Source: Tissierellia bacterium (lineage in GTDB: Bacteria; Bacillota; Clostridia; Tissierellales; Tepidimicrobiaceae). From it: DNA of 64,000 nt. Shown piece by piece: positions 1 to 64,000 of the stretch (position 1 is the stretch's first letter; every line of letters starts with the position of its first letter). A model generated the notes under the pieces. The model was not told the DNA's origin. It was given only the letters and a program-made list of their open reading frames with translations, and ran no database searches. The position numbers and the translations under genes were made by a program. The stretch covers positions 32,537 through 96,536 of the forward strand of contig DUMS01000002.1 of the NCBI GenBank assembly GCA_012839745.1. The letters run 5' to 3'.

Positions 1-1
1 C

Positions 2-715
2 ATGTTTATGAGTAGCCAGAAAAGAATCATAAAATATCAGCTGAATGAAGCATTTAAAGCTTTGGCCGTATTCTGGGGAATACTTCTATTGGTAGATGTA
101 TTAGGCTTTATTGGTAATATATACTATAACAATATGTGGACCTTTGGAATACATGCAAGTACAAAAATATCCATTGTTGGAGGAAATACCGTTGCTATTT
201 TTATATTCTTTATAGTCTATTGCTATACTCGATACTATGAAGACTTTCCAATAGCCATATGCCTTAGTGTAACCCGTGGGGATTATTTTAAATCAGTGGT
301 TCTGGAAAACATTATAGTATCATTTTTCGTAGCCTTGATAGAAGGAATTCTTTTAAAAATTGAGCCTTATGTTATAAGCGCTGCCGGATCAACTCCGCTT
401 CAGGATTTTTCAATATTTAACACTAAAACTGATAGCTTAATATATATAGTATTGGTCATGTTCATAGCTTTTTTCATTAATGTATCATTCTGGACCCTGG
501 TTGCAGCTTTAAACTATAAATTTGGATACAGGTTCTGGATTGCCATATCAGCACTGTTTGTTCTATTCATATTCATGCTGAACTCAGGAACCTTGAATTT
601 CCTCGATACCATATTTTCTAAGAGATGGCTATTCTTTGGAGTATTAACTGTTGCCTGCAATGTGGCAAGCTATTATATAACATTAAATACCAATGTTAAA
701 CATAGAGTAGGGTAA
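2..715 (+). CDS. Multi-TM membrane protein, ABC-2 permease-like; upstream context cut by window edge
   Basis: Hydrophobic 237 aa ORF followed by a hairpin; start lies at the window edge. Confidence 0.55.
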   Translation: MFMSSQKRIIKYQLNEAFKALAVFWGILLLVDVLGFIGNIYYNNMWTFGIHASTKISIVGGNTVAIFIFFIVYCYTRYYEDFPIAICLSVTRGDYFKSVVLENIIVSFFVALIEGILLKIEPYVISAAGSTPLQDFSIFNTKTDSLIYIVLVMFIAFFINVSFWTLVAALNYKFGYRFWIAISALFVLFIFMLNSGTLNFLDTIFSKRWLFFGVLTVACNVASYYITLNTNVKHRVG

Positions 716-720
716 TAAAA

Positions 721-744
721 AAAGGGGCCCCTGAGGGCTCCCTT
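721..744. terminator. GC-rich hairpin between convergent genes
   Basis: AAGGG(G)GCCC-ctga-GGGCTCCCTT. Confidence 0.6.
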
Positions 745-755
745 AATTATCCATA

Positions 756-2414
756 TTAAGCTTCCATGAACATCTTTATATCGTCTTCAACGTTTGAAAT
801 GGTTCCTATTCCGAATTTTTCCACCAATACCTTGGCTACATTTGGTGACAGGAATCCTGGCAGTGTTGGTCCCAGGTGGATGTTCTTTACTCCCAGGTAT
901 AACAATGCCAACAATACTATTACAGCTTTCTGTTCATACCATGCAATGTTGTATGCAATTGGCAGGTCATTTATATCTTCCAGTCCAAATACTTCCTTTA
1001 GTTTCAATGCTATTAATGCCAATGAATATGAGTCATTGCATTGCCCTGCGTCCAATACTCTTGGAATTCCATTTATATCTCCCAGGTTCAGCTTGTTGTA
1101 TTTGTATTTAGCACATCCTGCTGTAAGAATTACTGTATCTTTTGGCAGAGCCTTGGCAAATTCTGTATAGTAGTTTCTTTGCTTCATTCTTCCATCGCAG
1201 CCTGCCATTACGAAGAATTTCCTGATTGCTCCTGATTTAACTGCTTCCACTATCTTGTCAGCTAAAGCAAATACTTGAGCATGAGCAAATCCTCCAATAA
1301 TCTTGCCTGTTTCTATTTGAGTTGGTGGTGGAAGCTTCTTTGCATGTTCAATTATTTCTGAGAAATCCTTTGGCTTGCCATCTACTCTATCTGGGATATG
1401 CTTAAATCCTGGATATCCTGTGGAGTTTGTTGTATATACTCTATCAGCATATGTTTCCTTTGGTGGTACCAGGCAATTTGTTGTAAATAGAATTGGTCCA
1501 TTGAACTTTTCAAACTCTTCTCTTTGTTTCCACCATGCATTACCATAGTTCCCTACAAAGTGTTTATATTTCTTAAATGCTGGATAGTAGTGAGCTGGCA
1601 GCATTTCACCGTGTGTATATACATCTACTCCAGTACCTTCTGTTTGAATTAGCAGCTCTTCCAGGTCTCTCAAATCATGACCTGATACTAATATTGCAGG
1701 ATTGTTTCTGGTTCCGATGTTTACTTCTGTAATCTCTGGGTTTCCGTAGGTTGATGTATTTGCTTTATCTAAAAGTGCCATTACCTTAACGCCGTATTCC
1801 CCGGTTTTCATTGTCAAGTTAATCAGGTCCTCTACAGTCAGGCTATCGTCCATTGTAGCTGCCAAAGCCTTTCTCATGAACTTGGCAATTTCCGGATCAC
1901 TATATCCAAGGTTATCTGCATGTTCTGCGTAAGCAGCCATACCCTTTAGTCCGTAAGTAATAAGCTCTCTTAATGAGCGGATGTCTTCATCCTTTGTAGC
2001 CAATACTCCAACTCTTTCCTTATCGTTATTTGCCTTATATACTATTTCATCATCTGAATTAACTGAGAAAGTAGCAGCATCCTTCAGGTTGCTTAAATCT
2101 ACTCCTCTTTCCATCAGGTTTGCCTTAATCTCGTCTCTCAGTTTAAGTCCTTCTTTAATCTTCTTTAAAAATCTTTCCTTATCAAAGTTTGCATTTGTAA
2201 TTGTCATAAACAGACCATCCATTATGAATCTATCCAGACCAGGTACTTCATATCCAATTTCGTCAGCTTTTACACCTACCTCTGAAATACCCTTTAGTGT
2301 ATAGATCATTAAGTCCTGTAAGTTTGCCAGGTCTGCTGTCTTACCGCAAACACCTACTTTTGTGCAGCCTTTTCCTCCTGCAGTTTCCTGACATTGATAA
2401 CAAAACATAGACAT
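756..2414 (-). CDS. hcp: Hydroxylamine reductase (hybrid-cluster protein)
   Basis: [26 protein letters not shown]-terminal Cys motif and full-length Hcp-like sequence (552 aa). Confidence 0.95.
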
Positions 2415-2478
2415 GACTTTTAAACCCCCTTGTTTCTTATTGATGATTATATTTTATTATTTAATTCCTACTAAATCT

Positions 2479-2492
2479 GTAACATATGTTAC
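2479..2492. promoter_or_regulatory. CRP/FNR-family-like palindrome upstream of hcp
   Basis: GTAACATATGTTAC, 65-78 bp upstream of the hcp start; TATAAT/TAAAAT-like -10 candidates lie between. Confidence 0.6.
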
Positions 2493-2515
2493 GGGGGCAA
2501 AAAATTTCAGTCTTA

Positions 2516-3001
2516 TTATTTTATTCTTAATACCATCCTTGTTGTTTCAAGCTTATGACCAAAAAAGTCCTCTTCTATATTACCTACTGTTTCAAAATTT
2601 TTTGCCTTTTAAAATTCCTTGCCAATAATATTTTTAGACTCCACGCTAACTAATACTTTTCTGGGAGAAAGCTCTTCTATTCCCTGCTTTAACAGCTTTG
2701 AACCAATACCTTTTCTTTGGAACTCCGGAAGCAAATATATAGCTGCCAACTCTACTTCACCATTATCTTTCAAATTAGAAAAATTGGCAAAACCAACTAC
2801 TTGTCAGTTAACCTCTGCAACGTAAAAAGGTGATGTTTCTAATCGCTTTTTCAAGGTATCCCTGCTATATGCCATAGACAGAAATCTATCCTGTATTTCA
2901 ATGGGAATGATACCATCATATGTATGATGCCAGCTTTTAATTGCAATTTCCTTAACAGTATCTATATCTGTCAGTTTCATTTTTCTAATAACCACAGCCA
3001 T
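2516..3001 (-). pseudogene. GNAT N-acetyltransferase with two in-frame nonsense codons
   Basis: One continuous frame reads ...FYVAEVN(TGA)QVVGFANF...YLLPEFQRKGIGSKLL...GKEF(TAA)KAKNFETVGNIEEDFFGHKLETTRMVLRIK*. Confidence 0.8.
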
Positions 3002-3117
3002 TTGCTCACCTCCAAGGATTTTTTACATATATGCCAATTGTTTTTGTGTTTAAACCTTTATTTCATAATATGACAGTAAAATCTGATAAATCAAATATTC
3101 CAATGCAAAAAGCATAA

Positions 3118-3139
3118 AAGCTGGCATTAAAGCCAGCTT
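3118..3139. terminator. Hairpin AAGCTGGC/GCCAGCTT
   Basis: Inverted repeat between genes. Confidence 0.6.
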
Positions 3140-3155
3140 AGTTAACAATTTGCGA

Positions 3156-3407
3156 TTAATAGTCCTTTCCAGCAGCCATTACATTTTTTGGGTCAAAGGC
3201 ATGACATGGAGTAACTCCATATACCATCCCGCATTTAGGGCACTTTGCTTCATGGGTTTCCATTGTAAACTCCTCTCCGCATTCCTCACATTTTATATCA
3301 AGGGGCATTATCATAGGCTGTTTTGCAAACCCCATCATCCTTATTTTATCCACTACCTGCTTGCCATTTTCAAATTTACCTGAACATCCTTCATGCATTT
3401 TTATCAT
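3156..3407 (-). CDS. Small zinc-ribbon protein (CxxC...CxxC)
   Basis: 83 aa ORF with IKCEECGEEF...AKCPKCGMVY. Confidence 0.7.
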   Translation of the reverse strand: MIKMHEGCSGKFENGKQVVDKIRMMGFAKQPMIMPLDIKCEECGEEFTMETHEAKCPKCGMVYGVTPCHAFDPKNVMAAGKDY

Positions 3408-3563
3408 CCTTTCATTATGATAAATTTTAACTAGTTTTTATTATATTTATTAAATATACTTACAAACAAGAAACTACCACTCCAGAATTTATAAAGTATG
3501 CAAATCTTTCAAATCTTTCCGAAGCCAGTTCTTATCGCTGCAAATATACTTCTAGTCACTGAA

Positions 3564-3638
3564 AAAACCAGACATGAGAACCGTCCCCTCTGCACCCTCT
3601 GCACTAAAACAAGACAAAAGAACCGTCCCTTTTGCACC
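3564..3638. repeat. Two tandem 33-bp REP-like units (AGAACCGTCCC core)
   Basis: 3564-3596 and 3606-3638 match at about 28/33 positions; core GGGACGGTTCT on the minus strand. Confidence 0.7.
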
Positions 3639-3639
3639 T

Positions 3640-4656
3640 TTATATTGAATCGATTATGAGCCCTATTCTTAAATCATTTCTCATTTTTTGAATTATGCTG
3701 TCCATCCTTTCCAGCTCTTCCAATACCTTTTTTTCCTCTTTGCTTGTTTCTATGATTTTATCTATTCCTCCGTTTTTGATTACAATCCTTTTATCTGCCA
3801 TAAGGGCTAGTATAGGGTCATGGGTTGCTATGAGGACTATCTTGTCGCTGGAAACCAATAGGTTTAATGCCTTTTTCCTATCTATTCCTGCATTTTCTAT
3901 TTCATCTATCAGCACTATTGGTGAGGAGCTTAATATTGCTGTATCCGCAATCATAAGGGCTCTGGATTGACCACCGCTTAGGCTTGTTATCTGGGAATTT
4001 AGGTCAAATTTCTCCCCTGATAGATTATTTGCTGCTTCTATTATCTCCTTTATCACTTCCTCTTCCCTTTCTACCATCCTGCTCTGAGCATGTAGTTTCA
4101 AAAACTCATATACTGTTAGATCCATTACGAAATTCATATTCTGTGATAGCTGAGCCACCAGCTTATTGTTGGAGGAAAATCTCCACTTCATATCAGGAAC
4201 TTCTCCATTTATGAGGATTCTCCTCTTTGTAGGCGTATCCCCTTGAGCAGCCCATTCAATATCTGCCAAAAGCCTGCTCTTTCCTGAACCTGTAGGACCA
4301 ACTATGGATACTATTTCTGATTTCCTAATGGTAAACTCTTCAAAGTTCTCCTTCTTTCCGCTTTTATCCGTTCCAGCTACAATGGTAAGGGATTCAATGC
4401 CCCGATCCTCTTCAAGTCCCAAAAATTCTATCATCTGAGATATATATTCCAGCAATCCTTCTCTAATGCCCTTTATATCTATTCCCCACTCTTCAATTTC
4501 CTCTTCTGAGAAATGATTCAGGTATTCATCGAAGGTACTGTTTTCAAATCCTTCCACATCTAGCCTGTTTTCTTCAAAATAGTTTATTACAAAAGGGTAT
4601 TTCTGCTGCAATTCCTTCAGCGTGAGAGCATTCAAAATGTTATTCATATTCATCAC
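3640..4656 (-). CDS. ABC ATPase with N-terminal DUF1858/ScdA_N-like region
   Basis: GPTGSGKS Walker A, LSGGQ signature, IVLIDEIENA Walker B; N-term LKELQQKYPFVINYFEENRLD. Confidence 0.8.
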   Translation of the reverse strand: MMNMNNILNALTLKELQQKYPFVINYFEENRLDVEGFENSTFDEYLNHFSEEEIEEWGIDIKGIREGLLEYISQMIEFLGLEEDRGIESLTIVAGTDKSGKKENFEEFTIRKSEIVSIVGPTGSGKSRLLADIEWAAQGDTPTKRRILINGEVPDMKWRFSSNNKLVAQLSQNMNFVMDLTVYEFLKLHAQSRMVEREEEVIKEIIEAANNLSGEKFDLNSQITSLSGGQSRALMIADTAILSSSPIVLIDEIENAGIDRKKALNLLVSSDKIVLIATHDPILALMADKRIVIKNGGIDKIIETSKEEKKVLEELERMDSIIQKMRNDLRIGLIIDSI

Positions 4657-5350
4657 CTAATTTTATCTTTCTTACGTTTCCCATCTGATAGTCTTCACCT
4701 ATCCTTGTTTCACCCAAGCAGTAGGAGCATAAGGCTGAAGGCATTGGGAATCTTAGGCTTTCTCCCTGAACTGTTTCTATGTCCTCCTCTTCATTATACA
4801 ATAATGTGCTTAGCTCAAAGGCTCCCTGACCCGTCAGCCCGTTTATATGGAGGGTAATAGCTTTTGGATTTACTGAATTAACCCTGGATGCAAATACCTC
4901 CCGTTCTGCCTGGCTGACAATATCTCCCTTTGTGATTACCACTATATCAGCAGCTTTCAGCATTGGCCCAATTTTCTTTGGAGTGTTTATTCCTGATAGA
5001 TTATCTATTACACATACAGATTTAATACTTCTTATATATGGAGAGCACCTGTTGCAAAGCCCCGCTGATTCTGTAATTAATAAATCAAGATTTTTCTTTC
5101 TTCCCCACTTTACTACTTCTTCTATATTGCTTACAAAATAGTGGTCTGGGCAAAGGGACCCAGACAATCCTTTTTTCACTGGAATACCTGCTTTTTCATA
5201 CAACAGGTCATCATCTGTATATAAGCAGTCAAATTTAACTACCCCTACAGATAGTCCCCTATCCTTAAATGCTTCTATTACCTTCAATATTACAGAGGTC
5301 TTCCCGGATGATGGAGGGCCTGATACTGTTACTAAATTCATATATATCAC
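4640..5350 (-). CDS. HypB/UreG/CobW-like GTPase with Cys pairs
   Basis: GPPSSGKTSV P-loop, VITKGD, ESAGLCNRC and C-terminal CSYC. Confidence 0.8.
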   Translation of the reverse strand: MIYMNLVTVSGPPSSGKTSVILKVIEAFKDRGLSVGVVKFDCLYTDDDLLYEKAGIPVKKGLSGSLCPDHYFVSNIEEVVKWGRKKNLDLLITESAGLCNRCSPYIRSIKSVCVIDNLSGINTPKKIGPMLKAADIVVITKGDIVSQAEREVFASRVNSVNPKAITLHINGLTGQGAFELSTLLYNEEEDIETVQGESLRFPMPSALCSYCLGETRIGEDYQMGNVRKIKLGDEYE

Positions 5351-5353
5351 CTC

Positions 5354-6577
5354 TTAAGCTTCTTCAAATATCCTTTCACATTCCTTTATTAATTTACCTA
5401 TGTCATTTTTCTTTATATAATCCCAGCCAAGCCACATATATTTGTTATCCTTATCCACCTTATTTTCCACCTCAGGGTTTGTGCTTGGGAATCTTCCATT
5501 ATGAGCCAGTATCTCCCCTACTTCCTTTGAAGCAAAGAAGTCTACAAAAGGCTTAAGCTTATCCTTTTTGGATCCCTTGCTCAACAGGAATATTGGGCTT
5601 ATAATTGCTCCATCCTTTGGCCAGACTGCCTTCATAGGCCCATTTTCCTTAGTCATCTTGGTAAAGAAATAGGGCATTATGGTAACAGCTGGTCTTTCCT
5701 TCTTCATATGGGATTTTACCATTTCGGAAGGATGCATCCCCTTAAACAAGGCCTTTTTTAGCCCTTTTACTCCTTCTACTCCATATACCTTATATATGTT
5801 TAAAAGTATTGCATTAAACAGGTCAAAATCTCCTATAGGCAAGCTTACCCTATTTTCAAATTCAGGCCTGAATAAATCCTTCCAGCTGGTTGGCATATCT
5901 ATCCCTTCTAATTCTTCCGTGTTCACAAGAAATACTGCCGGCACTACTCCTATAATGGAATACTCTCTATCCGGGTCAATAAGGCTTATATACTCATTGT
6001 CAAAATCCTCATTTAGCTTGTCAAATCCCGTTATATCCTCAAAGGTTCCCATCTTCCTGAATTTACCCATAAGCCTATTATCAAAGAAAAGGTCAAAACC
6101 TGCAGATATAAACAAATCCGATAAGGCTTCCTCTGACTCTGCGTTTTTAATTTCATTTTTTAACCAATCAACCCCTTGGGCTGCAGCATTTAATTCATAG
6201 TCAACAGTTACATTTAAGCTGTCCTTCTCCTCTTCCAGCCACTTGTTAAAGGCTTCCATCAGAGGAATTCTCACAGGGCAGGGAAGAACACCTCCTATTC
6301 TTATATCTGCTTTTTCTTCTCTTTCTCTCTCTACAAGGCTTATGTCTTCAGAAACTCTATTCTTCTCTATTACATCTACAAGCTTTTGAACAAATTGTTC
6401 TACATTTATCTGCTTGCTTTTTAATGCCATCTCCAATGAAATGGTTCTCCCCATGGTCTTTCTCATGCTTTCATTGGCTAATGGCTTAAATCCGTTGGCG
6501 ACAAACACATCTATAGTCTCAGGATATTTCTCTGTTATATCATATACCTTATCCTTTATATCAAAATACTTATTCAT
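5354..6577 (-). CDS. DUF1858-like domain fused to an ABC substrate-binding-protein fold, no signal peptide (predicted cytosolic)
   Basis: N-term YDITEKYPETIDVFVANGFKPL; C-term resembles iron-type binding proteins; no hydrophobic leader. Confidence 0.75.
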   Translation of the reverse strand: MNKYFDIKDKVYDITEKYPETIDVFVANGFKPLANESMRKTMGRTISLEMALKSKQINVEQFVQKLVDVIEKNRVSEDISLVEREREEKADIRIGGVLPCPVRIPLMEAFNKWLEEEKDSLNVTVDYELNAAAQGVDWLKNEIKNAESEEALSDLFISAGFDLFFDNRLMGKFRKMGTFEDITGFDKLNEDFDNEYISLIDPDREYSIIGVVPAVFLVNTEELEGIDMPTSWKDLFRPEFENRVSLPIGDFDLFNAILLNIYKVYGVEGVKGLKKALFKGMHPSEMVKSHMKKERPAVTIMPYFFTKMTKENGPMKAVWPKDGAIISPIFLLSKGSKKDKLKPFVDFFASKEVGEILAHNGRFPSTNPEVENKVDKDNKYMWLGWDYIKKNDIGKLIKECERIFEEA

Positions 6578-6645
6578 TTATTTCCCTCCCAGGCACTAGG
6601 TTCTTCGTTTTCTCTAATGCTTATTATATACAAAATTAAAAAAAA

Positions 6646-6667
6646 TTCGGTAACATCTGTTACCGAA
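6646..6667. promoter_or_regulatory. 22-bp palindrome upstream of the DUF1858/GTPase/ABC cassette; may also act as a terminator for the upstream gene
   Basis: TTCGGTAACA-TC-TGTTACCGAA; shares GTAACA-N2-TGTTAC with the hcp site; T-rich tract follows on the minus strand. Confidence 0.65.
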
Positions 6668-7468
6668 TCAGGAAGCACGAGGCCATGGATTTTCAGGTGT
6701 ATAATCATCTTCCCTGGTTATATACTCATAAATATATTTTTCCACATTAATTCCAAGCTTTCTCAAGCCTTCATTTCCAAACATGACATTATACTCAAGT
6801 ATATATAGCTTGTCTTTAACGACTGCTACATCAAACCCTGCGTGATTTACCTTTAAAGTCCTTGCCACATCCTCCACCAGCTTTATTGCTTCATATGGAA
6901 TATTATTATAATCATAGGAAGCACCCTTGGCAATATTGTTGTGGAAGGACCCTTCCCTTGCTATTCTCCAGTAGGCTCCAATTACATGGTCTCCCACAAA
7001 TACAATTCTTAAATCCCTGTCTATAGGGAGCCTTTCCTGTATATACAGTGATTCATTGTTATTAATATAGGTTAGCAGTTCCTGTCTGTTTTCTATAAGG
7101 TATACCCCTCTTCCCATGGAATTCTTGATTTCCTTGGCTACTAACGGGTATCCAAACTCTTCTTCAATGGGTTCAATATCTGCCAAATCCCTGTTGAGTA
7201 TCCTCGTATATGGTACGTTTTCGGGGAAAGTGCATTGCAACACCCTGGTAGTTTCTATTTTGTTGTGTCCAAGGTGATATGTGTTTATGCTGGGAAATAT
7301 CTTTTTATTCAATCCATATACCAATGCATTTACCTGCCAGTACTCAGGAAACAATATATAATCAGCTTTTTTAATTCTTTCTATTTCTCTGAACATGTTT
7401 TCAGGTTTAATATAGGATACATTTGGTATTCCCAAAGTTCTAAAAGGATTAAAAGTAATGAATTCCAT
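6668..7468 (-). CDS. RimK-like ATP-grasp ligase
   Basis: FGYPLVAKEIKNSMGRGVYLIENRQEL... and VNHAGFDVAVVKDKLYILEYNVMFG. Confidence 0.75.
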   Translation of the reverse strand: MEFITFNPFRTLGIPNVSYIKPENMFREIERIKKADYILFPEYWQVNALVYGLNKKIFPSINTYHLGHNKIETTRVLQCTFPENVPYTRILNRDLADIEPIEEEFGYPLVAKEIKNSMGRGVYLIENRQELLTYINNNESLYIQERLPIDRDLRIVFVGDHVIGAYWRIAREGSFHNNIAKGASYDYNNIPYEAIKLVEDVARTLKVNHAGFDVAVVKDKLYILEYNVMFGNEGLRKLGINVEKYIYEYITREDDYTPENPWPRAS

Positions 7469-7545
7469 ACGATTATCTTCCTATTCTCTAAAATTATGAC
7501 AAAAAATATTTTACTATCCCAATAGAACTTTGGCAATATGCTTTT

Positions 7546-7755
7546 TTATTTTTTATTAATTCTTTTTAGCCAGTATCTTAAGGCATATATAAGTATTATA
7601 TATATGATTATTACTATTACTAGAGTCAATAACCTCTCCTGCAAAGTGCCATCAGCCATTAAAACAGGCCCCAGCCCAAAAAAGGTTACAAGGGCAAACA
7701 ATATTATGAATACAATATATCCAATCCATTTTATTCCCTTATTCATATTCCACAT
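7546..7755 (-). CDS. Small membrane protein
   Basis: 69 aa ORF, two TM segments. Confidence 0.5.
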   Translation of the reverse strand: MWNMNKGIKWIGYIVFIILFALVTFFGLGPVLMADGTLQERLLTLVIVIIIYIILIYALRYWLKRINKK

Positions 7756-7846
7756 CCTTCAGCTCATCAAATGCTTTGAAAATAGCAGGGTGTTTATCCT
7801 TTAGCTCAAATATTCTGGCATCAACCCTAATAGTAAACTGTGACAT
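7739..7846 (-). CDS. 35-aa small ORF overlapping the next gene
   Basis: GGAGG upstream of ATG; MSQFTVRVDARIFELKDKHPAIFKAFDELKDVEYE; below the ORF-track cutoff. Confidence 0.45.
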   Translation of the reverse strand: MSQFTIRVDARIFELKDKHPAIFKAFDELKDVEYE

Positions 7847-7996
7847 ATTCTACCTCCTAAAATCTATTTATATAGAATTTCAGTATAAGTATACCCTTCA
7901 TAGGTTTAATTAATAGCAGAATTATAGTAAAATAAAGGAGGAATTAATTGCTTTTTATCGTATATAATAAATATCTCTTATAAGGAGTTGTTCTTT

Positions 7997-8827
7997 ATGA
8001 AAAAAAGGTCATTTATATTCGCAATATTGTTATGCGTATTTATCAGTATATTTATTTTTCGTCCAAGGAGCGAATCATCTCCAGTAATTAATAATCCATC
8101 GCCTGATACTTTCGGGGACAGTATTACTACTCCATCAGAAGATGAAAGCAACATCCCTTCAGAATCCAATGCTGATGAAGAAGTCGAAGAAGAAGAAAAG
8201 GAAGTGGATTTACTGGAAGAAACCAGCCACATAGATGATGATGGCAAGGTAATTGTAGACAATACTGATGACATTCTGGTTTTAGTCAACAAAAACAGAA
8301 ACCTTCCATCTGATTATGTGCCTGATGATCTGGTTGTTCCTAATGTCAGGTTCACTTTTGAGGGATTCGATGAAAAGAAACAGATGAGAAAAGAGGCTGC
8401 AGAAGCTTTGGAAGAGCTGTTTAAAGCAGCTGAGGAGGAAGGAATATATCTGTTTGCTGTTTCAGGCTACAGGTCTTATAACAGACAGAAATATCTGTTT
8501 GACACAAGGGCTGCAAGAGATGGATTTGAGGAAGCAAATAAGCTTACTGCATATCCTGGCCAGAGCGAACATCAGACAGGCCTTGCCATGGATGTATCAT
8601 GTCAGTCTGTTGGGTTTGATTTGACGCAAAAATTTGGACAAACTGTTGAAGGAATCTGGCTAAAGGAAAATGCCCACAAATTTGGATTTATAATCCGCTA
8701 TCAGGAGGATAAAGTGGATATTACAGGATACAGCTATGAGCCATGGCATATTAGGTATGTAGGAAAGGAAGCAGCAAAGGAGATATATGAAAGAAATATT
8801 ACACTGGAAGAATATCTGGGTGCATAA
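7997..8827 (+). CDS. M15-family D-alanyl-D-alanine carboxypeptidase (VanY-like), membrane-anchored
   Basis: SGYRSYNRQ...SEHQTGLAMDV...EPWHIRYV; RBS AAGGAG. Confidence 0.9.
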   Translation: MKKRSFIFAILLCVFISIFIFRPRSESSPVINNPSPDTFGDSITTPSEDESNIPSESNADEEVEEEEKEVDLLEETSHIDDDGKVIVDNTDDILVLVNKNRNLPSDYVPDDLVVPNVRFTFEGFDEKKQMRKEAAEALEELFKAAEEEGIYLFAVSGYRSYNRQKYLFDTRAARDGFEEANKLTAYPGQSEHQTGLAMDVSCQSVGFDLTQKFGQTVEGIWLKENAHKFGFIIRYQEDKVDITGYSYEPWHIRYVGKEAAKEIYERNITLEEYLGA

Positions 8828-8829
8828 TT

Positions 8830-8861
8830 AAAAGCCTGTACTCCAATGAGTACAGGCTTTT
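8830..8861. terminator. Bidirectional terminator
   Basis: AAAAGCCTGTACTC-caat-GAGTACAGGCTTTT between convergent genes. Confidence 0.85.
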
Positions 8862-9330
8862 AACTTCTTAAAGTTGCTTTAATCTTATTTTCATCCAGTA
8901 TAATGTCTAAGGCTTCTATTATGGACCTTGTTACTATGTCTGCATTAGCCAGTAGCTTTCCACATGAGCCTTCGCCTTCTATTACTGCTACAGACAGTAT
9001 GCTCTCCTTAAACATGGGTATGTCATTATATCCATTGCCTACACATATGGTTTTGTGTCCGTTCAGTTTCATAACCATTTCCTTTTTGAATATCCCCGAG
9101 TCTTCCTTTGGAAAATATAAAACATTAACTCCCAGATTATTGCATTCTTCCTTTGCAGTGCCATAGGTATCAGCTGTAAGTATATATACATTTACGTGTT
9201 CCTTCAGCTTATTAATTCGTTCCCTGACTCCCTCTATTATCCTGCCATCAACTGCTATGGTACCGTTATAATCCAATACTACATTTTCTATTTTCAGTTC
9301 CCCTCTGCCAGGTATTATATAATGCAGCAT
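8860..9330 (-). CDS. HAD-superfamily hydrolase (P-type ATPase-like soluble phosphatase)
   Basis: VVLDYNGTIAVDG ... ICVGNGYNDIPMFKESILSVAV. Confidence 0.8.
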   Translation of the reverse strand: MLHYIIPGRGELKIENVVLDYNGTIAVDGRIIEGVRERINKLKEHVNVYILTADTYGTAKEECNNLGVNVLYFPKEDSGIFKKEMVMKLNGHKTICVGNGYNDIPMFKESILSVAVIEGEGSCGKLLANADIVTRSIIEALDIILDENKIKATLRS

Positions 9331-9815
9331 TATTTTACCCCCATATCTCTCCATATTATACAGTTTCATGAATTCCACATTCTTGTTATTCCCTGTTCTT
9401 TAAACTGGAACAATATGGCAAATTTATAAAGTGATAATTTATTTTCTATTATATTCATAGATAGTTTCTTTATTACTACTTATTTCCATAAACTATGGAT
9501 AATTTTTATATTAAACCTGGTAGGCCTATATAATCCCTAAAGGATTTTTGATATACTATCTTGGGCTGGTAAACCTGCATGCATATTTATCAGGCCATGA
9601 ATTATGATTGTATTTTCCAGCCTGTCCTTTATCATCGCATATCTTTCTTCTATGCAACTCTACAGCTTGAAAATTTCAGAATGCTTTTCAAAAATATATC
9701 CCCTTTTTATTAGCTACTCGAAATATAGATAAAAAAATCGGGCATATTAATTGCCCAATTTTCTTCAATGTTATATACTAGAGCAAATTGCCCCAATTAT
9801 TTTGGAAGTGGAATA

Positions 9816-10568
9816 TTATTTGCTGCTGCCTGATTTAGATACCTTTTGTAAAAATGAAGAGGACATTCTCTCTGTAAAAGCATTTATTGATTCAATGAGT
9901 TTAGACTTTTCTTCAAGTATTTCTTGATATTGTTTTATGTAACGCTTATTCTCGATTTCCAGATTTCTAATAGTTTCTGTTAATTCATTAATCTTATCTG
10001 AACTTTCCTGTTTGAAGGCTTTAAATTCATCATTTAATTGTTTGTACTTATCCATTTCCAGCTTTAATTGAACTGAAATTTTTTCATATTCTGCTGTTGA
10101 TTCATTTCGATACGCCTTATAATCTTCCAGCAATTGTTCATACTTTTCCTGACTATTTGCAAGGTTGTTTTCCAGATTCTCGATTTCCTTCTTGCTATCC
10201 TCCAGCATTTGATCCTTTGCGGATAATTCCTGCCTAATCCGGTTAATAGTCTCATTTGCTGAAGCTAGCTGTTCGTTAAGAGCATTTATTTCATATAGAA
10301 ATAGTTTGCGCTCTTTAATGATATTTTCTGTAGATACTATTAAATCCAATACTGTCTTATCCTGATTTTCCTTGGAAAGAACATTTTCAGTATTAACATT
10401 TTCGTTTTCTATAACCAATTCTTCGACTTGCCCTTCATTTGACCCTTCCTGAACCTGCTCATTGTCAGCGCTAAGCTTAAACCAACCCTTATTTTTCTTT
10501 TTTTTGCTTGCCAATAAAGCCACCTCCTTAATTTCATATCTTGTACTCGAATACCTCGAGCTCTTCAT
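9816..10568 (-). CDS. Coiled-coil protein of unknown function
   Basis: Long Glu/Lys/Leu heptad-like region. Confidence 0.6.
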   Translation of the reverse strand: MKSSRYSSTRYEIKEVALLASKKKKNKGWFKLSADNEQVQEGSNEGQVEELVIENENVNTENVLSKENQDKTVLDLIVSTENIIKERKLFLYEINALNEQLASANETINRIRQELSAKDQMLEDSKKEIENLENNLANSQEKYEQLLEDYKAYRNESTAEYEKISVQLKLEMDKYKQLNDEFKAFKQESSDKINELTETIRNLEIENKRYIKQYQEILEEKSKLIESINAFTERMSSSFLQKVSKSGSSK

Positions 10569-10727
10569 ATTATCTTATTCCAAATGGTAATAGCAAAAAT
10601 ATGCTTACTCTAGTATATCTATGTTTAAATGAATGCTAATTTAGTTTTATGTATACTTCTACAAAAAGAACTATATTCCTCTAAAAATATATCGCAATTT
10701 TCGACATTTTTTTCATAATAGTCAGTT

Positions 10728-10958
10728 TTAACCTCCTCCTATGGGTGGAAAAATGGATACTACATCTCCATCTTTTAATTCCCTATCTGCTGGACCATCT
10801 CTACCGTTAAGCAGCATAATGGCCACCTCGTCTTCGTCTATGTTTAATGCTTTTAGTACATCTGATATAATAGTGCCTTCCTCAACATCCATTATTTGAG
10901 CCTTTTTTCTTCCTTGCCTAAAGTGTGCAAATAACCTCACTTCAACCCTAATCACCAT
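10728..10958 (-). CDS. MoaD/ThiS-family sulfur carrier
   Basis: RVEVRLFAHFRQGR...DGDVVSIFPPIGGG, C-terminal GG. Confidence 0.9.
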   Translation of the reverse strand: MVIRVEVRLFAHFRQGRKKAQIMDVEEGTIISDVLKALNIDEDEVAIMLLNGRDGPADRELKDGDVVSIFPPIGGG

Positions 10959-11108
10959 TACACCCCCTTTGATAATATAATAACATAAGTATAAGCCTAC
11001 TCAATATTGTTTTTAGAATTTTCAGCCGATTATTTAAAACAAAATTCCATAGCCTTTATAAACATATAATATTTTTGTAATTCTATCTATTAAGTTTATT
11101 CAATAAAA

Positions 11109-11130
11109 AACAGCCCTAAAAAGGGCTGTT
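11109..11130. terminator. Terminator at the end of the fdh operon
   Basis: AACAGCCCT-aaaa-AGGGCTGTT. Confidence 0.75.
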
Positions 11131-11892
11131 GCCTGTATATATACTCATCTTCTCTCCCCTTGCAAAGCCTACAAGGGTAATGCCAAGTTTTTCCGATATT
11201 TCCACTGCAAGGCTTGTAGGTGCCGAACGTGAAATGATAACCGGTACCTGCCTTTTCGCTGCCTTTATCAGTATTTCTGATGATACCCTCCCACTTGTAA
11301 GCACCATCTTGTCTTTAGTATCTATTCCATCCAACAGGGCTTTTCCGAATACCTTATCCAATGCATTATGCCTTCCAATATCCTCATTGAATACTATTAT
11401 TTCCTCCATACTACACAATGCACAGCTATGAACCCCTCCAGTTTTCATAAACATTTCTGACCTTTTATTGAATATTCTCATTAATGACTTTATGGACTCA
11501 ATGTTTACATGCAAAGGCTTTTCTATCCTCCTGGATTTGAAGGAGTCAAGTACATTGTAAAATACCGTGCCTTTCCCGCAGCCTGAGGTAATTGTCCTCT
11601 TTCCTCTAAAGTCCTTGCTGAATTCATTTATATTGTTTATATATGCATATCCTAATCCCTTTTCCTCATCTATATAAATCTTGTCAATATCGGAAAGTGC
11701 TGATATAAAGCCTTCAGAGTATAGAAATCCAACAGTCAGCTCCTTTAATGAATTGGGACTGCACAGAAGAGTTACAATCTCCTCATCATTTACAAATATA
11801 GTAAAAGGAAGCTCTGCTGCAACTATATCATCCTCACTGGTTATTTTATCTCTATCTACTCTTGTTATTTTTACTTCCTTTACATCCTTCAT
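11116..11892 (-). CDS. fdhD: Formate dehydrogenase accessory sulfurtransferase
   Basis: GVHSCALCSMEEIIVFNEDIGRHNALDKVFGKAL...TSGRVSSEI. Confidence 0.93.
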   Translation of the reverse strand: MKDVKEVKITRVDRDKITSEDDIVAAELPFTIFVNDEEIVTLLCSPNSLKELTVGFLYSEGFISALSDIDKIYIDEEKGLGYAYINNINEFSKDFRGKRTITSGCGKGTVFYNVLDSFKSRRIEKPLHVNIESIKSLMRIFNKRSEMFMKTGGVHSCALCSMEEIIVFNEDIGRHNALDKVFGKALLDGIDTKDKMVLTSGRVSSEILIKAAKRQVPVIISRSAPTSLAVEISEKLGITLVGFARGEKMSIYTGNSPF

Positions 11893-11897
11893 AATAT

Positions 11898-12506
11898 CTA
11901 CCTCAATTTGCCGGATATGGCCATTAGATAGTCCCTCAACTCTTCTCTTGTATTTAGATTTAAAAACATATCCCAGTTTGGACTGAATTCCCTGGCCTTT
12001 TCCTCTTCGATATAGTAGACATTAAGTTTTTTTATAAGTGAGTTAACAGACCTTTTGTCCTTTTGAAGGTGATTCTCTATGTCCTGTATCATATCCTTTG
12101 AATAGAAGGCATTAAAGGGCTCTATCCACTCTCCGAATTTTGTTATGCAGGCCATTACATTTAGCCCTTCAATTTCCTTCTTCATGAAGCGTATATAATC
12201 AAGATTTATATTGGGCATATCACAGGCTACAAAATAAACATAATGGCTTGAGGCCTCCACAAGGCCTGCATGTATGCCTGACAGAGGCCCTTTGCCCACA
12301 ATCTTATCCTCAACAATCTTATCTGTTGAGCCTATATAGTATTCAAACTTATTTGTTACAACTATTATCTCGTCAAACTCCCTCTTAAGCTTCCTCCTTA
12401 TGCTTTCTATAAGGCTTCTCTCATTTATTTTCAGCAGCTGTTTATCGAACCCCATGCGGGTGCTCTTTCCTCCAGCCAGTATAACTGCAGTGCCAAATTC
12501 AAGCAT
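11898..12506 (-). CDS. mobA: Molybdenum cofactor guanylyltransferase
   Basis: AVILAGGKSTRMGFDKQLL, GPLSGIHAGL, ACDMP. Confidence 0.9.
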   Translation of the reverse strand: MLEFGTAVILAGGKSTRMGFDKQLLKINERSLIESIRRKLKREFDEIIVVTNKFEYYIGSTDKIVEDKIVGKGPLSGIHAGLVEASSHYVYFVACDMPNINLDYIRFMKKEIEGLNVMACITKFGEWIEPFNAFYSKDMIQDIENHLQKDKRSVNSLIKKLNVYYIEEEKAREFSPNWDMFLNLNTREELRDYLMAISGKLR

Positions 12507-12510
12507 ATTG

Positions 12511-15201
12511 TCAGCTCCCTATCCTTTCTAATTTTACAGCAGTAACCTTCAGTTCCGGAATCTTTGAATATTCGTCCAAATCCATAGTATGGGTCAAATA
12601 GTTTACCCTTGTATCTGCGAAATGGAAAGGTATAAAAAGCACATTTTCATCTACAGCATCCGTAATCCTGGCAGTGACTACTATTTCTCCTCTCCTTGAT
12701 ATTACCCGTACTTTTTCACCGTCTGCAATGCCAAGCCTACTGGCTGTAGCTTCATTTATTTCCATAAACGAATGCGGCTGCAGTTTATTCAGCCCTTCAA
12801 CCCTTCCTGTAAGGGTTCTGGTGTGATAATGATATCTCAGTCTTCCTGTAGTCAGTATGAATGGATATTCTTCATCAGGGGTTTCAACGCTTTCCCTGTA
12901 ATCAATAGGCATAAAGAGCCCCTTGCCTCTCATTATTCTGTCCTTGTGAAGGTATTTAGTTCCCGGATGGCTTAAATCAGGACATGGCCACTGCAGTCCT
13001 TCTTCTTCAATTCTTTCATAGGTAATCCCTCCATATTGGGGAGTTACGCTTCTAATCTCCTCCATTATCTCACTGGGATGTGAGTATTCCTTTTCATGGC
13101 CAAGCCTTTTCATAATATCTGAAAGTATCTGCCAATCAGGCTTTGAATTTCCAACAGGCTTTATCCCCTGCCTTACCCTTTGGACTCTTCTTTCAGTATT
13201 TGTAAAAGTGCCATCCTTCTCAGCAAAGGAGGATGCAGGCAGTACTACATCTGCATATTCTGCAGTTTCCGTCAGGAATAAATCCTGTACTACCAGGAAG
13301 TCCAGGCTCCTTAGTGCTTTATCCACATGGCTTATATCCGGGTCTGATACCATTGGATTCTCCCCCATTATATACATAAACTTTAAGTTGCCCTTTTCTG
13401 CTTCTTTCATCATTTCGGCAACTGTAAGCCCTACAGTTCCTGATAGCTTTGCATTCCATGCCTTTTCAAACTTCTCCTTAACCTCCGGTTTAAATACCTT
13501 CTGGTATCCAGGATAGTCAGTAGGAACTGCACCCATATCTGTTGAGCCTTGAACGTTATTTTGACCTCTCAGTGGATTAACCCCTGCTGATTCCTTGCCT
13601 ACATTTCCGCATAGAAGGCTTAAGTTGGATATGCTCATTACACCGCTGGTTCCTGTGCTATGCTGGGTTACACCCATTGTATAATAAATTCCTGCCTTTG
13701 GAGCCCTTGCATATAATCGGGCAGCCTTTATTATATCTTCCTTGTCTACATTGCAAATCTGGGCTGCCACCTCCGGAGTATAGCCCTTTATGACCTCTCT
13801 GAATGCTTCGAAGTTCTCAGTATTCTTCTCTATAAATTCCTTATCATATAATTCCTCTTCCAATATAACATTCATCATTCCATTAAGCAATGCAACATTG
13901 GTGCCTGGCTTTATTTGCAGGTACACATCTGCCAGCTGGCTCAGCTCTATTCTCCTGGGGTCTGCCACTATGAGTTTTGCTCCCCTCTTTATTGCCCTCT
14001 TCATGAAAGTACTTATTACAGGATGGGTTTCCGTAGTATTTGACCCTATTATAAATATTAAGTCAGTGTTCAGAGTTTCCTCTATGCTATTTGTCATAGC
14101 CCCGGTTCCCAATGTAGTTGCAAGACCTGCAACTGTTGAAGAGTGTCAGAGGCGGGCACAGTGGTCCACATTGTTGGTCCCTATCAGCGCTCTGAACATC
14201 TTCTGGAACAGGTAGTTCTCCTCATTGGTGCATTTAGCTGATGATAGCCCTCCCAGGCTGTCAGGGCCATATTTCTCCCTTATTTCCTTTATCTTATTTA
14301 CAATCAAATCATAGGCTTCCTCCCAGGTAGCCTCTTCAAATTTGCCATTTCTCTTTATAAGCGGAGTTTTCAGCCTATCAGGATGATTTATAAAACCATA
14401 TCCAAATCTTCCTTTTACACACATGAGGCCATTGTTTGCCTTTCCTCGTGCAGGCTCTACTCCCACAACCCTGTTTCCCTTTACCAGCAGGTACATCTGG
14501 CACCCTACTCCACAATAGATACAGGTGGTTTTTACCTTTTTTACTTCCCAGGTCCTGAATTTCTCAGGCTTTTTGGGCATCAAGGCTCCCACAGGGCAAT
14601 TAGCCACACAGTTTCCGCAGGAAACGCAGTCTGAAGTTGCCAGCCCCATATCAAAGGGGGTGGATACCTTGGTATTAAATCCTCTGTTCTTAAAAGCAAT
14701 GGCGCTGGTACCCTGCAAATCCCTGCATACCCTTACGCATTTTCCGCAGAGTATGCACTTGTTCGGATCATAATAGTAGAACGGATTGGATTCATCAATA
14801 GGGTATTTCTTCTTTTCCCCTATATAGGAGCCCTTCTTTATGCCGTATTCATAGCAATAATCCATCAGCTTGCATTCTCCCGCCTTTTCACAGGTTAAAC
14901 AGTCCTCCGGATGGTTTGAGTATAACAGGTCAAGTATTTCCTTCCTTGCCTTTATTACCTTCTCGCTATGTGTTTCTATTTCCATTCCATCCCTTACCTT
15001 TGTGGAACATGAAGCTTCCAGGTTCCTTCTTCCCTTTATTTCCACTACACATAGCCTGCAGGCACCATAAGGCTCCAGCCTATCATCGTTACATAATGTA
15101 GGAATGGATATGCCTAGTCTATTGCAGGCTTCAAGTATGGTTATACCCTTATCAACCTGATACTTCTTGCCGTTGACAGTAATTTCAACCATTACATTCA
15201 A
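12511..15201 (-). CDS. fdhA: Formate dehydrogenase alpha subunit, selenoprotein (Sec at in-frame TGA); NuoG-like [2Fe-2S]/4Fe-4S N-terminus
   Basis: ORFs 14146..15201 and 12511..14112 are the same frame interrupted only by TGA: [30 protein letters not shown]. Confidence 0.93.
14117..14133 (-). promoter_or_regulatory. Bacterial SECIS-like hairpin 3' of the Sec TGA
   Basis: GTTGCA-ggtct-TGCAAC starting 12 nt after TGA; the GGUCU loop matches the recalled E. coli fdhF SECIS. Confidence 0.85.
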
Positions 15202-15230
15202 CCCCTATTCATTATGTATTGTAAAAAATT

Positions 15231-17108
15231 CTATCTCTTGATAACTGCACCTACAGGGCAGACTTCCATACATGTACCGCATTTAATACATTTTTCAGCA
15301 TCTATAGTATGCCTTTCCTTCACATTTCCTCTTATTGCTGAAACAGGACAGTTTCTGGCACACCTGGTACAGCCGATGCATTTGTCTGTAATGTAAAACT
15401 CCAATAATTCCCTACATACGCCAGCTGGGCATCTCTTTTCATATACGTGGGCTTTATATTCTTCCCTGAAGTACTTCAACGTTGATTTTACAGGATTTGA
15501 TGCAGTCTGTCCCAACCCGCAGAGGGAGCTTATAGTTATGTTTTCCGCTAGAGATTCAAGCCTTTCCAGGTCCTCTTCAGTTCCTTCGCCCCTGGTGATT
15601 CTCTCCAGTATTTCGAGCATCCTCTTGGTTCCTTCCCTGCAGGGTATGCATTTGCCACAGGACTCATCTACTGTGAAGTCCAAAAAGAATCTGGCTATAT
15701 CCACCATACAGTCATTCTCGTCAAGAACAATCATTCCTCCTGACCCCATTATGGAGCCTGTTTTGGCTAACGATGCAAAATCAACTGGTGTATCCAGAAA
15801 TTCTTCCGGTATACATCCTCCTGATGGCCCTCCCGTTTGAACTGCCTTAAACTTCCTGCCTCCAGCAATTCCTCCTCCTATATCAAATATTATTTCCCTC
15901 AATGTGGTTCCCATGGGAACCTCTACAAGCCCTGTATTCTTTACCTTACCTCCAAGAGCAAATACCTTGGTCCCGGAGGAATCCTCCGTACCAATGCTTC
16001 TAAACCAGTCTGCTCCATTGATGATTATTGGAGGTACATTTGCCAGGGTTTCAACGTTGTTTATGATTGTAGGCTTACCCCACAACCCCTTGTGAGCAGT
16101 TCTTTCCACCTTAGGCCTTGGCATTCCTCTTCTGCCTTCTATGGATTCCATTAAGGCTGTTCCCTCTCCACATACAAAGGCTCCTGCTCCAAGCCTCAGC
16201 TCTATATCAAAATTAAATCCTGTGCCGAATATGTTTTTACCTAAAAGCCCCTTGTCTCTGGCTTGCTTTATTGCAGTTCTCAGCCTTTCAACAGCTACCG
16301 GATATTCAGCTCTTACGTATATAAATCCCTGGTCTGAACCTATGGCATAACCGCATATGGCCATTCCTTCAAGTACCGAATGAGGGTCGCCTTCCAGTAT
16401 GCTTCTGTCCATAAAAGCACCAGGGTCCCCTTCATCAGCATTGCATATTACATATTTCTTATCTGCATGGTATTTATAGGCAGTTTCCCATTTCCTGCCT
16501 GTAGGGAATCCTGCTCCCCCTCTTCCCCTTAGATTGGACCGCTTTATTACCTCTATGACTTCTCCCTGCTCCATTTCAGTCAGTACCTTTGCCAACGCCT
16601 GATACCCGTCCAATGCAATATACTCATCTATATTGTTATAGTCTATGATTCCACAGTTTCTTAAGGCTATCTTCTTCTGTTTTTTGTAGAAATCCACCTG
16701 ATGTACAGGTATCACCTGTTCCCCTTTTCTCGCACCTTCAAAGAGTAGCCTTTCTACAATCTCATTTTTGCAGAGATGCTTTTCCACTATTTCATCTATG
16801 TCTTCAGGTTTTACCTTGCTGTAGAAAACCCCTTCAGGATATATTTCTATATTAGGGCCTGATTCACATAATCCAAAGCATCCTGCAATGCTTACCTCTA
16901 CATTTTTTAACCCTTTCCTGTCTATTGCTCTGATAAACCTTTCCTTTATGTCCTCCACCTTTGAAGAATGGCAGCCTGGGCCTCCGCATATAAGCACATG
17001 CCTGTATGACTTTTCCCCAATTAATTCCCTGTTCAGCTTATACAGCTTAGCCCCCATAGCCTTTAGGGTTCTTTCCTTGATAGCATCTAACTCCTGAATG
17101 GTTATCAT
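15231..17108 (-). CDS. NuoF-like NADH/FMN subunit of formate dehydrogenase
   Basis: NLRGRGGAGFPTGRKWE..., SCGKCIPCREGT, C-terminal 4Fe-4S ferredoxin motifs. Confidence 0.9.
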   Translation of the reverse strand: MITIQELDAIKERTLKAMGAKLYKLNRELIGEKSYRHVLICGGPGCHSSKVEDIKERFIRAIDRKGLKNVEVSIAGCFGLCESGPNIEIYPEGVFYSKVKPEDIDEIVEKHLCKNEIVERLLFEGARKGEQVIPVHQVDFYKKQKKIALRNCGIIDYNNIDEYIALDGYQALAKVLTEMEQGEVIEVIKRSNLRGRGGAGFPTGRKWETAYKYHADKKYVICNADEGDPGAFMDRSILEGDPHSVLEGMAICGYAIGSDQGFIYVRAEYPVAVERLRTAIKQARDKGLLGKNIFGTGFNFDIELRLGAGAFVCGEGTALMESIEGRRGMPRPKVERTAHKGLWGKPTIINNVETLANVPPIIINGADWFRSIGTEDSSGTKVFALGGKVKNTGLVEVPMGTTLREIIFDIGGGIAGGRKFKAVQTGGPSGGCIPEEFLDTPVDFASLAKTGSIMGSGGMIVLDENDCMVDIARFFLDFTVDESCGKCIPCREGTKRMLEILERITRGEGTEEDLERLESLAENITISSLCGLGQTASNPVKSTLKYFREEYKAHVYEKRCPAGVCRELLEFYITDKCIGCTRCARNCPVSAIRGNVKERHTIDAEKCIKCGTCMEVCPVGAVIKR

Positions 17109-17123
17109 GTATTTCCCTCCATT

Positions 17124-17609
17124 CTATCTATATTGCTCAATGATTTCTTCCACCCTGTCTGCAGTAAGCCTTCCATGGATTTGTCCGTTTATCATCATTA
17201 CAGGTGCAAGCCCGCAAGAACCTAAACACCTTGTGGCATCAATTGAAAACCTGCCGTCGGGAGTAGTTTGTCCCACTGTAATACCCAATAGCTCCTCTAT
17301 TTTTTTAAGTATCTCCTGACCGCCCTTTACATAGCATGCAGTTCCCAAACAGACTCCTATGACATTTTCACCCTTTGGATGAAGGGAAAACTGGGAATAA
17401 AATGTCGCTACTCCAAATATTTCTGCCAAGGGTATCTTAAGCTCCTTTGAAATCAGCTTTGCAATTTCATAAGGAATGTATCCAAACAATTCCTGAACTT
17501 CCTGAAGTACCAGCATGAGTACTCCATCCTTATGTCTGTTATTCTCAATGAATTCATTAAGCTTGTCAATTTTCTCCCTATTTGCTTCCCAATTGAATTT
17601 TAGCTCCAT
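17124..17609 (-). CDS. NuoE-like thioredoxin-fold [2Fe-2S] subunit
   Basis: GVATFYSQFSLHPKGENVIGVCLGTACYVKG...CLGSCGLAPVM; start revised to the ATG after AAGGGGGA. Confidence 0.9.
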   Translation of the reverse strand: MELKFNWEANREKIDKLNEFIENNRHKDGVLMLVLQEVQELFGYIPYEIAKLISKELKIPLAEIFGVATFYSQFSLHPKGENVIGVCLGTACYVKGGQEILKKIEELLGITVGQTTPDGRFSIDATRCLGSCGLAPVMMINGQIHGRLTADRVEEIIEQYR

Positions 17610-17640
17610 ACTCAATCCCCCTTGCCATGTTATCAAAAAA

Positions 17641-17662
17641 GACAGCTTATATTCTGCTGTCC
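17641..17662 (-). terminator. Terminator after the glutamate-cysteine ligase gene
   Basis: GGACAGC...GCTGTC followed by TTTTTT on the minus strand. Confidence 0.7.
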
Positions 17663-17715
17663 TTATTATTCTTATGAATAGCAATTTTAGAATATTTATA
17701 TTTACTTAAAATAAT

Positions 17716-19014
17716 TTATGCATTTATTGTTTTACTCAATACACACCAGCTTATGGACTCCTTCCTTCCCAGTGCTGATTTTTCCCTTGTGATTTCGTAT
17801 GGATTCTTATTATGCCTTAGCATTTCCTCAAGAGGCAATAAGTATTTCCTTTCCCTTTCACTTAAGGCATTCTTTGCAAGTTGAACAATATAGTTTCCTG
17901 CATCCAACAGAGTTTTCCCCTTAAACTCAGCATATAGCCCCTTTTTAACAAGCTCCTCTTTTGTCCTTAATACTTCTTCTTCTCTTACATCCTTTGCAAA
18001 ATCATACAGTTTTTCCAAATTATTTTCATCATACAGAAGCCCCTTTATTAAGGCTGCTGCCGAAAAGTTCAATGGATATGGAACTGCATCCATCATTCTT
18101 ATTTCTATATACTTCTTTGTCCTTACATCTGGAAATACCATAGTTAAAATATGCTCCAGCTCTTCAATGGAATATCCATCCGGGTCAAATATCTCCCTAA
18201 CCAGCTTGTTCCCCGTGGGATAAGTCTTTTGCCCGTCAGATATGAATATTGGAGGCATGTTTAATATGTATTCTGCATACTTCCTATATCCAAAATCCTC
18301 ATCAAAGGTTCCTTTTGCAATTCCACATCTGTCGTCATCGCAGTTGCTCCATATATGTGCCCTGAGGCTATGCTTTTCCCAAATATTCCCTTCAAAATAG
18401 TATCCATTGTCAAAAATAGCATAGAGCACTGGAGATAAAGCACTGGCAGTTTTGAACTTTCTTACATAATCCTTTTCCGATTCATAATCTATAGATATCT
18501 GCACAGATGCAGTACCCTTCATCATGTTGTGGGCATGAATTCCCTTTGTCTTAAAGTATTCGTACATATAGTCATATCTCTTCTTAGGTATTAGCCTGAT
18601 ATCTTGTATTCTGGTTACAGGATGGTATCCGGTTGTTATAAGCCCCTGATTTTTTCTATCCAGTATTGGTATGATATCATTTAGAAAGCTGAAATAATCC
18701 CTTTCCAAATCCTCTATATTCCTTTGAGGTGCTATGCTGAGCTCTATCTGGCTTCCTGGCTCTAGGCTTATGGTTTTGTTTTCACTATTAAGCCCAAGTA
18801 TATTATCTCCTTCATACCTGCCATTCCAGCCCTTTAGCTCCAATTCCCTTAATGTTTCACCAACTCCATCCTTCCCGTAATAGGAAACAGTCTTTAAGGT
18901 ATCTTTGTATATTACAAAGTGTTCCAGTTCCACGCCTATTCTAAGATCCTCTTTCCTCTTTTCATGTTTCCTAAAATATGCAGCAAACTTTTCAATCTGT
19001 TTTTCGTAATCCAA
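17716..19014 (-). CDS. Glutamate-cysteine ligase family (GCS2/EgtA-type)
   Basis: LRIGVELEHFVI...SLEPGSQIELSIAPQ...GTASVQISIDY. Confidence 0.85.
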   Translation of the reverse strand: MDYEKQIEKFAAYFRKHEKRKEDLRIGVELEHFVIYKDTLKTVSYYGKDGVGETLRELELKGWNGRYEGDNILGLNSENKTISLEPGSQIELSIAPQRNIEDLERDYFSFLNDIIPILDRKNQGLITTGYHPVTRIQDIRLIPKKRYDYMYEYFKTKGIHAHNMMKGTASVQISIDYESEKDYVRKFKTASALSPVLYAIFDNGYYFEGNIWEKHSLRAHIWSNCDDDRCGIAKGTFDEDFGYRKYAEYILNMPPIFISDGQKTYPTGNKLVREIFDPDGYSIEELEHILTMVFPDVRTKKYIEIRMMDAVPYPLNFSAAALIKGLLYDENNLEKLYDFAKDVREEEVLRTKEELVKKGLYAEFKGKTLLDAGNYIVQLAKNALSERERKYLLPLEEMLRHNKNPYEITREKSALGRKESISWCVLSKTINA

Positions 19015-19045
19015 AATTATTCACCTCTTTTTGGTGCTATGAAGT

Positions 19046-19522
19046 TTATTTGGTAAGCTCGAATATCTGGCCATTGGTTATTTTCATAAGGTCATCCACT
19101 TTAATTTCTATTTGAACTCCTATTTTCCCGCCGCTTACTATAATCTTTTCAAGCATCAGGGCAGACTCATCTATAAATGTAGGATATTCCTTTTTCATTC
19201 CTATGGGAGAACATCCTCCCCTAACATAGCCTGTGTATTTTGTAATATCCTTTACATGTACCATTTCAATATTCTTCTCATTAGCGGCATTGGCTGCCTT
19301 CTTCAAATCCAGCTCCTTTTCAACGGGGATGACAAACACATATATTTCCCTGCTTTTTCCCATGGTAACTAAAGTCTTAAATACAGTATTTACATCTCTT
19401 CCAATTTTATTAGCTACTGATATTCCGTCTATTTTCCCATCACTGCTGTCATATGTAAGCACTGAATACTCTATGTTTTTACTATCCAGAATCCTCATGA
19501 CATTGGTCTTAATCTTTGACAT
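19046..19522 (-). CDS. ybaK: Cys-tRNA(Pro) deacylase (YbaK/EbsC family)
   Basis: VFKTLVTMGKSREIYVFVIPVEKELDLKKAA...GYVRGGCSPIGMKKEYPTFID. Confidence 0.9.
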   Translation of the reverse strand: MSKIKTNVMRILDSKNIEYSVLTYDSSDGKIDGISVANKIGRDVNTVFKTLVTMGKSREIYVFVIPVEKELDLKKAANAANEKNIEMVHVKDITKYTGYVRGGCSPIGMKKEYPTFIDESALMLEKIIVSGGKIGVQIEIKVDDLMKITNGQIFELTK

Positions 19523-19616
19523 AGCAACACCTGCTCTTTTCCTTATTTATTGAATATTTTGTATTTTTCGCTGAACAAAATATATTTACCCAAGTTGTGC
19601 CTGAAGTAACCATCTA

Positions 19617-20306
19617 TTATGCATTTTTATCTGCCAGCTTATCCCTGATAAATCTTATATCATCATCTATGAACCTGTGGTTTATTCCATTGATATCGAA
19701 TTTAACCAGCTTAAATACAAACTGCATTATACATCCTCCCAGCAATGACATCATAACAGTTCCAACTCCCACTTTTCCTCCCAGTAGAAATCCTACTGCC
19801 ACTGCAGTTATCTCCTGAACGTTTTTTATTAATCCAACGGGTTTTTTAGTCTTCCTGGCGAGGGCTATCATAAGCCCATCCCTGGGTCCTGAACCTAATT
19901 CAGCATCAATATACAAGTAAGTGCCAAATCCTATAATCAGCAAACCCAGTACAAGCATCAAAACCCTTGGCAATACCCCCTCAAAGGCAGGAACCAGATT
20001 ATTCATCATCAAAACATCCATGAATATCCCTATGAATATCATATTAAATATGGTTCCCCAGCCTATTCTTTCCTTAAATACAAAGTTGAATAATATTATT
20101 GCCGCTCCAACTGAAATACTTGCCTGGCCCATTGTAATCCCGAAAACATTGGATATTCCCTGATGAAATACCTCCCATGCCCCAAGGCCCAAATCGGCAT
20201 TAATGGTCATTACTATGCCATATGCTAATATGAAGTATCCTGAAAACAGTTTAATCAGCTTTAACATAATTCTTTTTATCGTGCTCCTCATAGCATGCCT
20301 TCCCAC
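19617..20306 (-). CDS. YczE/YitT-type membrane protein
   Basis: GYFILAYGIVMTINADLGLGAWEVFHQGIS...GSGPRDGLM. Confidence 0.8.
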   Translation of the reverse strand: MGRHAMRSTIKRIMLKLIKLFSGYFILAYGIVMTINADLGLGAWEVFHQGISNVFGITMGQASISVGAAIILFNFVFKERIGWGTIFNMIFIGIFMDVLMMNNLVPAFEGVLPRVLMLVLGLLIIGFGTYLYIDAELGSGPRDGLMIALARKTKKPVGLIKNVQEITAVAVGFLLGGKVGVGTVMMSLLGGCIMQFVFKLVKFDINGINHRFIDDDIRFIRDKLADKNA

Positions 20307-20429
20307 CTGTCAATATAGTCTAGTTAGATTCAATTATATCATTTTTATCAGCCATCAGGAATAATCCTTTTCAATTTAAAGGAATGCGGTTATGATATAA
20401 TAAGAATAACCCTACAGATAGAAGGTGAT

Positions 20430-21104
20430 ATGATGAACATACTGATAGTTGACGATGAAAGGCTCATTGTAAAGGGGATTAAAAGCAGCTTGGAGGTACA
20501 GGGTTACAATGTATATACAGCATATACAGGGTATGAGGCACTTGATATCATAAGCAGGGAAAAAGTTGACTTTATAATACTTGATTTAATGCTTCCGGAT
20601 ATTGACGGCATGATGCTCTGCAAGAAAATAAGGGAAAACAATGATACTCCTATTATAATGCTTACTGCAAAGGACGGGGATTACGATAAAATACTGGGAT
20701 TTGAGCTGGGAGCTGACGATTACATGACAAAGCCTTTCAACATGCTGGAATTAATAGCCAGGATAAAGGCCATTTTAAGAAGGTCAGAATCAAACAAATC
20801 CCCTTCCACCATACAATTTAACGATCTGGTTATAAGCCATGAGGAAAGAAAGGTATATGTTAAAGGTGAAGAAGTAAATCTTACTCAAAAGGAATTTGAC
20901 ATGCTTTACCTAATGGCCAGAAATCCCGGAAGAGTATTTACACGGGAGGAGATTTTCAATCACATATGGAGCGAAGAACCTGTAGATGTAAGAACCATTG
21001 ATGTTCACATTAAAAATTTAAGGGAGAAAATTGAAGAAAACGCAAAGAAACCAAAATTTATCATGACCAAGTGGGGGGTTGGATACTATTTCAATAAGAG
21101 CTAA
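20430..21104 (+). CDS. OmpR-family response regulator
   Basis: DDERLIV..., winged-helix C-terminus EEPVDVRTIDVHIKNLREKIE. Confidence 0.92.
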   Translation: MMNILIVDDERLIVKGIKSSLEVQGYNVYTAYTGYEALDIISREKVDFIILDLMLPDIDGMMLCKKIRENNDTPIIMLTAKDGDYDKILGFELGADDYMTKPFNMLELIARIKAILRRSESNKSPSTIQFNDLVISHEERKVYVKGEEVNLTQKEFDMLYLMARNPGRVFTREEIFNHIWSEEPVDVRTIDVHIKNLREKIEENAKKPKFIMTKWGVGYYFNKS

Positions 21105-22488
21105 AATGCTTATAATATACAGCCTGATAATTTTGCTGACCTTTTCCGCATTCAGCATAATCATGTTAAACAACTACAGGAATACCCAGATAAGAAATGC
21201 AGAAATAAGATTATTCCAAACTGCCAACATAGTAGCTGACACCTATAAGGGAAACAGGGATGAAATGATATTTACAAGGATGATGGTAAGAAGCTATGGA
21301 AAACAGGCCAATGCAAGAATACTGATAATAAATACTGAAAGGGAAGTTATTGTTGATAATTACAATGACTATATAGGCAAAAAAATAAACAATGAAGAAA
21401 TAGCTAACAGCTTAAAGGGTAAATCAGCATCCAATGTATATGATCTAGGAAGTAAGGAAGTGCTTCAGCTTTCCGTTCCAATAATACTAAATGAATTTGG
21501 CAGGGATAAGATAATAGGTGCTGTCCTTTTGTCTGCTGATATGAGCTCAATAAACAGCAATGTCCGCGGACTCAGGAAGGATATGATTAAAATAGGTTCA
21601 ATAGGGCTTTTAATATCCCTTATGTTAACCATATTTGCAACACACAATTTTACAAAGCCTTTAAAAAAGCTAACCCTTGGAGTGGAGAAAATATCGGAAG
21701 GATATTTAGGATATACAATAGAAGGGAATAGAAAAGACGAATTTGGCAAGCTAATAGATACATTTAACAACATGAGCAGCACATTGAGCAATATAGAAAG
21801 GAATAGGAAAAGCTTTATTAACAGCATATCCCATGAACTGAAAACCCCTTTAACTTCAATAAAGGTTTTAATTGAATCCCTTTCCATTGGAAACAGAAAT
21901 ATAGATACCTATAGGGAATACCTTGAGGACATATACAGTGAAACGGAAAGGATGGAAAAGCTGGTAAACTACCTTATGAAATCCATTAAGCTGGAAGACA
22001 CCATCCTAAATATAAAGGAAGAGGATTTAAGCATAATACTTAGCGATACAGTAAAGCTTATAATACCATATGCAAACAGAAATAATGTAGATGTACATTT
22101 TAGGAATACCGAAAATATAAGAGTAAGATGTGACAAGGACAAAGTGAAAGAGATGATATTTAATCTGCTGGATAATTCCATAAAGTATAAAGATATCTGT
22201 AAGGAAAATAACTTTGTATCCATAGATTTAGAAAAAAGAAATAATACTGCTATCCTTAAAATAAAGGACAACGGGATAGGAATGGATGAGAATAATATTG
22301 ATAGCATATTCAATAGGGGGTTTAGAGTATTCGATGGGCAATTCATCGGAAATTCCAGAATAGAAGGCTATGGCATAGGGTTATCCATAGTAAAAAGCAT
22401 AATAGATAAACACGGATGGCATATTTCAGTTAAAAGCACTTTAGGTTCAGGTACCACATTTACAATAGAAATCCCTACAATTTCATAA
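21079..22488 (+). CDS. HAMP-containing sensor histidine kinase
   Basis: SISHELKTPLTSIK, DNGIGM, GYGIGLSIVKSI; start likely just downstream of the ORF start. Confidence 0.92.
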   Translation: MDTISIRAKMLIIYSLIILLTFSAFSIIMLNNYRNTQIRNAEIRLFQTANIVADTYKGNRDEMIFTRMMVRSYGKQANARILIINTEREVIVDNYNDYIGKKINNEEIANSLKGKSASNVYDLGSKEVLQLSVPIILNEFGRDKIIGAVLLSADMSSINSNVRGLRKDMIKIGSIGLLISLMLTIFATHNFTKPLKKLTLGVEKISEGYLGYTIEGNRKDEFGKLIDTFNNMSSTLSNIERNRKSFINSISHELKTPLTSIKVLIESLSIGNRNIDTYREYLEDIYSETERMEKLVNYLMKSIKLEDTILNIKEEDLSIILSDTVKLIIPYANRNNVDVHFRNTENIRVRCDKDKVKEMIFNLLDNSIKYKDICKENNFVSIDLEKRNNTAILKIKDNGIGMDENNIDSIFNRGFRVFDGQFIGNSRIEGYGIGLSIVKSIIDKHGWHISVKSTLGSGTTFTIEIPTIS

Positions 22489-22587
22489 ATATTTATCTTT
22501 TTCTTCATAATTTCTTAATATTTGTTTATTTTATCTTAATAAGCATTTTGTATAATAGTAGCAAACAGAGAAAGGAAGTGAAAAACC

Positions 22588-23187
22588 ATGAAAAAATATA
22601 TTGTCCTTTTACTTGCAACAGTTTTGGCAATCAGCATAATAGGCTGTGCAAAAAAAGATACTACTCCAAATGAGGATGTAGATATAGTTGACGAAGGCAA
22701 TGAAGATAATCAAAATGAGGAAAATGGAGAAAATGAAGTTATAGACCCTTCTCCAAATACTGAAAAAGCTGAAGTAACCCTTTATTTTGCAAACAAGGAT
22801 TACGTAGAAACTGGCGATGAAAGCTATGAGAAGCTTCTACCTGAAGTAAGAACCATAGAATATGGAAATATTCCATTGGAAGAAGCCATTGTAAGAGAGC
22901 TGATTAAAGGTCCTGAGTCCAGTGAGTTGACCACTTGCATACCCTCCAATGTAACCTTACTGGGGGTTGAAACTGCAGATGGAACCTGTTATGTAAACTT
23001 CTCACAAGAGGGCCTGTATGGAGGTTCACTGCAGGAGGACTTCACCATATCACAGATAGTAAACAGCCTATTGGAACTGGATAATGTGGATAGAGTACAG
23101 TTCCTAATAGATGGAGAAAAAGCAGAATCACTAATGGGGCATTTCACAATATCAGACCCCTTTGAAGAACCTTTATATAAAGAATAA
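22588..23187 (+). CDS. GerMN-domain lipoprotein
   Basis: Lipobox IIGCAKK; TLYFANKDYVETGDES...VNFSQE. Confidence 0.85.
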   Translation: MKKYIVLLLATVLAISIIGCAKKDTTPNEDVDIVDEGNEDNQNEENGENEVIDPSPNTEKAEVTLYFANKDYVETGDESYEKLLPEVRTIEYGNIPLEEAIVRELIKGPESSELTTCIPSNVTLLGVETADGTCYVNFSQEGLYGGSLQEDFTISQIVNSLLELDNVDRVQFLIDGEKAESLMGHFTISDPFEEPLYKE

Positions 23188-23210
23188 AACAGGCATTTGC
23201 CTGTTTTATT
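23183..23210. terminator. Bidirectional terminator
   Basis: AATAAAACAGGCA-tt-TGCCTGTTTTATT. Confidence 0.9.
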
Positions 23211-24090
23211 CATCATATTCATCTAAAAATGAGTATTTCTTATCATCCTTTATCCATCCCAGTATACAGTCCATATTTACATTTTCAGCTGCCCTGAATA
23301 TGGATATATCCACATTTACAAACTTTTTCTTAAGCTCCTCTATTAACTCCTTTATTTCATACCTCTTATTGCCTATTTTTTTTGCAGCTACCATACATGC
23401 ACAGTTTAGAGGCCATATACCACTGTAGTTTATAAATCTTTTTATATATTCCTCCTCTATAAGATACATAGGCCTTATGAGCTCAATGCCTTCATAGTTT
23501 TGAGACTTTAGCTTTGGCATCATGGTCTTAAAATTGCCAGCACACAACAGGTTAAGCATTGTGGTTTCTATGACGTCATTAAAATGGTGCCCTAAGGCGA
23601 GCTTGTTGCAGCCTAACTCCTTAGCCTTTCCATATAGTGCTCCACGTCTCATTCTTGCACACATATAGCAAGGGTAATCTCCTGCAATTCTGTCAGCTAC
23701 CTCAAATATGCCGGATTCAAATATTTTAACGGGGATATTCAAGTATTGGCAGTTCTCTTCCAAAAGTTTCCTTATATCCGGATGGTATCCGGGGTCCATG
23801 GCTATGAACTCCAGCTCAAAATTTGCATTCCCATGACGATGAAGTTCCTGAAACAGCTTGGCCATAAGAAGGCTATCCTTTCCTCCTGATATGGCAACAG
23901 CAATTCTATCTCCATCCTGTATTAGCTGGTAATCCTTTATGGCCTTTATAAACTTGCTCCAAAGCTGTTTTCTGTATTTCTTAATTATGCTTCTCTCTAT
24001 TTCAGCCAGTGGTTTTCTATCCTCCAATGGAATCAGCGTTTCGCAGCCATTACCTGCTAACCTGTTTTCTCTTTCAGACAATTTAATCAC
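23206..24090 (-). CDS. TtcA/TilS-like PP-loop ATPase (tRNA thiolation type)
   Basis: AISGGKDSLLMAKL, CYMCARMRRGALY, LGHHFNDVIETTML. Confidence 0.85.
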   Translation of the reverse strand: MIKLSERENRLAGNGCETLIPLEDRKPLAEIERSIIKKYRKQLWSKFIKAIKDYQLIQDGDRIAVAISGGKDSLLMAKLFQELHRHGNANFELEFIAMDPGYHPDIRKLLEENCQYLNIPVKIFESGIFEVADRIAGDYPCYMCARMRRGALYGKAKELGCNKLALGHHFNDVIETTMLNLLCAGNFKTMMPKLKSQNYEGIELIRPMYLIEEEYIKRFINYSGIWPLNCACMVAAKKIGNKRYEIKELIEELKKKFVNVDISIFRAAENVNMDCILGWIKDDKKYSFLDEYDE

Positions 24091-24200
24091 TCCATATTTA
24101 TAGTCTTTTATTATTATAGCATCATTATGAAAAAAATAAAGTGTTAATCCAATTACAAAACCAACGGTTCTTATTAATCCAAAAATCTTCCTAAAATAAA

Positions 24201-24236
24201 AGAGATCGTGAGCGCTAAATTCTACTCACGATCTCT
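24201..24236. terminator. 12-bp inverted repeat, likely terminator
   Basis: AGAGATCGTGAG...CTCACGATCTCT. Confidence 0.6.
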
Positions 24237-24441
24237 ATACCCTTTTTCTCCTGCTATTGCTTCATCTTTTATTTCATGCCTCATAGCTTCAAGGGATTGT
24301 AGCCTTCTTCTGTTTTTTTTTACATTATCTTTTCTGTAATCTGGCTTCGGAGTTGGGATTTTCCTTATTTGCTTCGTCTCTTTTATGGTATAAGGGTCAT
24401 TATTTATTATATCTAAAAATGAATTTTTTATACCTGATTGA

Positions 24442-25245
24442 TTAAGCTACCAATAGGAGACTCAATGCCATAACAGCCATTCCTCCAACTAATCCATATA
24501 TTGCAATATGGTGTTCTCCATATTTTTCAGCAGTTGGCAAAAGCTCATCCAGGGATATATATACCATTATTCCTGCTACAGCAGCAAATATAATTCCAAA
24601 TATTACATCGTTAATAAAATTCATCAATACTGTATATCCTATTATTGCACCTAAAGGTTCTGAAAGTCCTGAAAAAAAGGAATTTAAGAAAGCCTTTTTC
24701 CTGTTTCCTGTGGCATAGTATATTGGCACTGATACTGCTATTCCTTCTGGAATATTATGTATTGCTATTGCAATTGCAATACTTATTCCTAATGTAGGGT
24801 CTTGTACTGAGCTTATAAAGGTTGCCAAACCCTCCGGAAAGTTATGAATTGCTATAGCCAGAGCTGAAAAAAGTCCCATTCTCATTAGTTCAGATTCATT
24901 TTCCTCTTTTGTTTCTCCCATTTCTTCTACATCCCGCCATTCATGAGGGTTTTCATTGCTTGGTATTACTTTATCTATTATTCCCATAATAATTATTCCT
25001 GCAAAAAATGCTATAACCGTATACCAATATCCTTTATGCGGACCATATACCAACTCTAAGGAGTTTCGGGCTTTAGCAAATATCTCTATAAATGAAACGT
25101 ATATCATTACACCTGCAGAAAACCCTAAGGCAGCAGACAGAAACTTCTTATTGGTTTGTTTGGTGAAGAAAGCCAACAGGCTGCCTATTCCTGTTGATAG
25201 ACCTGCAAATAGAGTTAATAAAAAAGCTAAAGCTACATTATTCAT
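24442..25245 (-). CDS. ZIP-family metal transporter (ZupT-like)
   Basis: AIAIHNFPEGLATF and IAIAIHNIPEGIAVSVPIYYATG. Confidence 0.92.
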   Translation of the reverse strand: MNNVALAFLLTLFAGLSTGIGSLLAFFTKQTNKKFLSAALGFSAGVMIYVSFIEIFAKARNSLELVYGPHKGYWYTVIAFFAGIIIMGIIDKVIPSNENPHEWRDVEEMGETKEENESELMRMGLFSALAIAIHNFPEGLATFISSVQDPTLGISIAIAIAIHNIPEGIAVSVPIYYATGNRKKAFLNSFFSGLSEPLGAIIGYTVLMNFINDVIFGIIFAAVAGIMVYISLDELLPTAEKYGEHHIAIYGLVGGMAVMALSLLLVA

Positions 25246-25365
25246 CCAGACTCATCACCTCTTTTGACCCACTATTATGGCTAATACTTATGGATATTAA
25301 TGCTTTGTATTATATATACCCATAATTCAGCCTTTATGCAATTTATAGTATTATTAATAAAAAAA

Positions 25366-25390
25366 TAGGCTGAGAGAGCCTCTCAGTCTA
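25366..25390 (-). terminator. Terminator of the SDR/KASIII operon
   Basis: TAGACTGAGAG-gct-CTCTCAGCCTA followed by TTTTTTT on the minus strand. Confidence 0.75.
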
Positions 25391-25425
25391 TTATATTCTA
25401 AATATAAAGCTTTGTGTATTCAGAT

Positions 25426-26166
25426 TTATAAAACAACCCCTCCATCAACACTTAGGACTGCTCCTGTAATAAAGCTGGCTTCATCAGAGGCCAGGAATAG
25501 ATATGCATTTGCCACTTCCTCTGGAGTGCCCAGCCTCCTCAGTAAGGCTTTTTCCTTCATCATATTCAGTACATTTTCAGGCATCTTTTCTACCATAGGT
25601 GTTGAAATAAACCCAGGTGCTACAGCGTTTACCCTTATATTCTTTTTTCCCAATTCCTTTGCCCAGGTTTTAGTCATTCCTATTACGCCCCATTTGGATG
25701 CAGCATAATTTGTCTGCCCAAAATTGCCATAAAGCCCTACTACACTGGCTGCATTAAGAATTACTCCGCTTTCCCTCTGTGCCATGTGTTTTGCTATTAT
25801 CTGCCCGCAATTGAATGTTCCCTTGAGGTTGATATCTATAACTCTATCCCATTGTTCCTCGGTCATCTTCATCAATGTTGCATCCATTGTTATTCCTGCA
25901 TTATTTATAAGTATATCTATCTTATGAAACTCTTCTAATATGCTATTCACAGTATTTTCTATCTGCTTCCTGTCTGTAACATCAACCTTATAGGCCTTCC
26001 CTGTTCCACCTGCACTTTTTATTTCTTCAACTGTTTTTTCTGCCTCATCCAAGTTTATATCCCAAACTATTACTTTTGCACCCTCCTCTGCAAACCTGAG
26101 GGCTGTGGCCCTTCCTATTCCGCTGCCTCCGCCTGTAATAATGGCTACCTTATCAATTAATCTCAT
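25426..26166 (-). CDS. SDR oxidoreductase, FabG-like
   Basis: TGGGSGIGRATA, NNAG, YAASKWGVIGM. Confidence 0.9.
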   Translation of the reverse strand: MRLIDKVAIITGGGSGIGRATALRFAEEGAKVIVWDINLDEAEKTVEEIKSAGGTGKAYKVDVTDRKQIENTVNSILEEFHKIDILINNAGITMDATLMKMTEEQWDRVIDINLKGTFNCGQIIAKHMAQRESGVILNAASVVGLYGNFGQTNYAASKWGVIGMTKTWAKELGKKNIRVNAVAPGFISTPMVEKMPENVLNMMKEKALLRRLGTPEEVANAYLFLASDEASFITGAVLSVDGGVVL

Positions 26167-27178
26167 TATAATCACCCCACCTTATAGTTGTTGCTGCCCA
26201 GGTATATCCTGTACCTGCTCCTAGCATTACTACTATATCTCCATCCTTTATCCTATTTAATTTCTTGCCCTGAACAACGCTTATGAAAGCATCCGCTGAC
26301 TGGCAATGGCCATAATCCTCAAGTACATAGGAGTTTTCCTCTGTCAAATTAAACTTCTCCAATATATTTAATAATATTGACCTCTTCATGAATATAGGAG
26401 CTATAAAATCTATGTCCTTGACAGAGTAGCCGCTTTTCTCAACAGATTTAGTAATCACAGATATAAAATTATTTATTGTTATAGGGTCAAGCCTTTCCTT
26501 CATGGATTTAGGATCCCTTACATCCAGCATTATTGGACCGTCATCAGCTAATTTATAATTAACTATCCTGTTTCCAATGTTATAAACCGCTACATCTTCA
26601 GCAAAGCTTCCATCTGTTATCATATGAGTTCCCAGTATAATATTTTTCTTGTATCCTTTCTGCAGCAATACTGCAGCTGCACCATCACCAAAGTTAAACA
26701 TAAATCTTGACCTTTCATTTTGATAGTTAATCAAATAGGTTTCCTTGGATGAAGATACCAGTAGCACATTGTTTATATCCGGATCGTTTAGCATTATGCT
26801 TTTCAATATCTGCAGTGAAATAACTCCAGCAGAACACAGGGAATGTATTTCAAAGGCATTTGCATTTTTGGCACCAATCTCATGCTGTATTTTAGCAGCC
26901 ATATTCATTAAGTAATAATCCTTGTACTCGCTTCCGCAATATACTACTAAATCCAAATCCATAGGATTAAAATTCTTCAATATTTTCTGGCATGCTTTAA
27001 TAGCCATGTCCGATACTGTTTCATCAGCTTTCGCCCTATGCTTTTGTTTTATTCCAAATTTGTTTTCTATAACTTCTCTGGGGATACCAGTTTTTTTGGC
27101 AATTGTCTGACTATCCTCTGTTCCTTCCGGCACGTATATTTGAATATCCCTGATGCCAACAATTCTGCTATAACTCAT
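26153..27178 (-). CDS. KASIII/FabH-like thiolase-fold enzyme with atypical catalytic motifs
   Basis: HSLCSAGVISL nucleophile Cys, FGDGAAAVLL, C-term GAGTGYTWAATTIRW. Confidence 0.85.
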   Translation of the reverse strand: MSYSRIVGIRDIQIYVPEGTEDSQTIAKKTGIPREVIENKFGIKQKHRAKADETVSDMAIKACQKILKNFNPMDLDLVVYCGSEYKDYYLMNMAAKIQHEIGAKNANAFEIHSLCSAGVISLQILKSIMLNDPDINNVLLVSSSKETYLINYQNERSRFMFNFGDGAAAVLLQKGYKKNIILGTHMITDGSFAEDVAVYNIGNRIVNYKLADDGPIMLDVRDPKSMKERLDPITINNFISVITKSVEKSGYSVKDIDFIAPIFMKRSILLNILEKFNLTEENSYVLEDYGHCQSADAFISVVQGKKLNRIKDGDIVVMLGAGTGYTWAATTIRWGDYNEIN

Positions 27179-27193
27179 TTGATATCCTCCTCA

Positions 27194-28759
27194 TCAGTCT
27201 ATTTTACCGTATAGCTCTTTTACTTTTGTCAGTTCAATCTTACCTACACTGTTTTTTGGTATTTCCTGTACAAATTCAATATACTTAGGTATTTTATAGC
27301 CAGCTAATTGTTCCTTTAACCTGGATATAATATCTTCCTTTGTAATAGTCATATTAGGCTTTAATGATATTACTGCTTTGCCTACTTCTCCCCATTTTTC
27401 ATCTGGTACGCTGATTACACAGACTTCATGAACTTCAGGAATACTATAAATGGCATTTTCCACTTCAGCAGGAAATACATTTTCTCCACCGCTAATGAAC
27501 ATATTCTTCTTTCTGCCCACTATATAGTAATATCCGTCCTTATCCTTCATTGCCATATCTCCGCTGTAGACCCAGCCATCTATTAAAGTCTTATTGGTTT
27601 CTTCCTGGTTATCCCAATATCCTGAGAATATCTGAGGCCCGCTCCAGATCAGCTCTCCAATTTCACCTTCTCCTACTTCATTTCCGTTATCATCTACTAT
27701 TTTTACTCCAGTTAAGTACATAGGTTTGCCGACAGATCCATGTTTCTCCCTCATGTCATCAAAGTTCATGAATTCAGCTGGAGCAGACAGGTTGTTTGGT
27801 CCTGCTTCTGTCATTCCATATCCTAATATGAATCTAACTCCTTTTTTCCAAAACTTCTCCATGATGTTTATTGGAGTAGGTGCTGCTCCAGCCATAACCC
27901 ATCTTAAGGAAGAAAAATCCGTTTTATCAAATTCAGGCAGATCAGTCATCATTCTGTAAATAGTAGCTGCTCCAAAGGAAAATGTTGTTTTTTCCCTTTC
28001 TATTACCTCCAGTGATAGTTTAGGGTCAAATTGCTTATTTATAATTATTCTGCCGCCGGCATGGAGTAATGGCAATGTCAATAGGTTCCATCCTCCTGTG
28101 TGGAATAAAGGCAACAGTATATGGGCGCTGTCCATATGGGAAATACCCCAGGTTATAATCTCATTTACTGAATTAAACAGCATAGCCCTATGGGATAGCA
28201 TTGCTCCTTTAGGTATTCCAGTAGTACCTCCCGTATGAATTATCAAATGGATATCCTCCAAATCCAAATCTTCACAGCATACAGGTGAATTATCAGCATA
28301 TTCCATGATATCCTCATAATCTATATCCTTGCTGCTTTTTGGGCTTTTTAAATCATCCCTGAGAACAACATAATAGTCCACATTGCAGTTTTCCTTTATC
28401 TTTTCTATCTTCTCTTCGAAAACATCTTCATATACTAATACCTTTGGCTTTTCTTTATTTATAAGCTGGCACAATTCCCTTTCAGACAATCTGGCGTTAT
28501 ATGGAACAAATATTGTTCCAGTTTTACCTGTAGCATAATATGCATCTATTAATTCCACTCTGTTTCTGGATAAATATGCTACTCTATCGCCTTTCTTTAC
28601 TCCCATTTCCTTTACCATGTAATTGGCAAGTATATTAGCTCTGTTGTCCAAGTCCTTAAATGTATACCTTAAATTATTGTCCAGATCAAAAACTGCCTCT
28701 TTATCTGGAGATATTCTCTGCCTAAAATATGAATAATTACCTATCCAACTAAAACCCAT
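27194..28759 (-). CDS. AMP-dependent acyl-CoA/carboxylate ligase
   Basis: HTGGTTGIPKGAMLSH, GYGMTEAG, GWVYSGDMAMKD, PKNSVGKIELTK. Confidence 0.93.
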   Translation of the reverse strand: MGFSWIGNYSYFRQRISPDKEAVFDLDNNLRYTFKDLDNRANILANYMVKEMGVKKGDRVAYLSRNRVELIDAYYATGKTGTIFVPYNARLSERELCQLINKEKPKVLVYEDVFEEKIEKIKENCNVDYYVVLRDDLKSPKSSKDIDYEDIMEYADNSPVCCEDLDLEDIHLIIHTGGTTGIPKGAMLSHRAMLFNSVNEIITWGISHMDSAHILLPLFHTGGWNLLTLPLLHAGGRIIINKQFDPKLSLEVIEREKTTFSFGAATIYRMMTDLPEFDKTDFSSLRWVMAGAAPTPINIMEKFWKKGVRFILGYGMTEAGPNNLSAPAEFMNFDDMREKHGSVGKPMYLTGVKIVDDNGNEVGEGEIGELIWSGPQIFSGYWDNQEETNKTLIDGWVYSGDMAMKDKDGYYYIVGRKKNMFISGGENVFPAEVENAIYSIPEVHEVCVISVPDEKWGEVGKAVISLKPNMTITKEDIISRLKEQLAGYKIPKYIEFVQEIPKNSVGKIELTKVKELYGKID

Positions 28760-28783
28760 GCTAACTCCCCCTTTTCAAATAAC

Positions 28784-29398
28784 CTACTTATTCAGCTGTT
28801 TTATTAGATAAGCCATATTTGATCCAAGATGCTCTACTATTCCAATTCCTTCCTTATCATTTTCTCCGTTTATCTTTCCTCCTGAACCAGCCACTCCAAC
28901 ATTCCAGTAATGGGACCCTACTACAATACAGTCATTGACTGTAGCCCATAATAAAAGCTGTGAAAAGGCAAAAGTATGCCCTGTTCTTCTGGCTACAGTA
29001 ATTGGTGCTACTACCTTTCGTGAGAAGGCAGTGCCTTTCCAATTATAGCTGTTTTCTCCTTCTACCATTTCATTTGCAATCCATCTGCATAGAAAACCTG
29101 CTCTATCCAACAGGCATTTCAGTTTAGGAGTAATAGAGGCGTGGTATACAGGAGAGCTTAGTATTATTCCATCAGCCTCAATCATCTTCTGGAATATCTC
29201 CTGGAAATCGTCCTTTATAGCACATTCCCTTTTTTCTACGCACGCATAACATCCTGTACATTCAGAAATATTCTTGTCCCTAAGGGATATGAATTCAGTT
29301 TCTATGCCTTCTTTTTCTAAAACATCCAATGCTAGCCTTGTAAAATATTCCGTATTACCTCCCTGTCTTGGACTACCGCATATACCTATGACTTTCAT
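28784..29398 (-). CDS. NAD(P)H-dependent FMN reductase/flavodoxin family
   Basis: GICGSPRQGGNTEYF, CTGCYACVEKRECAIKDDF, LSSPVYHAS. Confidence 0.9.
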   Translation of the reverse strand: MKVIGICGSPRQGGNTEYFTRLALDVLEKEGIETEFISLRDKNISECTGCYACVEKRECAIKDDFQEIFQKMIEADGIILSSPVYHASITPKLKCLLDRAGFLCRWIANEMVEGENSYNWKGTAFSRKVVAPITVARRTGHTFAFSQLLLWATVNDCIVVGSHYWNVGVAGSGGKINGENDKEGIGIVEHLGSNMAYLIKQLNK

Positions 29399-29423
29399 AA
29401 GACCCCTCCTATTCGTTGTTATT

Positions 29424-29457
29424 AGGACAACCTATTACAAGCTGTAATAAGTTGTCC
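29424..29457. repeat. Long inverted repeat between symporter and flavodoxin genes
   Basis: GGACAACcTATTACA-agc-TGTAATAaGTTGTCC. Confidence 0.6.
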
Positions 29458-29467
29458 CCTTTATATT

Positions 29468-30982
29468 CTATAAATCTATTACCATCTTAACCTTTTCATC
29501 AAGGTCTTCGCCAGTAGCTCCTTTTGTAAAGAATGATACTACAACTGTTACCAGTATAGAAGCTGTAATTACATTTACATACCATGGAACACTTCCGGGC
29601 CATTTAAATCCGCTTCTATCCAGTATCAAAGAAACTATATTCAATATTAATGAAACCACTAATCCGCTCAAAACCCCTTCACTGGTAGCTCTATCCCATA
29701 ATAATCCTATTACAAATACAGGGAATGTTGCAGACATCAAGGTACCCCAGCCAAAAGAGCCTAAAATAGCCACCATGTTACCACTTGTCAATGAGAATAT
29801 TATGGAAAGTATTCCAATTACAAATATAAATATCCTGGAAGCATTTATTTGTTTTTGTGGTGATATCTTTATACCTAATGCACTTGGTAAATCTCTGGCT
29901 ATTATATTTGCTGACAGCGTCAGGAACATACTGGCTGTAGACATGGAAGCAGCTAATATGGCAGCATATACAAATAATTGAGCATATAGTCCTAAATAAT
30001 CAGCAAATGCAAATATTGCAGTATCCGGATTAGCCAATGGAGGAATTAAACCTTTTCCAACTAAAAACAGAACACCATAAGCAACAACTACAGCCATAAA
30101 TCCTACTACCATATGAGAAAGGGATGCGTACAATCCCAGCTTAGGCATATCCTTTGGGTCCTTTAAAGCATACATCCTGGTTAACACTTGAGGCTGTCCA
30201 ACAGTACCAAGTATTGGTATTAGCATCCAGGTCATTGCCACAGATCTAGGCATTATTCCCCAAGCATCCAAAAATCCTGCATTAAATTCCTTAACTATTT
30301 CACCGCTGGCAACAGTACCCGCAGTAGCAGCTACCTTCAATACCTCTCCAAATCCCCCTGTCATGCTGAAAAATGCTATTATTATTATAATACCTGCTAT
30401 AACCATAACAAATCCCTGAAATGCCTGAGTTAAAACTCCGCCTACTTCTCCGCTCAATGCTGTATATAATATTAGAATTCCAAATATAACGAATCCTGCA
30501 ATCATAGGGCTTAGCCCCAGCAGATGTGAAAACAGTTCAGAGCCAGCTTTTATCTGGGAAGCTAAATATGCAATGCTGCCAATGAAAATAATTATTGACA
30601 TTAATATTTTTATCCACTTGTTATTGTTGTACCTTAGGTCAGAAATATCTCCTAAACTTGCAACCGTACCAACTTCTGCCATAGCTCTGATTTTTTTGCC
30701 CAGGATTATGTATGCCATGGCAAAAGCTGCAGAGGATAACATCCAGTAAGTCATTGCATTACCCGATGAGTAAAGTATTCCTGGAATTCCAACTATTGCA
30801 AAAGCGCTGGCTACAGCAGCCATAGATGAAAAACCCACTATAAAAGGTCCGAACAATCCGGTGCTTCCAAAATATAGCTCTGCAGTTGTTGCCTTTTTCT
30901 TTGCCCACCACCCAATTAGGAAGGAAATCACAATCATGCCCAAAGAAAACAGAGTAATTAATATTTTAGCACCATTTGTCAT
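29468..30982 (-). CDS. Sodium:solute symporter (SSS family)
   Basis: 13-TM-like sequence with GFSSMAAVASAFAIVGIPG and ASMSTASMFLTLSANIIARDL. Confidence 0.9.
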   Translation of the reverse strand: MTNGAKILITLFSLGMIVISFLIGWWAKKKATTAELYFGSTGLFGPFIVGFSSMAAVASAFAIVGIPGILYSSGNAMTYWMLSSAAFAMAYIILGKKIRAMAEVGTVASLGDISDLRYNNNKWIKILMSIIIFIGSIAYLASQIKAGSELFSHLLGLSPMIAGFVIFGILILYTALSGEVGGVLTQAFQGFVMVIAGIIIIIAFFSMTGGFGEVLKVAATAGTVASGEIVKEFNAGFLDAWGIMPRSVAMTWMLIPILGTVGQPQVLTRMYALKDPKDMPKLGLYASLSHMVVGFMAVVVAYGVLFLVGKGLIPPLANPDTAIFAFADYLGLYAQLFVYAAILAASMSTASMFLTLSANIIARDLPSALGIKISPQKQINASRIFIFVIGILSIIFSLTSGNMVAILGSFGWGTLMSATFPVFVIGLLWDRATSEGVLSGLVVSLILNIVSLILDRSGFKWPGSVPWYVNVITASILVTVVVSFFTKGATGEDLDEKVKMVIDL

Positions 30983-31464
30983 TTAGCTAACCCCCTTTTT
31001 TGGTTTATTTCCTGTAAGCTGTTCCTGAAATTATCCCAGTCCTCTTCTGACAACCATAAATCCTTATATAAAACAAAGCCTGCTGTTAAGGTGAGCATAC
31101 CACCAATCCAGTAAGTCAGCACTGTCCATGCAAAGGAAGGATGGAAACCCAATATTGTAAAATCTGGCATAGCTGTACCATACAGATTTGAATGATACTC
31201 GGATAGAATAAAACTTGCAGTCCAAAGTACAGCCCAGGACAAAAGAGGATAGATAAAGAATTTCTTGTCCAATTCACCATTTCTTGATGCTCCAAGCATC
31301 ATGTGAATTAGCATAAGCACTACTCCTAATACCATTCCTACAATATGATGCCCCATCCAGCCACATAAAGTGATTACCACCCATAATACAGTTGACAGAA
31401 TAACCATAGATGTCGTTTTCCCCTTTAATTTCATATAAACACCCCCTTGATTAATATGAAACAT
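30979..31464 (-). CDS. Small multi-TM protein, probable symporter partner
   Basis: 161 aa, overlaps the symporter start. Confidence 0.6.
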   Translation of the reverse strand: MFHINQGGVYMKLKGKTTSMVILSTVLWVVITLCGWMGHHIVGMVLGVVLMLIHMMLGASRNGELDKKFFIYPLLSWAVLWTASFILSEYHSNLYGTAMPDFTILGFHPSFAWTVLTYWIGGMLTLTAGFVLYKDLWLSEEDWDNFRNSLQEINQKRGLAK

Positions 31465-31481
31465 GAATCATATTTCATGTT
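31460..31481. promoter_or_regulatory. Inverted-repeat operator candidate upstream of the symporter operon
   Basis: AACATGAA-TCATAT-TTCATGTT. Confidence 0.5.
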
Positions 31482-31609
31482 ATTGTAATATTATCATGAA
31501 AACGTTTTTATGTCAATACACTATTTAGATTTTTCTGAAAACAAAAAATAAAAAACAGGCGGTCTTTTTAAACATGCAAACCACCTGCTTTTATTCAAGT
31601 ACTGCCTAT

Positions 31610-32200
31610 TTACACAAACATACCAGTCTTCAGAAGCTTCATAATGTCTTCAATTACTTCATCAGGAACAGGCTTATCATTAAATATTACCCATTTGAGC
31701 CCTATGAAATTTGTTATGCCCATGAGGCAATAAGCCAAAGTTTCAGGGTCAATATCAACTATCTGTTTATTTTTTTGTGCTTCCTCAATCCTTTTAATAT
31801 ACCTATTGGCAAAATTTCCATAATACTCTTTGAATATTTCTTCATCTACAAATTGGGATTCCCAGATTATCTTATATAGGCCAATGTGTTTTCTTGCAAA
31901 ATCAAAAAAAACCCTGAATCCTATTTTTTCTTCCTCGTATCTATTCTTACAGTTCTTAGTTGCTATGGCAATTTCTTTTCTGATATTATAGCTTAAATCC
32001 TCAAGCAAATATTTAAAAATACTATGCTTATCCTTGAAATAGATATATACTGTTCCCGGTGCTACTTCAGCCTTTTGGGCAATATCAGTTATCGAAGTAT
32101 TATAATACCCTTTTTTACTGAACAATTCCTCAGCTGCCCTGCATATTTTGTCCATGGTTTCCTGACCTCTGGACGTCTTAGGTATATTTACATCACTCAA
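31610..32200 (-). CDS. TetR/AcrR-family regulator
   Basis: ICRAAEELFSKKGYYNTSITDIAQKAEVAPGTVYIYFKDK. Confidence 0.93.
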   Translation of the reverse strand: MSDVNIPKTSRGQETMDKICRAAEELFSKKGYYNTSITDIAQKAEVAPGTVYIYFKDKHSIFKYLLEDLSYNIRKEIAIATKNCKNRYEEEKIGFRVFFDFARKHIGLYKIIWESQFVDEEIFKEYYGNFANRYIKRIEEAQKNKQIVDIDPETLAYCLMGITNFIGLKWVIFNDKPVPDEVIEDIMKLLKTGMFV

Positions 32201-32328
32201 CTGTTACACTCCCTATCTGCTTATGTATTTTATAATAAGTTAACAAATTATCATTTTTTATTATAACAAATCAGCTATCGCTATTCAATAATACTGCTTT
32301 TCCGGATAATATAAACATTTCCCTAGCC

Positions 32329-33663
32329 TTATCTAACCAATAAATTTGGCAATGTATAGTAATCTGTAACACCGGAAATTATGCTTTTTTTCCCTATTCT
32401 GGTATAAAGGCCTGCCAGCCTTTCATTGTACATAAAAAGCCCTACTATTGTACCAAACTCCTCTACAGAAAATCCTCCATCATTAAATACTACAAATTCT
32501 CTTTTACAGGGTTTAACAAATTCCTGATATATGTAATCCCTGTTCCATACCTTTTCCAGCCTTTCCTTCCATTCCTCAGCGATACAATCCCTTCCTGCAA
32601 AAACTCCCCTTGAAGCATTCAGGTCATATGGTTTCATTATATATCTGTCCTTATTATTCAAAATATGCTCAAACACTTCCCTATCACCTTTAAAAAGCCC
32701 GGTATATGGAATATGTTTCTTGATAAAATCCCTCTCTTCTTCATCAAACATTTTAAGGGTATCCTCATCATGAAGTATCTTAAATATTATCTTGTTATGG
32801 ATAACCTGGGACCTTAAAGAGCCAATTGTGCACATGGCCCTGTTCTTATAGGCCTCTATAAAATCCGGTATTTCATCTGCCTTCTCCACCAGCTCAAATG
32901 TAACTATTCTTCTATAAACTAAATCTATTTTATAATCCTTAAAGTACAGTCCTCCATTTCTATAGGTTAAATCCCTTGGGTCAGCTATTATGCAATTATA
33001 TCCATTTCTCTCATAGGCTTTTTTGAACTCTTCAAATTCCTTAATTGTGCCGCTTTCTTCAAAATCCACTATTGCCACATTTGGCTTGTGGTTATTGGGA
33101 TTGTATTTCTTGTAAATTGATATGCTTTCCCTAATCCAGCTGTCAAACAGCTCAAATAAGCTAAATCTGTATTTTTTACCAAAGTCTTTCATAGCTTCAG
33201 TTTCAAGCAATATTTCTGCTAAGGTATTGTCTTCATTCATGGCAGAGGAGCCATCTGTGTTCAGTTCGCAAAACTTGAAATCATCATAGCTATTATAGAA
33301 TATATCAAACCTTCCAATGGGAACATTAATATCATATCCGTTATCAACCAGTATTAACTCCTCCATTAGCTTTGGAAAGCCAAACTTTCTTCTAAACTCC
33401 CTATCCTCCACATACCTGTTGGTAACCTTATTGGCAATGGATATCATCATATTGCCTATCCTTCTAAAATTATCAATATCCTTTTCTGTAAATAACATTG
33501 GGTGATATAGAAATGGTATTGGCTCTCCCTTATACTGTGCTTTTGAATTCTTAACCTTTTCTTCAGTTTCTTTATAGTCCTCCAGATACCTCATTGAATT
33601 TTTCTTAATTAATTCAATGTATTCTCTGTTTATTTCCAGTGCGTTCATAGTTTCACCCCACAA
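32329..33663 (-). CDS. ATP-grasp-like protein (glutathionylspermidine synthase / circularly permuted ATP-grasp type)
   Basis: GRFDIFYNSYDDFKFCELNTDGSSAMNEDN...YIMKPYDLNASRGVFAG...YIYQEFVKP. Confidence 0.65.
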   Translation of the reverse strand: MWGETMNALEINREYIELIKKNSMRYLEDYKETEEKVKNSKAQYKGEPIPFLYHPMLFTEKDIDNFRRIGNMMISIANKVTNRYVEDREFRRKFGFPKLMEELILVDNGYDINVPIGRFDIFYNSYDDFKFCELNTDGSSAMNEDNTLAEILLETEAMKDFGKKYRFSLFELFDSWIRESISIYKKYNPNNHKPNVAIVDFEESGTIKEFEEFKKAYERNGYNCIIADPRDLTYRNGGLYFKDYKIDLVYRRIVTFELVEKADEIPDFIEAYKNRAMCTIGSLRSQVIHNKIIFKILHDEDTLKMFDEEERDFIKKHIPYTGLFKGDREVFEHILNNKDRYIMKPYDLNASRGVFAGRDCIAEEWKERLEKVWNRDYIYQEFVKPCKREFVVFNDGGFSVEEFGTIVGLFMYNERLAGLYTRIGKKSIISGVTDYYTLPNLLVR

Positions 33664-33667
33664 ATGG

Positions 33668-34906
33668 CTATTTCTCTCTCATTAACCTGATGGCCCTGCT
33701 TAACTTGACTGGATTGCCATACATAAGGGTCCCCAAACGATAAATCCTTGATGCAAACATACCTACCAGTATAGTTGATAAAACCAGTATTACCAGTGAT
33801 ACTAACACTTCAACTATGTGGACGGTTCCCATGGATACCCTTATAAACATGGCTATAAAGGAACTAAAGGGTACAAAGGATAATACTTTCAACAAAATGC
33901 TTTCAATATTGTACATGCTGTAAAATGACATTAAAAATACAGCAACAAATATAATGGTTATTGAAGTAGCGCTGGAGCTGACATCTTCAGTTCTCGAAAC
34001 CAAAGCCCCTAAAGCTCCGAATATGAAGGCATAGAATACATATCCCAGTATGCCAAATACTGAAAATATGAGAATTACATCCAGAGGTATGTCGAATATA
34101 AAATCAAGCCTGTTTCCCCAGCTACCTGCATTTAATCTATATGAAATCATTGTCACTATTAGCACTATTCCCACCTGGATGGCACCTGCCAGTGCAGTTC
34201 CAAGGACCTTTCCAAATATGAGATTGCTGCTGTCTGTGCTTGTTATCAAAAGCTCCATTGCCCTATTGCTCTTCTCGCTTGCCACAGAAGTTGCTATCAT
34301 CTGCCCGTACACAACTATTACAAAATATATAATAAATATCAATATATAGGTATATATATAATTTCTGGCACTGTCCTTGCCTAATATAACAGTATCCTGC
34401 TGTATGTTGGGATATATGATATGTTCAACATCTGGATATGAAATACCCATCTCACCTAGTTCATATATCCTGTAAGCTTTAGCCAATGCCTCCCGGAAGA
34501 ATGATACCTTTGAGTCTATCATCTCATTGTTTTTCACCATGTATTTATACTCGGTAGGAGATTCTATTATAAATCCTGCCTCTATTTCCCCGGATAATAT
34601 GCTTTCCTTCAGCTTCTCCTCGCTATTAAACTCTATAAGCCGACCAAGAGTAAAGCTTGATTTCAGGTCTTCAATGTTGGGAACAGCATTGTTTTTATTT
34701 ATATATCCATAGGCCTGCTGCGCTTCTTCTCCAACAGTACCTTCCCCAAAAATATCATTCTCCTTGCTTGAGAAAACATTAATAATGGAAGGTATTGACA
34801 GCCCTATAATCAGCATTAAGCAAACAACAATTGTTGATACCTTAAAAGCCTTGCTTTTCAACATACCAGTAAGTTCAAACCTAAAAACAGTATATAAGCC
34901 TCTCAT
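33668..34906 (-). CDS. ABC-2 permease (NatB-like)
   Basis: MIATSVASEKSNRAMELLITS...GKVLGTALAG. Confidence 0.9.
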   Translation of the reverse strand: MRGLYTVFRFELTGMLKSKAFKVSTIVVCLMLIIGLSIPSIINVFSSKENDIFGEGTVGEEAQQAYGYINKNNAVPNIEDLKSSFTLGRLIEFNSEEKLKESILSGEIEAGFIIESPTEYKYMVKNNEMIDSKVSFFREALAKAYRIYELGEMGISYPDVEHIIYPNIQQDTVILGKDSARNYIYTYILIFIIYFVIVVYGQMIATSVASEKSNRAMELLITSTDSSNLIFGKVLGTALAGAIQVGIVLIVTMISYRLNAGSWGNRLDFIFDIPLDVILIFSVFGILGYVFYAFIFGALGALVSRTEDVSSSATSITIIFVAVFLMSFYSMYNIESILLKVLSFVPFSSFIAMFIRVSMGTVHIVEVLVSLVILVLSTILVGMFASRIYRLGTLMYGNPVKLSRAIRLMREK

Positions 34907-35820
34907 CAGCTTTCACCTACCTTCATGACAAATATATCCTCCAATGTTGGCTCATAGACAGTAAACCTTTCAATGTCAAGTTCCAAATCTGATAGAGCTT
35001 TCAAAAGCTCATCTTTGGTATTATTGTTTATAAGTTCAATTACAAGGAAGTTCTTCTTTTTCTCCACAACCCTTATAATGTGGCTTAAACTATTATTTAA
35101 TATGTTCCTTAAATCCTCCAGCGGAATGCTGGCTGAGCTTATGGCAAGCCTGTTCATGCCATATTCTCTCTTAATATTCCTTAAATTACCTGTAAGGACT
35201 ATTTTCCCCTTATCTATTAATGCTATTTCTTCGCAGAATTCCTCTACATATCCCATCTGATGGCTTGAGAATATCAACAGCTTATTTTTTCCAATAAGCT
35301 CTCTTATTATGTCCTTCAAAATCTGTGCATTGACAGGGTCCAATCCGCTAAATGGCTCATCCAGTATTACAATGTCCGGGTCGCACAGGAAGGTTTGAGC
35401 TATCTGAACCTTTTGCTGGTTCCCCTTTGACAAAGTCTCCAGCCTGCTGTTTTTGTATTCCTCAACTCCCAGCCTTTCAAGCCAGTATAGGGCGCTTTCT
35501 TTAGCCTCCTTCCTTGTAAAGCCCCTCAGCTGTCCCAGATATACAAGCTGTTCCAATACCTTCTTCTTAGGGTATAGCCCCCTTTCCTCAGGCAAATAGC
35601 CAATTTTATGATCCTTAGGCCTGAATTTTCTGCCATCCAGCAGTATTTCACCGCTATCAGCATTGAATAACCCCATTATTATCCTTATGGTGGTGGTTTT
35701 GCCTGCTCCATTTCTGCCCAATAACCCTAAGGCCTTTCCAGTTTCCACTGAAAAGCTTATGCCGTGAAGCACTTCCTTTTCTGAAAAGCTCTTGTAAATA
35801 TCCCTAAGCTCTATTTTCAT
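34906..35820 (-). CDS. ABC transporter ATPase (NatA-like)
   Basis: GLLGRNGAGKTTTIRIIMGL, LSKGNQQKVQIAQ, VILDEPFSGLDP. Confidence 0.93.
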   Translation of the reverse strand: MKIELRDIYKSFSEKEVLHGISFSVETGKALGLLGRNGAGKTTTIRIIMGLFNADSGEILLDGRKFRPKDHKIGYLPEERGLYPKKKVLEQLVYLGQLRGFTRKEAKESALYWLERLGVEEYKNSRLETLSKGNQQKVQIAQTFLCDPDIVILDEPFSGLDPVNAQILKDIIRELIGKNKLLIFSSHQMGYVEEFCEEIALIDKGKIVLTGNLRNIKREYGMNRLAISSASIPLEDLRNILNNSLSHIIRVVEKKKNFLVIELINNNTKDELLKALSDLELDIERFTVYEPTLEDIFVMKVGES

Positions 35821-35934
35821 ACTATTCTCCTTTACACTTTTTTATATAAACTATTATATAATATATATACCATCCTTTGGTAATATATTTCAAATTAAAA
35901 GGAGACCTTTTTTGGCCTCCTTTATTAAGTATCA

Positions 35935-36834
35935 TTACAGCAATCCCAGATTTATAAGTTCCTTTTCCAGTACATCCTTTACTTCCTCACTGGCTTCAGT
36001 AAGCGGCAATCTCAATCCTCCTACTTTTATGCCCAGCATGTTTAATGCTGCCTTTACAGGTATCGGGTTTGTAACAATAAATAGCTTATTGAATATGTCA
36101 AAGAGCCTTAAATGTATTTCCATAGCCCTCTTTGTGTCTCCAGCAACAAAGGAATCTATCATTTCCTTCATCTCTTTGCTTACTACATGGGCACAAACAC
36201 TGACTACGCCGTAGGCTCCTACAACCATTGCAGGCAATGTCATGGAATCATCCCCTGAGTATACCAGAAAATCCTCCGGTGTTCTTTTCACCATCTCCGA
36301 CATCTGGTTTATATTTCCGCTGGCTTCCTTCAGTGCCACAATATTATCTATTTCTGCCAGCCTTGCTACAGTTTCAGGCAATATGTTGCAGCCCGTTCTT
36401 CCAGGTACATTATAAATCATAATAGGTGCATCAACGCTTTCAGCAATTGTTTTATAATGGGCATATAGCGACTTCTGATCCGGCTTATTATAGTATGGTG
36501 TTACAATTAACAGCCCGTCAGCTCCCTTTTCCATTGCCTTCAGTCCGTTTCTGATTGTATCCTTTGTAGAATTTGTGCCAACACCTGCAATAATTGGAAC
36601 ATTTACGTTTTTCTTAATCTCCTCATACAACCTTAGCTTTTCCTCAAGACTTAAAGTTGGCCCTTCTCCGGTGGTTCCTGTAATTACCAGAGCAGTATTC
36701 CCTTCATCCACCAGTTTCATTGCAAGTTCAATGGCTACATCATAATCAACATTTAAACTGTCATCAAAGGGTGTAACCATTGCCGTAATTAAGCGTCCCC
36801 AATTAACCATTCTATGTCCTCCTTTTCTTTTCAT
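35935..36834 (-). CDS. dapA: 4-hydroxy-tetrahydrodipicolinate synthase
   Basis: GTTGEGPTLS, YNVPGRTGCNI, VALKEASGN. Confidence 0.95.
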   Translation of the reverse strand: MKRKGGHRMVNWGRLITAMVTPFDDSLNVDYDVAIELAMKLVDEGNTALVITGTTGEGPTLSLEEKLRLYEEIKKNVNVPIIAGVGTNSTKDTIRNGLKAMEKGADGLLIVTPYYNKPDQKSLYAHYKTIAESVDAPIMIYNVPGRTGCNILPETVARLAEIDNIVALKEASGNINQMSEMVKRTPEDFLVYSGDDSMTLPAMVVGAYGVVSVCAHVVSKEMKEMIDSFVAGDTKRAMEIHLRLFDIFNKLFIVTNPIPVKAALNMLGIKVGGLRLPLTEASEEVKDVLEKELINLGLL

Positions 36835-36954
36835 TCATTTCCATAGTATGAAAGCTTTTTGTTTTTGTTCGTTAATTTTCCATTTAACCTTTCAAGGACA
36901 GATGAATATTATGTAATTATCCAGTGGAATGAATATAGAACGGGAGTGATATAT

Positions 36955-37974
36955 ATGAAAAGCTTTAATGTTGCCATAGTTGGCCCAATGGGAGTGGTTG
37001 GAAGAAAGGTAGCTAGCATACTTGAAGAGCGTAATTTTCCAGTTAAGGATATCAGGTTTCTTGGAACCGAAAGGAATAAGGATAGAGAAATTATGTTCAA
37101 AGGGGAAAGGTATTACACAGAAACTGCAGAAAAAGGAGCCTTCACCAATGTAGACATAGCCTTCTTCTGCGTTGAAAGCAGCATAAGCAAGACATTGGCA
37201 CCAATTGCAGTCAGGGAAGGGGCAGTAGTAATTGACAACAGCAGCCAATGGCGTATGGACAAAGAAGTACCATTGGTAATACCTGAGGTTAATCCTGACG
37301 CACTGTATGGCCATAAGGGCCTTATAGCAAATCCAAACTGCTCCACAATACAGTTGTTAATGGTATTAAAGCCTTTACATGACGTCTGCAGAGTTAAAAG
37401 AGTAGTAGTATCCACTTATCAGGCTGTATCCGGAAGCGGTAAGAATGGAATTGATGAGCTTAACAGTCAAATAGAAAGCTTCACAGGGAATGAAGCATTC
37501 AAAGCCAGCTTTTATCCTCATGAGATTTTCTCCAACCTCATACCCCATATAGATGAATTCAATGAAAATGGCTATACAAAAGAAGAGATGAAAATGGTAA
37601 ATGAGACGAAAAAGATACTGGATGAGAACATCATGGTAAGCGCAACTGCAGTAAGGGTGCCTGTTTTCAACTGCCATTCCGAATCGGTAAACATAGAAAC
37701 TGAAATATACATTTCTCCAGAGGAAGCAAGGGAAATACTAGGGAAATCCAAGGGAGTCAAGGTTATAGATAACCCTTCATCCCATGAATACCCTATGCCA
37801 GTTTTAGCTGATGGAAAAGATGAAGTGTTTGTAGGACGCATAAGAAGGGACTTTACTGTGGAAAATGGCCTTAATTTATGGATAGTTGCAGATAACCTGA
37901 GAAAGGGCGCAGCCCTAAACTCTGTACAGATTGCTGAAGCGCTGATTGAAAGAAACCTTATAAAGGGTGATTAA
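36955..37974 (+). CDS. asd: Aspartate-semialdehyde dehydrogenase
   Basis: VAIVGPMGVVGRKV, ANPNCSTIQLLM, VSTYQAVSGSGKNG. Confidence 0.95.
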   Translation: MKSFNVAIVGPMGVVGRKVASILEERNFPVKDIRFLGTERNKDREIMFKGERYYTETAEKGAFTNVDIAFFCVESSISKTLAPIAVREGAVVIDNSSQWRMDKEVPLVIPEVNPDALYGHKGLIANPNCSTIQLLMVLKPLHDVCRVKRVVVSTYQAVSGSGKNGIDELNSQIESFTGNEAFKASFYPHEIFSNLIPHIDEFNENGYTKEEMKMVNETKKILDENIMVSATAVRVPVFNCHSESVNIETEIYISPEEAREILGKSKGVKVIDNPSSHEYPMPVLADGKDEVFVGRIRRDFTVENGLNLWIVADNLRKGAALNSVQIAEALIERNLIKGD

Positions 37975-37975
37975 T

Positions 37976-38962
37976 ATGGGAATTGTTGTGCAGAAGTTTG
38001 GCGGCAGCTCCTTAAGGGGATTAAACAATAGTTCAAAGGTTCTAAGCCGTATAAGGGAATGCATTGATGACGGCGATGACCCTGTTGTAGTAGTATCAGC
38101 CATAGGAAGGCGCGGTGACCCTTATGCCACCGATACGCTTATTGAACAGCTTGAGCAAATTAGTGGCAGAATTGACCCCAAGAAAAAGGACTTAATGATG
38201 TCCTGCGGTGAAACCATATCAGCAGCACTGGTATCCCATCTGCTGGAGGTAAACAATATGCCTGCGGAACCGCTAACAGGATTTCAAGCAGGAATACTTA
38301 CGGATAATAACTTCAACTCTGCGGAAATAATAGATATAGATACATCTAATATAAAAAAACTTATAGGTGAAGGCAAAATTGCTGTAGTCACAGGATTTCA
38401 GGGTATAACCAGGGATGGAGAAATTACAACTCTAGGCCGTGGAGGCAGTGATATTACCGCCATTTCATTGGGAGGATATCTTAATGCCAAAAGGATTGAC
38501 ATATTTACCGATGTGCCAGGGGTAGCCCTAATTGACCCAAATATTGTTCCATATACTGATTATATAAAATCCATATCCTATGATGATATGTATGAACTGG
38601 CATCAAATGGTGCAAAGGTATTGCACCCTAAATCAGTGGAAATAGCAAAGAAGTTTAATATAATGGTTAGAGTCACTTCCACCTTTGAAAAAGTACCTGG
38701 TACCCTTGTCACAAATGAGTACAGCAGGGAAAGAATAATTGGCATAGCGGTGGTAAATGATAGGCTTTACTACACATTCAAGATATATTACTGCAAAGAA
38801 TATAAAATAAGCGTTTTAGAGAATATTAAGGCATTTCTTCAGAAAAATTACAAGAATATCCTGGGGGTAAAATTCAATAACCATTGCATTACTATTAGAA
38901 CCAATACTAAGGATGTATTTGCCTTTTCCAGGAAGCTTTATGATGCGCTTATTAGGCAATAA
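37976..38962 (+). CDS. dapG: Aspartokinase, DapG-type, with short divergent C-terminus
   Basis: VQKFGGSSLRG, TLGRGGSDITAISLGGYL, LHPKSVEIA. Confidence 0.88.
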   Translation: MGIVVQKFGGSSLRGLNNSSKVLSRIRECIDDGDDPVVVVSAIGRRGDPYATDTLIEQLEQISGRIDPKKKDLMMSCGETISAALVSHLLEVNNMPAEPLTGFQAGILTDNNFNSAEIIDIDTSNIKKLIGEGKIAVVTGFQGITRDGEITTLGRGGSDITAISLGGYLNAKRIDIFTDVPGVALIDPNIVPYTDYIKSISYDDMYELASNGAKVLHPKSVEIAKKFNIMVRVTSTFEKVPGTLVTNEYSRERIIGIAVVNDRLYYTFKIYYCKEYKISVLENIKAFLQKNYKNILGVKFNNHCITIRTNTKDVFAFSRKLYDALIRQ

Positions 38963-38993
38963 TAACAGAGACCTGAATCAGGTCTCTGTTATT
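38961..38993. terminator. Bidirectional terminator, near-perfect 16-bp arms
   Basis: AATAACAGAGACCTGA-a-TCAGGTCTCTGTTATT. Confidence 0.9.
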
Positions 38994-39567
38994 CAATTAT
39001 AGGCTGAATCTGTTTTCCCTTTAAAGCTTCCCTTAATGTTTCCTCAATTTTTTCAAAGTTGGCTATCATGGAATTGGGCTTTTTGAATGGGTCATCCTGT
39101 CCAAAAGGTACAAAATATATGTTCTTCATATTCAGCAATAACCCTATGTTTTTAGCATTAGCTCCTAAGGCATCATTTGTTGCAATGGCCAATACTAAAG
39201 GCCTTTGATTCCTTAAATGGGCTTTGCATGCCATAGTCAATGGAGTATCTGTTATTCCATTGGCCAGCTTTGCCAAGGTGTTGCCTGTACAGGGGGCTAC
39301 TATCATTATATCCAGATTAAGCTGAGGTCCCAGAGGCTCTGCATCCTGTATGGTTTGAATTATCTCCCTGCCTGTTATTTCACGCAACTTTTGATTCCAG
39401 TTTTCAGCCTTCCCAAATCGTGTATCAATGCTGGCTGCGTTATATGACATAATAGGATATATATCTGCACCCAGGTTCTTTATCCTTTCGATTTGAGGGA
39501 ATACATATTGGTAGTTGCAAAAGGAACCTGCAATACCCCAACCTATCTTTACACCTTCCAGTGACAT
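38989..39567 (-). CDS. dpaB: Dipicolinate synthase subunit B
   Basis: GWGIAGSFCNYQ...MIVAPCTGNTLAKLANGITDTPLTMACKAHLRNQRPLVLAIATNDALG. Confidence 0.94.
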   Translation of the reverse strand: MSLEGVKIGWGIAGSFCNYQYVFPQIERIKNLGADIYPIMSYNAASIDTRFGKAENWNQKLREITGREIIQTIQDAEPLGPQLNLDIMIVAPCTGNTLAKLANGITDTPLTMACKAHLRNQRPLVLAIATNDALGANAKNIGLLLNMKNIYFVPFGQDDPFKKPNSMIANFEKIEETLREALKGKQIQPIIE

Positions 39568-39568
39568 A

Positions 39569-40447
39569 CTATAAACCCCTTTCTCTAATAATATTATATA
39601 TGGTTTCCTTTATAATCCTGGCAGCTGTCAAGGGAGCTGTCTTTCCAGGTATGCCCAAGGCGTGTATAGTTTTTATTCCCAGCTTTTCAGCTGCACCAAA
39701 ATCCACTCCCCCTGGTTGTGAAGCCAGATCTATAACCAGAGCTTCTCTGTTTAGGTGAATTAGCCTATTGTCATCCAGCACCAGTTGAGGAACAGTATTA
39801 AACAGCACATCCATTCCTTGAAGAACTGTATCCAGCTCATCAAAACAGACTGGTATATACCTTAGGTTCTTAATCCAGGCTATGTCCTCATGCTTTCTGG
39901 CTGCCACATGGACATTTGCCCCCATTCCATACAGCATATTTGACAATGCTTTTCCTATTCTTCCAAAACCTAAAACCAGGGCATTTGAACCATGGAGGGT
40001 TATGGGCATATTCTCAATGGCAATTTTAATGGCACCTTCAGCAGTAGGTACTGCATTTAATACCTGCAACTCTTCCCTTTTAAAGTAATCCACCATAGTA
40101 ATTCCATATATACTGCCCTTTAATATAAGTTCCTCGTCTATTACACCTGCAATCAGTGTCTTACCCCTCATCTTTTCAAGCAGAGCATCTACTTCTATTT
40201 CTTCCGGATGAAAAGGTGCATTAAGGGTTTTCTTATCGCTGGATAGAGGAAGTGGGCCTATTATAAGGTCAATATCCTCAAAATTCAACCCGTGTACATA
40301 TGATATCTTTACATCTTCTCCATCATTAATAAGTAGCCTTGCAAGTTCCAGGTTTCTCCTATCCCCTCCCAGCACCATAACACTTCTTCTTTTCATGTAA
40401 TCCCCCCATATAGATATTAAGCAACTAATATATACTATGATTAACAA
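39569..40447 (-). CDS. dpaA: Dipicolinate synthase subunit A
   Basis: GGDRRNLELARLL...VLGFGRIGKALSNMLYGMGANVHVAARK. Confidence 0.93.
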   Translation of the reverse strand: MLIIVYISCLISIWGDYMKRRSVMVLGGDRRNLELARLLINDGEDVKISYVHGLNFEDIDLIIGPLPLSSDKKTLNAPFHPEEIEVDALLEKMRGKTLIAGVIDEELILKGSIYGITMVDYFKREELQVLNAVPTAEGAIKIAIENMPITLHGSNALVLGFGRIGKALSNMLYGMGANVHVAARKHEDIAWIKNLRYIPVCFDELDTVLQGMDVLFNTVPQLVLDDNRLIHLNREALVIDLASQPGGVDFGAAEKLGIKTIHALGIPGKTAPLTAARIIKETIYNIIRERGL

Positions 40448-40474
40448 AGTATGACGTTACAACATCAAATAAAA

Positions 40475-40499
40475 AACCGTGGATTAAAAATCCACGGTT
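40475..40499. terminator. Terminator of yjbQ-like gene
   Basis: AACCGTGGATT-aaa-AATCCACGGTT. Confidence 0.85.
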
Positions 40500-40899
40500 A
40501 AAAACTCATTATTTTTATATATACCTTCCTGTTTCTCGGTCCGTCAAACTCACAGAAATATATACCTTGCCAGGTTCCAAGCTTTATTCTTCCATTCTCT
40601 ATAATGACTGTCAGGGAGGAACCCATTAAAGAAGCCTTTATATGGGCATGTGAATTGCCCTCATAGTGGCGATAGCTTCCTTTTACAGGAAAGACCTTAT
40701 TCAATGCTGATATAATATCATCAATAACATCAGGGTCTGTATTTTCATTAATTGTTATCCCTGCAGTAGTATGGGGAACAAATATTACAGCAATGCCGTT
40801 TTGAACCTTTTCTTTCCTTATATGCTCATTGATTAAATCCGTAATATCTATAAATTCCTGAGGTTTAGAAGTATTTATTCTCAATTCCATATTCATCAC
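40498..40899 (-). CDS. YjbQ-family (secondary thiamine-phosphate synthase-like) protein
   Basis: FVPHTTAGITINENTDPDV...GSYRHYEGNSHAHIKASLMGSS...GTWQGIYFCEFDGPR. Confidence 0.92.
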   Translation of the reverse strand: MMNMELRINTSKPQEFIDITDLINEHIRKEKVQNGIAVIFVPHTTAGITINENTDPDVIDDIISALNKVFPVKGSYRHYEGNSHAHIKASLMGSSLTVIIENGRIKLGTWQGIYFCEFDGPRNRKVYIKIMSF

Positions 40900-41648
40900 C
40901 TGTATATTATTTCACTTAATCCTTCTATATGCTCATAGTTAATTTTTGATCCTTCATATAAAAATTCAACTCCGTCTATCCATTCACCTTTATAGTCCCT
41001 CTGCAAGAATGTTTCCACCAGCCTTATGTAAGTTTGCATACCTCCTGTTGAACCTTGAAAATAATCATCCAACCAGGTATATCCTACTTTATCCTCTATA
41101 TCCAGCCCTTCATTTATGTACGATTCTCTCAGATTAATTACTGCCACCTTTTTGCCTTCTATGTCCTTAATATACTCAAGTTCTATAGGCAGCCCGTTAA
41201 AGCAGTATTGGGATAACTTGTTTCCAATTCCCCTTAGCTTTTCATTTAGTTTCAAAGTCTTGGGAAAAGATGTATAAAATATAACTTCTTTTTCATTGCT
41301 TTCCTCATTGGCATCATATATAGGGAATAACTCATTATCCCTCAAAAATCTCCAGTCCTTTTTCAAATCTATAAGCTTTACCTGCTCTTTAATAATACTG
41401 CTGTTTATATCTGACATCTGCTGGGCATAGGATATATTCCTTCTCAGCACTTCATTGTCTTCTGTAAGCCTGCTGATTTCTTTCTTCAGACTTTGAACCT
41501 CGGATAATAGGCTGTCATAGCTGGATTCAATTGCCTCCTTATCAAGGCTGATATTGCTTATGTTAACAAAGCTTACTATATTGAAAAACAAGGATATTAG
41601 AATTAATAATAGCAGAAGGACTCCTGTCTTTTTACTCACTGGCATCAC
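40896..41648 (-). CDS. Membrane-anchored coiled-coil protein with GerMN-like C-terminus
   Basis: N-terminal TM, coiled coil, FQGSTGGMQTYIRLVETFLQ. Confidence 0.55.
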   Translation of the reverse strand: MMPVSKKTGVLLLLLILISLFFNIVSFVNISNISLDKEAIESSYDSLLSEVQSLKKEISRLTEDNEVLRRNISYAQQMSDINSSIIKEQVKLIDLKKDWRFLRDNELFPIYDANEESNEKEVIFYTSFPKTLKLNEKLRGIGNKLSQYCFNGLPIELEYIKDIEGKKVAVINLRESYINEGLDIEDKVGYTWLDDYFQGSTGGMQTYIRLVETFLQRDYKGEWIDGVEFLYEGSKINYEHIEGLSEIIYR

Positions 41649-41664
41649 CTATTTCCCTTGATAT

Positions 41665-42008
41665 TTAAACCTGATTATATCTAAAGCAGCTTACTAGGTG
41701 GTCATTTATCAGACCTGTTGCCTGCAGGTGGGAGTACACTATATAGGTCTTTACTGATTCTTTCAGGCAGATCTGTATATGCTGGAATTTCTGAAATGTC
41801 CTTCCATTTATTTTTAGTCAAACCCAACATAAGCTTGTCTATAATTCTCCCTTTTCTTTAAAATGGTCAGCCAGCTCAGCCCTGCCTGAGCTGATTCTAA
41901 AACCAAAAACTCAAAATGCTTTATATCATCATGAACTGGGGCTCCCCACTCCTCATCATGATATCTTATGTATAGCTCATCATTTCCACACCACGGGCAT
42001 CTAATCAT
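41665..42008 (-). pseudogene. tag: DNA-3-methyladenine glycosylase I remnant with internal deletion
   Basis: N-term RCPWCGNDELYIRYHDEEWGAPVHDD...LSWLTILKKRENYRQA, then out-of-frame KNKWKDISEIPAYTDLPERISKDL and TGLINDHLVSCFRYNQV; middle missing. Confidence 0.85.
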
Positions 42009-42113
42009 TGGTTTTCTCCTTGAAATCTTTTATTATTCCGAGAAAATTCTGCATTTTTCTATATATCATTATTATAACATTAGATGGATACAATATCCAG
42101 CAATTCAAAGGAA

Positions 42114-42797
42114 TTATACTAAATTAATCATTTTTAGTACTATATTGGCAGAATTATATGATGCAATCTGTTCAAATTCATCATAAGTAATACTTGCATC
42201 ATCATCTGCGTTGTCCGATATGCTCCTGATTATCACAAAGGGTATGGAGTTTAAATATGCCACATGTCCAATAGCCCCGCTTTCCATATCTACGCAAAGG
42301 GGACTGTATTTTTCTGCAATAGCCTCCTTCAGCTCAATGCTTGAAATGAATCTCTCCCCTGTGACAATCCTGCCAATATGGTAGTTGAATTGTCCTGGCG
42401 AGGTCTTACAGGCCCTTACTGCCAAATCAATAAGCTCATCATCTGCCTTGAAGCACTCCTTAAATGGAAATAGGCTCCTCATCTGCTCCACATTTACATC
42501 ATGGTATGTGACATTATCCGAAATAACTACATCACAGACCTTTACACATTTGTTAAGGCTCCCTGCAATTCCGGTATTTATAAGATGTGTTATATCAAAT
42601 TTGTCTATAAGCATTTGGGTACAGCTTGCAGCATTTACCTTTCCTACACCAGAAGTCGTTATTACAACATCTATCCCCTTATATTGACCCTTGTAGAATT
42701 TAAATGACTTATAATTTACTTCCTCTAAGTTGCATATTTTATCCTTTAATAGCTGAACCTCAATATCCATGGCTCCAATAATACCCAAAGTCTTCAA
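42114..42797 (-). CDS. mtnN: 5'-methylthioadenosine/S-adenosylhomocysteine nucleosidase
   Basis: GIIGAMDIEVQLLKD, TSGVGKVNAA, CVDMESGAIGHVAYLN. Confidence 0.94.
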   Translation of the reverse strand: MKTLGIIGAMDIEVQLLKDKICNLEEVNYKSFKFYKGQYKGIDVVITTSGVGKVNAASCTQMLIDKFDITHLINTGIAGSLNKCVKVCDVVISDNVTYHDVNVEQMRSLFPFKECFKADDELIDLAVRACKTSPGQFNYHIGRIVTGERFISSIELKEAIAEKYSPLCVDMESGAIGHVAYLNSIPFVIIRSISDNADDDASITYDEFEQIASYNSANIVLKMINLV

Positions 42798-42935
42798 AGT
42801 ATCCCTCCAATACAGTATATTATCTATATTTTAGCATCCAATAAGGCTTATAGCAATTCTTTTGAATATCGAACAATGCACATATTAATAACAGAATCTA
42901 ATAGCAAACCATATTTGGAATGAAGACAGCTAATA

Positions 42936-42982
42936 AAAAAATGGATTGCATTTAAAGTAAAACCATTATGCAACCCATTTTT
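42936..42982 (-). terminator. Terminator of the AOR operon
   Basis: AAAAATGGGTTGCAT...ATGCAATCCATTTTTTT (minus strand). Confidence 0.75.
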
Positions 42983-43117
42983 ATCCCTGATACTTTATTA
43001 CCTTAATTTTAAGTGTACCTTTAGGACTAGATATTGAGAAATCTAATCCCTGTTTTCATTTCCCTTATGAAACAAGCTTTTGTTCAATTTTTATATATTA
43101 AATTGATAGAATGGATT

Positions 43118-43867
43118 CTAATATATATTAGCAAAAGACTCCTTAAGCTTATCTGCAGCTATCTTCTTCCTGCATTCATTACAAATTGGCTCTTCATTGT
43201 CATTTAATTTCTCCTGCATAAGCTTATAGGCCTCCTCTGTAGCAAAGTAACTGCCGCAAAGGCTGCATTTAACCATATTGAACTCCCTGTTCCAAATCTT
43301 CCGTTTGCCTTCATTGTCTTCCACCAGTATTGCATTGGTAGGGCAGACTTCTGCACAAGCTCCGCATCCTATGCAATCCTTTGACGCATCATCATAGGGA
43401 GTGGATACCTTCTTATATATTCCCCTGTTTACAAAGGATATAGCATTTGTTCCCATCTTCTCACATGCCTTTACACAGAGGCCGCATAGAATACAGTTTT
43501 CATCGTCAAGTGGGTTCATATACCTTTCGGGTGCTGCTACCTTGTATTCCTCTGCCAGCTTATTAATGTAGCTGTTGTTTGGTGCTTTAAGGAGTAAAAG
43601 CATAATAATGTTTTTTCTCATCCTTTGGATTTCATCTGTAGTAACAGTAACCTCTATATTTTCCTTAATTGGATATACACAGGAGGATACTATTCGCCTT
43701 CTGCTTCCTTCCTTTACTTCAACCAGACAGAGCCTGCATCTTGCTAATCCTTCAAATCCCTTTCTGTAACAGAGGCTGGGGATATGGATTCCATGCCTTT
43801 TAGCAACCTCCATCAGTGTTTCTCCTTCTCTTCCTTCGCAAATGATTCCATCTATTTTAAGCTTCAA
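43118..43867 (-). CDS. NuoG-N/HydA-N-like [2Fe-2S]/4Fe-4S electron-transfer protein without a catalytic domain
   Basis: Cys motifs LARCRLCLVEV, CILCGLCVKACE, CIGCGACAEVCP, CSLCGSYF...CNEC. Confidence 0.85.
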   Translation of the reverse strand: MKLKIDGIICEGREGETLMEVAKRHGIHIPSLCYRKGFEGLARCRLCLVEVKEGSRRRIVSSCVYPIKENIEVTVTTDEIQRMRKNIIMLLLLKAPNNSYINKLAEEYKVAAPERYMNPLDDENCILCGLCVKACEKMGTNAISFVNRGIYKKVSTPYDDASKDCIGCGACAEVCPTNAILVEDNEGKRKIWNREFNMVKCSLCGSYFATEEAYKLMQEKLNDNEEPICNECRKKIAADKLKESFANIY

Positions 43868-45671
43868 CCTTCATCCCCCCAATCCTGACAGCTCCCCTTG
43901 GACATTTGATGGCACAGGTGCCACATTTTATGCACCTATCCTCATCTATAACATGAACCTCCTTTAACCTTCCTGAAATGGCTCCTACAGGGCAATTTTT
44001 GCTGCATATTGTACAGCCTATACACTTATTCTCATCAATATAGTAGGAGGTCAGATTTTTGCATACTCCGGAAGCACATCTTTTATCTGCTATATGCTCA
44101 ATATACTCATCCTTGAAGTATTCCAGAGTTGTGAGAACAGGGTTTGGCGCAGATTTGCCAAGCCCGCATAAGGAAGCTTCCATGACTGTTTCGGCTATTT
44201 CCTTAAGCAACTCTATATCCTCCATCTCTCCCTTGCCTTCTGTAATATTTGTAAGTATATGAAGCATGGTCCTTATTCCCTCCCTGCAGGTAGTACATTT
44301 TCCACAGGACTCCTCTGCAAGGAAGTTCATATAGTATCTGGCCACATCTACCATACAGGTAGTATCATCCATAACTATAACTCCTCCGGACCCCATCATG
44401 GAGCCTATGGCCTTCAAGGAATCAAAGTCCAGGGGAATATCCAAATGTTCCTTTGGAATACAGCCTCCAGAGGGACCTCCTGTCTGTACAGCCTTAAAAG
44501 GCCTGTTGTTTATTATACCTCCTCCAATATCGTAGACAAGCTGCCGTAATGTGGTTCCCATAGGCACTTCAACTAACCCTGTATTCTTCACCTTGCCTAC
44601 CAGCGAAAATACCTTGGTTCCGTAATTTCCCTCAGTTCCTATGCTTTTAAACCATTTCCATCCGTTAATAATAATAGGAGGTATATTCGCCCATGTTTCC
44701 ACATTATTAAGTACAGTAGGCTTATCCCAAAGCCCTCTTTCTACACTTCTTATATATTTTGCCCTGGGTTCTCCCACATTTCCTTCAATAGAAGCCATAA
44801 GAGCACTGGATTCCCCACACACAAAAGCTCCTCCACCTCTTACAATCTCCAGGTCAAAATCAAACCCGCTGTTTAGTATGTTTTTCCCCAGAAATCCTTT
44901 TTCCCTTGCATTATCAATGGCAGCTCTAACATTCTTCAGTGCCAGCTCATATTCATCTCTAATGTATAAAAATCCTCTATGAGCTCCTATAGCATATCCG
45001 CATATTATCATTCCCTCAATTACTGTATTAGGGTCGCCTTCCATAATGCTTCTGTCCATAAAAGCTCCAGGGTCTCCTTCATCCCCATTGCATACCACAT
45101 ATTTAGGCTGGTCCTTATATTCAGAGCAGGTTCTCCACTTAACCCCGGTAGGAAATCCTGCTCCACCTCTTCCTCTTAGTCCGGAAAGCTCCACTTCTCT
45201 GATTATGTCTTCAGGCTTCATATCCAAAGCCTTTTTTAAAGCCTTGTATCCTCCTCTTTCCATATAATCCTCTATGCTCAAAGGATTTATTTCGCCTATA
45301 TTTCTCAGTGCAATCTTAAGCTGGCCCTTGTAGAAGCTTGCTTCCTTGTGTGACTTTATCCTTTTTCCTGAATTGGTATCATAGTATAGCAATCTATCCA
45401 CAGTTTCAAAGTTTTTAATGGTCTTTTCCACAATTTCACCTACATCATCAACCGTTACCTTAAAATATGATATTTCATCTGGAAGTATCTTTACCACAGG
45501 CCCCTTTTCACATAAGCCATTGCAACCTGTAGATTTCATTATAGGCTTCACTTCAATTTCAGCATCTTCACTGAGCCTTTCTTTAAACTTTAAGTATACA
45601 TTGTAGCTATTGTTAGCTAAGCAGCCTGTACCACAGCACACCAATATTCTCCTATCCTTATTTCTATCCAT
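43857..45671 (-). CDS. NuoF-like NADH/FMN flavoprotein subunit
   Basis: LRGRGGAGFPTGVKW, SCGKCTTCREGI, ferredoxin C-term. Confidence 0.92.
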   Translation of the reverse strand: MDRNKDRRILVCCGTGCLANNSYNVYLKFKERLSEDAEIEVKPIMKSTGCNGLCEKGPVVKILPDEISYFKVTVDDVGEIVEKTIKNFETVDRLLYYDTNSGKRIKSHKEASFYKGQLKIALRNIGEINPLSIEDYMERGGYKALKKALDMKPEDIIREVELSGLRGRGGAGFPTGVKWRTCSEYKDQPKYVVCNGDEGDPGAFMDRSIMEGDPNTVIEGMIICGYAIGAHRGFLYIRDEYELALKNVRAAIDNAREKGFLGKNILNSGFDFDLEIVRGGGAFVCGESSALMASIEGNVGEPRAKYIRSVERGLWDKPTVLNNVETWANIPPIIINGWKWFKSIGTEGNYGTKVFSLVGKVKNTGLVEVPMGTTLRQLVYDIGGGIINNRPFKAVQTGGPSGGCIPKEHLDIPLDFDSLKAIGSMMGSGGVIVMDDTTCMVDVARYYMNFLAEESCGKCTTCREGIRTMLHILTNITEGKGEMEDIELLKEIAETVMEASLCGLGKSAPNPVLTTLEYFKDEYIEHIADKRCASGVCKNLTSYYIDENKCIGCTICSKNCPVGAISGRLKEVHVIDEDRCIKCGTCAIKCPRGAVRIGGMKVEA

Positions 45672-46131
45672 GGACCCTCTCCTCCTTATACTGGTCTATT
45701 ACGGATTTAACCTTGTCCTTTGTCATATTGCCGTAGTATTTATCATCTATTACTACAACAGGAGCAAGGGCACAGGCTCCTAGGCAGTTGACCACCTCAA
45801 CTGAAAACAGCCCATCTTCTGAAGTCTCTCCAGGTTTAATTCCCAACAGCTCCAAAAGCTCTTCTTTAATGGTTCCGGAACCTCTTATATGGCATGCAGT
45901 ACCGCTGCAAACCTTTATAATATGCTTTCCCTTGGGCTTCAGGCTTAATGCCTTGTAGAAGGTTGCAATGCTATATATATTGCTCACAGGCAATCCTAGA
46001 TACTGGGATAGATATTCCATTGCTTCCCGTGGGATAAATCCATTCCTTTTCTGAATGTCCTGAAGTATAGCCAATGTATAACGCTTTTCCTTTGGGTATC
46101 CATGTATTATCTCCTCATAAACAAAGCTCAC
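45664..46131 (-). CDS. NuoE-like [2Fe-2S] subunit
   Basis: SIATFYKALSLKPKGKHIIKVCSGTACHIRG...CLGACALAPVVV. Confidence 0.92.
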   Translation of the reverse strand: MSFVYEEIIHGYPKEKRYTLAILQDIQKRNGFIPREAMEYLSQYLGLPVSNIYSIATFYKALSLKPKGKHIIKVCSGTACHIRGSGTIKEELLELLGIKPGETSEDGLFSVEVVNCLGACALAPVVVIDDKYYGNMTKDKVKSVIDQYKEERVHG

Positions 46132-46158
46132 AGTATCACCTTCTAAAAAATATGTAGA

Positions 46159-46185
46159 ACATCCATCAAAACTATTGATGGATGT
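46159..46185. repeat. Hairpin between AOR and NuoE genes
   Basis: ACATCCATCAA-aacta-TTGATGGATGT. Confidence 0.65.
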
Positions 46186-46194
46186 CCCCTGATA

Positions 46195-48027
46195 TTAAAC
46201 AGCAGCTAAAACTCTTTTATCTAGAGATAATTCCTCCAGCTTTTCCTCCGTTGGAATTCCTTCTTCATTCCAGCCTCTTACCTGATAGTATTCTTCCAGC
46301 ATTACTTCAAGTTCAGCTACTTTACCTTTTGCTGGCCCACTAGTTACTGGCTCTTTTAGAAGCCTTTCAGGCAATGTATCATCCTTCTTAGTAAATCCTG
46401 CTTCTATGTTAAATATCCTTTCAAGGTTCCAGATTCTTTCCCCTATCTTTAGTACGTCCTCATCTGATATTTCCAATCCTGTGGCTCCCCTCAGCATTTC
46501 TGATATTTCTGGTAACCCTATGGCAAAGGTAGTAAACAGGCATATATCAGATGAGTCCACAACAGCAGTCAGGTCCTGGAAGGTCTTAAGGAGTGCTGCC
46601 TTTCCTTCTGTTACCAATGGGTCAGTTTTAACTGGAATACCCAATACTTCAGGTGAAGTCATATACCCTCTAACATGGCATCCTCCTCTGTTGCTTGTTG
46701 CATAGGACAGTGCCATTCCCTGAATTGCCCTGCCGTCATATGCTGGCATCTCCTGCTTCTTAACAGTCATGGATAGCTCTGGATGTCCGTATTTTTCTGC
46801 CATCCTATAGGAACCTAATGCCATTATATCGCCAAATCCTTCCCTATTGCCTGTTTGCTCAGTCCAGTATATTATGGATTCTGCATCTCCAAATTTAAGC
46901 TCCTTACCTCCTAAATCCTCCTTGGTAATATATCCCTTTTCATAAAGCTCCATTGCACATGCTATAGTGGCCCCCATGGTAATTGGATCTATACCAAGCA
47001 GGTTGCATACATGGTTTGCCTTGTCTATGGCGTTCATATCTCCTACACCACAACTAGCACCAAAGGACCATCCAGCTTCATATTCAGGTCCTGCTACAAT
47101 TCCCTTGTACTTCCCATCTGGAATCCTGACTACCCTGCCGCATCCAATACTGCATGCAAAACAGGCCTTATTCCTCACAAGGTAGTTTTCAGTAAGATAC
47201 TCTCCACTTATCTTGTCTCCATCTTCAAAATATGATTCCTTCCAATTCCTCGTTGGCAATGCATGGCTTTCATTTAATATGTTTACAAGAACCTCAGTAC
47301 CATAGGTTGGAAGTCCTCCTCCTGTGCCTGTAACTGGATTTTCCTTGATCTTCTTTCTTGCATCCAGGGTAGCTTCAATAAACCTATTCTTATCTGCAAC
47401 ATTTATTCCCTTGGTGCCTTTAACTACAACAGCCTTGAGATTCTTGGAGCCCATAACTGCTCCCATGCCAGATCTACCAGCAGCTCTGTCCCTGTCATTC
47501 ATAACTGTAGCAAATAATACCTGTTTTTCTCCCGCAGGGCCTATGCATGCAACCCTTGCATCCTCTTCATTCTCCTTAAGCAGTATATCTGTAGTTTCAA
47601 ACACATCCTTACCCCAGATATGCTCTGCACTCTTTATTTCAATGAGGTCATCGTATATATGGAGATAAACGGGAGTATCCGATTTGCCTTCAAATATGAT
47701 TCCATCGTAACCTGCAAATTTCAGCTCTGGCCCAAAATGTCCTCCAGAGTTTGCAGCTCCAATGGTTCCTGTTAATGGGGCCTTTGCCACTACATTAAAT
47801 CTTCCAGCGCAGGCAGCATAAGTCCCAGTCATTGGTCCAGTCATGAAAATCAGCTTGTTCTCTGGGCTTAATGGATCAATTTTGGGGTCTATTTCATCAT
47901 ACAGTATCTTAGAAGCCAAACCTCTTCCACCCAAATATAGCCTGGCATCCTCCATATTCAGGTCCTCTATGGTGATTTTCTTATCCGTCAGATTAACTCT
48001 GATAATTTTCCCGGTCCATCCGTACAT
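46195..48027 (-). CDS. aor: Aldehyde:ferredoxin oxidoreductase family (tungstopterin enzyme)
   Basis: [15 protein letters not shown]...[17 protein letters not shown]...[24 protein letters not shown]. Confidence 0.94.
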
Positions 48028-48524
48028 TACCTGATCACCTCCCCAAAGGCTTCCTTAAAACAGCTGGCTATGTTCCTTCTCCTTTCCATGGAGCTGTCCA
48101 GTTCCTTATAAACTATTGCTCCACTTGGACATAGCTTAACACACTGAGGGTCTCCACCGCATTCGTCGCATTTAATTACCTGTTTCAGCCTTGAGCTATA
48201 GGTCATATTACCGAAAGGACATGCACTTACGCACATTTTGCAGCCAATGCACTTTTCTCTGTCATGGTTCACAACACCGGTATTTTCATCCTTTTCAAGT
48301 GCATTAACCGGACAAACAGCTACACAATGGGGATCGTCACATTGCAGGCAAGTCATAGGCACCTGCAGTCCTACTTCATCAAAAGCCAGAACTGATATGG
48401 CTGCATCCTTTGGATTAAAATTATCATGCTTCATAAAGGAGCATGCCAGCTCGCAGGTTCTGCATCCGGTACATTTGTCTGGTGAGATGATTATACCCTT
48501 TGACATTTTACCTCTGGTTACCAT
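48027..48524 (-). CDS. Polyferredoxin-type 4Fe-4S protein of AOR complex
   Basis: [55 protein letters not shown]. Confidence 0.92.
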
Positions 48525-48560
48525 TCAGGTACCAGAATTCACCTCCTGTTTTTTAATTTA

Positions 48561-48606
48561 AAACAAAAAGGACAGATATCTACTAATGCACAGTAGACAC
48601 CTATCC
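48561..48606 (-). terminator. Leader terminator in the AOR operon 5'UTR
   Basis: GGATAGGTGTCTACT-gtgcatt-AGTAGATATCTGTCC then TTTTTGTTT; 15 bp including G-U pairs. Confidence 0.75.
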
Positions 48607-48690
48607 CTTTGCAAAACGGCAGGCACGAAAATTGCTTTTCATACCCTATCGTTCATAATGGCCTGGTTAGGTCTATTATGAATCGGGAGA
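48607..48690 (-). ncRNA. Structured leader, candidate riboswitch aptamer upstream of aor
   Basis: TTCATAAT-agaCCTaaccAGGcc-ATTATGAA plus further pairing, directly 5' of the leader terminator. Confidence 0.5.
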
Positions 48691-48878
48691 AATATGAAGT
48701 TTAATTCATGTATGATAAAACAATAGATTAGTCTTTGCATGATATGAAATGATGATTGAATTGATGTATCTTTTTATAATATAATTGCAATTTTTAGAAT
48801 TGTTTTATCTTTTATATAATTGTAACAGAATACATGCAATCTTTCAATAAATGTTGCAACATTTTACCAAAAAAGTAA

Positions 48879-48900
48879 GAGCAGGGAAATATCCTGCCCT
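48879..48900. terminator. Hairpin after SLH protein gene
   Basis: AGCAGGgaaatatCCTGCCCT. Confidence 0.5.
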
Positions 48901-50230
48901 ATTGTGCATGTTCATGCAGTCCTAATAGCTTACATATTATAGTGAATGTTTCCGCTCTTGTTATTGGGTTTTTAGGCCTATAGGTGTTGTCTGGATATCC
49001 TACAATTACTCCACTTTCATAGCCTGCCTTTACATATTTAACTGCCCATTCCCCAATATCATCTTTATCTTTGAAAGGAAGCTCTAAAGATTCATCCTTC
49101 AATGTAATATTGAATGCCCTTGTCAATACAGCAATCATCTCTTCCCTTGTAATATAGTTATTTGGCTTAAATACTCCTGTTGGATAGCCCATAAATATGT
49201 TAGCTCTAGTCGTTGCTATAACATATCCTCTAGCCCAATATGGTATTGGATCCAAGTATCCTGTTGATTCTGCATACTCCTCCTGGAGTCCCAATGCTCT
49301 TCCTACTAACACTGCCGTTTCTGCCCTTGTGATATATCTTTCTGGAAGAACTATTTCATTTACATATGTTACAGGGTCTATAGTTCCATTTAAGTAATCC
49401 TCCAGAGAAATAGCATCGCTGGTGTATCCGTGTACAATCCTATGATTGAGCAATGTTATTATACAGTCATGGGCCCAGTGCTTCTTTTCTTCTGTTTCAG
49501 GCTCGGATTTGGTTTCAATGGTTGTAGTTGTATCCCTCTTATCATAATCATCACTATCATCGTAATCATTACCGTCATCTATAGGCTTAAACTCATGAAC
49601 ATTAATATATATTGGTATACTGGCTGTTATAGCTTCAAGCTCTTCTCCCGCATCTTCAACCATGTGCAGAGTATATTTTAAATCCACAGTACTTCCTTTG
49701 TTTATGATAAATTCACTATCACTATCTAGTTCATATCCTTTGTAATTTTTGCTTCCAGGCTCATAAAGTAAGTCCTTAAGACTTATATAGTCCACCAATG
49801 TCTTGTCAAATGAAAAGAATCTTCCTTTTTCAATTTTTAGCTCTACATTTGTTAAAAAGGAATTGTAAACAACTTCTCGTGGATATCCATTTTTTATCTC
49901 AAGTTTTTCTGCATCTAATCCTATTCCTAAGTTAGAAACCTTAATTCTCCTATACTGATTATTTATTCTAATGACTCCGTTGACTCCACCATATCCTTGC
50001 TCAGCAGATTCTACCGTTGCAGGATATAGCTGACCATCTCCAAATAGACTTCCTTCACAAGTTATGCTGCCATCGCTATTAATTGTAAGTATTGCATTAG
50101 GTATATTGTCAGAATCAGATGCAAAGGTTGACTGGATTACACTTGTAGTCAAGTACCCTCCAACTAATACTAGCACCAATAGCTGTAAGATGAGTTTTGA
50201 AAGTTCCTTACTGCTTTTCATTTTCTTCAC
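48899..50230 (-). CDS. SLH-domain surface protein
   Basis: Repeats: ITRAETAVLVGRALGL, NNYITREEMIAVLTRAF, NPITRAETFTIICKLLGL. Confidence 0.9.
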   Translation of the reverse strand: MKKMKSSKELSKLILQLLVLVLVGGYLTTSVIQSTFASDSDNIPNAILTINSDGSITCEGSLFGDGQLYPATVESAEQGYGGVNGVIRINNQYRRIKVSNLGIGLDAEKLEIKNGYPREVVYNSFLTNVELKIEKGRFFSFDKTLVDYISLKDLLYEPGSKNYKGYELDSDSEFIINKGSTVDLKYTLHMVEDAGEELEAITASIPIYINVHEFKPIDDGNDYDDSDDYDKRDTTTTIETKSEPETEEKKHWAHDCIITLLNHRIVHGYTSDAISLEDYLNGTIDPVTYVNEIVLPERYITRAETAVLVGRALGLQEEYAESTGYLDPIPYWARGYVIATTRANIFMGYPTGVFKPNNYITREEMIAVLTRAFNITLKDESLELPFKDKDDIGEWAVKYVKAGYESGVIVGYPDNTYRPKNPITRAETFTIICKLLGLHEHAQ

Positions 50231-50361
50231 CCCATTGGTATTAAAATACTCCCCAATGGTATTGTACTAATATCTGGATACATTTATAAGCCACATAAGT
50301 CTACTTTTTACTACTACTTTTTAGCCATTGTAACATAACCCATTTTTTCTAACTGATAATA

Positions 50362-51438
50362 CTAACTTGATATGTTCTTAAACTCCATATCCCTTAGAGA
50401 CAGTATATATATTTCATCTTCAGAAACCACATAAAAGCTGCTTATGTCCCTATAGTCAGGGCAGTATTTATACAAAATGGGCTTTCCTAATTCATCTGAA
50501 ACCCTTACTAAATCATCTATGGAGTTTACTGGAATTATTCCTTCATTGGTAGCTTCTATTTCACTCTTTAGTGCCACAAATCTATCACCGTATTTCTTGA
50601 ATATACTCTTTAACTGCTTCTTATATGGATCATTATCTAATTTGCTTACAGTAAAGAATGACACATATCCTAAGGCTAACAATAGAACACTGACAATAAT
50701 TGCATATATACTTACCAGTTTTCTGTTTACAGGCATCTGAACCTGTCTGGTCTCCTCAATGGCTCCTGGCTTTTCAATATCAGTGTTTCCGCTTATCTCG
50801 AACATGGATGTATTGAGCGGTATCGTCATTGTTGGTGTTATGGTTTCCTTTATATGCCCTACACCTGTGTCTCCTTCAATGTTTATATTCATTATTACAT
50901 TTAAACTGGTACTGCATTTTATTTTAGTTGCCTCAAGTATCCTTGAGGCGAAATCGTTGTAATTTTGCAAAGTTATATTTAAACTTTCCTCAATGACTTT
51001 CTTTTCGCTATCTATGGTAAAGGCTGTAGTAGGAACAAGAGTAAAATCCTTTTCCCAGATTATTATAATATTGTTATCTTTGCCAGTACTATATCCTTGT
51101 ACCTTTGCAATTATATTGTAATTCCCCCCTAAATCCTTAGGTTTATCTCCAGTAAATTCGTATCTAAATGTTGTATCAATATTATCAACTAACTCTGTTA
51201 TGTATATTTGGCCTTCATCTAAATACATGCTGTTGTATAGCTCGTTTTCCTTCAAATATACTCTGTAATCTACACTTGCCGCGTTATTATACCCATAGAG
51301 AACAACCTTTTCCTCTCTAAAGCCTGGATAATTTGCTTCTCTGTACAATAAAAAAGAGACACCGCAAAATACAATTATTAGAACAGCTATTAATCCAATC
51401 TTTAACCTTTTATTGATGCTAATCCTCATCTCCAACAC
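50362..51438 (-). CDS. DUF5305-like membrane-anchored protein
   Basis: N-term TM, VDYRVYLKENELYNSMYLDEGQIYITELVDNIDTTFRYEF. Confidence 0.7.
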   Translation of the reverse strand: MLEMRISINKRLKIGLIAVLIIVFCGVSFLLYREANYPGFREEKVVLYGYNNAASVDYRVYLKENELYNSMYLDEGQIYITELVDNIDTTFRYEFTGDKPKDLGGNYNIIAKVQGYSTGKDNNIIIIWEKDFTLVPTTAFTIDSEKKVIEESLNITLQNYNDFASRILEATKIKCSTSLNVIMNINIEGDTGVGHIKETITPTMTIPLNTSMFEISGNTDIEKPGAIEETRQVQMPVNRKLVSIYAIIVSVLLLALGYVSFFTVSKLDNDPYKKQLKSIFKKYGDRFVALKSEIEATNEGIIPVNSIDDLVRVSDELGKPILYKYCPDYRDISSFYVVSEDEIYILSLRDMEFKNISS

Positions 51439-51643
51439 TCCTTTTGGATGTTAATATTATTTTTTTCTATACTTATAGGTATATTTCCTTTATATTTTTT
51501 GCAACAAATTTCATTATAGTTTTACATAAGGTTGTAGTACTAATAAAACATTTGTAGTAATATAACATTCGATTAATTATATTTATAGTCTTTACTGATT
51601 ATGTCCAATTATATTTTCTGTAACCATTAATTTATATTAATCC

Positions 51644-51698
51644 AATAAGCAAATAACAAACCCCTCCATATAGTAGAGGGGTTTGTTATTTGCTTATT
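51644..51698. terminator. 23-bp perfect inverted repeat after the tasA-like gene
   Basis: AATAAGCAAATAACAAACCCCTC-catatagta-GAGGGGTTTGTTATTTGCTTATT. Confidence 0.85.
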
Positions 51699-51713
51699 AT
51701 CCTATCTGTTCTT

Positions 51714-52454
51714 TTATAGATTATGATTCATATCGTTGATAGGTCCTTCAAACATATTGTGTTGTACAAAATCTATCCTTATTTTTACTACTACTTCTTG
51801 ATTTTCTCCTTCATCGCCATTCAATCTATCTTCAGGGATCTTGAAGATAACTGTATAATGTTGATAGTCATGTTCTGGTCCGCCAGCTAATACTTCTCCA
51901 GCCTCTAGATATATACCTACTAACTTATCCTCAAGTTCTTGTTCTAATTGGCTTAAAGGTATTCTAGGACCTGCAGCACCAGTAGTTATTTTAGTTCTAG
52001 TATCATATCCTCCATCAGGGCGTTGTTTCAATATATTGAAATTGTAACCTACTCGTATGGCATCTGCTAACTCCGGATCTCCAGTAATTTTAACATCAAC
52101 ATCATTTATAAAAGCTGTCATAGTTCCATCATTATGATAAGATAAATGTGTCCTTGCTTCAGCACCTGGATAAATATTGTTAATTCTGAATTCTACATAA
52201 TCATCTGTATATTCTTCAACTTCTACATTGAATAAGTCATTAAGTGATTCCAATGTTTCTATATCTTCACCTTTGAAATTTTTGTTTAATGAAACATCAG
52301 GTACTGCTTTCATTGTAATGTTCAATTCTCCAGATCTAATTGTTGATTCAGTTTCAATTTTGTCATTCCATGCTGCATATCCAGCGCCTACTAACATGAT
52401 AGCTACTACTAATGTCAGTGCTATTATTTTTGTGTTTTTCATAATTATAATCAT
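51714..52454 (-). CDS. TasA/camelysin-like protein with SipW-type signal peptide
   Basis: ALTLVVAIMLVGAGYAAWNDKIETESTIRSGELNI. Confidence 0.8.
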   Translation of the reverse strand: MIIIMKNTKIIALTLVVAIMLVGAGYAAWNDKIETESTIRSGELNITMKAVPDVSLNKNFKGEDIETLESLNDLFNVEVEEYTDDYVEFRINNIYPGAEARTHLSYHNDGTMTAFINDVDVKITGDPELADAIRVGYNFNILKQRPDGGYDTRTKITTGAAGPRIPLSQLEQELEDKLVGIYLEAGEVLAGGPEHDYQHYTVIFKIPEDRLNGDEGENQEVVVKIRIDFVQHNMFEGPINDMNHNL

Positions 52455-52475
52455 CTCCTTTTAAATATTTTTTAC

Positions 52476-52493
52476 GATAACCAATTGGTTATC
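52476..52493. promoter_or_regulatory. 18-bp perfect palindrome upstream of the tasA-like gene
   Basis: GATAACCAATTGGTTATC. Confidence 0.5.
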
Positions 52494-52623
52494 ATCTTGA
52501 TATGATTATAATCTTTAAAATGCTATAATACTCCATCAAAAGGTATACTTTTGCTTCATATGTAAGTATTATTTTATTAATCACTTTAGTATATTTGGAG
52601 TACTACTTTAGTAGTAGACTATC

Positions 52624-53856
52624 CTAAAACAATATTTCATCAATAGGTATATCATTTTCATCCTTGATAAAAAGCGTTGGTAACCCAATCTTTGGTATTA
52701 CATATTTTACCAATCCTTTTACATCAGCTGATTTAACTAAATCTGTATCAGGGCCAGAATTTTTATCTCCTTTTGTTTTAAATTGTACTCCTTCTTCATC
52801 AGTATCTAATATTTCAATAATTCTATGAGAAATAAGTATATTGCCTCTTTTAAACAGAATTATATCTCCTACTTTAAGAGTATTTATTTCATCCATATTC
52901 GAAATTTTTTTGACCAATATCATATCCCCTGGCTTTATTGTCGGTTCCATACTGCCTGTAGCTACTACTGATGGATAAATAGGAAAAACCCCAACTGCAA
53001 ACCATATAATCCCTATTGATATAATACTAGTAATAATCCAGCTAACTATTCCTTCTTCACCTTGTTCTCTTTTATTAATCTGTTTCGTTGCATTTAAGTA
53101 TATTGACTGGATTGACATAAGAAAAAAAATAGGACTTAATATTCCTATTAAAGCGGTTACTATCCATTGCAGATTTGGTAATATTGGAGATATCCAATGA
53201 AATGCCTGTATTATTCCAAAATATACAATAGACGGAACAGGACCACCTAAATATACTAAGTAGGATGCAAAAATATTATTTGAAAACTCTGGCGCAAAAA
53301 ATTCTGCAAAAAACTTCACTAAGGTTTCCAAATCTTTTAATTTAAGATATCTGCTCATATTAAAGCTTGTTAAGGTCATTAGTATTGCAATTAATATAAA
53401 TACCATATAATTTTCCTTTTTTGTATAGCTGTTTACTAGATAGTTCCTTATTAGTTCTCTTCCATATAATGCCGACCCAACGTAAATAATATTCATCAGT
53501 ATTCCACTTAGTGTGTGACTATATGGACTTTTCCCCAGACCATAAATAAAACCAGCGAACACATTTGTGCAAACATAGATGATTCCAAAAATAATAGACC
53601 ATTCAATTATTAGCTTTTTGCTTCTTATTTTCCCTTTATATTTAAATTGCCTAAAGTTTCGTATAATAAGGATAACACCTATCCATAGAATAGGTTTTAT
53701 AACATATAAAAAAATAGAACTACCTATATATTGGGGTAAGGAAGAGTTTTCTAAAAAATAGATAAAAAATAATAAAGATAAAATAATAATATTGTTTTTA
53801 TGTGACCTTTTTGTAGGCAAAAAATGCTCTACATTTTGCATACTTATCCTCCTCAT
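52624..53856 (-). CDS. SipW/ER-type signal peptidase I with long N-terminal multi-TM domain
   Basis: ATGSMEPTIKPGDMILVKK, VGDIILFKRGNILISHRIIEI; about 260 aa TM region before it. Confidence 0.88.
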   Translation of the reverse strand: MRRISMQNVEHFLPTKRSHKNNIIILSLLFFIYFLENSSLPQYIGSSIFLYVIKPILWIGVILIIRNFRQFKYKGKIRSKKLIIEWSIIFGIIYVCTNVFAGFIYGLGKSPYSHTLSGILMNIIYVGSALYGRELIRNYLVNSYTKKENYMVFILIAILMTLTSFNMSRYLKLKDLETLVKFFAEFFAPEFSNNIFASYLVYLGGPVPSIVYFGIIQAFHWISPILPNLQWIVTALIGILSPIFFLMSIQSIYLNATKQINKREQGEEGIVSWIITSIISIGIIWFAVGVFPIYPSVVATGSMEPTIKPGDMILVKKISNMDEINTLKVGDIILFKRGNILISHRIIEILDTDEEGVQFKTKGDKNSGPDTDLVKSADVKGLVKYVIPKIGLPTLFIKDENDIPIDEILF

Positions 53857-53864
53857 ATAAATTT

Positions 53865-53897
53865 TTAATAGTAGGATAAAAATTATCCTACTATTAA
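53865..53897. repeat. 15-bp perfect inverted repeat upstream of the signal peptidase gene
   Basis: TTAATAGTAGGATAA-aaa-TTATCCTACTATTAA. Confidence 0.65.
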
Positions 53898-53902
53898 CCT
53901 AT

Positions 53903-54208
53903 CTACTGGCCATCAATAGTTTCACCTGTTTCATTACTTTCCTCTGATTCAACTTGCTCATCTGTTTCTCCTTCATCCAGATCATATATTGGAACAAAAT
54001 ATTCAATTTCTTCTTCATTTGGTATGCTTTCCATCTGCTGCTTCATAAGCAATAGATGCTGTCTCGTTGTTTCTATATCTTCCAGATCCGGCAAAACCTC
54101 TATATTGCCTTCTACAGTTATTGTATCGCTCCAGTGCCCATATCCCCCAGATAGAATAAATATTGCAAATAATAAGCTTACAATAATTACTGTTATTTTC
54201 TTTTTCAT
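53903..54208 (-). CDS. Small SipW-type exported protein
   Basis: LLFAIFILSGGYGHWSDTITVEGNIEVLPD. Confidence 0.65.
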   Translation of the reverse strand: MKKKITVIIVSLLFAIFILSGGYGHWSDTITVEGNIEVLPDLEDIETTRQHLLLMKQQMESIPNEEEIEYFVPIYDLDEGETDEQVESEESNETGETIDGQ

Positions 54209-54249
54209 AATACTACCTCCACTTTAGCCTTCAGCCTTCAAGATTATCA

Positions 54250-54783
54250 TTACAATCCCTGTTCAAAGTTATAACTCTCTACAAAAGAGTAGGTTTGTGT
54301 TGGATATAAGTCATTTAATATTTGGTCAATATCAAAGTTTTCATCTTCTCTATATAAAGAATGCACTGACATTGCACTTTGCATATAATTCATTAACTCT
54401 TGATTAGAATACTCTGGACAAATATCTAAAGTTATTACTTCTAATTCACCTGGCATTATAACAGAACCTGTATCACATAATACTCCTTGTACCGTTCCAT
54501 TATTCCTAACGGTGATGCTTACAGTTTCACCACTGCCTGCTACAACTTCTCCACTTATATTTATTGTCTTACCATCGTTAGATATTTCTACATTTAATGA
54601 ATCACTATGGATAGATTCAACTACGAAATTAAGCTCCCCTGTCTTGATTGATACATTGGTTTCTAATCCTTCATTCCATGCACCATATCCTACGCCAATG
54701 AAACTTAACGTTATTATAGCTACAATAAATATAGTGGACTTAAAATATGACTTCTTCTTTTTCCTTCTTCGCAAACTCCCCAC
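54250..54783 (-). CDS. SipW-type exported protein
   Basis: IVAIITLSFIGVGYGAWNEGLETNVSIKTGELNFVVES. Confidence 0.75.
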   Translation of the reverse strand: MGSLRRRKKKKSYFKSTIFIVAIITLSFIGVGYGAWNEGLETNVSIKTGELNFVVESIHSDSLNVEISNDGKTINISGEVVAGSGETVSITVRNNGTVQGVLCDTGSVIMPGELEVITLDICPEYSNQELMNYMQSAMSVHSLYREDENFDIDQILNDLYPTQTYSFVESYNFEQGL

Positions 54784-54788
54784 CCCCG

Positions 54789-55424
54789 TTAATAAATGGA
54801 TAAATTGTTTACCAGTAAAGCTGCTTGGGTTCTATGCTCTAATTCTAGTTTGGATAAAATATTGCTGACATGCTTCTTTACAGTGTTTTCTGATATGTAC
54901 AGTTTCTTTGCTATTTCCTGGTTGCTGAGCCCTTTGCCCAACTCAATGAGCACATCTCTTTCTCTAGGTGTCAAACTGTCTAAATTGCTGTTTTCTGATG
55001 TACTTGCTATTTCATATTTAATGATTTCCGAATCAATATAGCGCTTCCCTCTTAATACCAGATGTATAGCATATATGATATCCTCTGCATAAGCTTCCTT
55101 TAAAACATACCCATCCACTCCTGCTTCCTTTGATTTTAAGAAGTCCTCTTTTTTCATGGAAGAAGTAAGTATAATAAACTTGGTTTTATATCCCCGTTTC
55201 CTTGAGGCTGTTACTATATCCAGCCCATATTCCTTTCCAAGGTACAGGTCTATTATAGCTATTTCAGGTTTTTCATTCATTATGAGCTCCATGGCGACCC
55301 TGTTATTGGATGCTTCCAATATCTTTTCTATATTTTCCTCATAAGATAGTGTTGATATAATACCTTTTCGCACCAATGGATGGTCATCAACAATTAGTAC
55401 TTTCATACAAAACCCCCTCTTCAT
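54789..55424 (-). CDS. NarL/LuxR-family response regulator
   Basis: LIVDDHPLVRKGI, LTPRERDVLIELGKGLSNQEIAKKLYISENTVKKHVSNIL. Confidence 0.94.
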   Translation of the reverse strand: MKRGFCMKVLIVDDHPLVRKGIISTLSYEENIEKILEASNNRVAMELIMNEKPEIAIIDLYLGKEYGLDIVTASRKRGYKTKFIILTSSMKKEDFLKSKEAGVDGYVLKEAYAEDIIYAIHLVLRGKRYIDSEIIKYEIASTSENSNLDSLTPRERDVLIELGKGLSNQEIAKKLYISENTVKKHVSNILSKLELEHRTQAALLVNNLSIY

Positions 55425-57119
55425 TCCCTAACTCTTTATAAGGGATCGTAATTCTTATTTTTGTGCCTTTTCCTACAGTACTGTCAATTGTTGTATTCCC
55501 TCCAAAGGATTCGCCTATCTGATATAGATTTTGAATGCCTAATCCCCTTGTTTTACTTACAAGGACTTCATTCAAATCAAACCCTATACCATCATCATTT
55601 ATACTCAGTATTATTTGATCAGATTCTATATTTAAGCTCACTTCTATATTGCTTGCTTTGCCATGGCGTACTGCATTTGATATCCCTTCGCATATGGCTC
55701 TATACAGTGCTTTTTTACATTCACATGACAGCAATTCATCATCACCTGTAATGCTAAATGGAATAATGACATTATTAAGCCTCCTGGTTTCTTCAATATA
55801 ATTCTTAATATCAGTAATAAAACTATTAGAGCCAGATTTTTTCCAGCTAAGGCCATATATCTTTTCCCTAAGTTCCTTCATCACAGCAGCTATTGTATTT
55901 CTCATGAAATCAAGTTCGTCTTTGATATCCTCTTTGGTTAGTTCGTCTAAGCCTCTTATAATTGAAAATATTCCGCAGGATAAACCAAACAGCCTTTGCA
56001 GAACACTGTCATGTATTTCATTTGCTATTCTGTTCTGCTCTTCACTTAGCATCAATCTTTCATTTACCTCCTCTAAATATAGCCTTTCAAGTGTTGTGGA
56101 TATCAGTTCAGAAAGGAATTGAAGCTGGTTTATATTATTTCTATATATGATACTTTCCCTGTTGCTATTTATTTCACATCCAAGTATTCCATATCTCTTA
56201 TGAGTAGTTCTTATTGGCGTTATTGCATAGTTTCTGCCTAGAATCTGTATTTCCATAGGAACTTTATTCTCCAATACATGTTCTAAATCTTCTTCTATAT
56301 ATTTTTTAATTGCACTTGTAATAGCCTCATCATCCCTATCAATTACCAGCCTGTGTACACTCTCTGAAATATCGTAGTAGAATACTATATTACTATGAGT
56401 AATCTCTTTAGTATATCCATACAAAATATTTATCAATCCATCCTTGTTTCCCTGATTGGTTAGAATATTAACCGATTTATACAATGATTCTATGAGTTCC
56501 ACATATTCCATTATTCTCTGATTTGCCAATTCCAATTGGCTATTTACAAGCTTTAGAGCTTTATTTTTCTCTTTTAGCTTGGCTGACAAACATAACACAT
56601 GCCTGAACTGCTGCAACTACCATTATGAAGCTTAGTATAAGATTTGAGTACTGAATTGAAGGCCCTAAACTATATATATTTCCGTCATATCCGATAAACA
56701 TTGTCATGAGAAAAACCAGTATGTATGCCAGTAGGTTAAGATAACAGTAGATTCTTATTAAAAATATGGAACTAATTAAAATAGTGTTGAGAGTGTACCA
56801 TATAAATGGACTGTTAATACCTCCTGATGGTATCAGCAGAATTGAATTGCCTACTGTTTCTACAAAAAAGCAATACCTTTATATCCCTTTCGGATTTCTC
56901 TTTACTGAAATAAAAATATGACAATATTATGCTGGAAATGCTGAGACATATTATTATAAATACCTTTCTATAAATTGTGTGCTTAAAGCCATTCAGCAAA
57001 TAAAAAGTGGAAGTAATAAATAGGGGAAAATACCTATAAATGAATAATATATGTGATTCTTCCAGTTTGTTGCCCAATATAAGAGTTAGCCTTTTAAACA
57101 TCTTTCGTAACACATCCAA
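55387..57119 (-). pseudogene. NarL-type sensor histidine kinase split over three frames
   Basis: N-term frame ...EKSERDIKVLL, middle FFVETVGNSILLIPSGGINSPFIWYTLN...VQACVMFVSQA, C-term KLKEKNKALKLVN...EIHDSVLQRLFGLSC...DDGIGFDL; shifts near 56868-56875 and 56575-56590. Confidence 0.8.
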
Positions 57120-57200
57120 CTCTTCTTTTAATAAATATATGGTTCATTATTTCAATTATATTCTCAGCTTTATAGATTATGTCCATCATTTATAAAAATA

Positions 57201-57235
57201 AAACCCAATTTATAATAAAATTATAAATTGGGTTT
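57201..57235. terminator. 15-bp perfect hairpin after the EamA transporter gene
   Basis: AAACCCAATTTATAA-taaaa-TTATAAATTGGGTTT. Confidence 0.8.
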
Positions 57236-57246
57236 ATTTGCTAAAA

Positions 57247-58122
57247 TTAACAGGTTTCCCTGTTTGTATTTTCTTTTCTTGTTATATATACATTCCTCAT
57301 TATTATTGCAGTTATAACAATTATTCCTCCTATGATGGCAAGTATTCCTGGAGCTTCTCCGGTAAAAATATATACCCACAAGGGATTTAAGAGAGGCTCT
57401 ATAACAGTCAAGAGTATGGCTTCCAGTGCAGTGATGTATTTCAATGAGTTAACATAGAGTATATAGGAAATCCCCAGCTGAAATACTCCAAGAAATACAA
57501 TTATCATTACATTTTTGAAATCAAATTGTACCTGTCCCAAAAAGGGCAATGCTATAATGAATGTTAATATATTTCCTAGCCATGTGGTTTCTACTGCAGA
57601 ACCATCTTTTTGAAGCCTTAAGGCTACCGTAGCACTGGCCATGCTAAAGCCGGACAGTATGGCTATTACATTTCCCAAGGCTTTGCCACCTTCTATTCCC
57701 TGTATAAAGAACAAGCTTATTCCCAAAAAAACTGCAGCTATTGAAGCCAAATCATACCAGTGAATCCTCTCCTTCAGTATCCAAACACCTAATATGGCTA
57801 CAAATATAGGTGCAGTATACTGAAGAAGTATGGCATTGGCAGCTGTAGTAAGCTTATTTGCCATAACAAAGAACAATACTGTGGCAGCATAGGCAATTGC
57901 ACCTATTATTTGAGGCTTTGATTTTGTTATTTTGGGCTTCTTTATATAAGCAAGCATTATCAATGCTGATATCAGGCTCCTTGAGCCGGATATAGCAATT
58001 GGATTCCAATCAGACAGCTTAATAAGCAATCCTCCAGTGCTCCATAGAATAGATGCAATAACAACATAAGCAATTCCTTTATATCTATCGTTTTCAATAA
58101 TCTTTCTATACAAAATACTCAC
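57247..58122 (-). CDS. EamA/DMT-family transporter
   Basis: Ten-TM pattern, ILWSTGGLLIKLSDWNPIAISGSRSLISALIML. Confidence 0.9.
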   Translation of the reverse strand: MSILYRKIIENDRYKGIAYVVIASILWSTGGLLIKLSDWNPIAISGSRSLISALIMLAYIKKPKITKSKPQIIGAIAYAATVLFFVMANKLTTAANAILLQYTAPIFVAILGVWILKERIHWYDLASIAAVFLGISLFFIQGIEGGKALGNVIAILSGFSMASATVALRLQKDGSAVETTWLGNILTFIIALPFLGQVQFDFKNVMIIVFLGVFQLGISYILYVNSLKYITALEAILLTVIEPLLNPLWVYIFTGEAPGILAIIGGIIVITAIIMRNVYITRKENTNRETC

Positions 58123-58352
58123 CTCAAAATATACAATATAACTAACTCGAATATTGAATATTATACCATATTATTTGCTGCACTGATAAATAAATTTGTA
58201 TATGTAAACTTCATCCAATATAGCTAAATTACAGTAGTGGATTCTATTGAAATTAATGCAATTAGAAAGTTTACAGCTACATGATAAAGATATGCTTAAT
58301 TCCGTTTATTTAACTGTAATATTATGGTATATTAATGGATGAGGTGAGATAC

Positions 58353-59021
58353 ATGAAAATTGAGTACATACATCACAGTGGATGTACCGTTGAAACAGAA
58401 GATTATTTTCTTGTATTTGACTATTACAAAGGAGTTATTAACCTAAAGGATAAAAAAACCATCGTGTTTTCAAGCCACAGCCATCCAGACCACTATAACC
58501 CTGAAATACTTAGGTGGAAGAATGAGCATAATGATATAAGCTATGTACTAAGCAGCGATATAAATGTAAAACCTGATTCTAACGTATACATAATGGACCC
58601 CTATGAATCACTTAAGCTGTATGATGTAAACATAAAATCCTTTAGCTCCACGGATTCAGGGCTTTCATTTTTGGTTGAAGTAGAAGGAAGGAATATATTC
58701 TTTGCAGGGGATTTGAACTGGTGGATTTGGGATGAGGATGGCAAGGAAGAAAGGGTGGAAATGGAAAAGGCGTTTAAGGGAGAAATTTCAAGGCTTAAAG
58801 ACTATGAAATATATGTAGCTTTCTTCCCGGTAGACCCAAGGCTTAGAGAAAACTATTCCCTAGGAGGAAGGTATTTTATAGATGAATTGAAACCAAAATA
58901 TTTTATACCAATTCATTTCTGGAATAAGTTTGGCACCACTAAAAACTTTGCTAAAGAGATGGATGGCTCGTCAACTAAAATTATAAAACTATATAAGAAT
59001 AATCAAATCATTGAAATATGA
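58353..59021 (+). CDS. Metallo-beta-lactamase-fold hydrolase (UlaG-like)
   Basis: IEYIHHSGCTVETEDYFLVFDYYKG...FSSHSHPDHYNP. Confidence 0.85.
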   Translation: MKIEYIHHSGCTVETEDYFLVFDYYKGVINLKDKKTIVFSSHSHPDHYNPEILRWKNEHNDISYVLSSDINVKPDSNVYIMDPYESLKLYDVNIKSFSSTDSGLSFLVEVEGRNIFFAGDLNWWIWDEDGKEERVEMEKAFKGEISRLKDYEIYVAFFPVDPRLRENYSLGGRYFIDELKPKYFIPIHFWNKFGTTKNFAKEMDGSSTKIIKLYKNNQIIEI

Positions 59022-59045
59022 AAAGCTGGGATATAACCCAGCTTT
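59022..59045. repeat. Left copy of the 24-bp palindromic direct repeat flanking the IS
   Basis: AAAGCTGGGATATAACCCAGCTTT. Confidence 0.9.
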
Positions 59046-59076
59046 CAGACTGAAGACAAAGTATAATAAATTAATA

Positions 59077-59123
59077 AAAAAAGCAGAAAATCCTTAAATG
59101 CAAAAAGGATTTTCTGCTTTTTT
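59077..59123. terminator. Internal 5' hairpin of the IS, upstream of the transposase
   Basis: AAAAGCAGAAAATCCTT...AAGGATTTTCTGCTTTTTT. Confidence 0.8.
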
Positions 59124-59167
59124 GTAGAATATATAGTATATAACAAATTTTTGAATGAGGTGTTATC

Positions 59168-60688
59168 ATGTTAACAACAAATAATTCTGATAAAAGAACT
59201 CAAGTAGAAATTACATCTATTGATCAATTAGTTCCTGAAGATCATTTAGTTAGAAAGCTTGATGCTTGTATAGATTTTAGTTTCATTTATGATCTTGTAA
59301 AGGATAAATACAGTACTGAAACCGGAAGACCAAGTATAGATCCTGTTGCTTTATTCAAGATTGTTTTCATCCAATATGTTTTTGGAATTAAATCGATGAG
59401 ACAAACAATATCAGAAATTGAAACTAATGTTGCATACCGTTGGTTTCTAGGATATGGTCTTAATGACAAAATACCTCACTTCACTACTTTTGGAAAAAAC
59501 TATGTAAGAAGATTTAAGAACACAGATATTTTCGAAAAGATATTCATGCACATATTGGAACAGGCAATAGAAGCAGGATTCATTAAATCTGATGCTGTAT
59601 TCATAGATGCAACCCATGTAAAAGCTAATGCTAATAAGAAGAAATTTAATAAGGTAAAATTAGAAAAGGAAGCTCGTAGTTATCAAGAACTATTAGATAA
59701 AGAAATTAATAAAGATAGAATTAAACATGGTAAAAAACCGCTTGATATGAGTAAAAAAAAAACAGAATATAAAGAAGTAAAGGAAAGTAAAACTGATCCA
59801 GATAGTGGGGTATTACGTAAAAATGAAAAGGAGAAATGTTATGCATATTCCTTTCACACTGCATGTGATAAAAATGGATTTATACTTGGAATAGATGTAA
59901 CAGCAGCAAATGTTCATGATAGTACAATGTTTGAAACACTATATAAACAAGTAAAGAAAAATATAGGTAAGAAACCTAAATATATAGCTGTAGATGCTGG
60001 ATACAAAACCCCACACATAGCTAAATTAATACTTGAAGAAGACATCAGACCTGTAATGCCTTATACAATTTCAAGAGGTAAAAAAGGATATTTTAAAAAG
60101 CGTGAATATATATACGATGAATATTACGATTGCTACATATGTCCAAATAATCAGGTATTAAAATATAGTACTACCAACAGAAATGGATATAGGGAATATA
60201 AATCGGACCCTAAAGTATGCATAAATTGTCCATATTTATGCAAGTGCACTAGTAGTAAAAATCATGTAAAAGTAGTAACACGTCATGTATGGGCAAAATA
60301 TATAGATGAAGCAGAGGAATTAAGATATACAAATACCAATAAAGAAATATATGCCAGACGAAAAGAAACAATTGAACGTGTATTTGCAGATATGAAAGAG
60401 AAGCATGGCATGCGCTGGACAACCTTAAGGGGATTAGAAAAAATAAAGGCGCAGGCGATGCTTGTTGCTGCTTGCATGAATTTAAAGAAAATGGCAAGTT
60501 GGATATGGAAGTCCAGAAAAAATGGACCTAATCCATCCAATCCATATGTAAATCTACATGGATTAATCGCTAATTTATACAGTTTTATTATTATTTTATT
60601 GAAAAACACGGTTTTCAAAAGAAAGAAAACCGTGTTTTGTCTACAAACTGAAAGCTGGGATATAACCCAGCTTTATCAAATCTTTTAA
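59168..60688 (+). CDS. IS1182-family transposase; ORF runs past the IS end into flanking DNA
   Basis: DQLVPEDHLVRKLDACIDFSFIYDLV...FIDATHVKANANK...RKETIERVFADMKEKHGMR. Confidence 0.88.
   Translation: MLTTNNSDKRTQVEITSIDQLVPEDHLVRKLDACIDFSFIYDLVKDKYSTETGRPSIDPVALFKIVFIQYVFGIKSMRQTISEIETNVAYRWFLGYGLNDKIPHFTTFGKNYVRRFKNTDIFEKIFMHILEQAIEAGFIKSDAVFIDATHVKANANKKKFNKVKLEKEARSYQELLDKEINKDRIKHGKKPLDMSKKKTEYKEVKESKTDPDSGVLRKNEKEKCYAYSFHTACDKNGFILGIDVTAANVHDSTMFETLYKQVKKNIGKKPKYIAVDAGYKTPHIAKLILEEDIRPVMPYTISRGKKGYFKKREYIYDEYYDCYICPNNQVLKYSTTNRNGYREYKSDPKVCINCPYLCKCTSSKNHVKVVTRHVWAKYIDEAEELRYTNTNKEIYARRKETIERVFADMKEKHGMRWTTLRGLEKIKAQAMLVAACMNLKKMASWIWKSRKNGPNPSNPYVNLHGLIANLYSFIIILLKNTVFKRKKTVFCLQTESWDITQLYQIF
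60603..60638. repeat. Internal 3' hairpin of the IS
   Basis: AAAACACGGTTTTC-aaaagaaa-GAAAACCGTGTTTT. Confidence 0.8.
60651..60674. repeat. Right copy of the 24-bp palindromic direct repeat
   Basis: AAAGCTGGGATATAACCCAGCTTT. Confidence 0.9.
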
Positions 60689-62374
60689 CTATTCTGCGCC
60701 AGCTTCCTTCTTTAAATTTTCTTCTGCTGTGGATTTTCCTACAGTTCTTACTATTCCAATCATTATAGCTATACCAATTATTATTGTAATAATTGGATTT
60801 ATTGAGGTAAATCCTGAAACTATATAGGCTATTCCCGCTACAATAGCTGCAGTTAATGCATAAGGCAACTGTGTTTTAACATGGTCTAAGTGGTCTGCCC
60901 CTGCAGACATAGATGACATTATAGTAGTATCTGAAATAGGTGAACAGTGGTCTCCAAATATTGCACCTGAAAGAACTGTACCTATTGTAACTGTCATCAA
61001 ATGTGGATCTCCTCCGTTCTGAACAAATGCATAGGCCATTGGCACAGCTAATGGAATGACAATAGCCATAGTTCCCCAGGATGTTCCGGTAGCAAAGGAA
61101 ATAATAGCGGATATAATAAATATTATCACAGGCAATATACCAAATGGGAAGTTTTCTGGTATTTTGTTAACTAAGAATTCTGCAGTACCTACATCCCCTG
61201 TTACACTTCCTAAAGTCCAAGCTAATACTAAAATCATACATGCCATTACCATAGATTTTGCTCCTTCAACCCAAGCATCAAATCCTTCATTAACAGTAAA
61301 AATCCTTTGGAAAGCTCCCATTGCAATAGCAACAATACTGGATATAATGGAAGCCCAAAGCAATACTATACTGGAATCTGCAGCGCCAAAGCACTCTCTC
61401 ATGCCTTCCAATGTAAATGGATTAACTGGTTCTTCTAAGTATGTGTATCCATTGTACCACAGTCCAACAAAGGCTATTATAACCAGAGTAAGTATTGGAA
61501 CTACTGCATTGGACGCTTTTAGCTTAATATCCTTTCTGATTTCCATGCTAGTTATTTCATCACTAATCATTGGTTTAGCGCCATCTGCAACCAGCTTTCC
61601 TGTAAGCCTTGCTCTTTTCTCAGCTTCATACATTGGGCCAAAATCCTTCTGGGATAGTATTATTATAAATACAAATAGAAGTGCAAATATACAATAAAAG
61701 CTATATGGTATAGTCCTTAAAAATACTCCATAGTAATTGGCTTCGATGCCCAATCTTTCATAGACATCTCTAATTACTCCAATTTCATATCCAACCCAGG
61801 TTGAAATCAATGCAAGCCCAGTTATTGGAGCAGCAGTAGAGTCAATTAAGAATGAAAGCTTTTCCTTTGAGATTCTGTTTCTGTCTGTTAGTGGTCTCAT
61901 AGTTGGCCCAACTATTAAGGAATTAGCATAATCATCAAAGAAAACCAATATACCTAATATAGCCGTGTATAGCTGTGCAGTTTTAGAATTTTTTATCCTC
62001 CTTCCTAGCAATTCTGCTATAGCTATAGTTCCTCCCATCTTATTAACTACTCCAACCATTCCACCAATTGCTAATAAGAATATTAATATTGCTGCGTTCC
62101 AGGAATCAGCCAAAGACCCTACTAAATATACATCCAAGGTTCTCAGAAATCCATAAAAAGGATTCCATCCATTTAGCATAACAACTCCTATAAAAGCCCC
62201 TAAAAATAGAGATACTAATACCTGCTTTGTTACAAATGCTAACACAATTGCCAATAATGGTGGTAAAATAGATAACCAGCCAAAATCAACAGTATCATCC
62301 CCTTCTGCAAAAACTGGTACAGTAAAGACTAAAATAATCAATAAAGCTAAAACCGGGGTTTTTAATTTGTGCAT
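60689..62374 (-). CDS. NhaC-family Na+/H+ antiporter
   Basis: FFDDYANSLIVGPTMRPLTDRNRISKEKLSFLIDSTAAPI...GDHCSPISDTTIMSSMSAGADHLDHVKTQLPYAL. Confidence 0.9.
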   Translation of the reverse strand: MHKLKTPVLALLIILVFTVPVFAEGDDTVDFGWLSILPPLLAIVLAFVTKQVLVSLFLGAFIGVVMLNGWNPFYGFLRTLDVYLVGSLADSWNAAILIFLLAIGGMVGVVNKMGGTIAIAELLGRRIKNSKTAQLYTAILGILVFFDDYANSLIVGPTMRPLTDRNRISKEKLSFLIDSTAAPITGLALISTWVGYEIGVIRDVYERLGIEANYYGVFLRTIPYSFYCIFALLFVFIIILSQKDFGPMYEAEKRARLTGKLVADGAKPMISDEITSMEIRKDIKLKASNAVVPILTLVIIAFVGLWYNGYTYLEEPVNPFTLEGMRECFGAADSSIVLLWASIISSIVAIAMGAFQRIFTVNEGFDAWVEGAKSMVMACMILVLAWTLGSVTGDVGTAEFLVNKIPENFPFGILPVIIFIISAIISFATGTSWGTMAIVIPLAVPMAYAFVQNGGDPHLMTVTIGTVLSGAIFGDHCSPISDTTIMSSMSAGADHLDHVKTQLPYALTAAIVAGIAYIVSGFTSINPIITIIIGIAIMIGIVRTVGKSTAEENLKKEAGAE

Positions 62375-62401
62375 AATTATACCTCCTTTTGTTATATTAA
62401 T

Positions 62402-62565
62402 ACCTGCCACTAAGAAAACCAGATCCACCTAATTTTCTCCATAAAAGATGGGTTTTTTCATATATGCTTTTATTAAACTTAAGCTTAGTTTTTAATTTAC
62501 TCTATATAGTTTTGCTATTTGTTAAAGGAAATAACTCCTTAAGTGGATTCAGGTAAGCGGCAGGT
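62402..62565 (-). ncRNA. Structured leader of the nhaC-type gene with long-range pairing
   Basis: ACCTGCCGC/GTGGCAGGT (9 bp) and ATCCACTTAA/TTAGGTGGAT (10 bp), each with one G-U on the minus-strand RNA. Confidence 0.5.
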
Positions 62566-62951
62566 TTTATACGATATGAAATAAAAAATACTGTTTTGGA
62601 TATTACATATTTAGTTGTCATGATATCTAATTAACAATTTTAAATAAATAATTATAAGGAAAACATTTTCCTGTAATATGAAATTTTATAAATGATGGAA
62701 TTTCTCCTGACCCCTATTCAAAAATTCACCCTTTATGTTAACATTCCTTATCTTACTTATAGGAGGGGATAGTTTCTTGAATGGCTTTAGTTAATCATAT
62801 TTATAGATTATTAATATATACCTTTAGGGTATTTGATTGAATAATCTAGATATTATAAATTATACAATACTTTATATTCTTTTTCAATGCCAATTTTGAC
62901 AAATTATTAACAATAGATGCTTCGCTGTTACCTTTAAAAAAAGATGGGCTA

Positions 62952-63827
62952 TCACAAACCCATCTCACTTCTATTAAAATAATCAATAAGATTTCTAGGT
63001 CCTGCAATTATCTCCCTATCCACATATAAGGTACCATCATTTCTAGTATTTGTATACCATCTTACCAGCATTATTTTCCCTTTTATTATTTCTATTCCTG
63101 TAATGGAAAAATAATGTACACAGCTTCCATCATTAAAATATGGAATATCTCCTACTTCAGCAAATGCTGGCATGTGATTGTGACCAGCAATAAGCATATG
63201 TTTCTCCTTTTTTACCCATTCTGTAAGCTTCTTTGCTGCTTTATTTTTCTTCTTATGATTTTTGGCAGTGCTGGTAGGATTGTTTACTCCATAAAGCTCC
63301 AAAGGCCTCCAAATATATCTCACTAAAAACCTGCCTAACCGCCAGAGGTCGCTATTTAATATTTCTACCTGATGACCATGGGTTAACAGTATCTTATTCA
63401 TCTTATTCTTGTATACAAGAATAAGTCCTTCATGAATCTTAATATCGGGAAACAATGGAATTATCCTGTTTGTTCTCTCATCATAAAACTCATATAGATT
63501 ATTCCTTACAAACTCTTCATCTTTCTTTATCATGTCATGATTTCCATATAAAAGGATTAAAAATACATCTCTATAGGCTTCAACAATATCTGTATTATTC
63601 CTGTTTTCCCAAAGCTCATCTCCATCGCCAATTTCTATATAGGTATAGCCCTTATCATAGTAATATCTTAATGCTGCAATATAAAGGTTTTTATTTCTGG
63701 AAAAGTTATCTCCCCAACCTCCGTCCCCTCTGTGACAATCACTCATTATGATAATTTTTGAGAAGTCATCAATAACTATTTCTTGTGAAGAGTTAAACAC
63801 TCTGTTTATTCGCCTTACTGGATTCAT
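62952..63827 (-). CDS. Calcineurin-like metallophosphoesterase
   Basis: IIIMSDCHRGDGGW, IEIGDGDELW, LLYGNHD, LLTHGHQ, AGHNHMP; start revised to MNPVRRINRVF. Confidence 0.88.
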   Translation of the reverse strand: MNPVRRINRVFNSSQEIVIDDFSKIIIMSDCHRGDGGWGDNFSRNKNLYIAALRYYYDKGYTYIEIGDGDELWENRNNTDIVEAYRDVFLILLYGNHDMIKKDEEFVRNNLYEFYDERTNRIIPLFPDIKIHEGLILVYKNKMNKILLTHGHQVEILNSDLWRLGRFLVRYIWRPLELYGVNNPTSTAKNHKKKNKAAKKLTEWVKKEKHMLIAGHNHMPAFAEVGDIPYFNDGSCVHYFSITGIEIIKGKIMLVRWYTNTRNDGTLYVDREIIAGPRNLIDYFNRSEMGL

Positions 63828-63876
63828 ATCTATCTCTCCAGATAAACTTTTACTACATAATATTACTTGAATCCAA

Positions 63877-64000
63877 TTGACACTCCCCATGACTAAAGTC
63901 AGGGGATTCTCTGGTGATTAAACGCCAGTCCATTTCTGGTAGGCAAGTATGACCCAGAGTTAAGGGTGTGTCATCACCCCTCCCTAGGCAGGTCATATAG
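63877..64000 (-). mobile_element. Probable right end of an IS200/IS605 (TnpB) element with omega-RNA-like 3' hairpins; tnpB lies beyond the window
   Basis: Minus strand ...CACCAGAGAATCCCCTGACTTTAGTCATGGGGAGTGTCAA then host sequence TTGGATTCAAG. Confidence 0.65.

Follow-up and report, generated by a model that had tools for sequence, protein, structure and literature searches.

Gene content and layout of the locus

The window analysed here is the whole stretch of 64,000 nt, within which three minus-strand open reading frames (ORFs), hereafter the trio, form a tight operon encoding a protein with a substrate-binding protein (SBP) fold, a GTPase and an ABC ATPase. A gap of 3 nt separates the SBP and GTPase genes, and the GTPase and ATPase genes overlap by 17 nt, in agreement with the tightly packed three-gene cassette of the original prediction. 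The conserved neighbourhood also takes in a downstream zinc-ribbon gene (3156-3407) and hcp (756-2414). The features of the locus are as follows.

5354-6577, minus strand: SBP-fold protein with DUF1858 and SBP_bac_6 domains, 407 aa (Pfam, AF2)
4640-5350, minus strand: HypB/UreG-like GTPase, 236 aa (Pfam, AF2, ligand alignment)
3640-4656, minus strand: ABC ATPase without a permease, 338 aa (Pfam)
3156-3407, minus strand: zinc-ribbon (or rubredoxin-like) protein, 83 aa (neighbourhood conservation, alignment of members)
756-2414, minus strand: hcp, hybrid cluster protein, the proposed client (TIGR01703, 787 bits)
6650-6663: HcpR2-type operator 5' of the trio, exact GTAAC-N4-GTTAC
2479-2492: HcpR2-type operator 5' of hcp, exact GTAAC-N4-GTTAC

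None of the NCBIfam matches listed for the trio proteins reached its cut-off. No curated family describing the trio was found, nor a paper in the open-access literature, and the claim that the trio is undescribed has so far held; it is a real Hcp-associated module which is apparently new.

Three further elements were observed around these genes. Between hcp and the zinc-ribbon gene, the minus strand at 2500-3002 carries what resembles a GNAT-type acetyltransferase gene; its reading frame is broken by two in-frame stops, and it appears to be a pseudogene. Just 3' of the ATPase gene, at 3577-3635, lies a short repeat containing AGAACCGTCCC in two copies (0.01 expected in the window), which we take to be reminiscent of the REP-like elements of Clostridia. 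A RimK-like ATP-grasp ligase gene (6668-7468, minus strand) ends 4 nt from the trio operator.

Conservation of the neighbourhood and of its operator

A scan of 84,980 species genomes returned 438 relatives of the GTPase, and the best 80 loci (80-92% identity to the GTPase) were examined; being the nearest homologues, and in part related among themselves, they do not give independent counts. The loci come from Tissierellia, Clostridia, Halanaerobium, and fusobacterial and Leptotrichiaceae MAGs, together with single MAGs labelled Marinifilaceae and Cloacimonadota. The original prediction had left the synteny of the trio to a survey of this kind, and the gene order proved conserved throughout, with the SBP gene directly 5' of the GTPase gene in 80/80 loci (median gap 18 nt) and the ATPase gene 3' of it in every locus that could be tested (79/79; the median overlap, judged from the ends of the matches, is 5 nt). 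On the same strand and less than 4 kb downstream of the trio, hcp was found in 41 of 60 testable loci, with a further 7 carrying it upstream, and the zinc-ribbon gene followed the ATPase gene at a distance of up to 3 kb in 36 of 64 testable loci. Where hcp was missing from the examined DNA (33 loci), 29 of the genomes carried it above the cut-off elsewhere, so that 76/80 trio genomes have hcp; the other four of the 33, with no hcp above the cut-off, are possibly incomplete MAGs. The link between the trio and Hcp is strong. In the reverse direction, hcp was present above the cut-off in 213 of 300 genomes of the phylum, and an SBP-DUF1858 relative at E 1e-15 in only 12. As most genomes with hcp lack the trio, Hcp is not generally dependent on it and is accompanied by it only optionally; in E. 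coli, Hcp is made active without it.

Hcp has been under study for three decades, and a 2023 structural study of a class I Hcp, which gives the electron donor of this class as unknown, described genes syntenic with hcp as systematically absent and used this as an argument for a general electron donor (PMC10210160). For the lineages examined here, the trio loci contradict that systematic lack of synteny. A 2020 study could not demonstrate stable CODH activity in E. coli for an Hcp homologue from Ca. Galacturonibacter, naming the need for other proteins as one possible cause among several (PMC7000372); the genome of Ca. Galacturonibacter carries the trio.

The promoter palindrome which the original prediction had seen as common to the trio and hcp was confirmed as GTAAC-N4-GTTAC at 6650-6663 and 2479-2492, the only two such sites in the window even when one mismatch was allowed. 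The HcpR2 consensus is GTAACnnnnGTTAC, with hcp the core member of the HcpR2 regulon, and the main text of the same study does not name the trio as a member (Rodionov 2005, PMC1274295). An operator of this HcpR2 type does lie 5' of the trio operon. Two or more operator sites arose in 16/100 shuffles of the window, and the window count alone is therefore not significant. Across loci, the exact operator was present 5' of the SBP gene in 47/75 cases against 0.1 expected from mononucleotide shuffles, rising to 57/75 against 0.5 expected at one mismatch, and 5' of hcp in 27/48. As an internal control, the regions upstream of the GTPase and zinc-ribbon genes were inspected, and the operator was found there in none of the loci. 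This cross-locus conservation is significant. Genome-wide operator counts by themselves were not, control patterns being about as frequent or more so, and the operator argument therefore rests on position and conservation and not on number. The genome of the window has a third exact match, which locus layout places inside an Rnf-like ORF and which was set aside. Several Halanaerobium loci carry the variant GTGAC-N4-GTCAC.

An HcpR2-like query gave matches in 8/8 relatives; in the window's own genome, which is 86% complete, it gave weak Crp/Fnr matches only, with no clear HcpR2 regulator. In a related genome (G228), the gene of an Fnr-like regulator is divergently oriented to that of the SBP-fold protein. 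Another exact site, seen in Clostridium sp. Cult1 and [C.] ultunense, separates the gene of an HcpR2-like regulator from a divergently oriented ArsP_1 permease pair, of which one half includes a ferredoxin domain. The pair beside its HcpR2-like regulator resembles the C. tetani permease/ferredoxin operon as outlined in PMC1274295. Divergent arrangements of an HcpR2-like regulator and an ArsP_1 permease that is split and has a ferredoxin domain at its C-terminus were observed in L168:1498-3499, L042:16630-18584 and L073:6176-8586; in L073 a cupin-like gene follows and the pair is located directly upstream of the trio.

The proteins of the module

The GTPase belongs to the cobW/HypB/UreG family (PF02492, E 1.8e-13; 50.9 bits against a Pfam cut-off of 20.7) and lies far under the NCBIfam equivalog cut-offs of both HypB (46.9/121.2 bits) and UreG (28.9/204.2 bits), so that it is not classed as HypB or UreG as such. 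Across 30 homologues, the most distant of them at 39% identity, no change occurs in the Cys and His residues of CPDH (67-70), GLCxRCxP (97-104) and CxxCxG (208-213); the P-loop and an ESAG motif are equally invariant. The AF2 model (pLDDT 84) found its best Foldseek matches in HypB of A. fulgidus, M. jannaschii and H. pylori (2wsm/2hf8/4lps) and in UreG (4hi0/5xkt). In profile alignments, Cys67 and His70 fall on positions 100/101 of the HypB chain, with the GLCxRC pair flanking position 132, and Cys67 falls on Cys66 of the UreG CPH motif. With an offset of five, HypB positions 100/101/132 are presumably Cys95, His96 and Cys127, the metal ligands of M. jannaschii HypB. The HypB/UreG-like GTPase with Cys pairs put forward originally is thus upheld by Pfam, by Foldseek and by the invariant CPDH, GLCxRC and CxxC motifs. 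Its placement in the metallochaperone class with HypB-like metal ligands is supported, and from these residues the protein likely binds metal.

With the HypA/HypB and UreG nickel delivery systems the module shares a SIMIBI-type GTPase fold, aligned Cys/His residues and a small zinc-ribbon protein alongside. In contrast to HypB and UreG, however, the trio GTPase has the additional GLCxRC and C-terminal CxxC motifs, has obligate ABC ATPase and SBP-fold partners, and is linked to hcp and not to hydrogenase or urease. The zinc-ribbon protein gave sub-threshold HypA and rubredoxin-like matches, that to HypA covering only the zinc-ribbon stretch (23.6/28.9 bits in Pfam, 20.8/88.1 in NCBIfam). HypA itself was rejected, as the scores are below the family cut-offs and the match leaves out the nickel-site half; the protein might act as an adaptor in the manner of HypA or donate electrons in the manner of a rubredoxin.

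In the SBP-fold protein, Pfam placed DUF1858 (PF08984) at residues 7-63 (E 1.6e-19) and SBP_bac_6 (PF13343) at residues 152-391 (E 2.8e-79), and Cys100, in an LPCP motif, and His282 are invariant in 39 homologues. On structure comparison the AF2 model (pLDDT 87) was nearest to P5PA, AfuA and FbpA, which bind pyridoxal-phosphate, hexose phosphate and Fe3+, respectively, the likeness being to the C-terminal fold of about 300 aa (TM-score about 0.62-0.68, target-normalised). Unlike these SBP_bac_6 proteins, that of the trio is cytosolic, fused to DUF1858 and without a permease. The lack of a signal peptide claimed originally was verified by hydropathy, taken as the highest mean over 12 residues within the first 45 residues of each protein: no hydrophobic leader was seen in 52 homologues, which peaked at 1.73, against 2.56-3.25 for secreted binding proteins from related loci on the same measure.

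The lack of a permease stood as well. On the same strand and within 400 nt, the trio had a membrane protein gene on its upstream side in 9/72 loci and on its downstream side in 5/67; the ones scanned came from unrelated families (ABC exporter, chromate transporter, BacA, EamA and GntP), so that no conserved adjacent permease was found in the homologous loci. An SBP-dependent ABC importer was rejected on these signal-peptide and permease tests. A looser version, in which the trio is an ordinary ABC importer with its permease encoded elsewhere, could appeal to the SBP and ABC ATPase genes lying within one operon and to relatives in which an HcpR2-like regulator, carrying the same operator, stands in divergent orientation to an ArsP_1 permease with a ferredoxin domain. 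ArsP_1 is, however, not an ABC permease, and the absence of a signal peptide in all 52 homologues, the N-terminal DUF1858 of the binding protein and the invariant partnership with a GTPase make this version very improbable.

The third protein carries an ABC_tran domain (PF00005, E 1.6e-16), preceded by about 85 aa that are weakly DUF1858-like: PF08984 matched in 10/37 homologues (best E 4.5e-4), and a profile comparison with the SBP N-terminus gave E 3e-4 at 40% probability. A role in anti-phage defence was rejected, since PADLOC returned ATPase-type matches only, to the ABC ATPase alone, and none for the other two proteins.

Both N-termini had been likened to ScdA_N in the original prediction, and for each the relation to DUF1858 was retained, clearly so in the SBP-fold protein and marginally in the ATPase, and the ScdA_N part was not, no ScdA_N match being among those listed. 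The associated link to RIC-type Fe-S repair was not borne out. ScdA/RIC (YtfE) combines ScdA_N with a C-terminal di-iron domain, and the trio proteins match neither; Pfam found no di-iron hemerythrin-like domain in any of the three, on which ground a RIC-type (ScdA/YtfE) repair protein was rejected, and the DUF1858 domain of the SBP-fold protein is without a conserved cysteine. A RIC-type mechanism thus does not follow. The trio might still be a functional analogue of RIC, that is, a general system for repair of or response to NO-damaged Fe-S or metal proteins with no particular tie to Hcp, and the HcpR2-type operator, the small helical DUF1858 domain with its earlier likening to ScdA_N and the predicted metal-binding GTPase would fit such a role. 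Set against it, however, are the missing di-iron domain, the cysteine-free DUF1858 and a synteny which is specifically with hcp, and we consider it improbable.

Paralogous modules and the proposed role of the trio

The GTPase and ATPase pair is found again, in other company, in paralogous modules. Three of these show 63-71% identity: L113 and L115 contain an SBP_bac_6 protein, which in L113 also has DUF1858, and in L112 such a protein lies beside FecBCD-like importer genes and a methyltransferase gene. In L123-L125, at 54-56%, a cytosolic SBP_bac_6 protein occurs together with a second, secreted binding protein, with permeases of the BPD_transp_1 type and with a Crp/Fnr regulator in divergent orientation. 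In L127-L142 (e.g. L127:5509-7672), where identity is about 40%, the ATPase-GTPase pair is followed by a protein of about 220 aa with a PF04060 Fe-S motif, which no NCBIfam family names. No CODH was noticed next to the class 2 paralogous modules when the N-terminal sequences of CODH-sized ORFs were read by eye. As the pair recurs with other partners, it has the look of an all-purpose engine for handling metals or ligands, and the class in the window is its Hcp-attached version.

Because the paralogous modules adjoin importer genes, and not hcp, a link of the trio to uptake has to be taken seriously, and the original statement that the trio is not an ordinary importer holds for its anatomy (no permease, no leader) without extending to uptake as a whole. 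The main rival reading is accordingly that the trio carries out the part of metal or ligand acquisition that takes place in the cytosol, a role not specific to Hcp, in which the SBP fold and the two NTPases receive and allocate what a separate importer brings in, hcp being merely a co-regulated neighbour and the NO response raising the demand for the metal or ligand. The modules beside FecBCD-type importer and methyltransferase genes (L112) and beside a secreted binding protein with BPD_transp_1 permeases (L123-L125) favour it, as does the nearness of the SBP fold to binders of metal, sugar-phosphate and pyridoxal-phosphate. In contrast, however, the Hcp-linked class has no conserved importer nearby, nearly all trio genomes have hcp (76/80), and within the window only hcp and the trio carry the operator. 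We regard acquisition as possible and the less probable reading.

Many anaerobic bacteria have the trio as a fixed gene set, and the shared control signal and the frequent adjacency to hcp instead suggest that it is probably a machine which builds, repairs or services the metal centre of Hcp. We infer a soluble, nucleotide-driven metallochaperone complex serving Hcp under nitrosative stress, to which we assign a probability of roughly one half; loading or repair of the hybrid cluster would best explain the data, at about even odds. More tentatively, the metal-binding GTPase, the membrane-free ABC ATPase and the cytosolic binding-protein fold may make up a complex dedicated to hybrid-cluster assembly or repair. 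Hcp is proposed as client because of the gene order, the operator, the synteny and co-occurrence with hcp, the GTPase ligands, the HypA-like zinc-ribbon gene and the lack of a permease and leader. Weighing against this reading are the many hcp genomes that lack the trio, the activity of E. coli Hcp in its absence, the four trio genomes in which no hcp passed the cut-off, the paralogous modules next to importer genes, and the failure to identify an HcpR2 regulator in the window's own genome. The delivery or repair machine for a metal or cofactor originally envisaged is thus favoured by the metallochaperone-class GTPase and the hcp link, in a form which is not of the RIC type.

In the proposed mechanism, an HcpR2-type Crp/Fnr regulator would govern the trio and hcp jointly. 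The GTPase would bind metal at its CPDH/GLCxRC site and release it upon GTP hydrolysis, the cytosolic binding-protein fold would supply a ligand or metal complex or dock the client, and the ABC ATPase would act as a motor which opens or remodels the complex or Hcp, with the DUF1858-type N-termini perhaps joining the subunits. The outcome would be an Fe-S-O hybrid cluster that is built, reactivated or repaired. Such a scheme recalls CODH maturation by CooC, CooT and CooJ, in which nucleotide-driven accessory proteins act on an enzyme of the Prismane/CODH superfamily; CooC is, however, a different P-loop NTPase, and no Coo protein was among the family matches of the trio. The open-access literature yielded neither an Hcp-specific maturation factor nor the same NTPase combination for any metallocofactor.

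A neighbourhood fixed across many genera offers candidate partners for Hcp, namely the GTPase, the ATPase, the binding protein and the zinc-ribbon or rubredoxin-like protein, and with these named the building, reduction or repair of Hcp becomes directly testable. It also points to an ABC ATPase employed in soluble form together with a cytosolic substrate-binding fold, which recurs in the paralogous modules with other partners. Two of these, L112:6439-15418 and L118, place the GTPase, ATPase and cytosolic SBP genes beside FecBCD-like importer genes and a small methyltransferase gene, and possibly represent an undescribed metal-chelate handling cluster.
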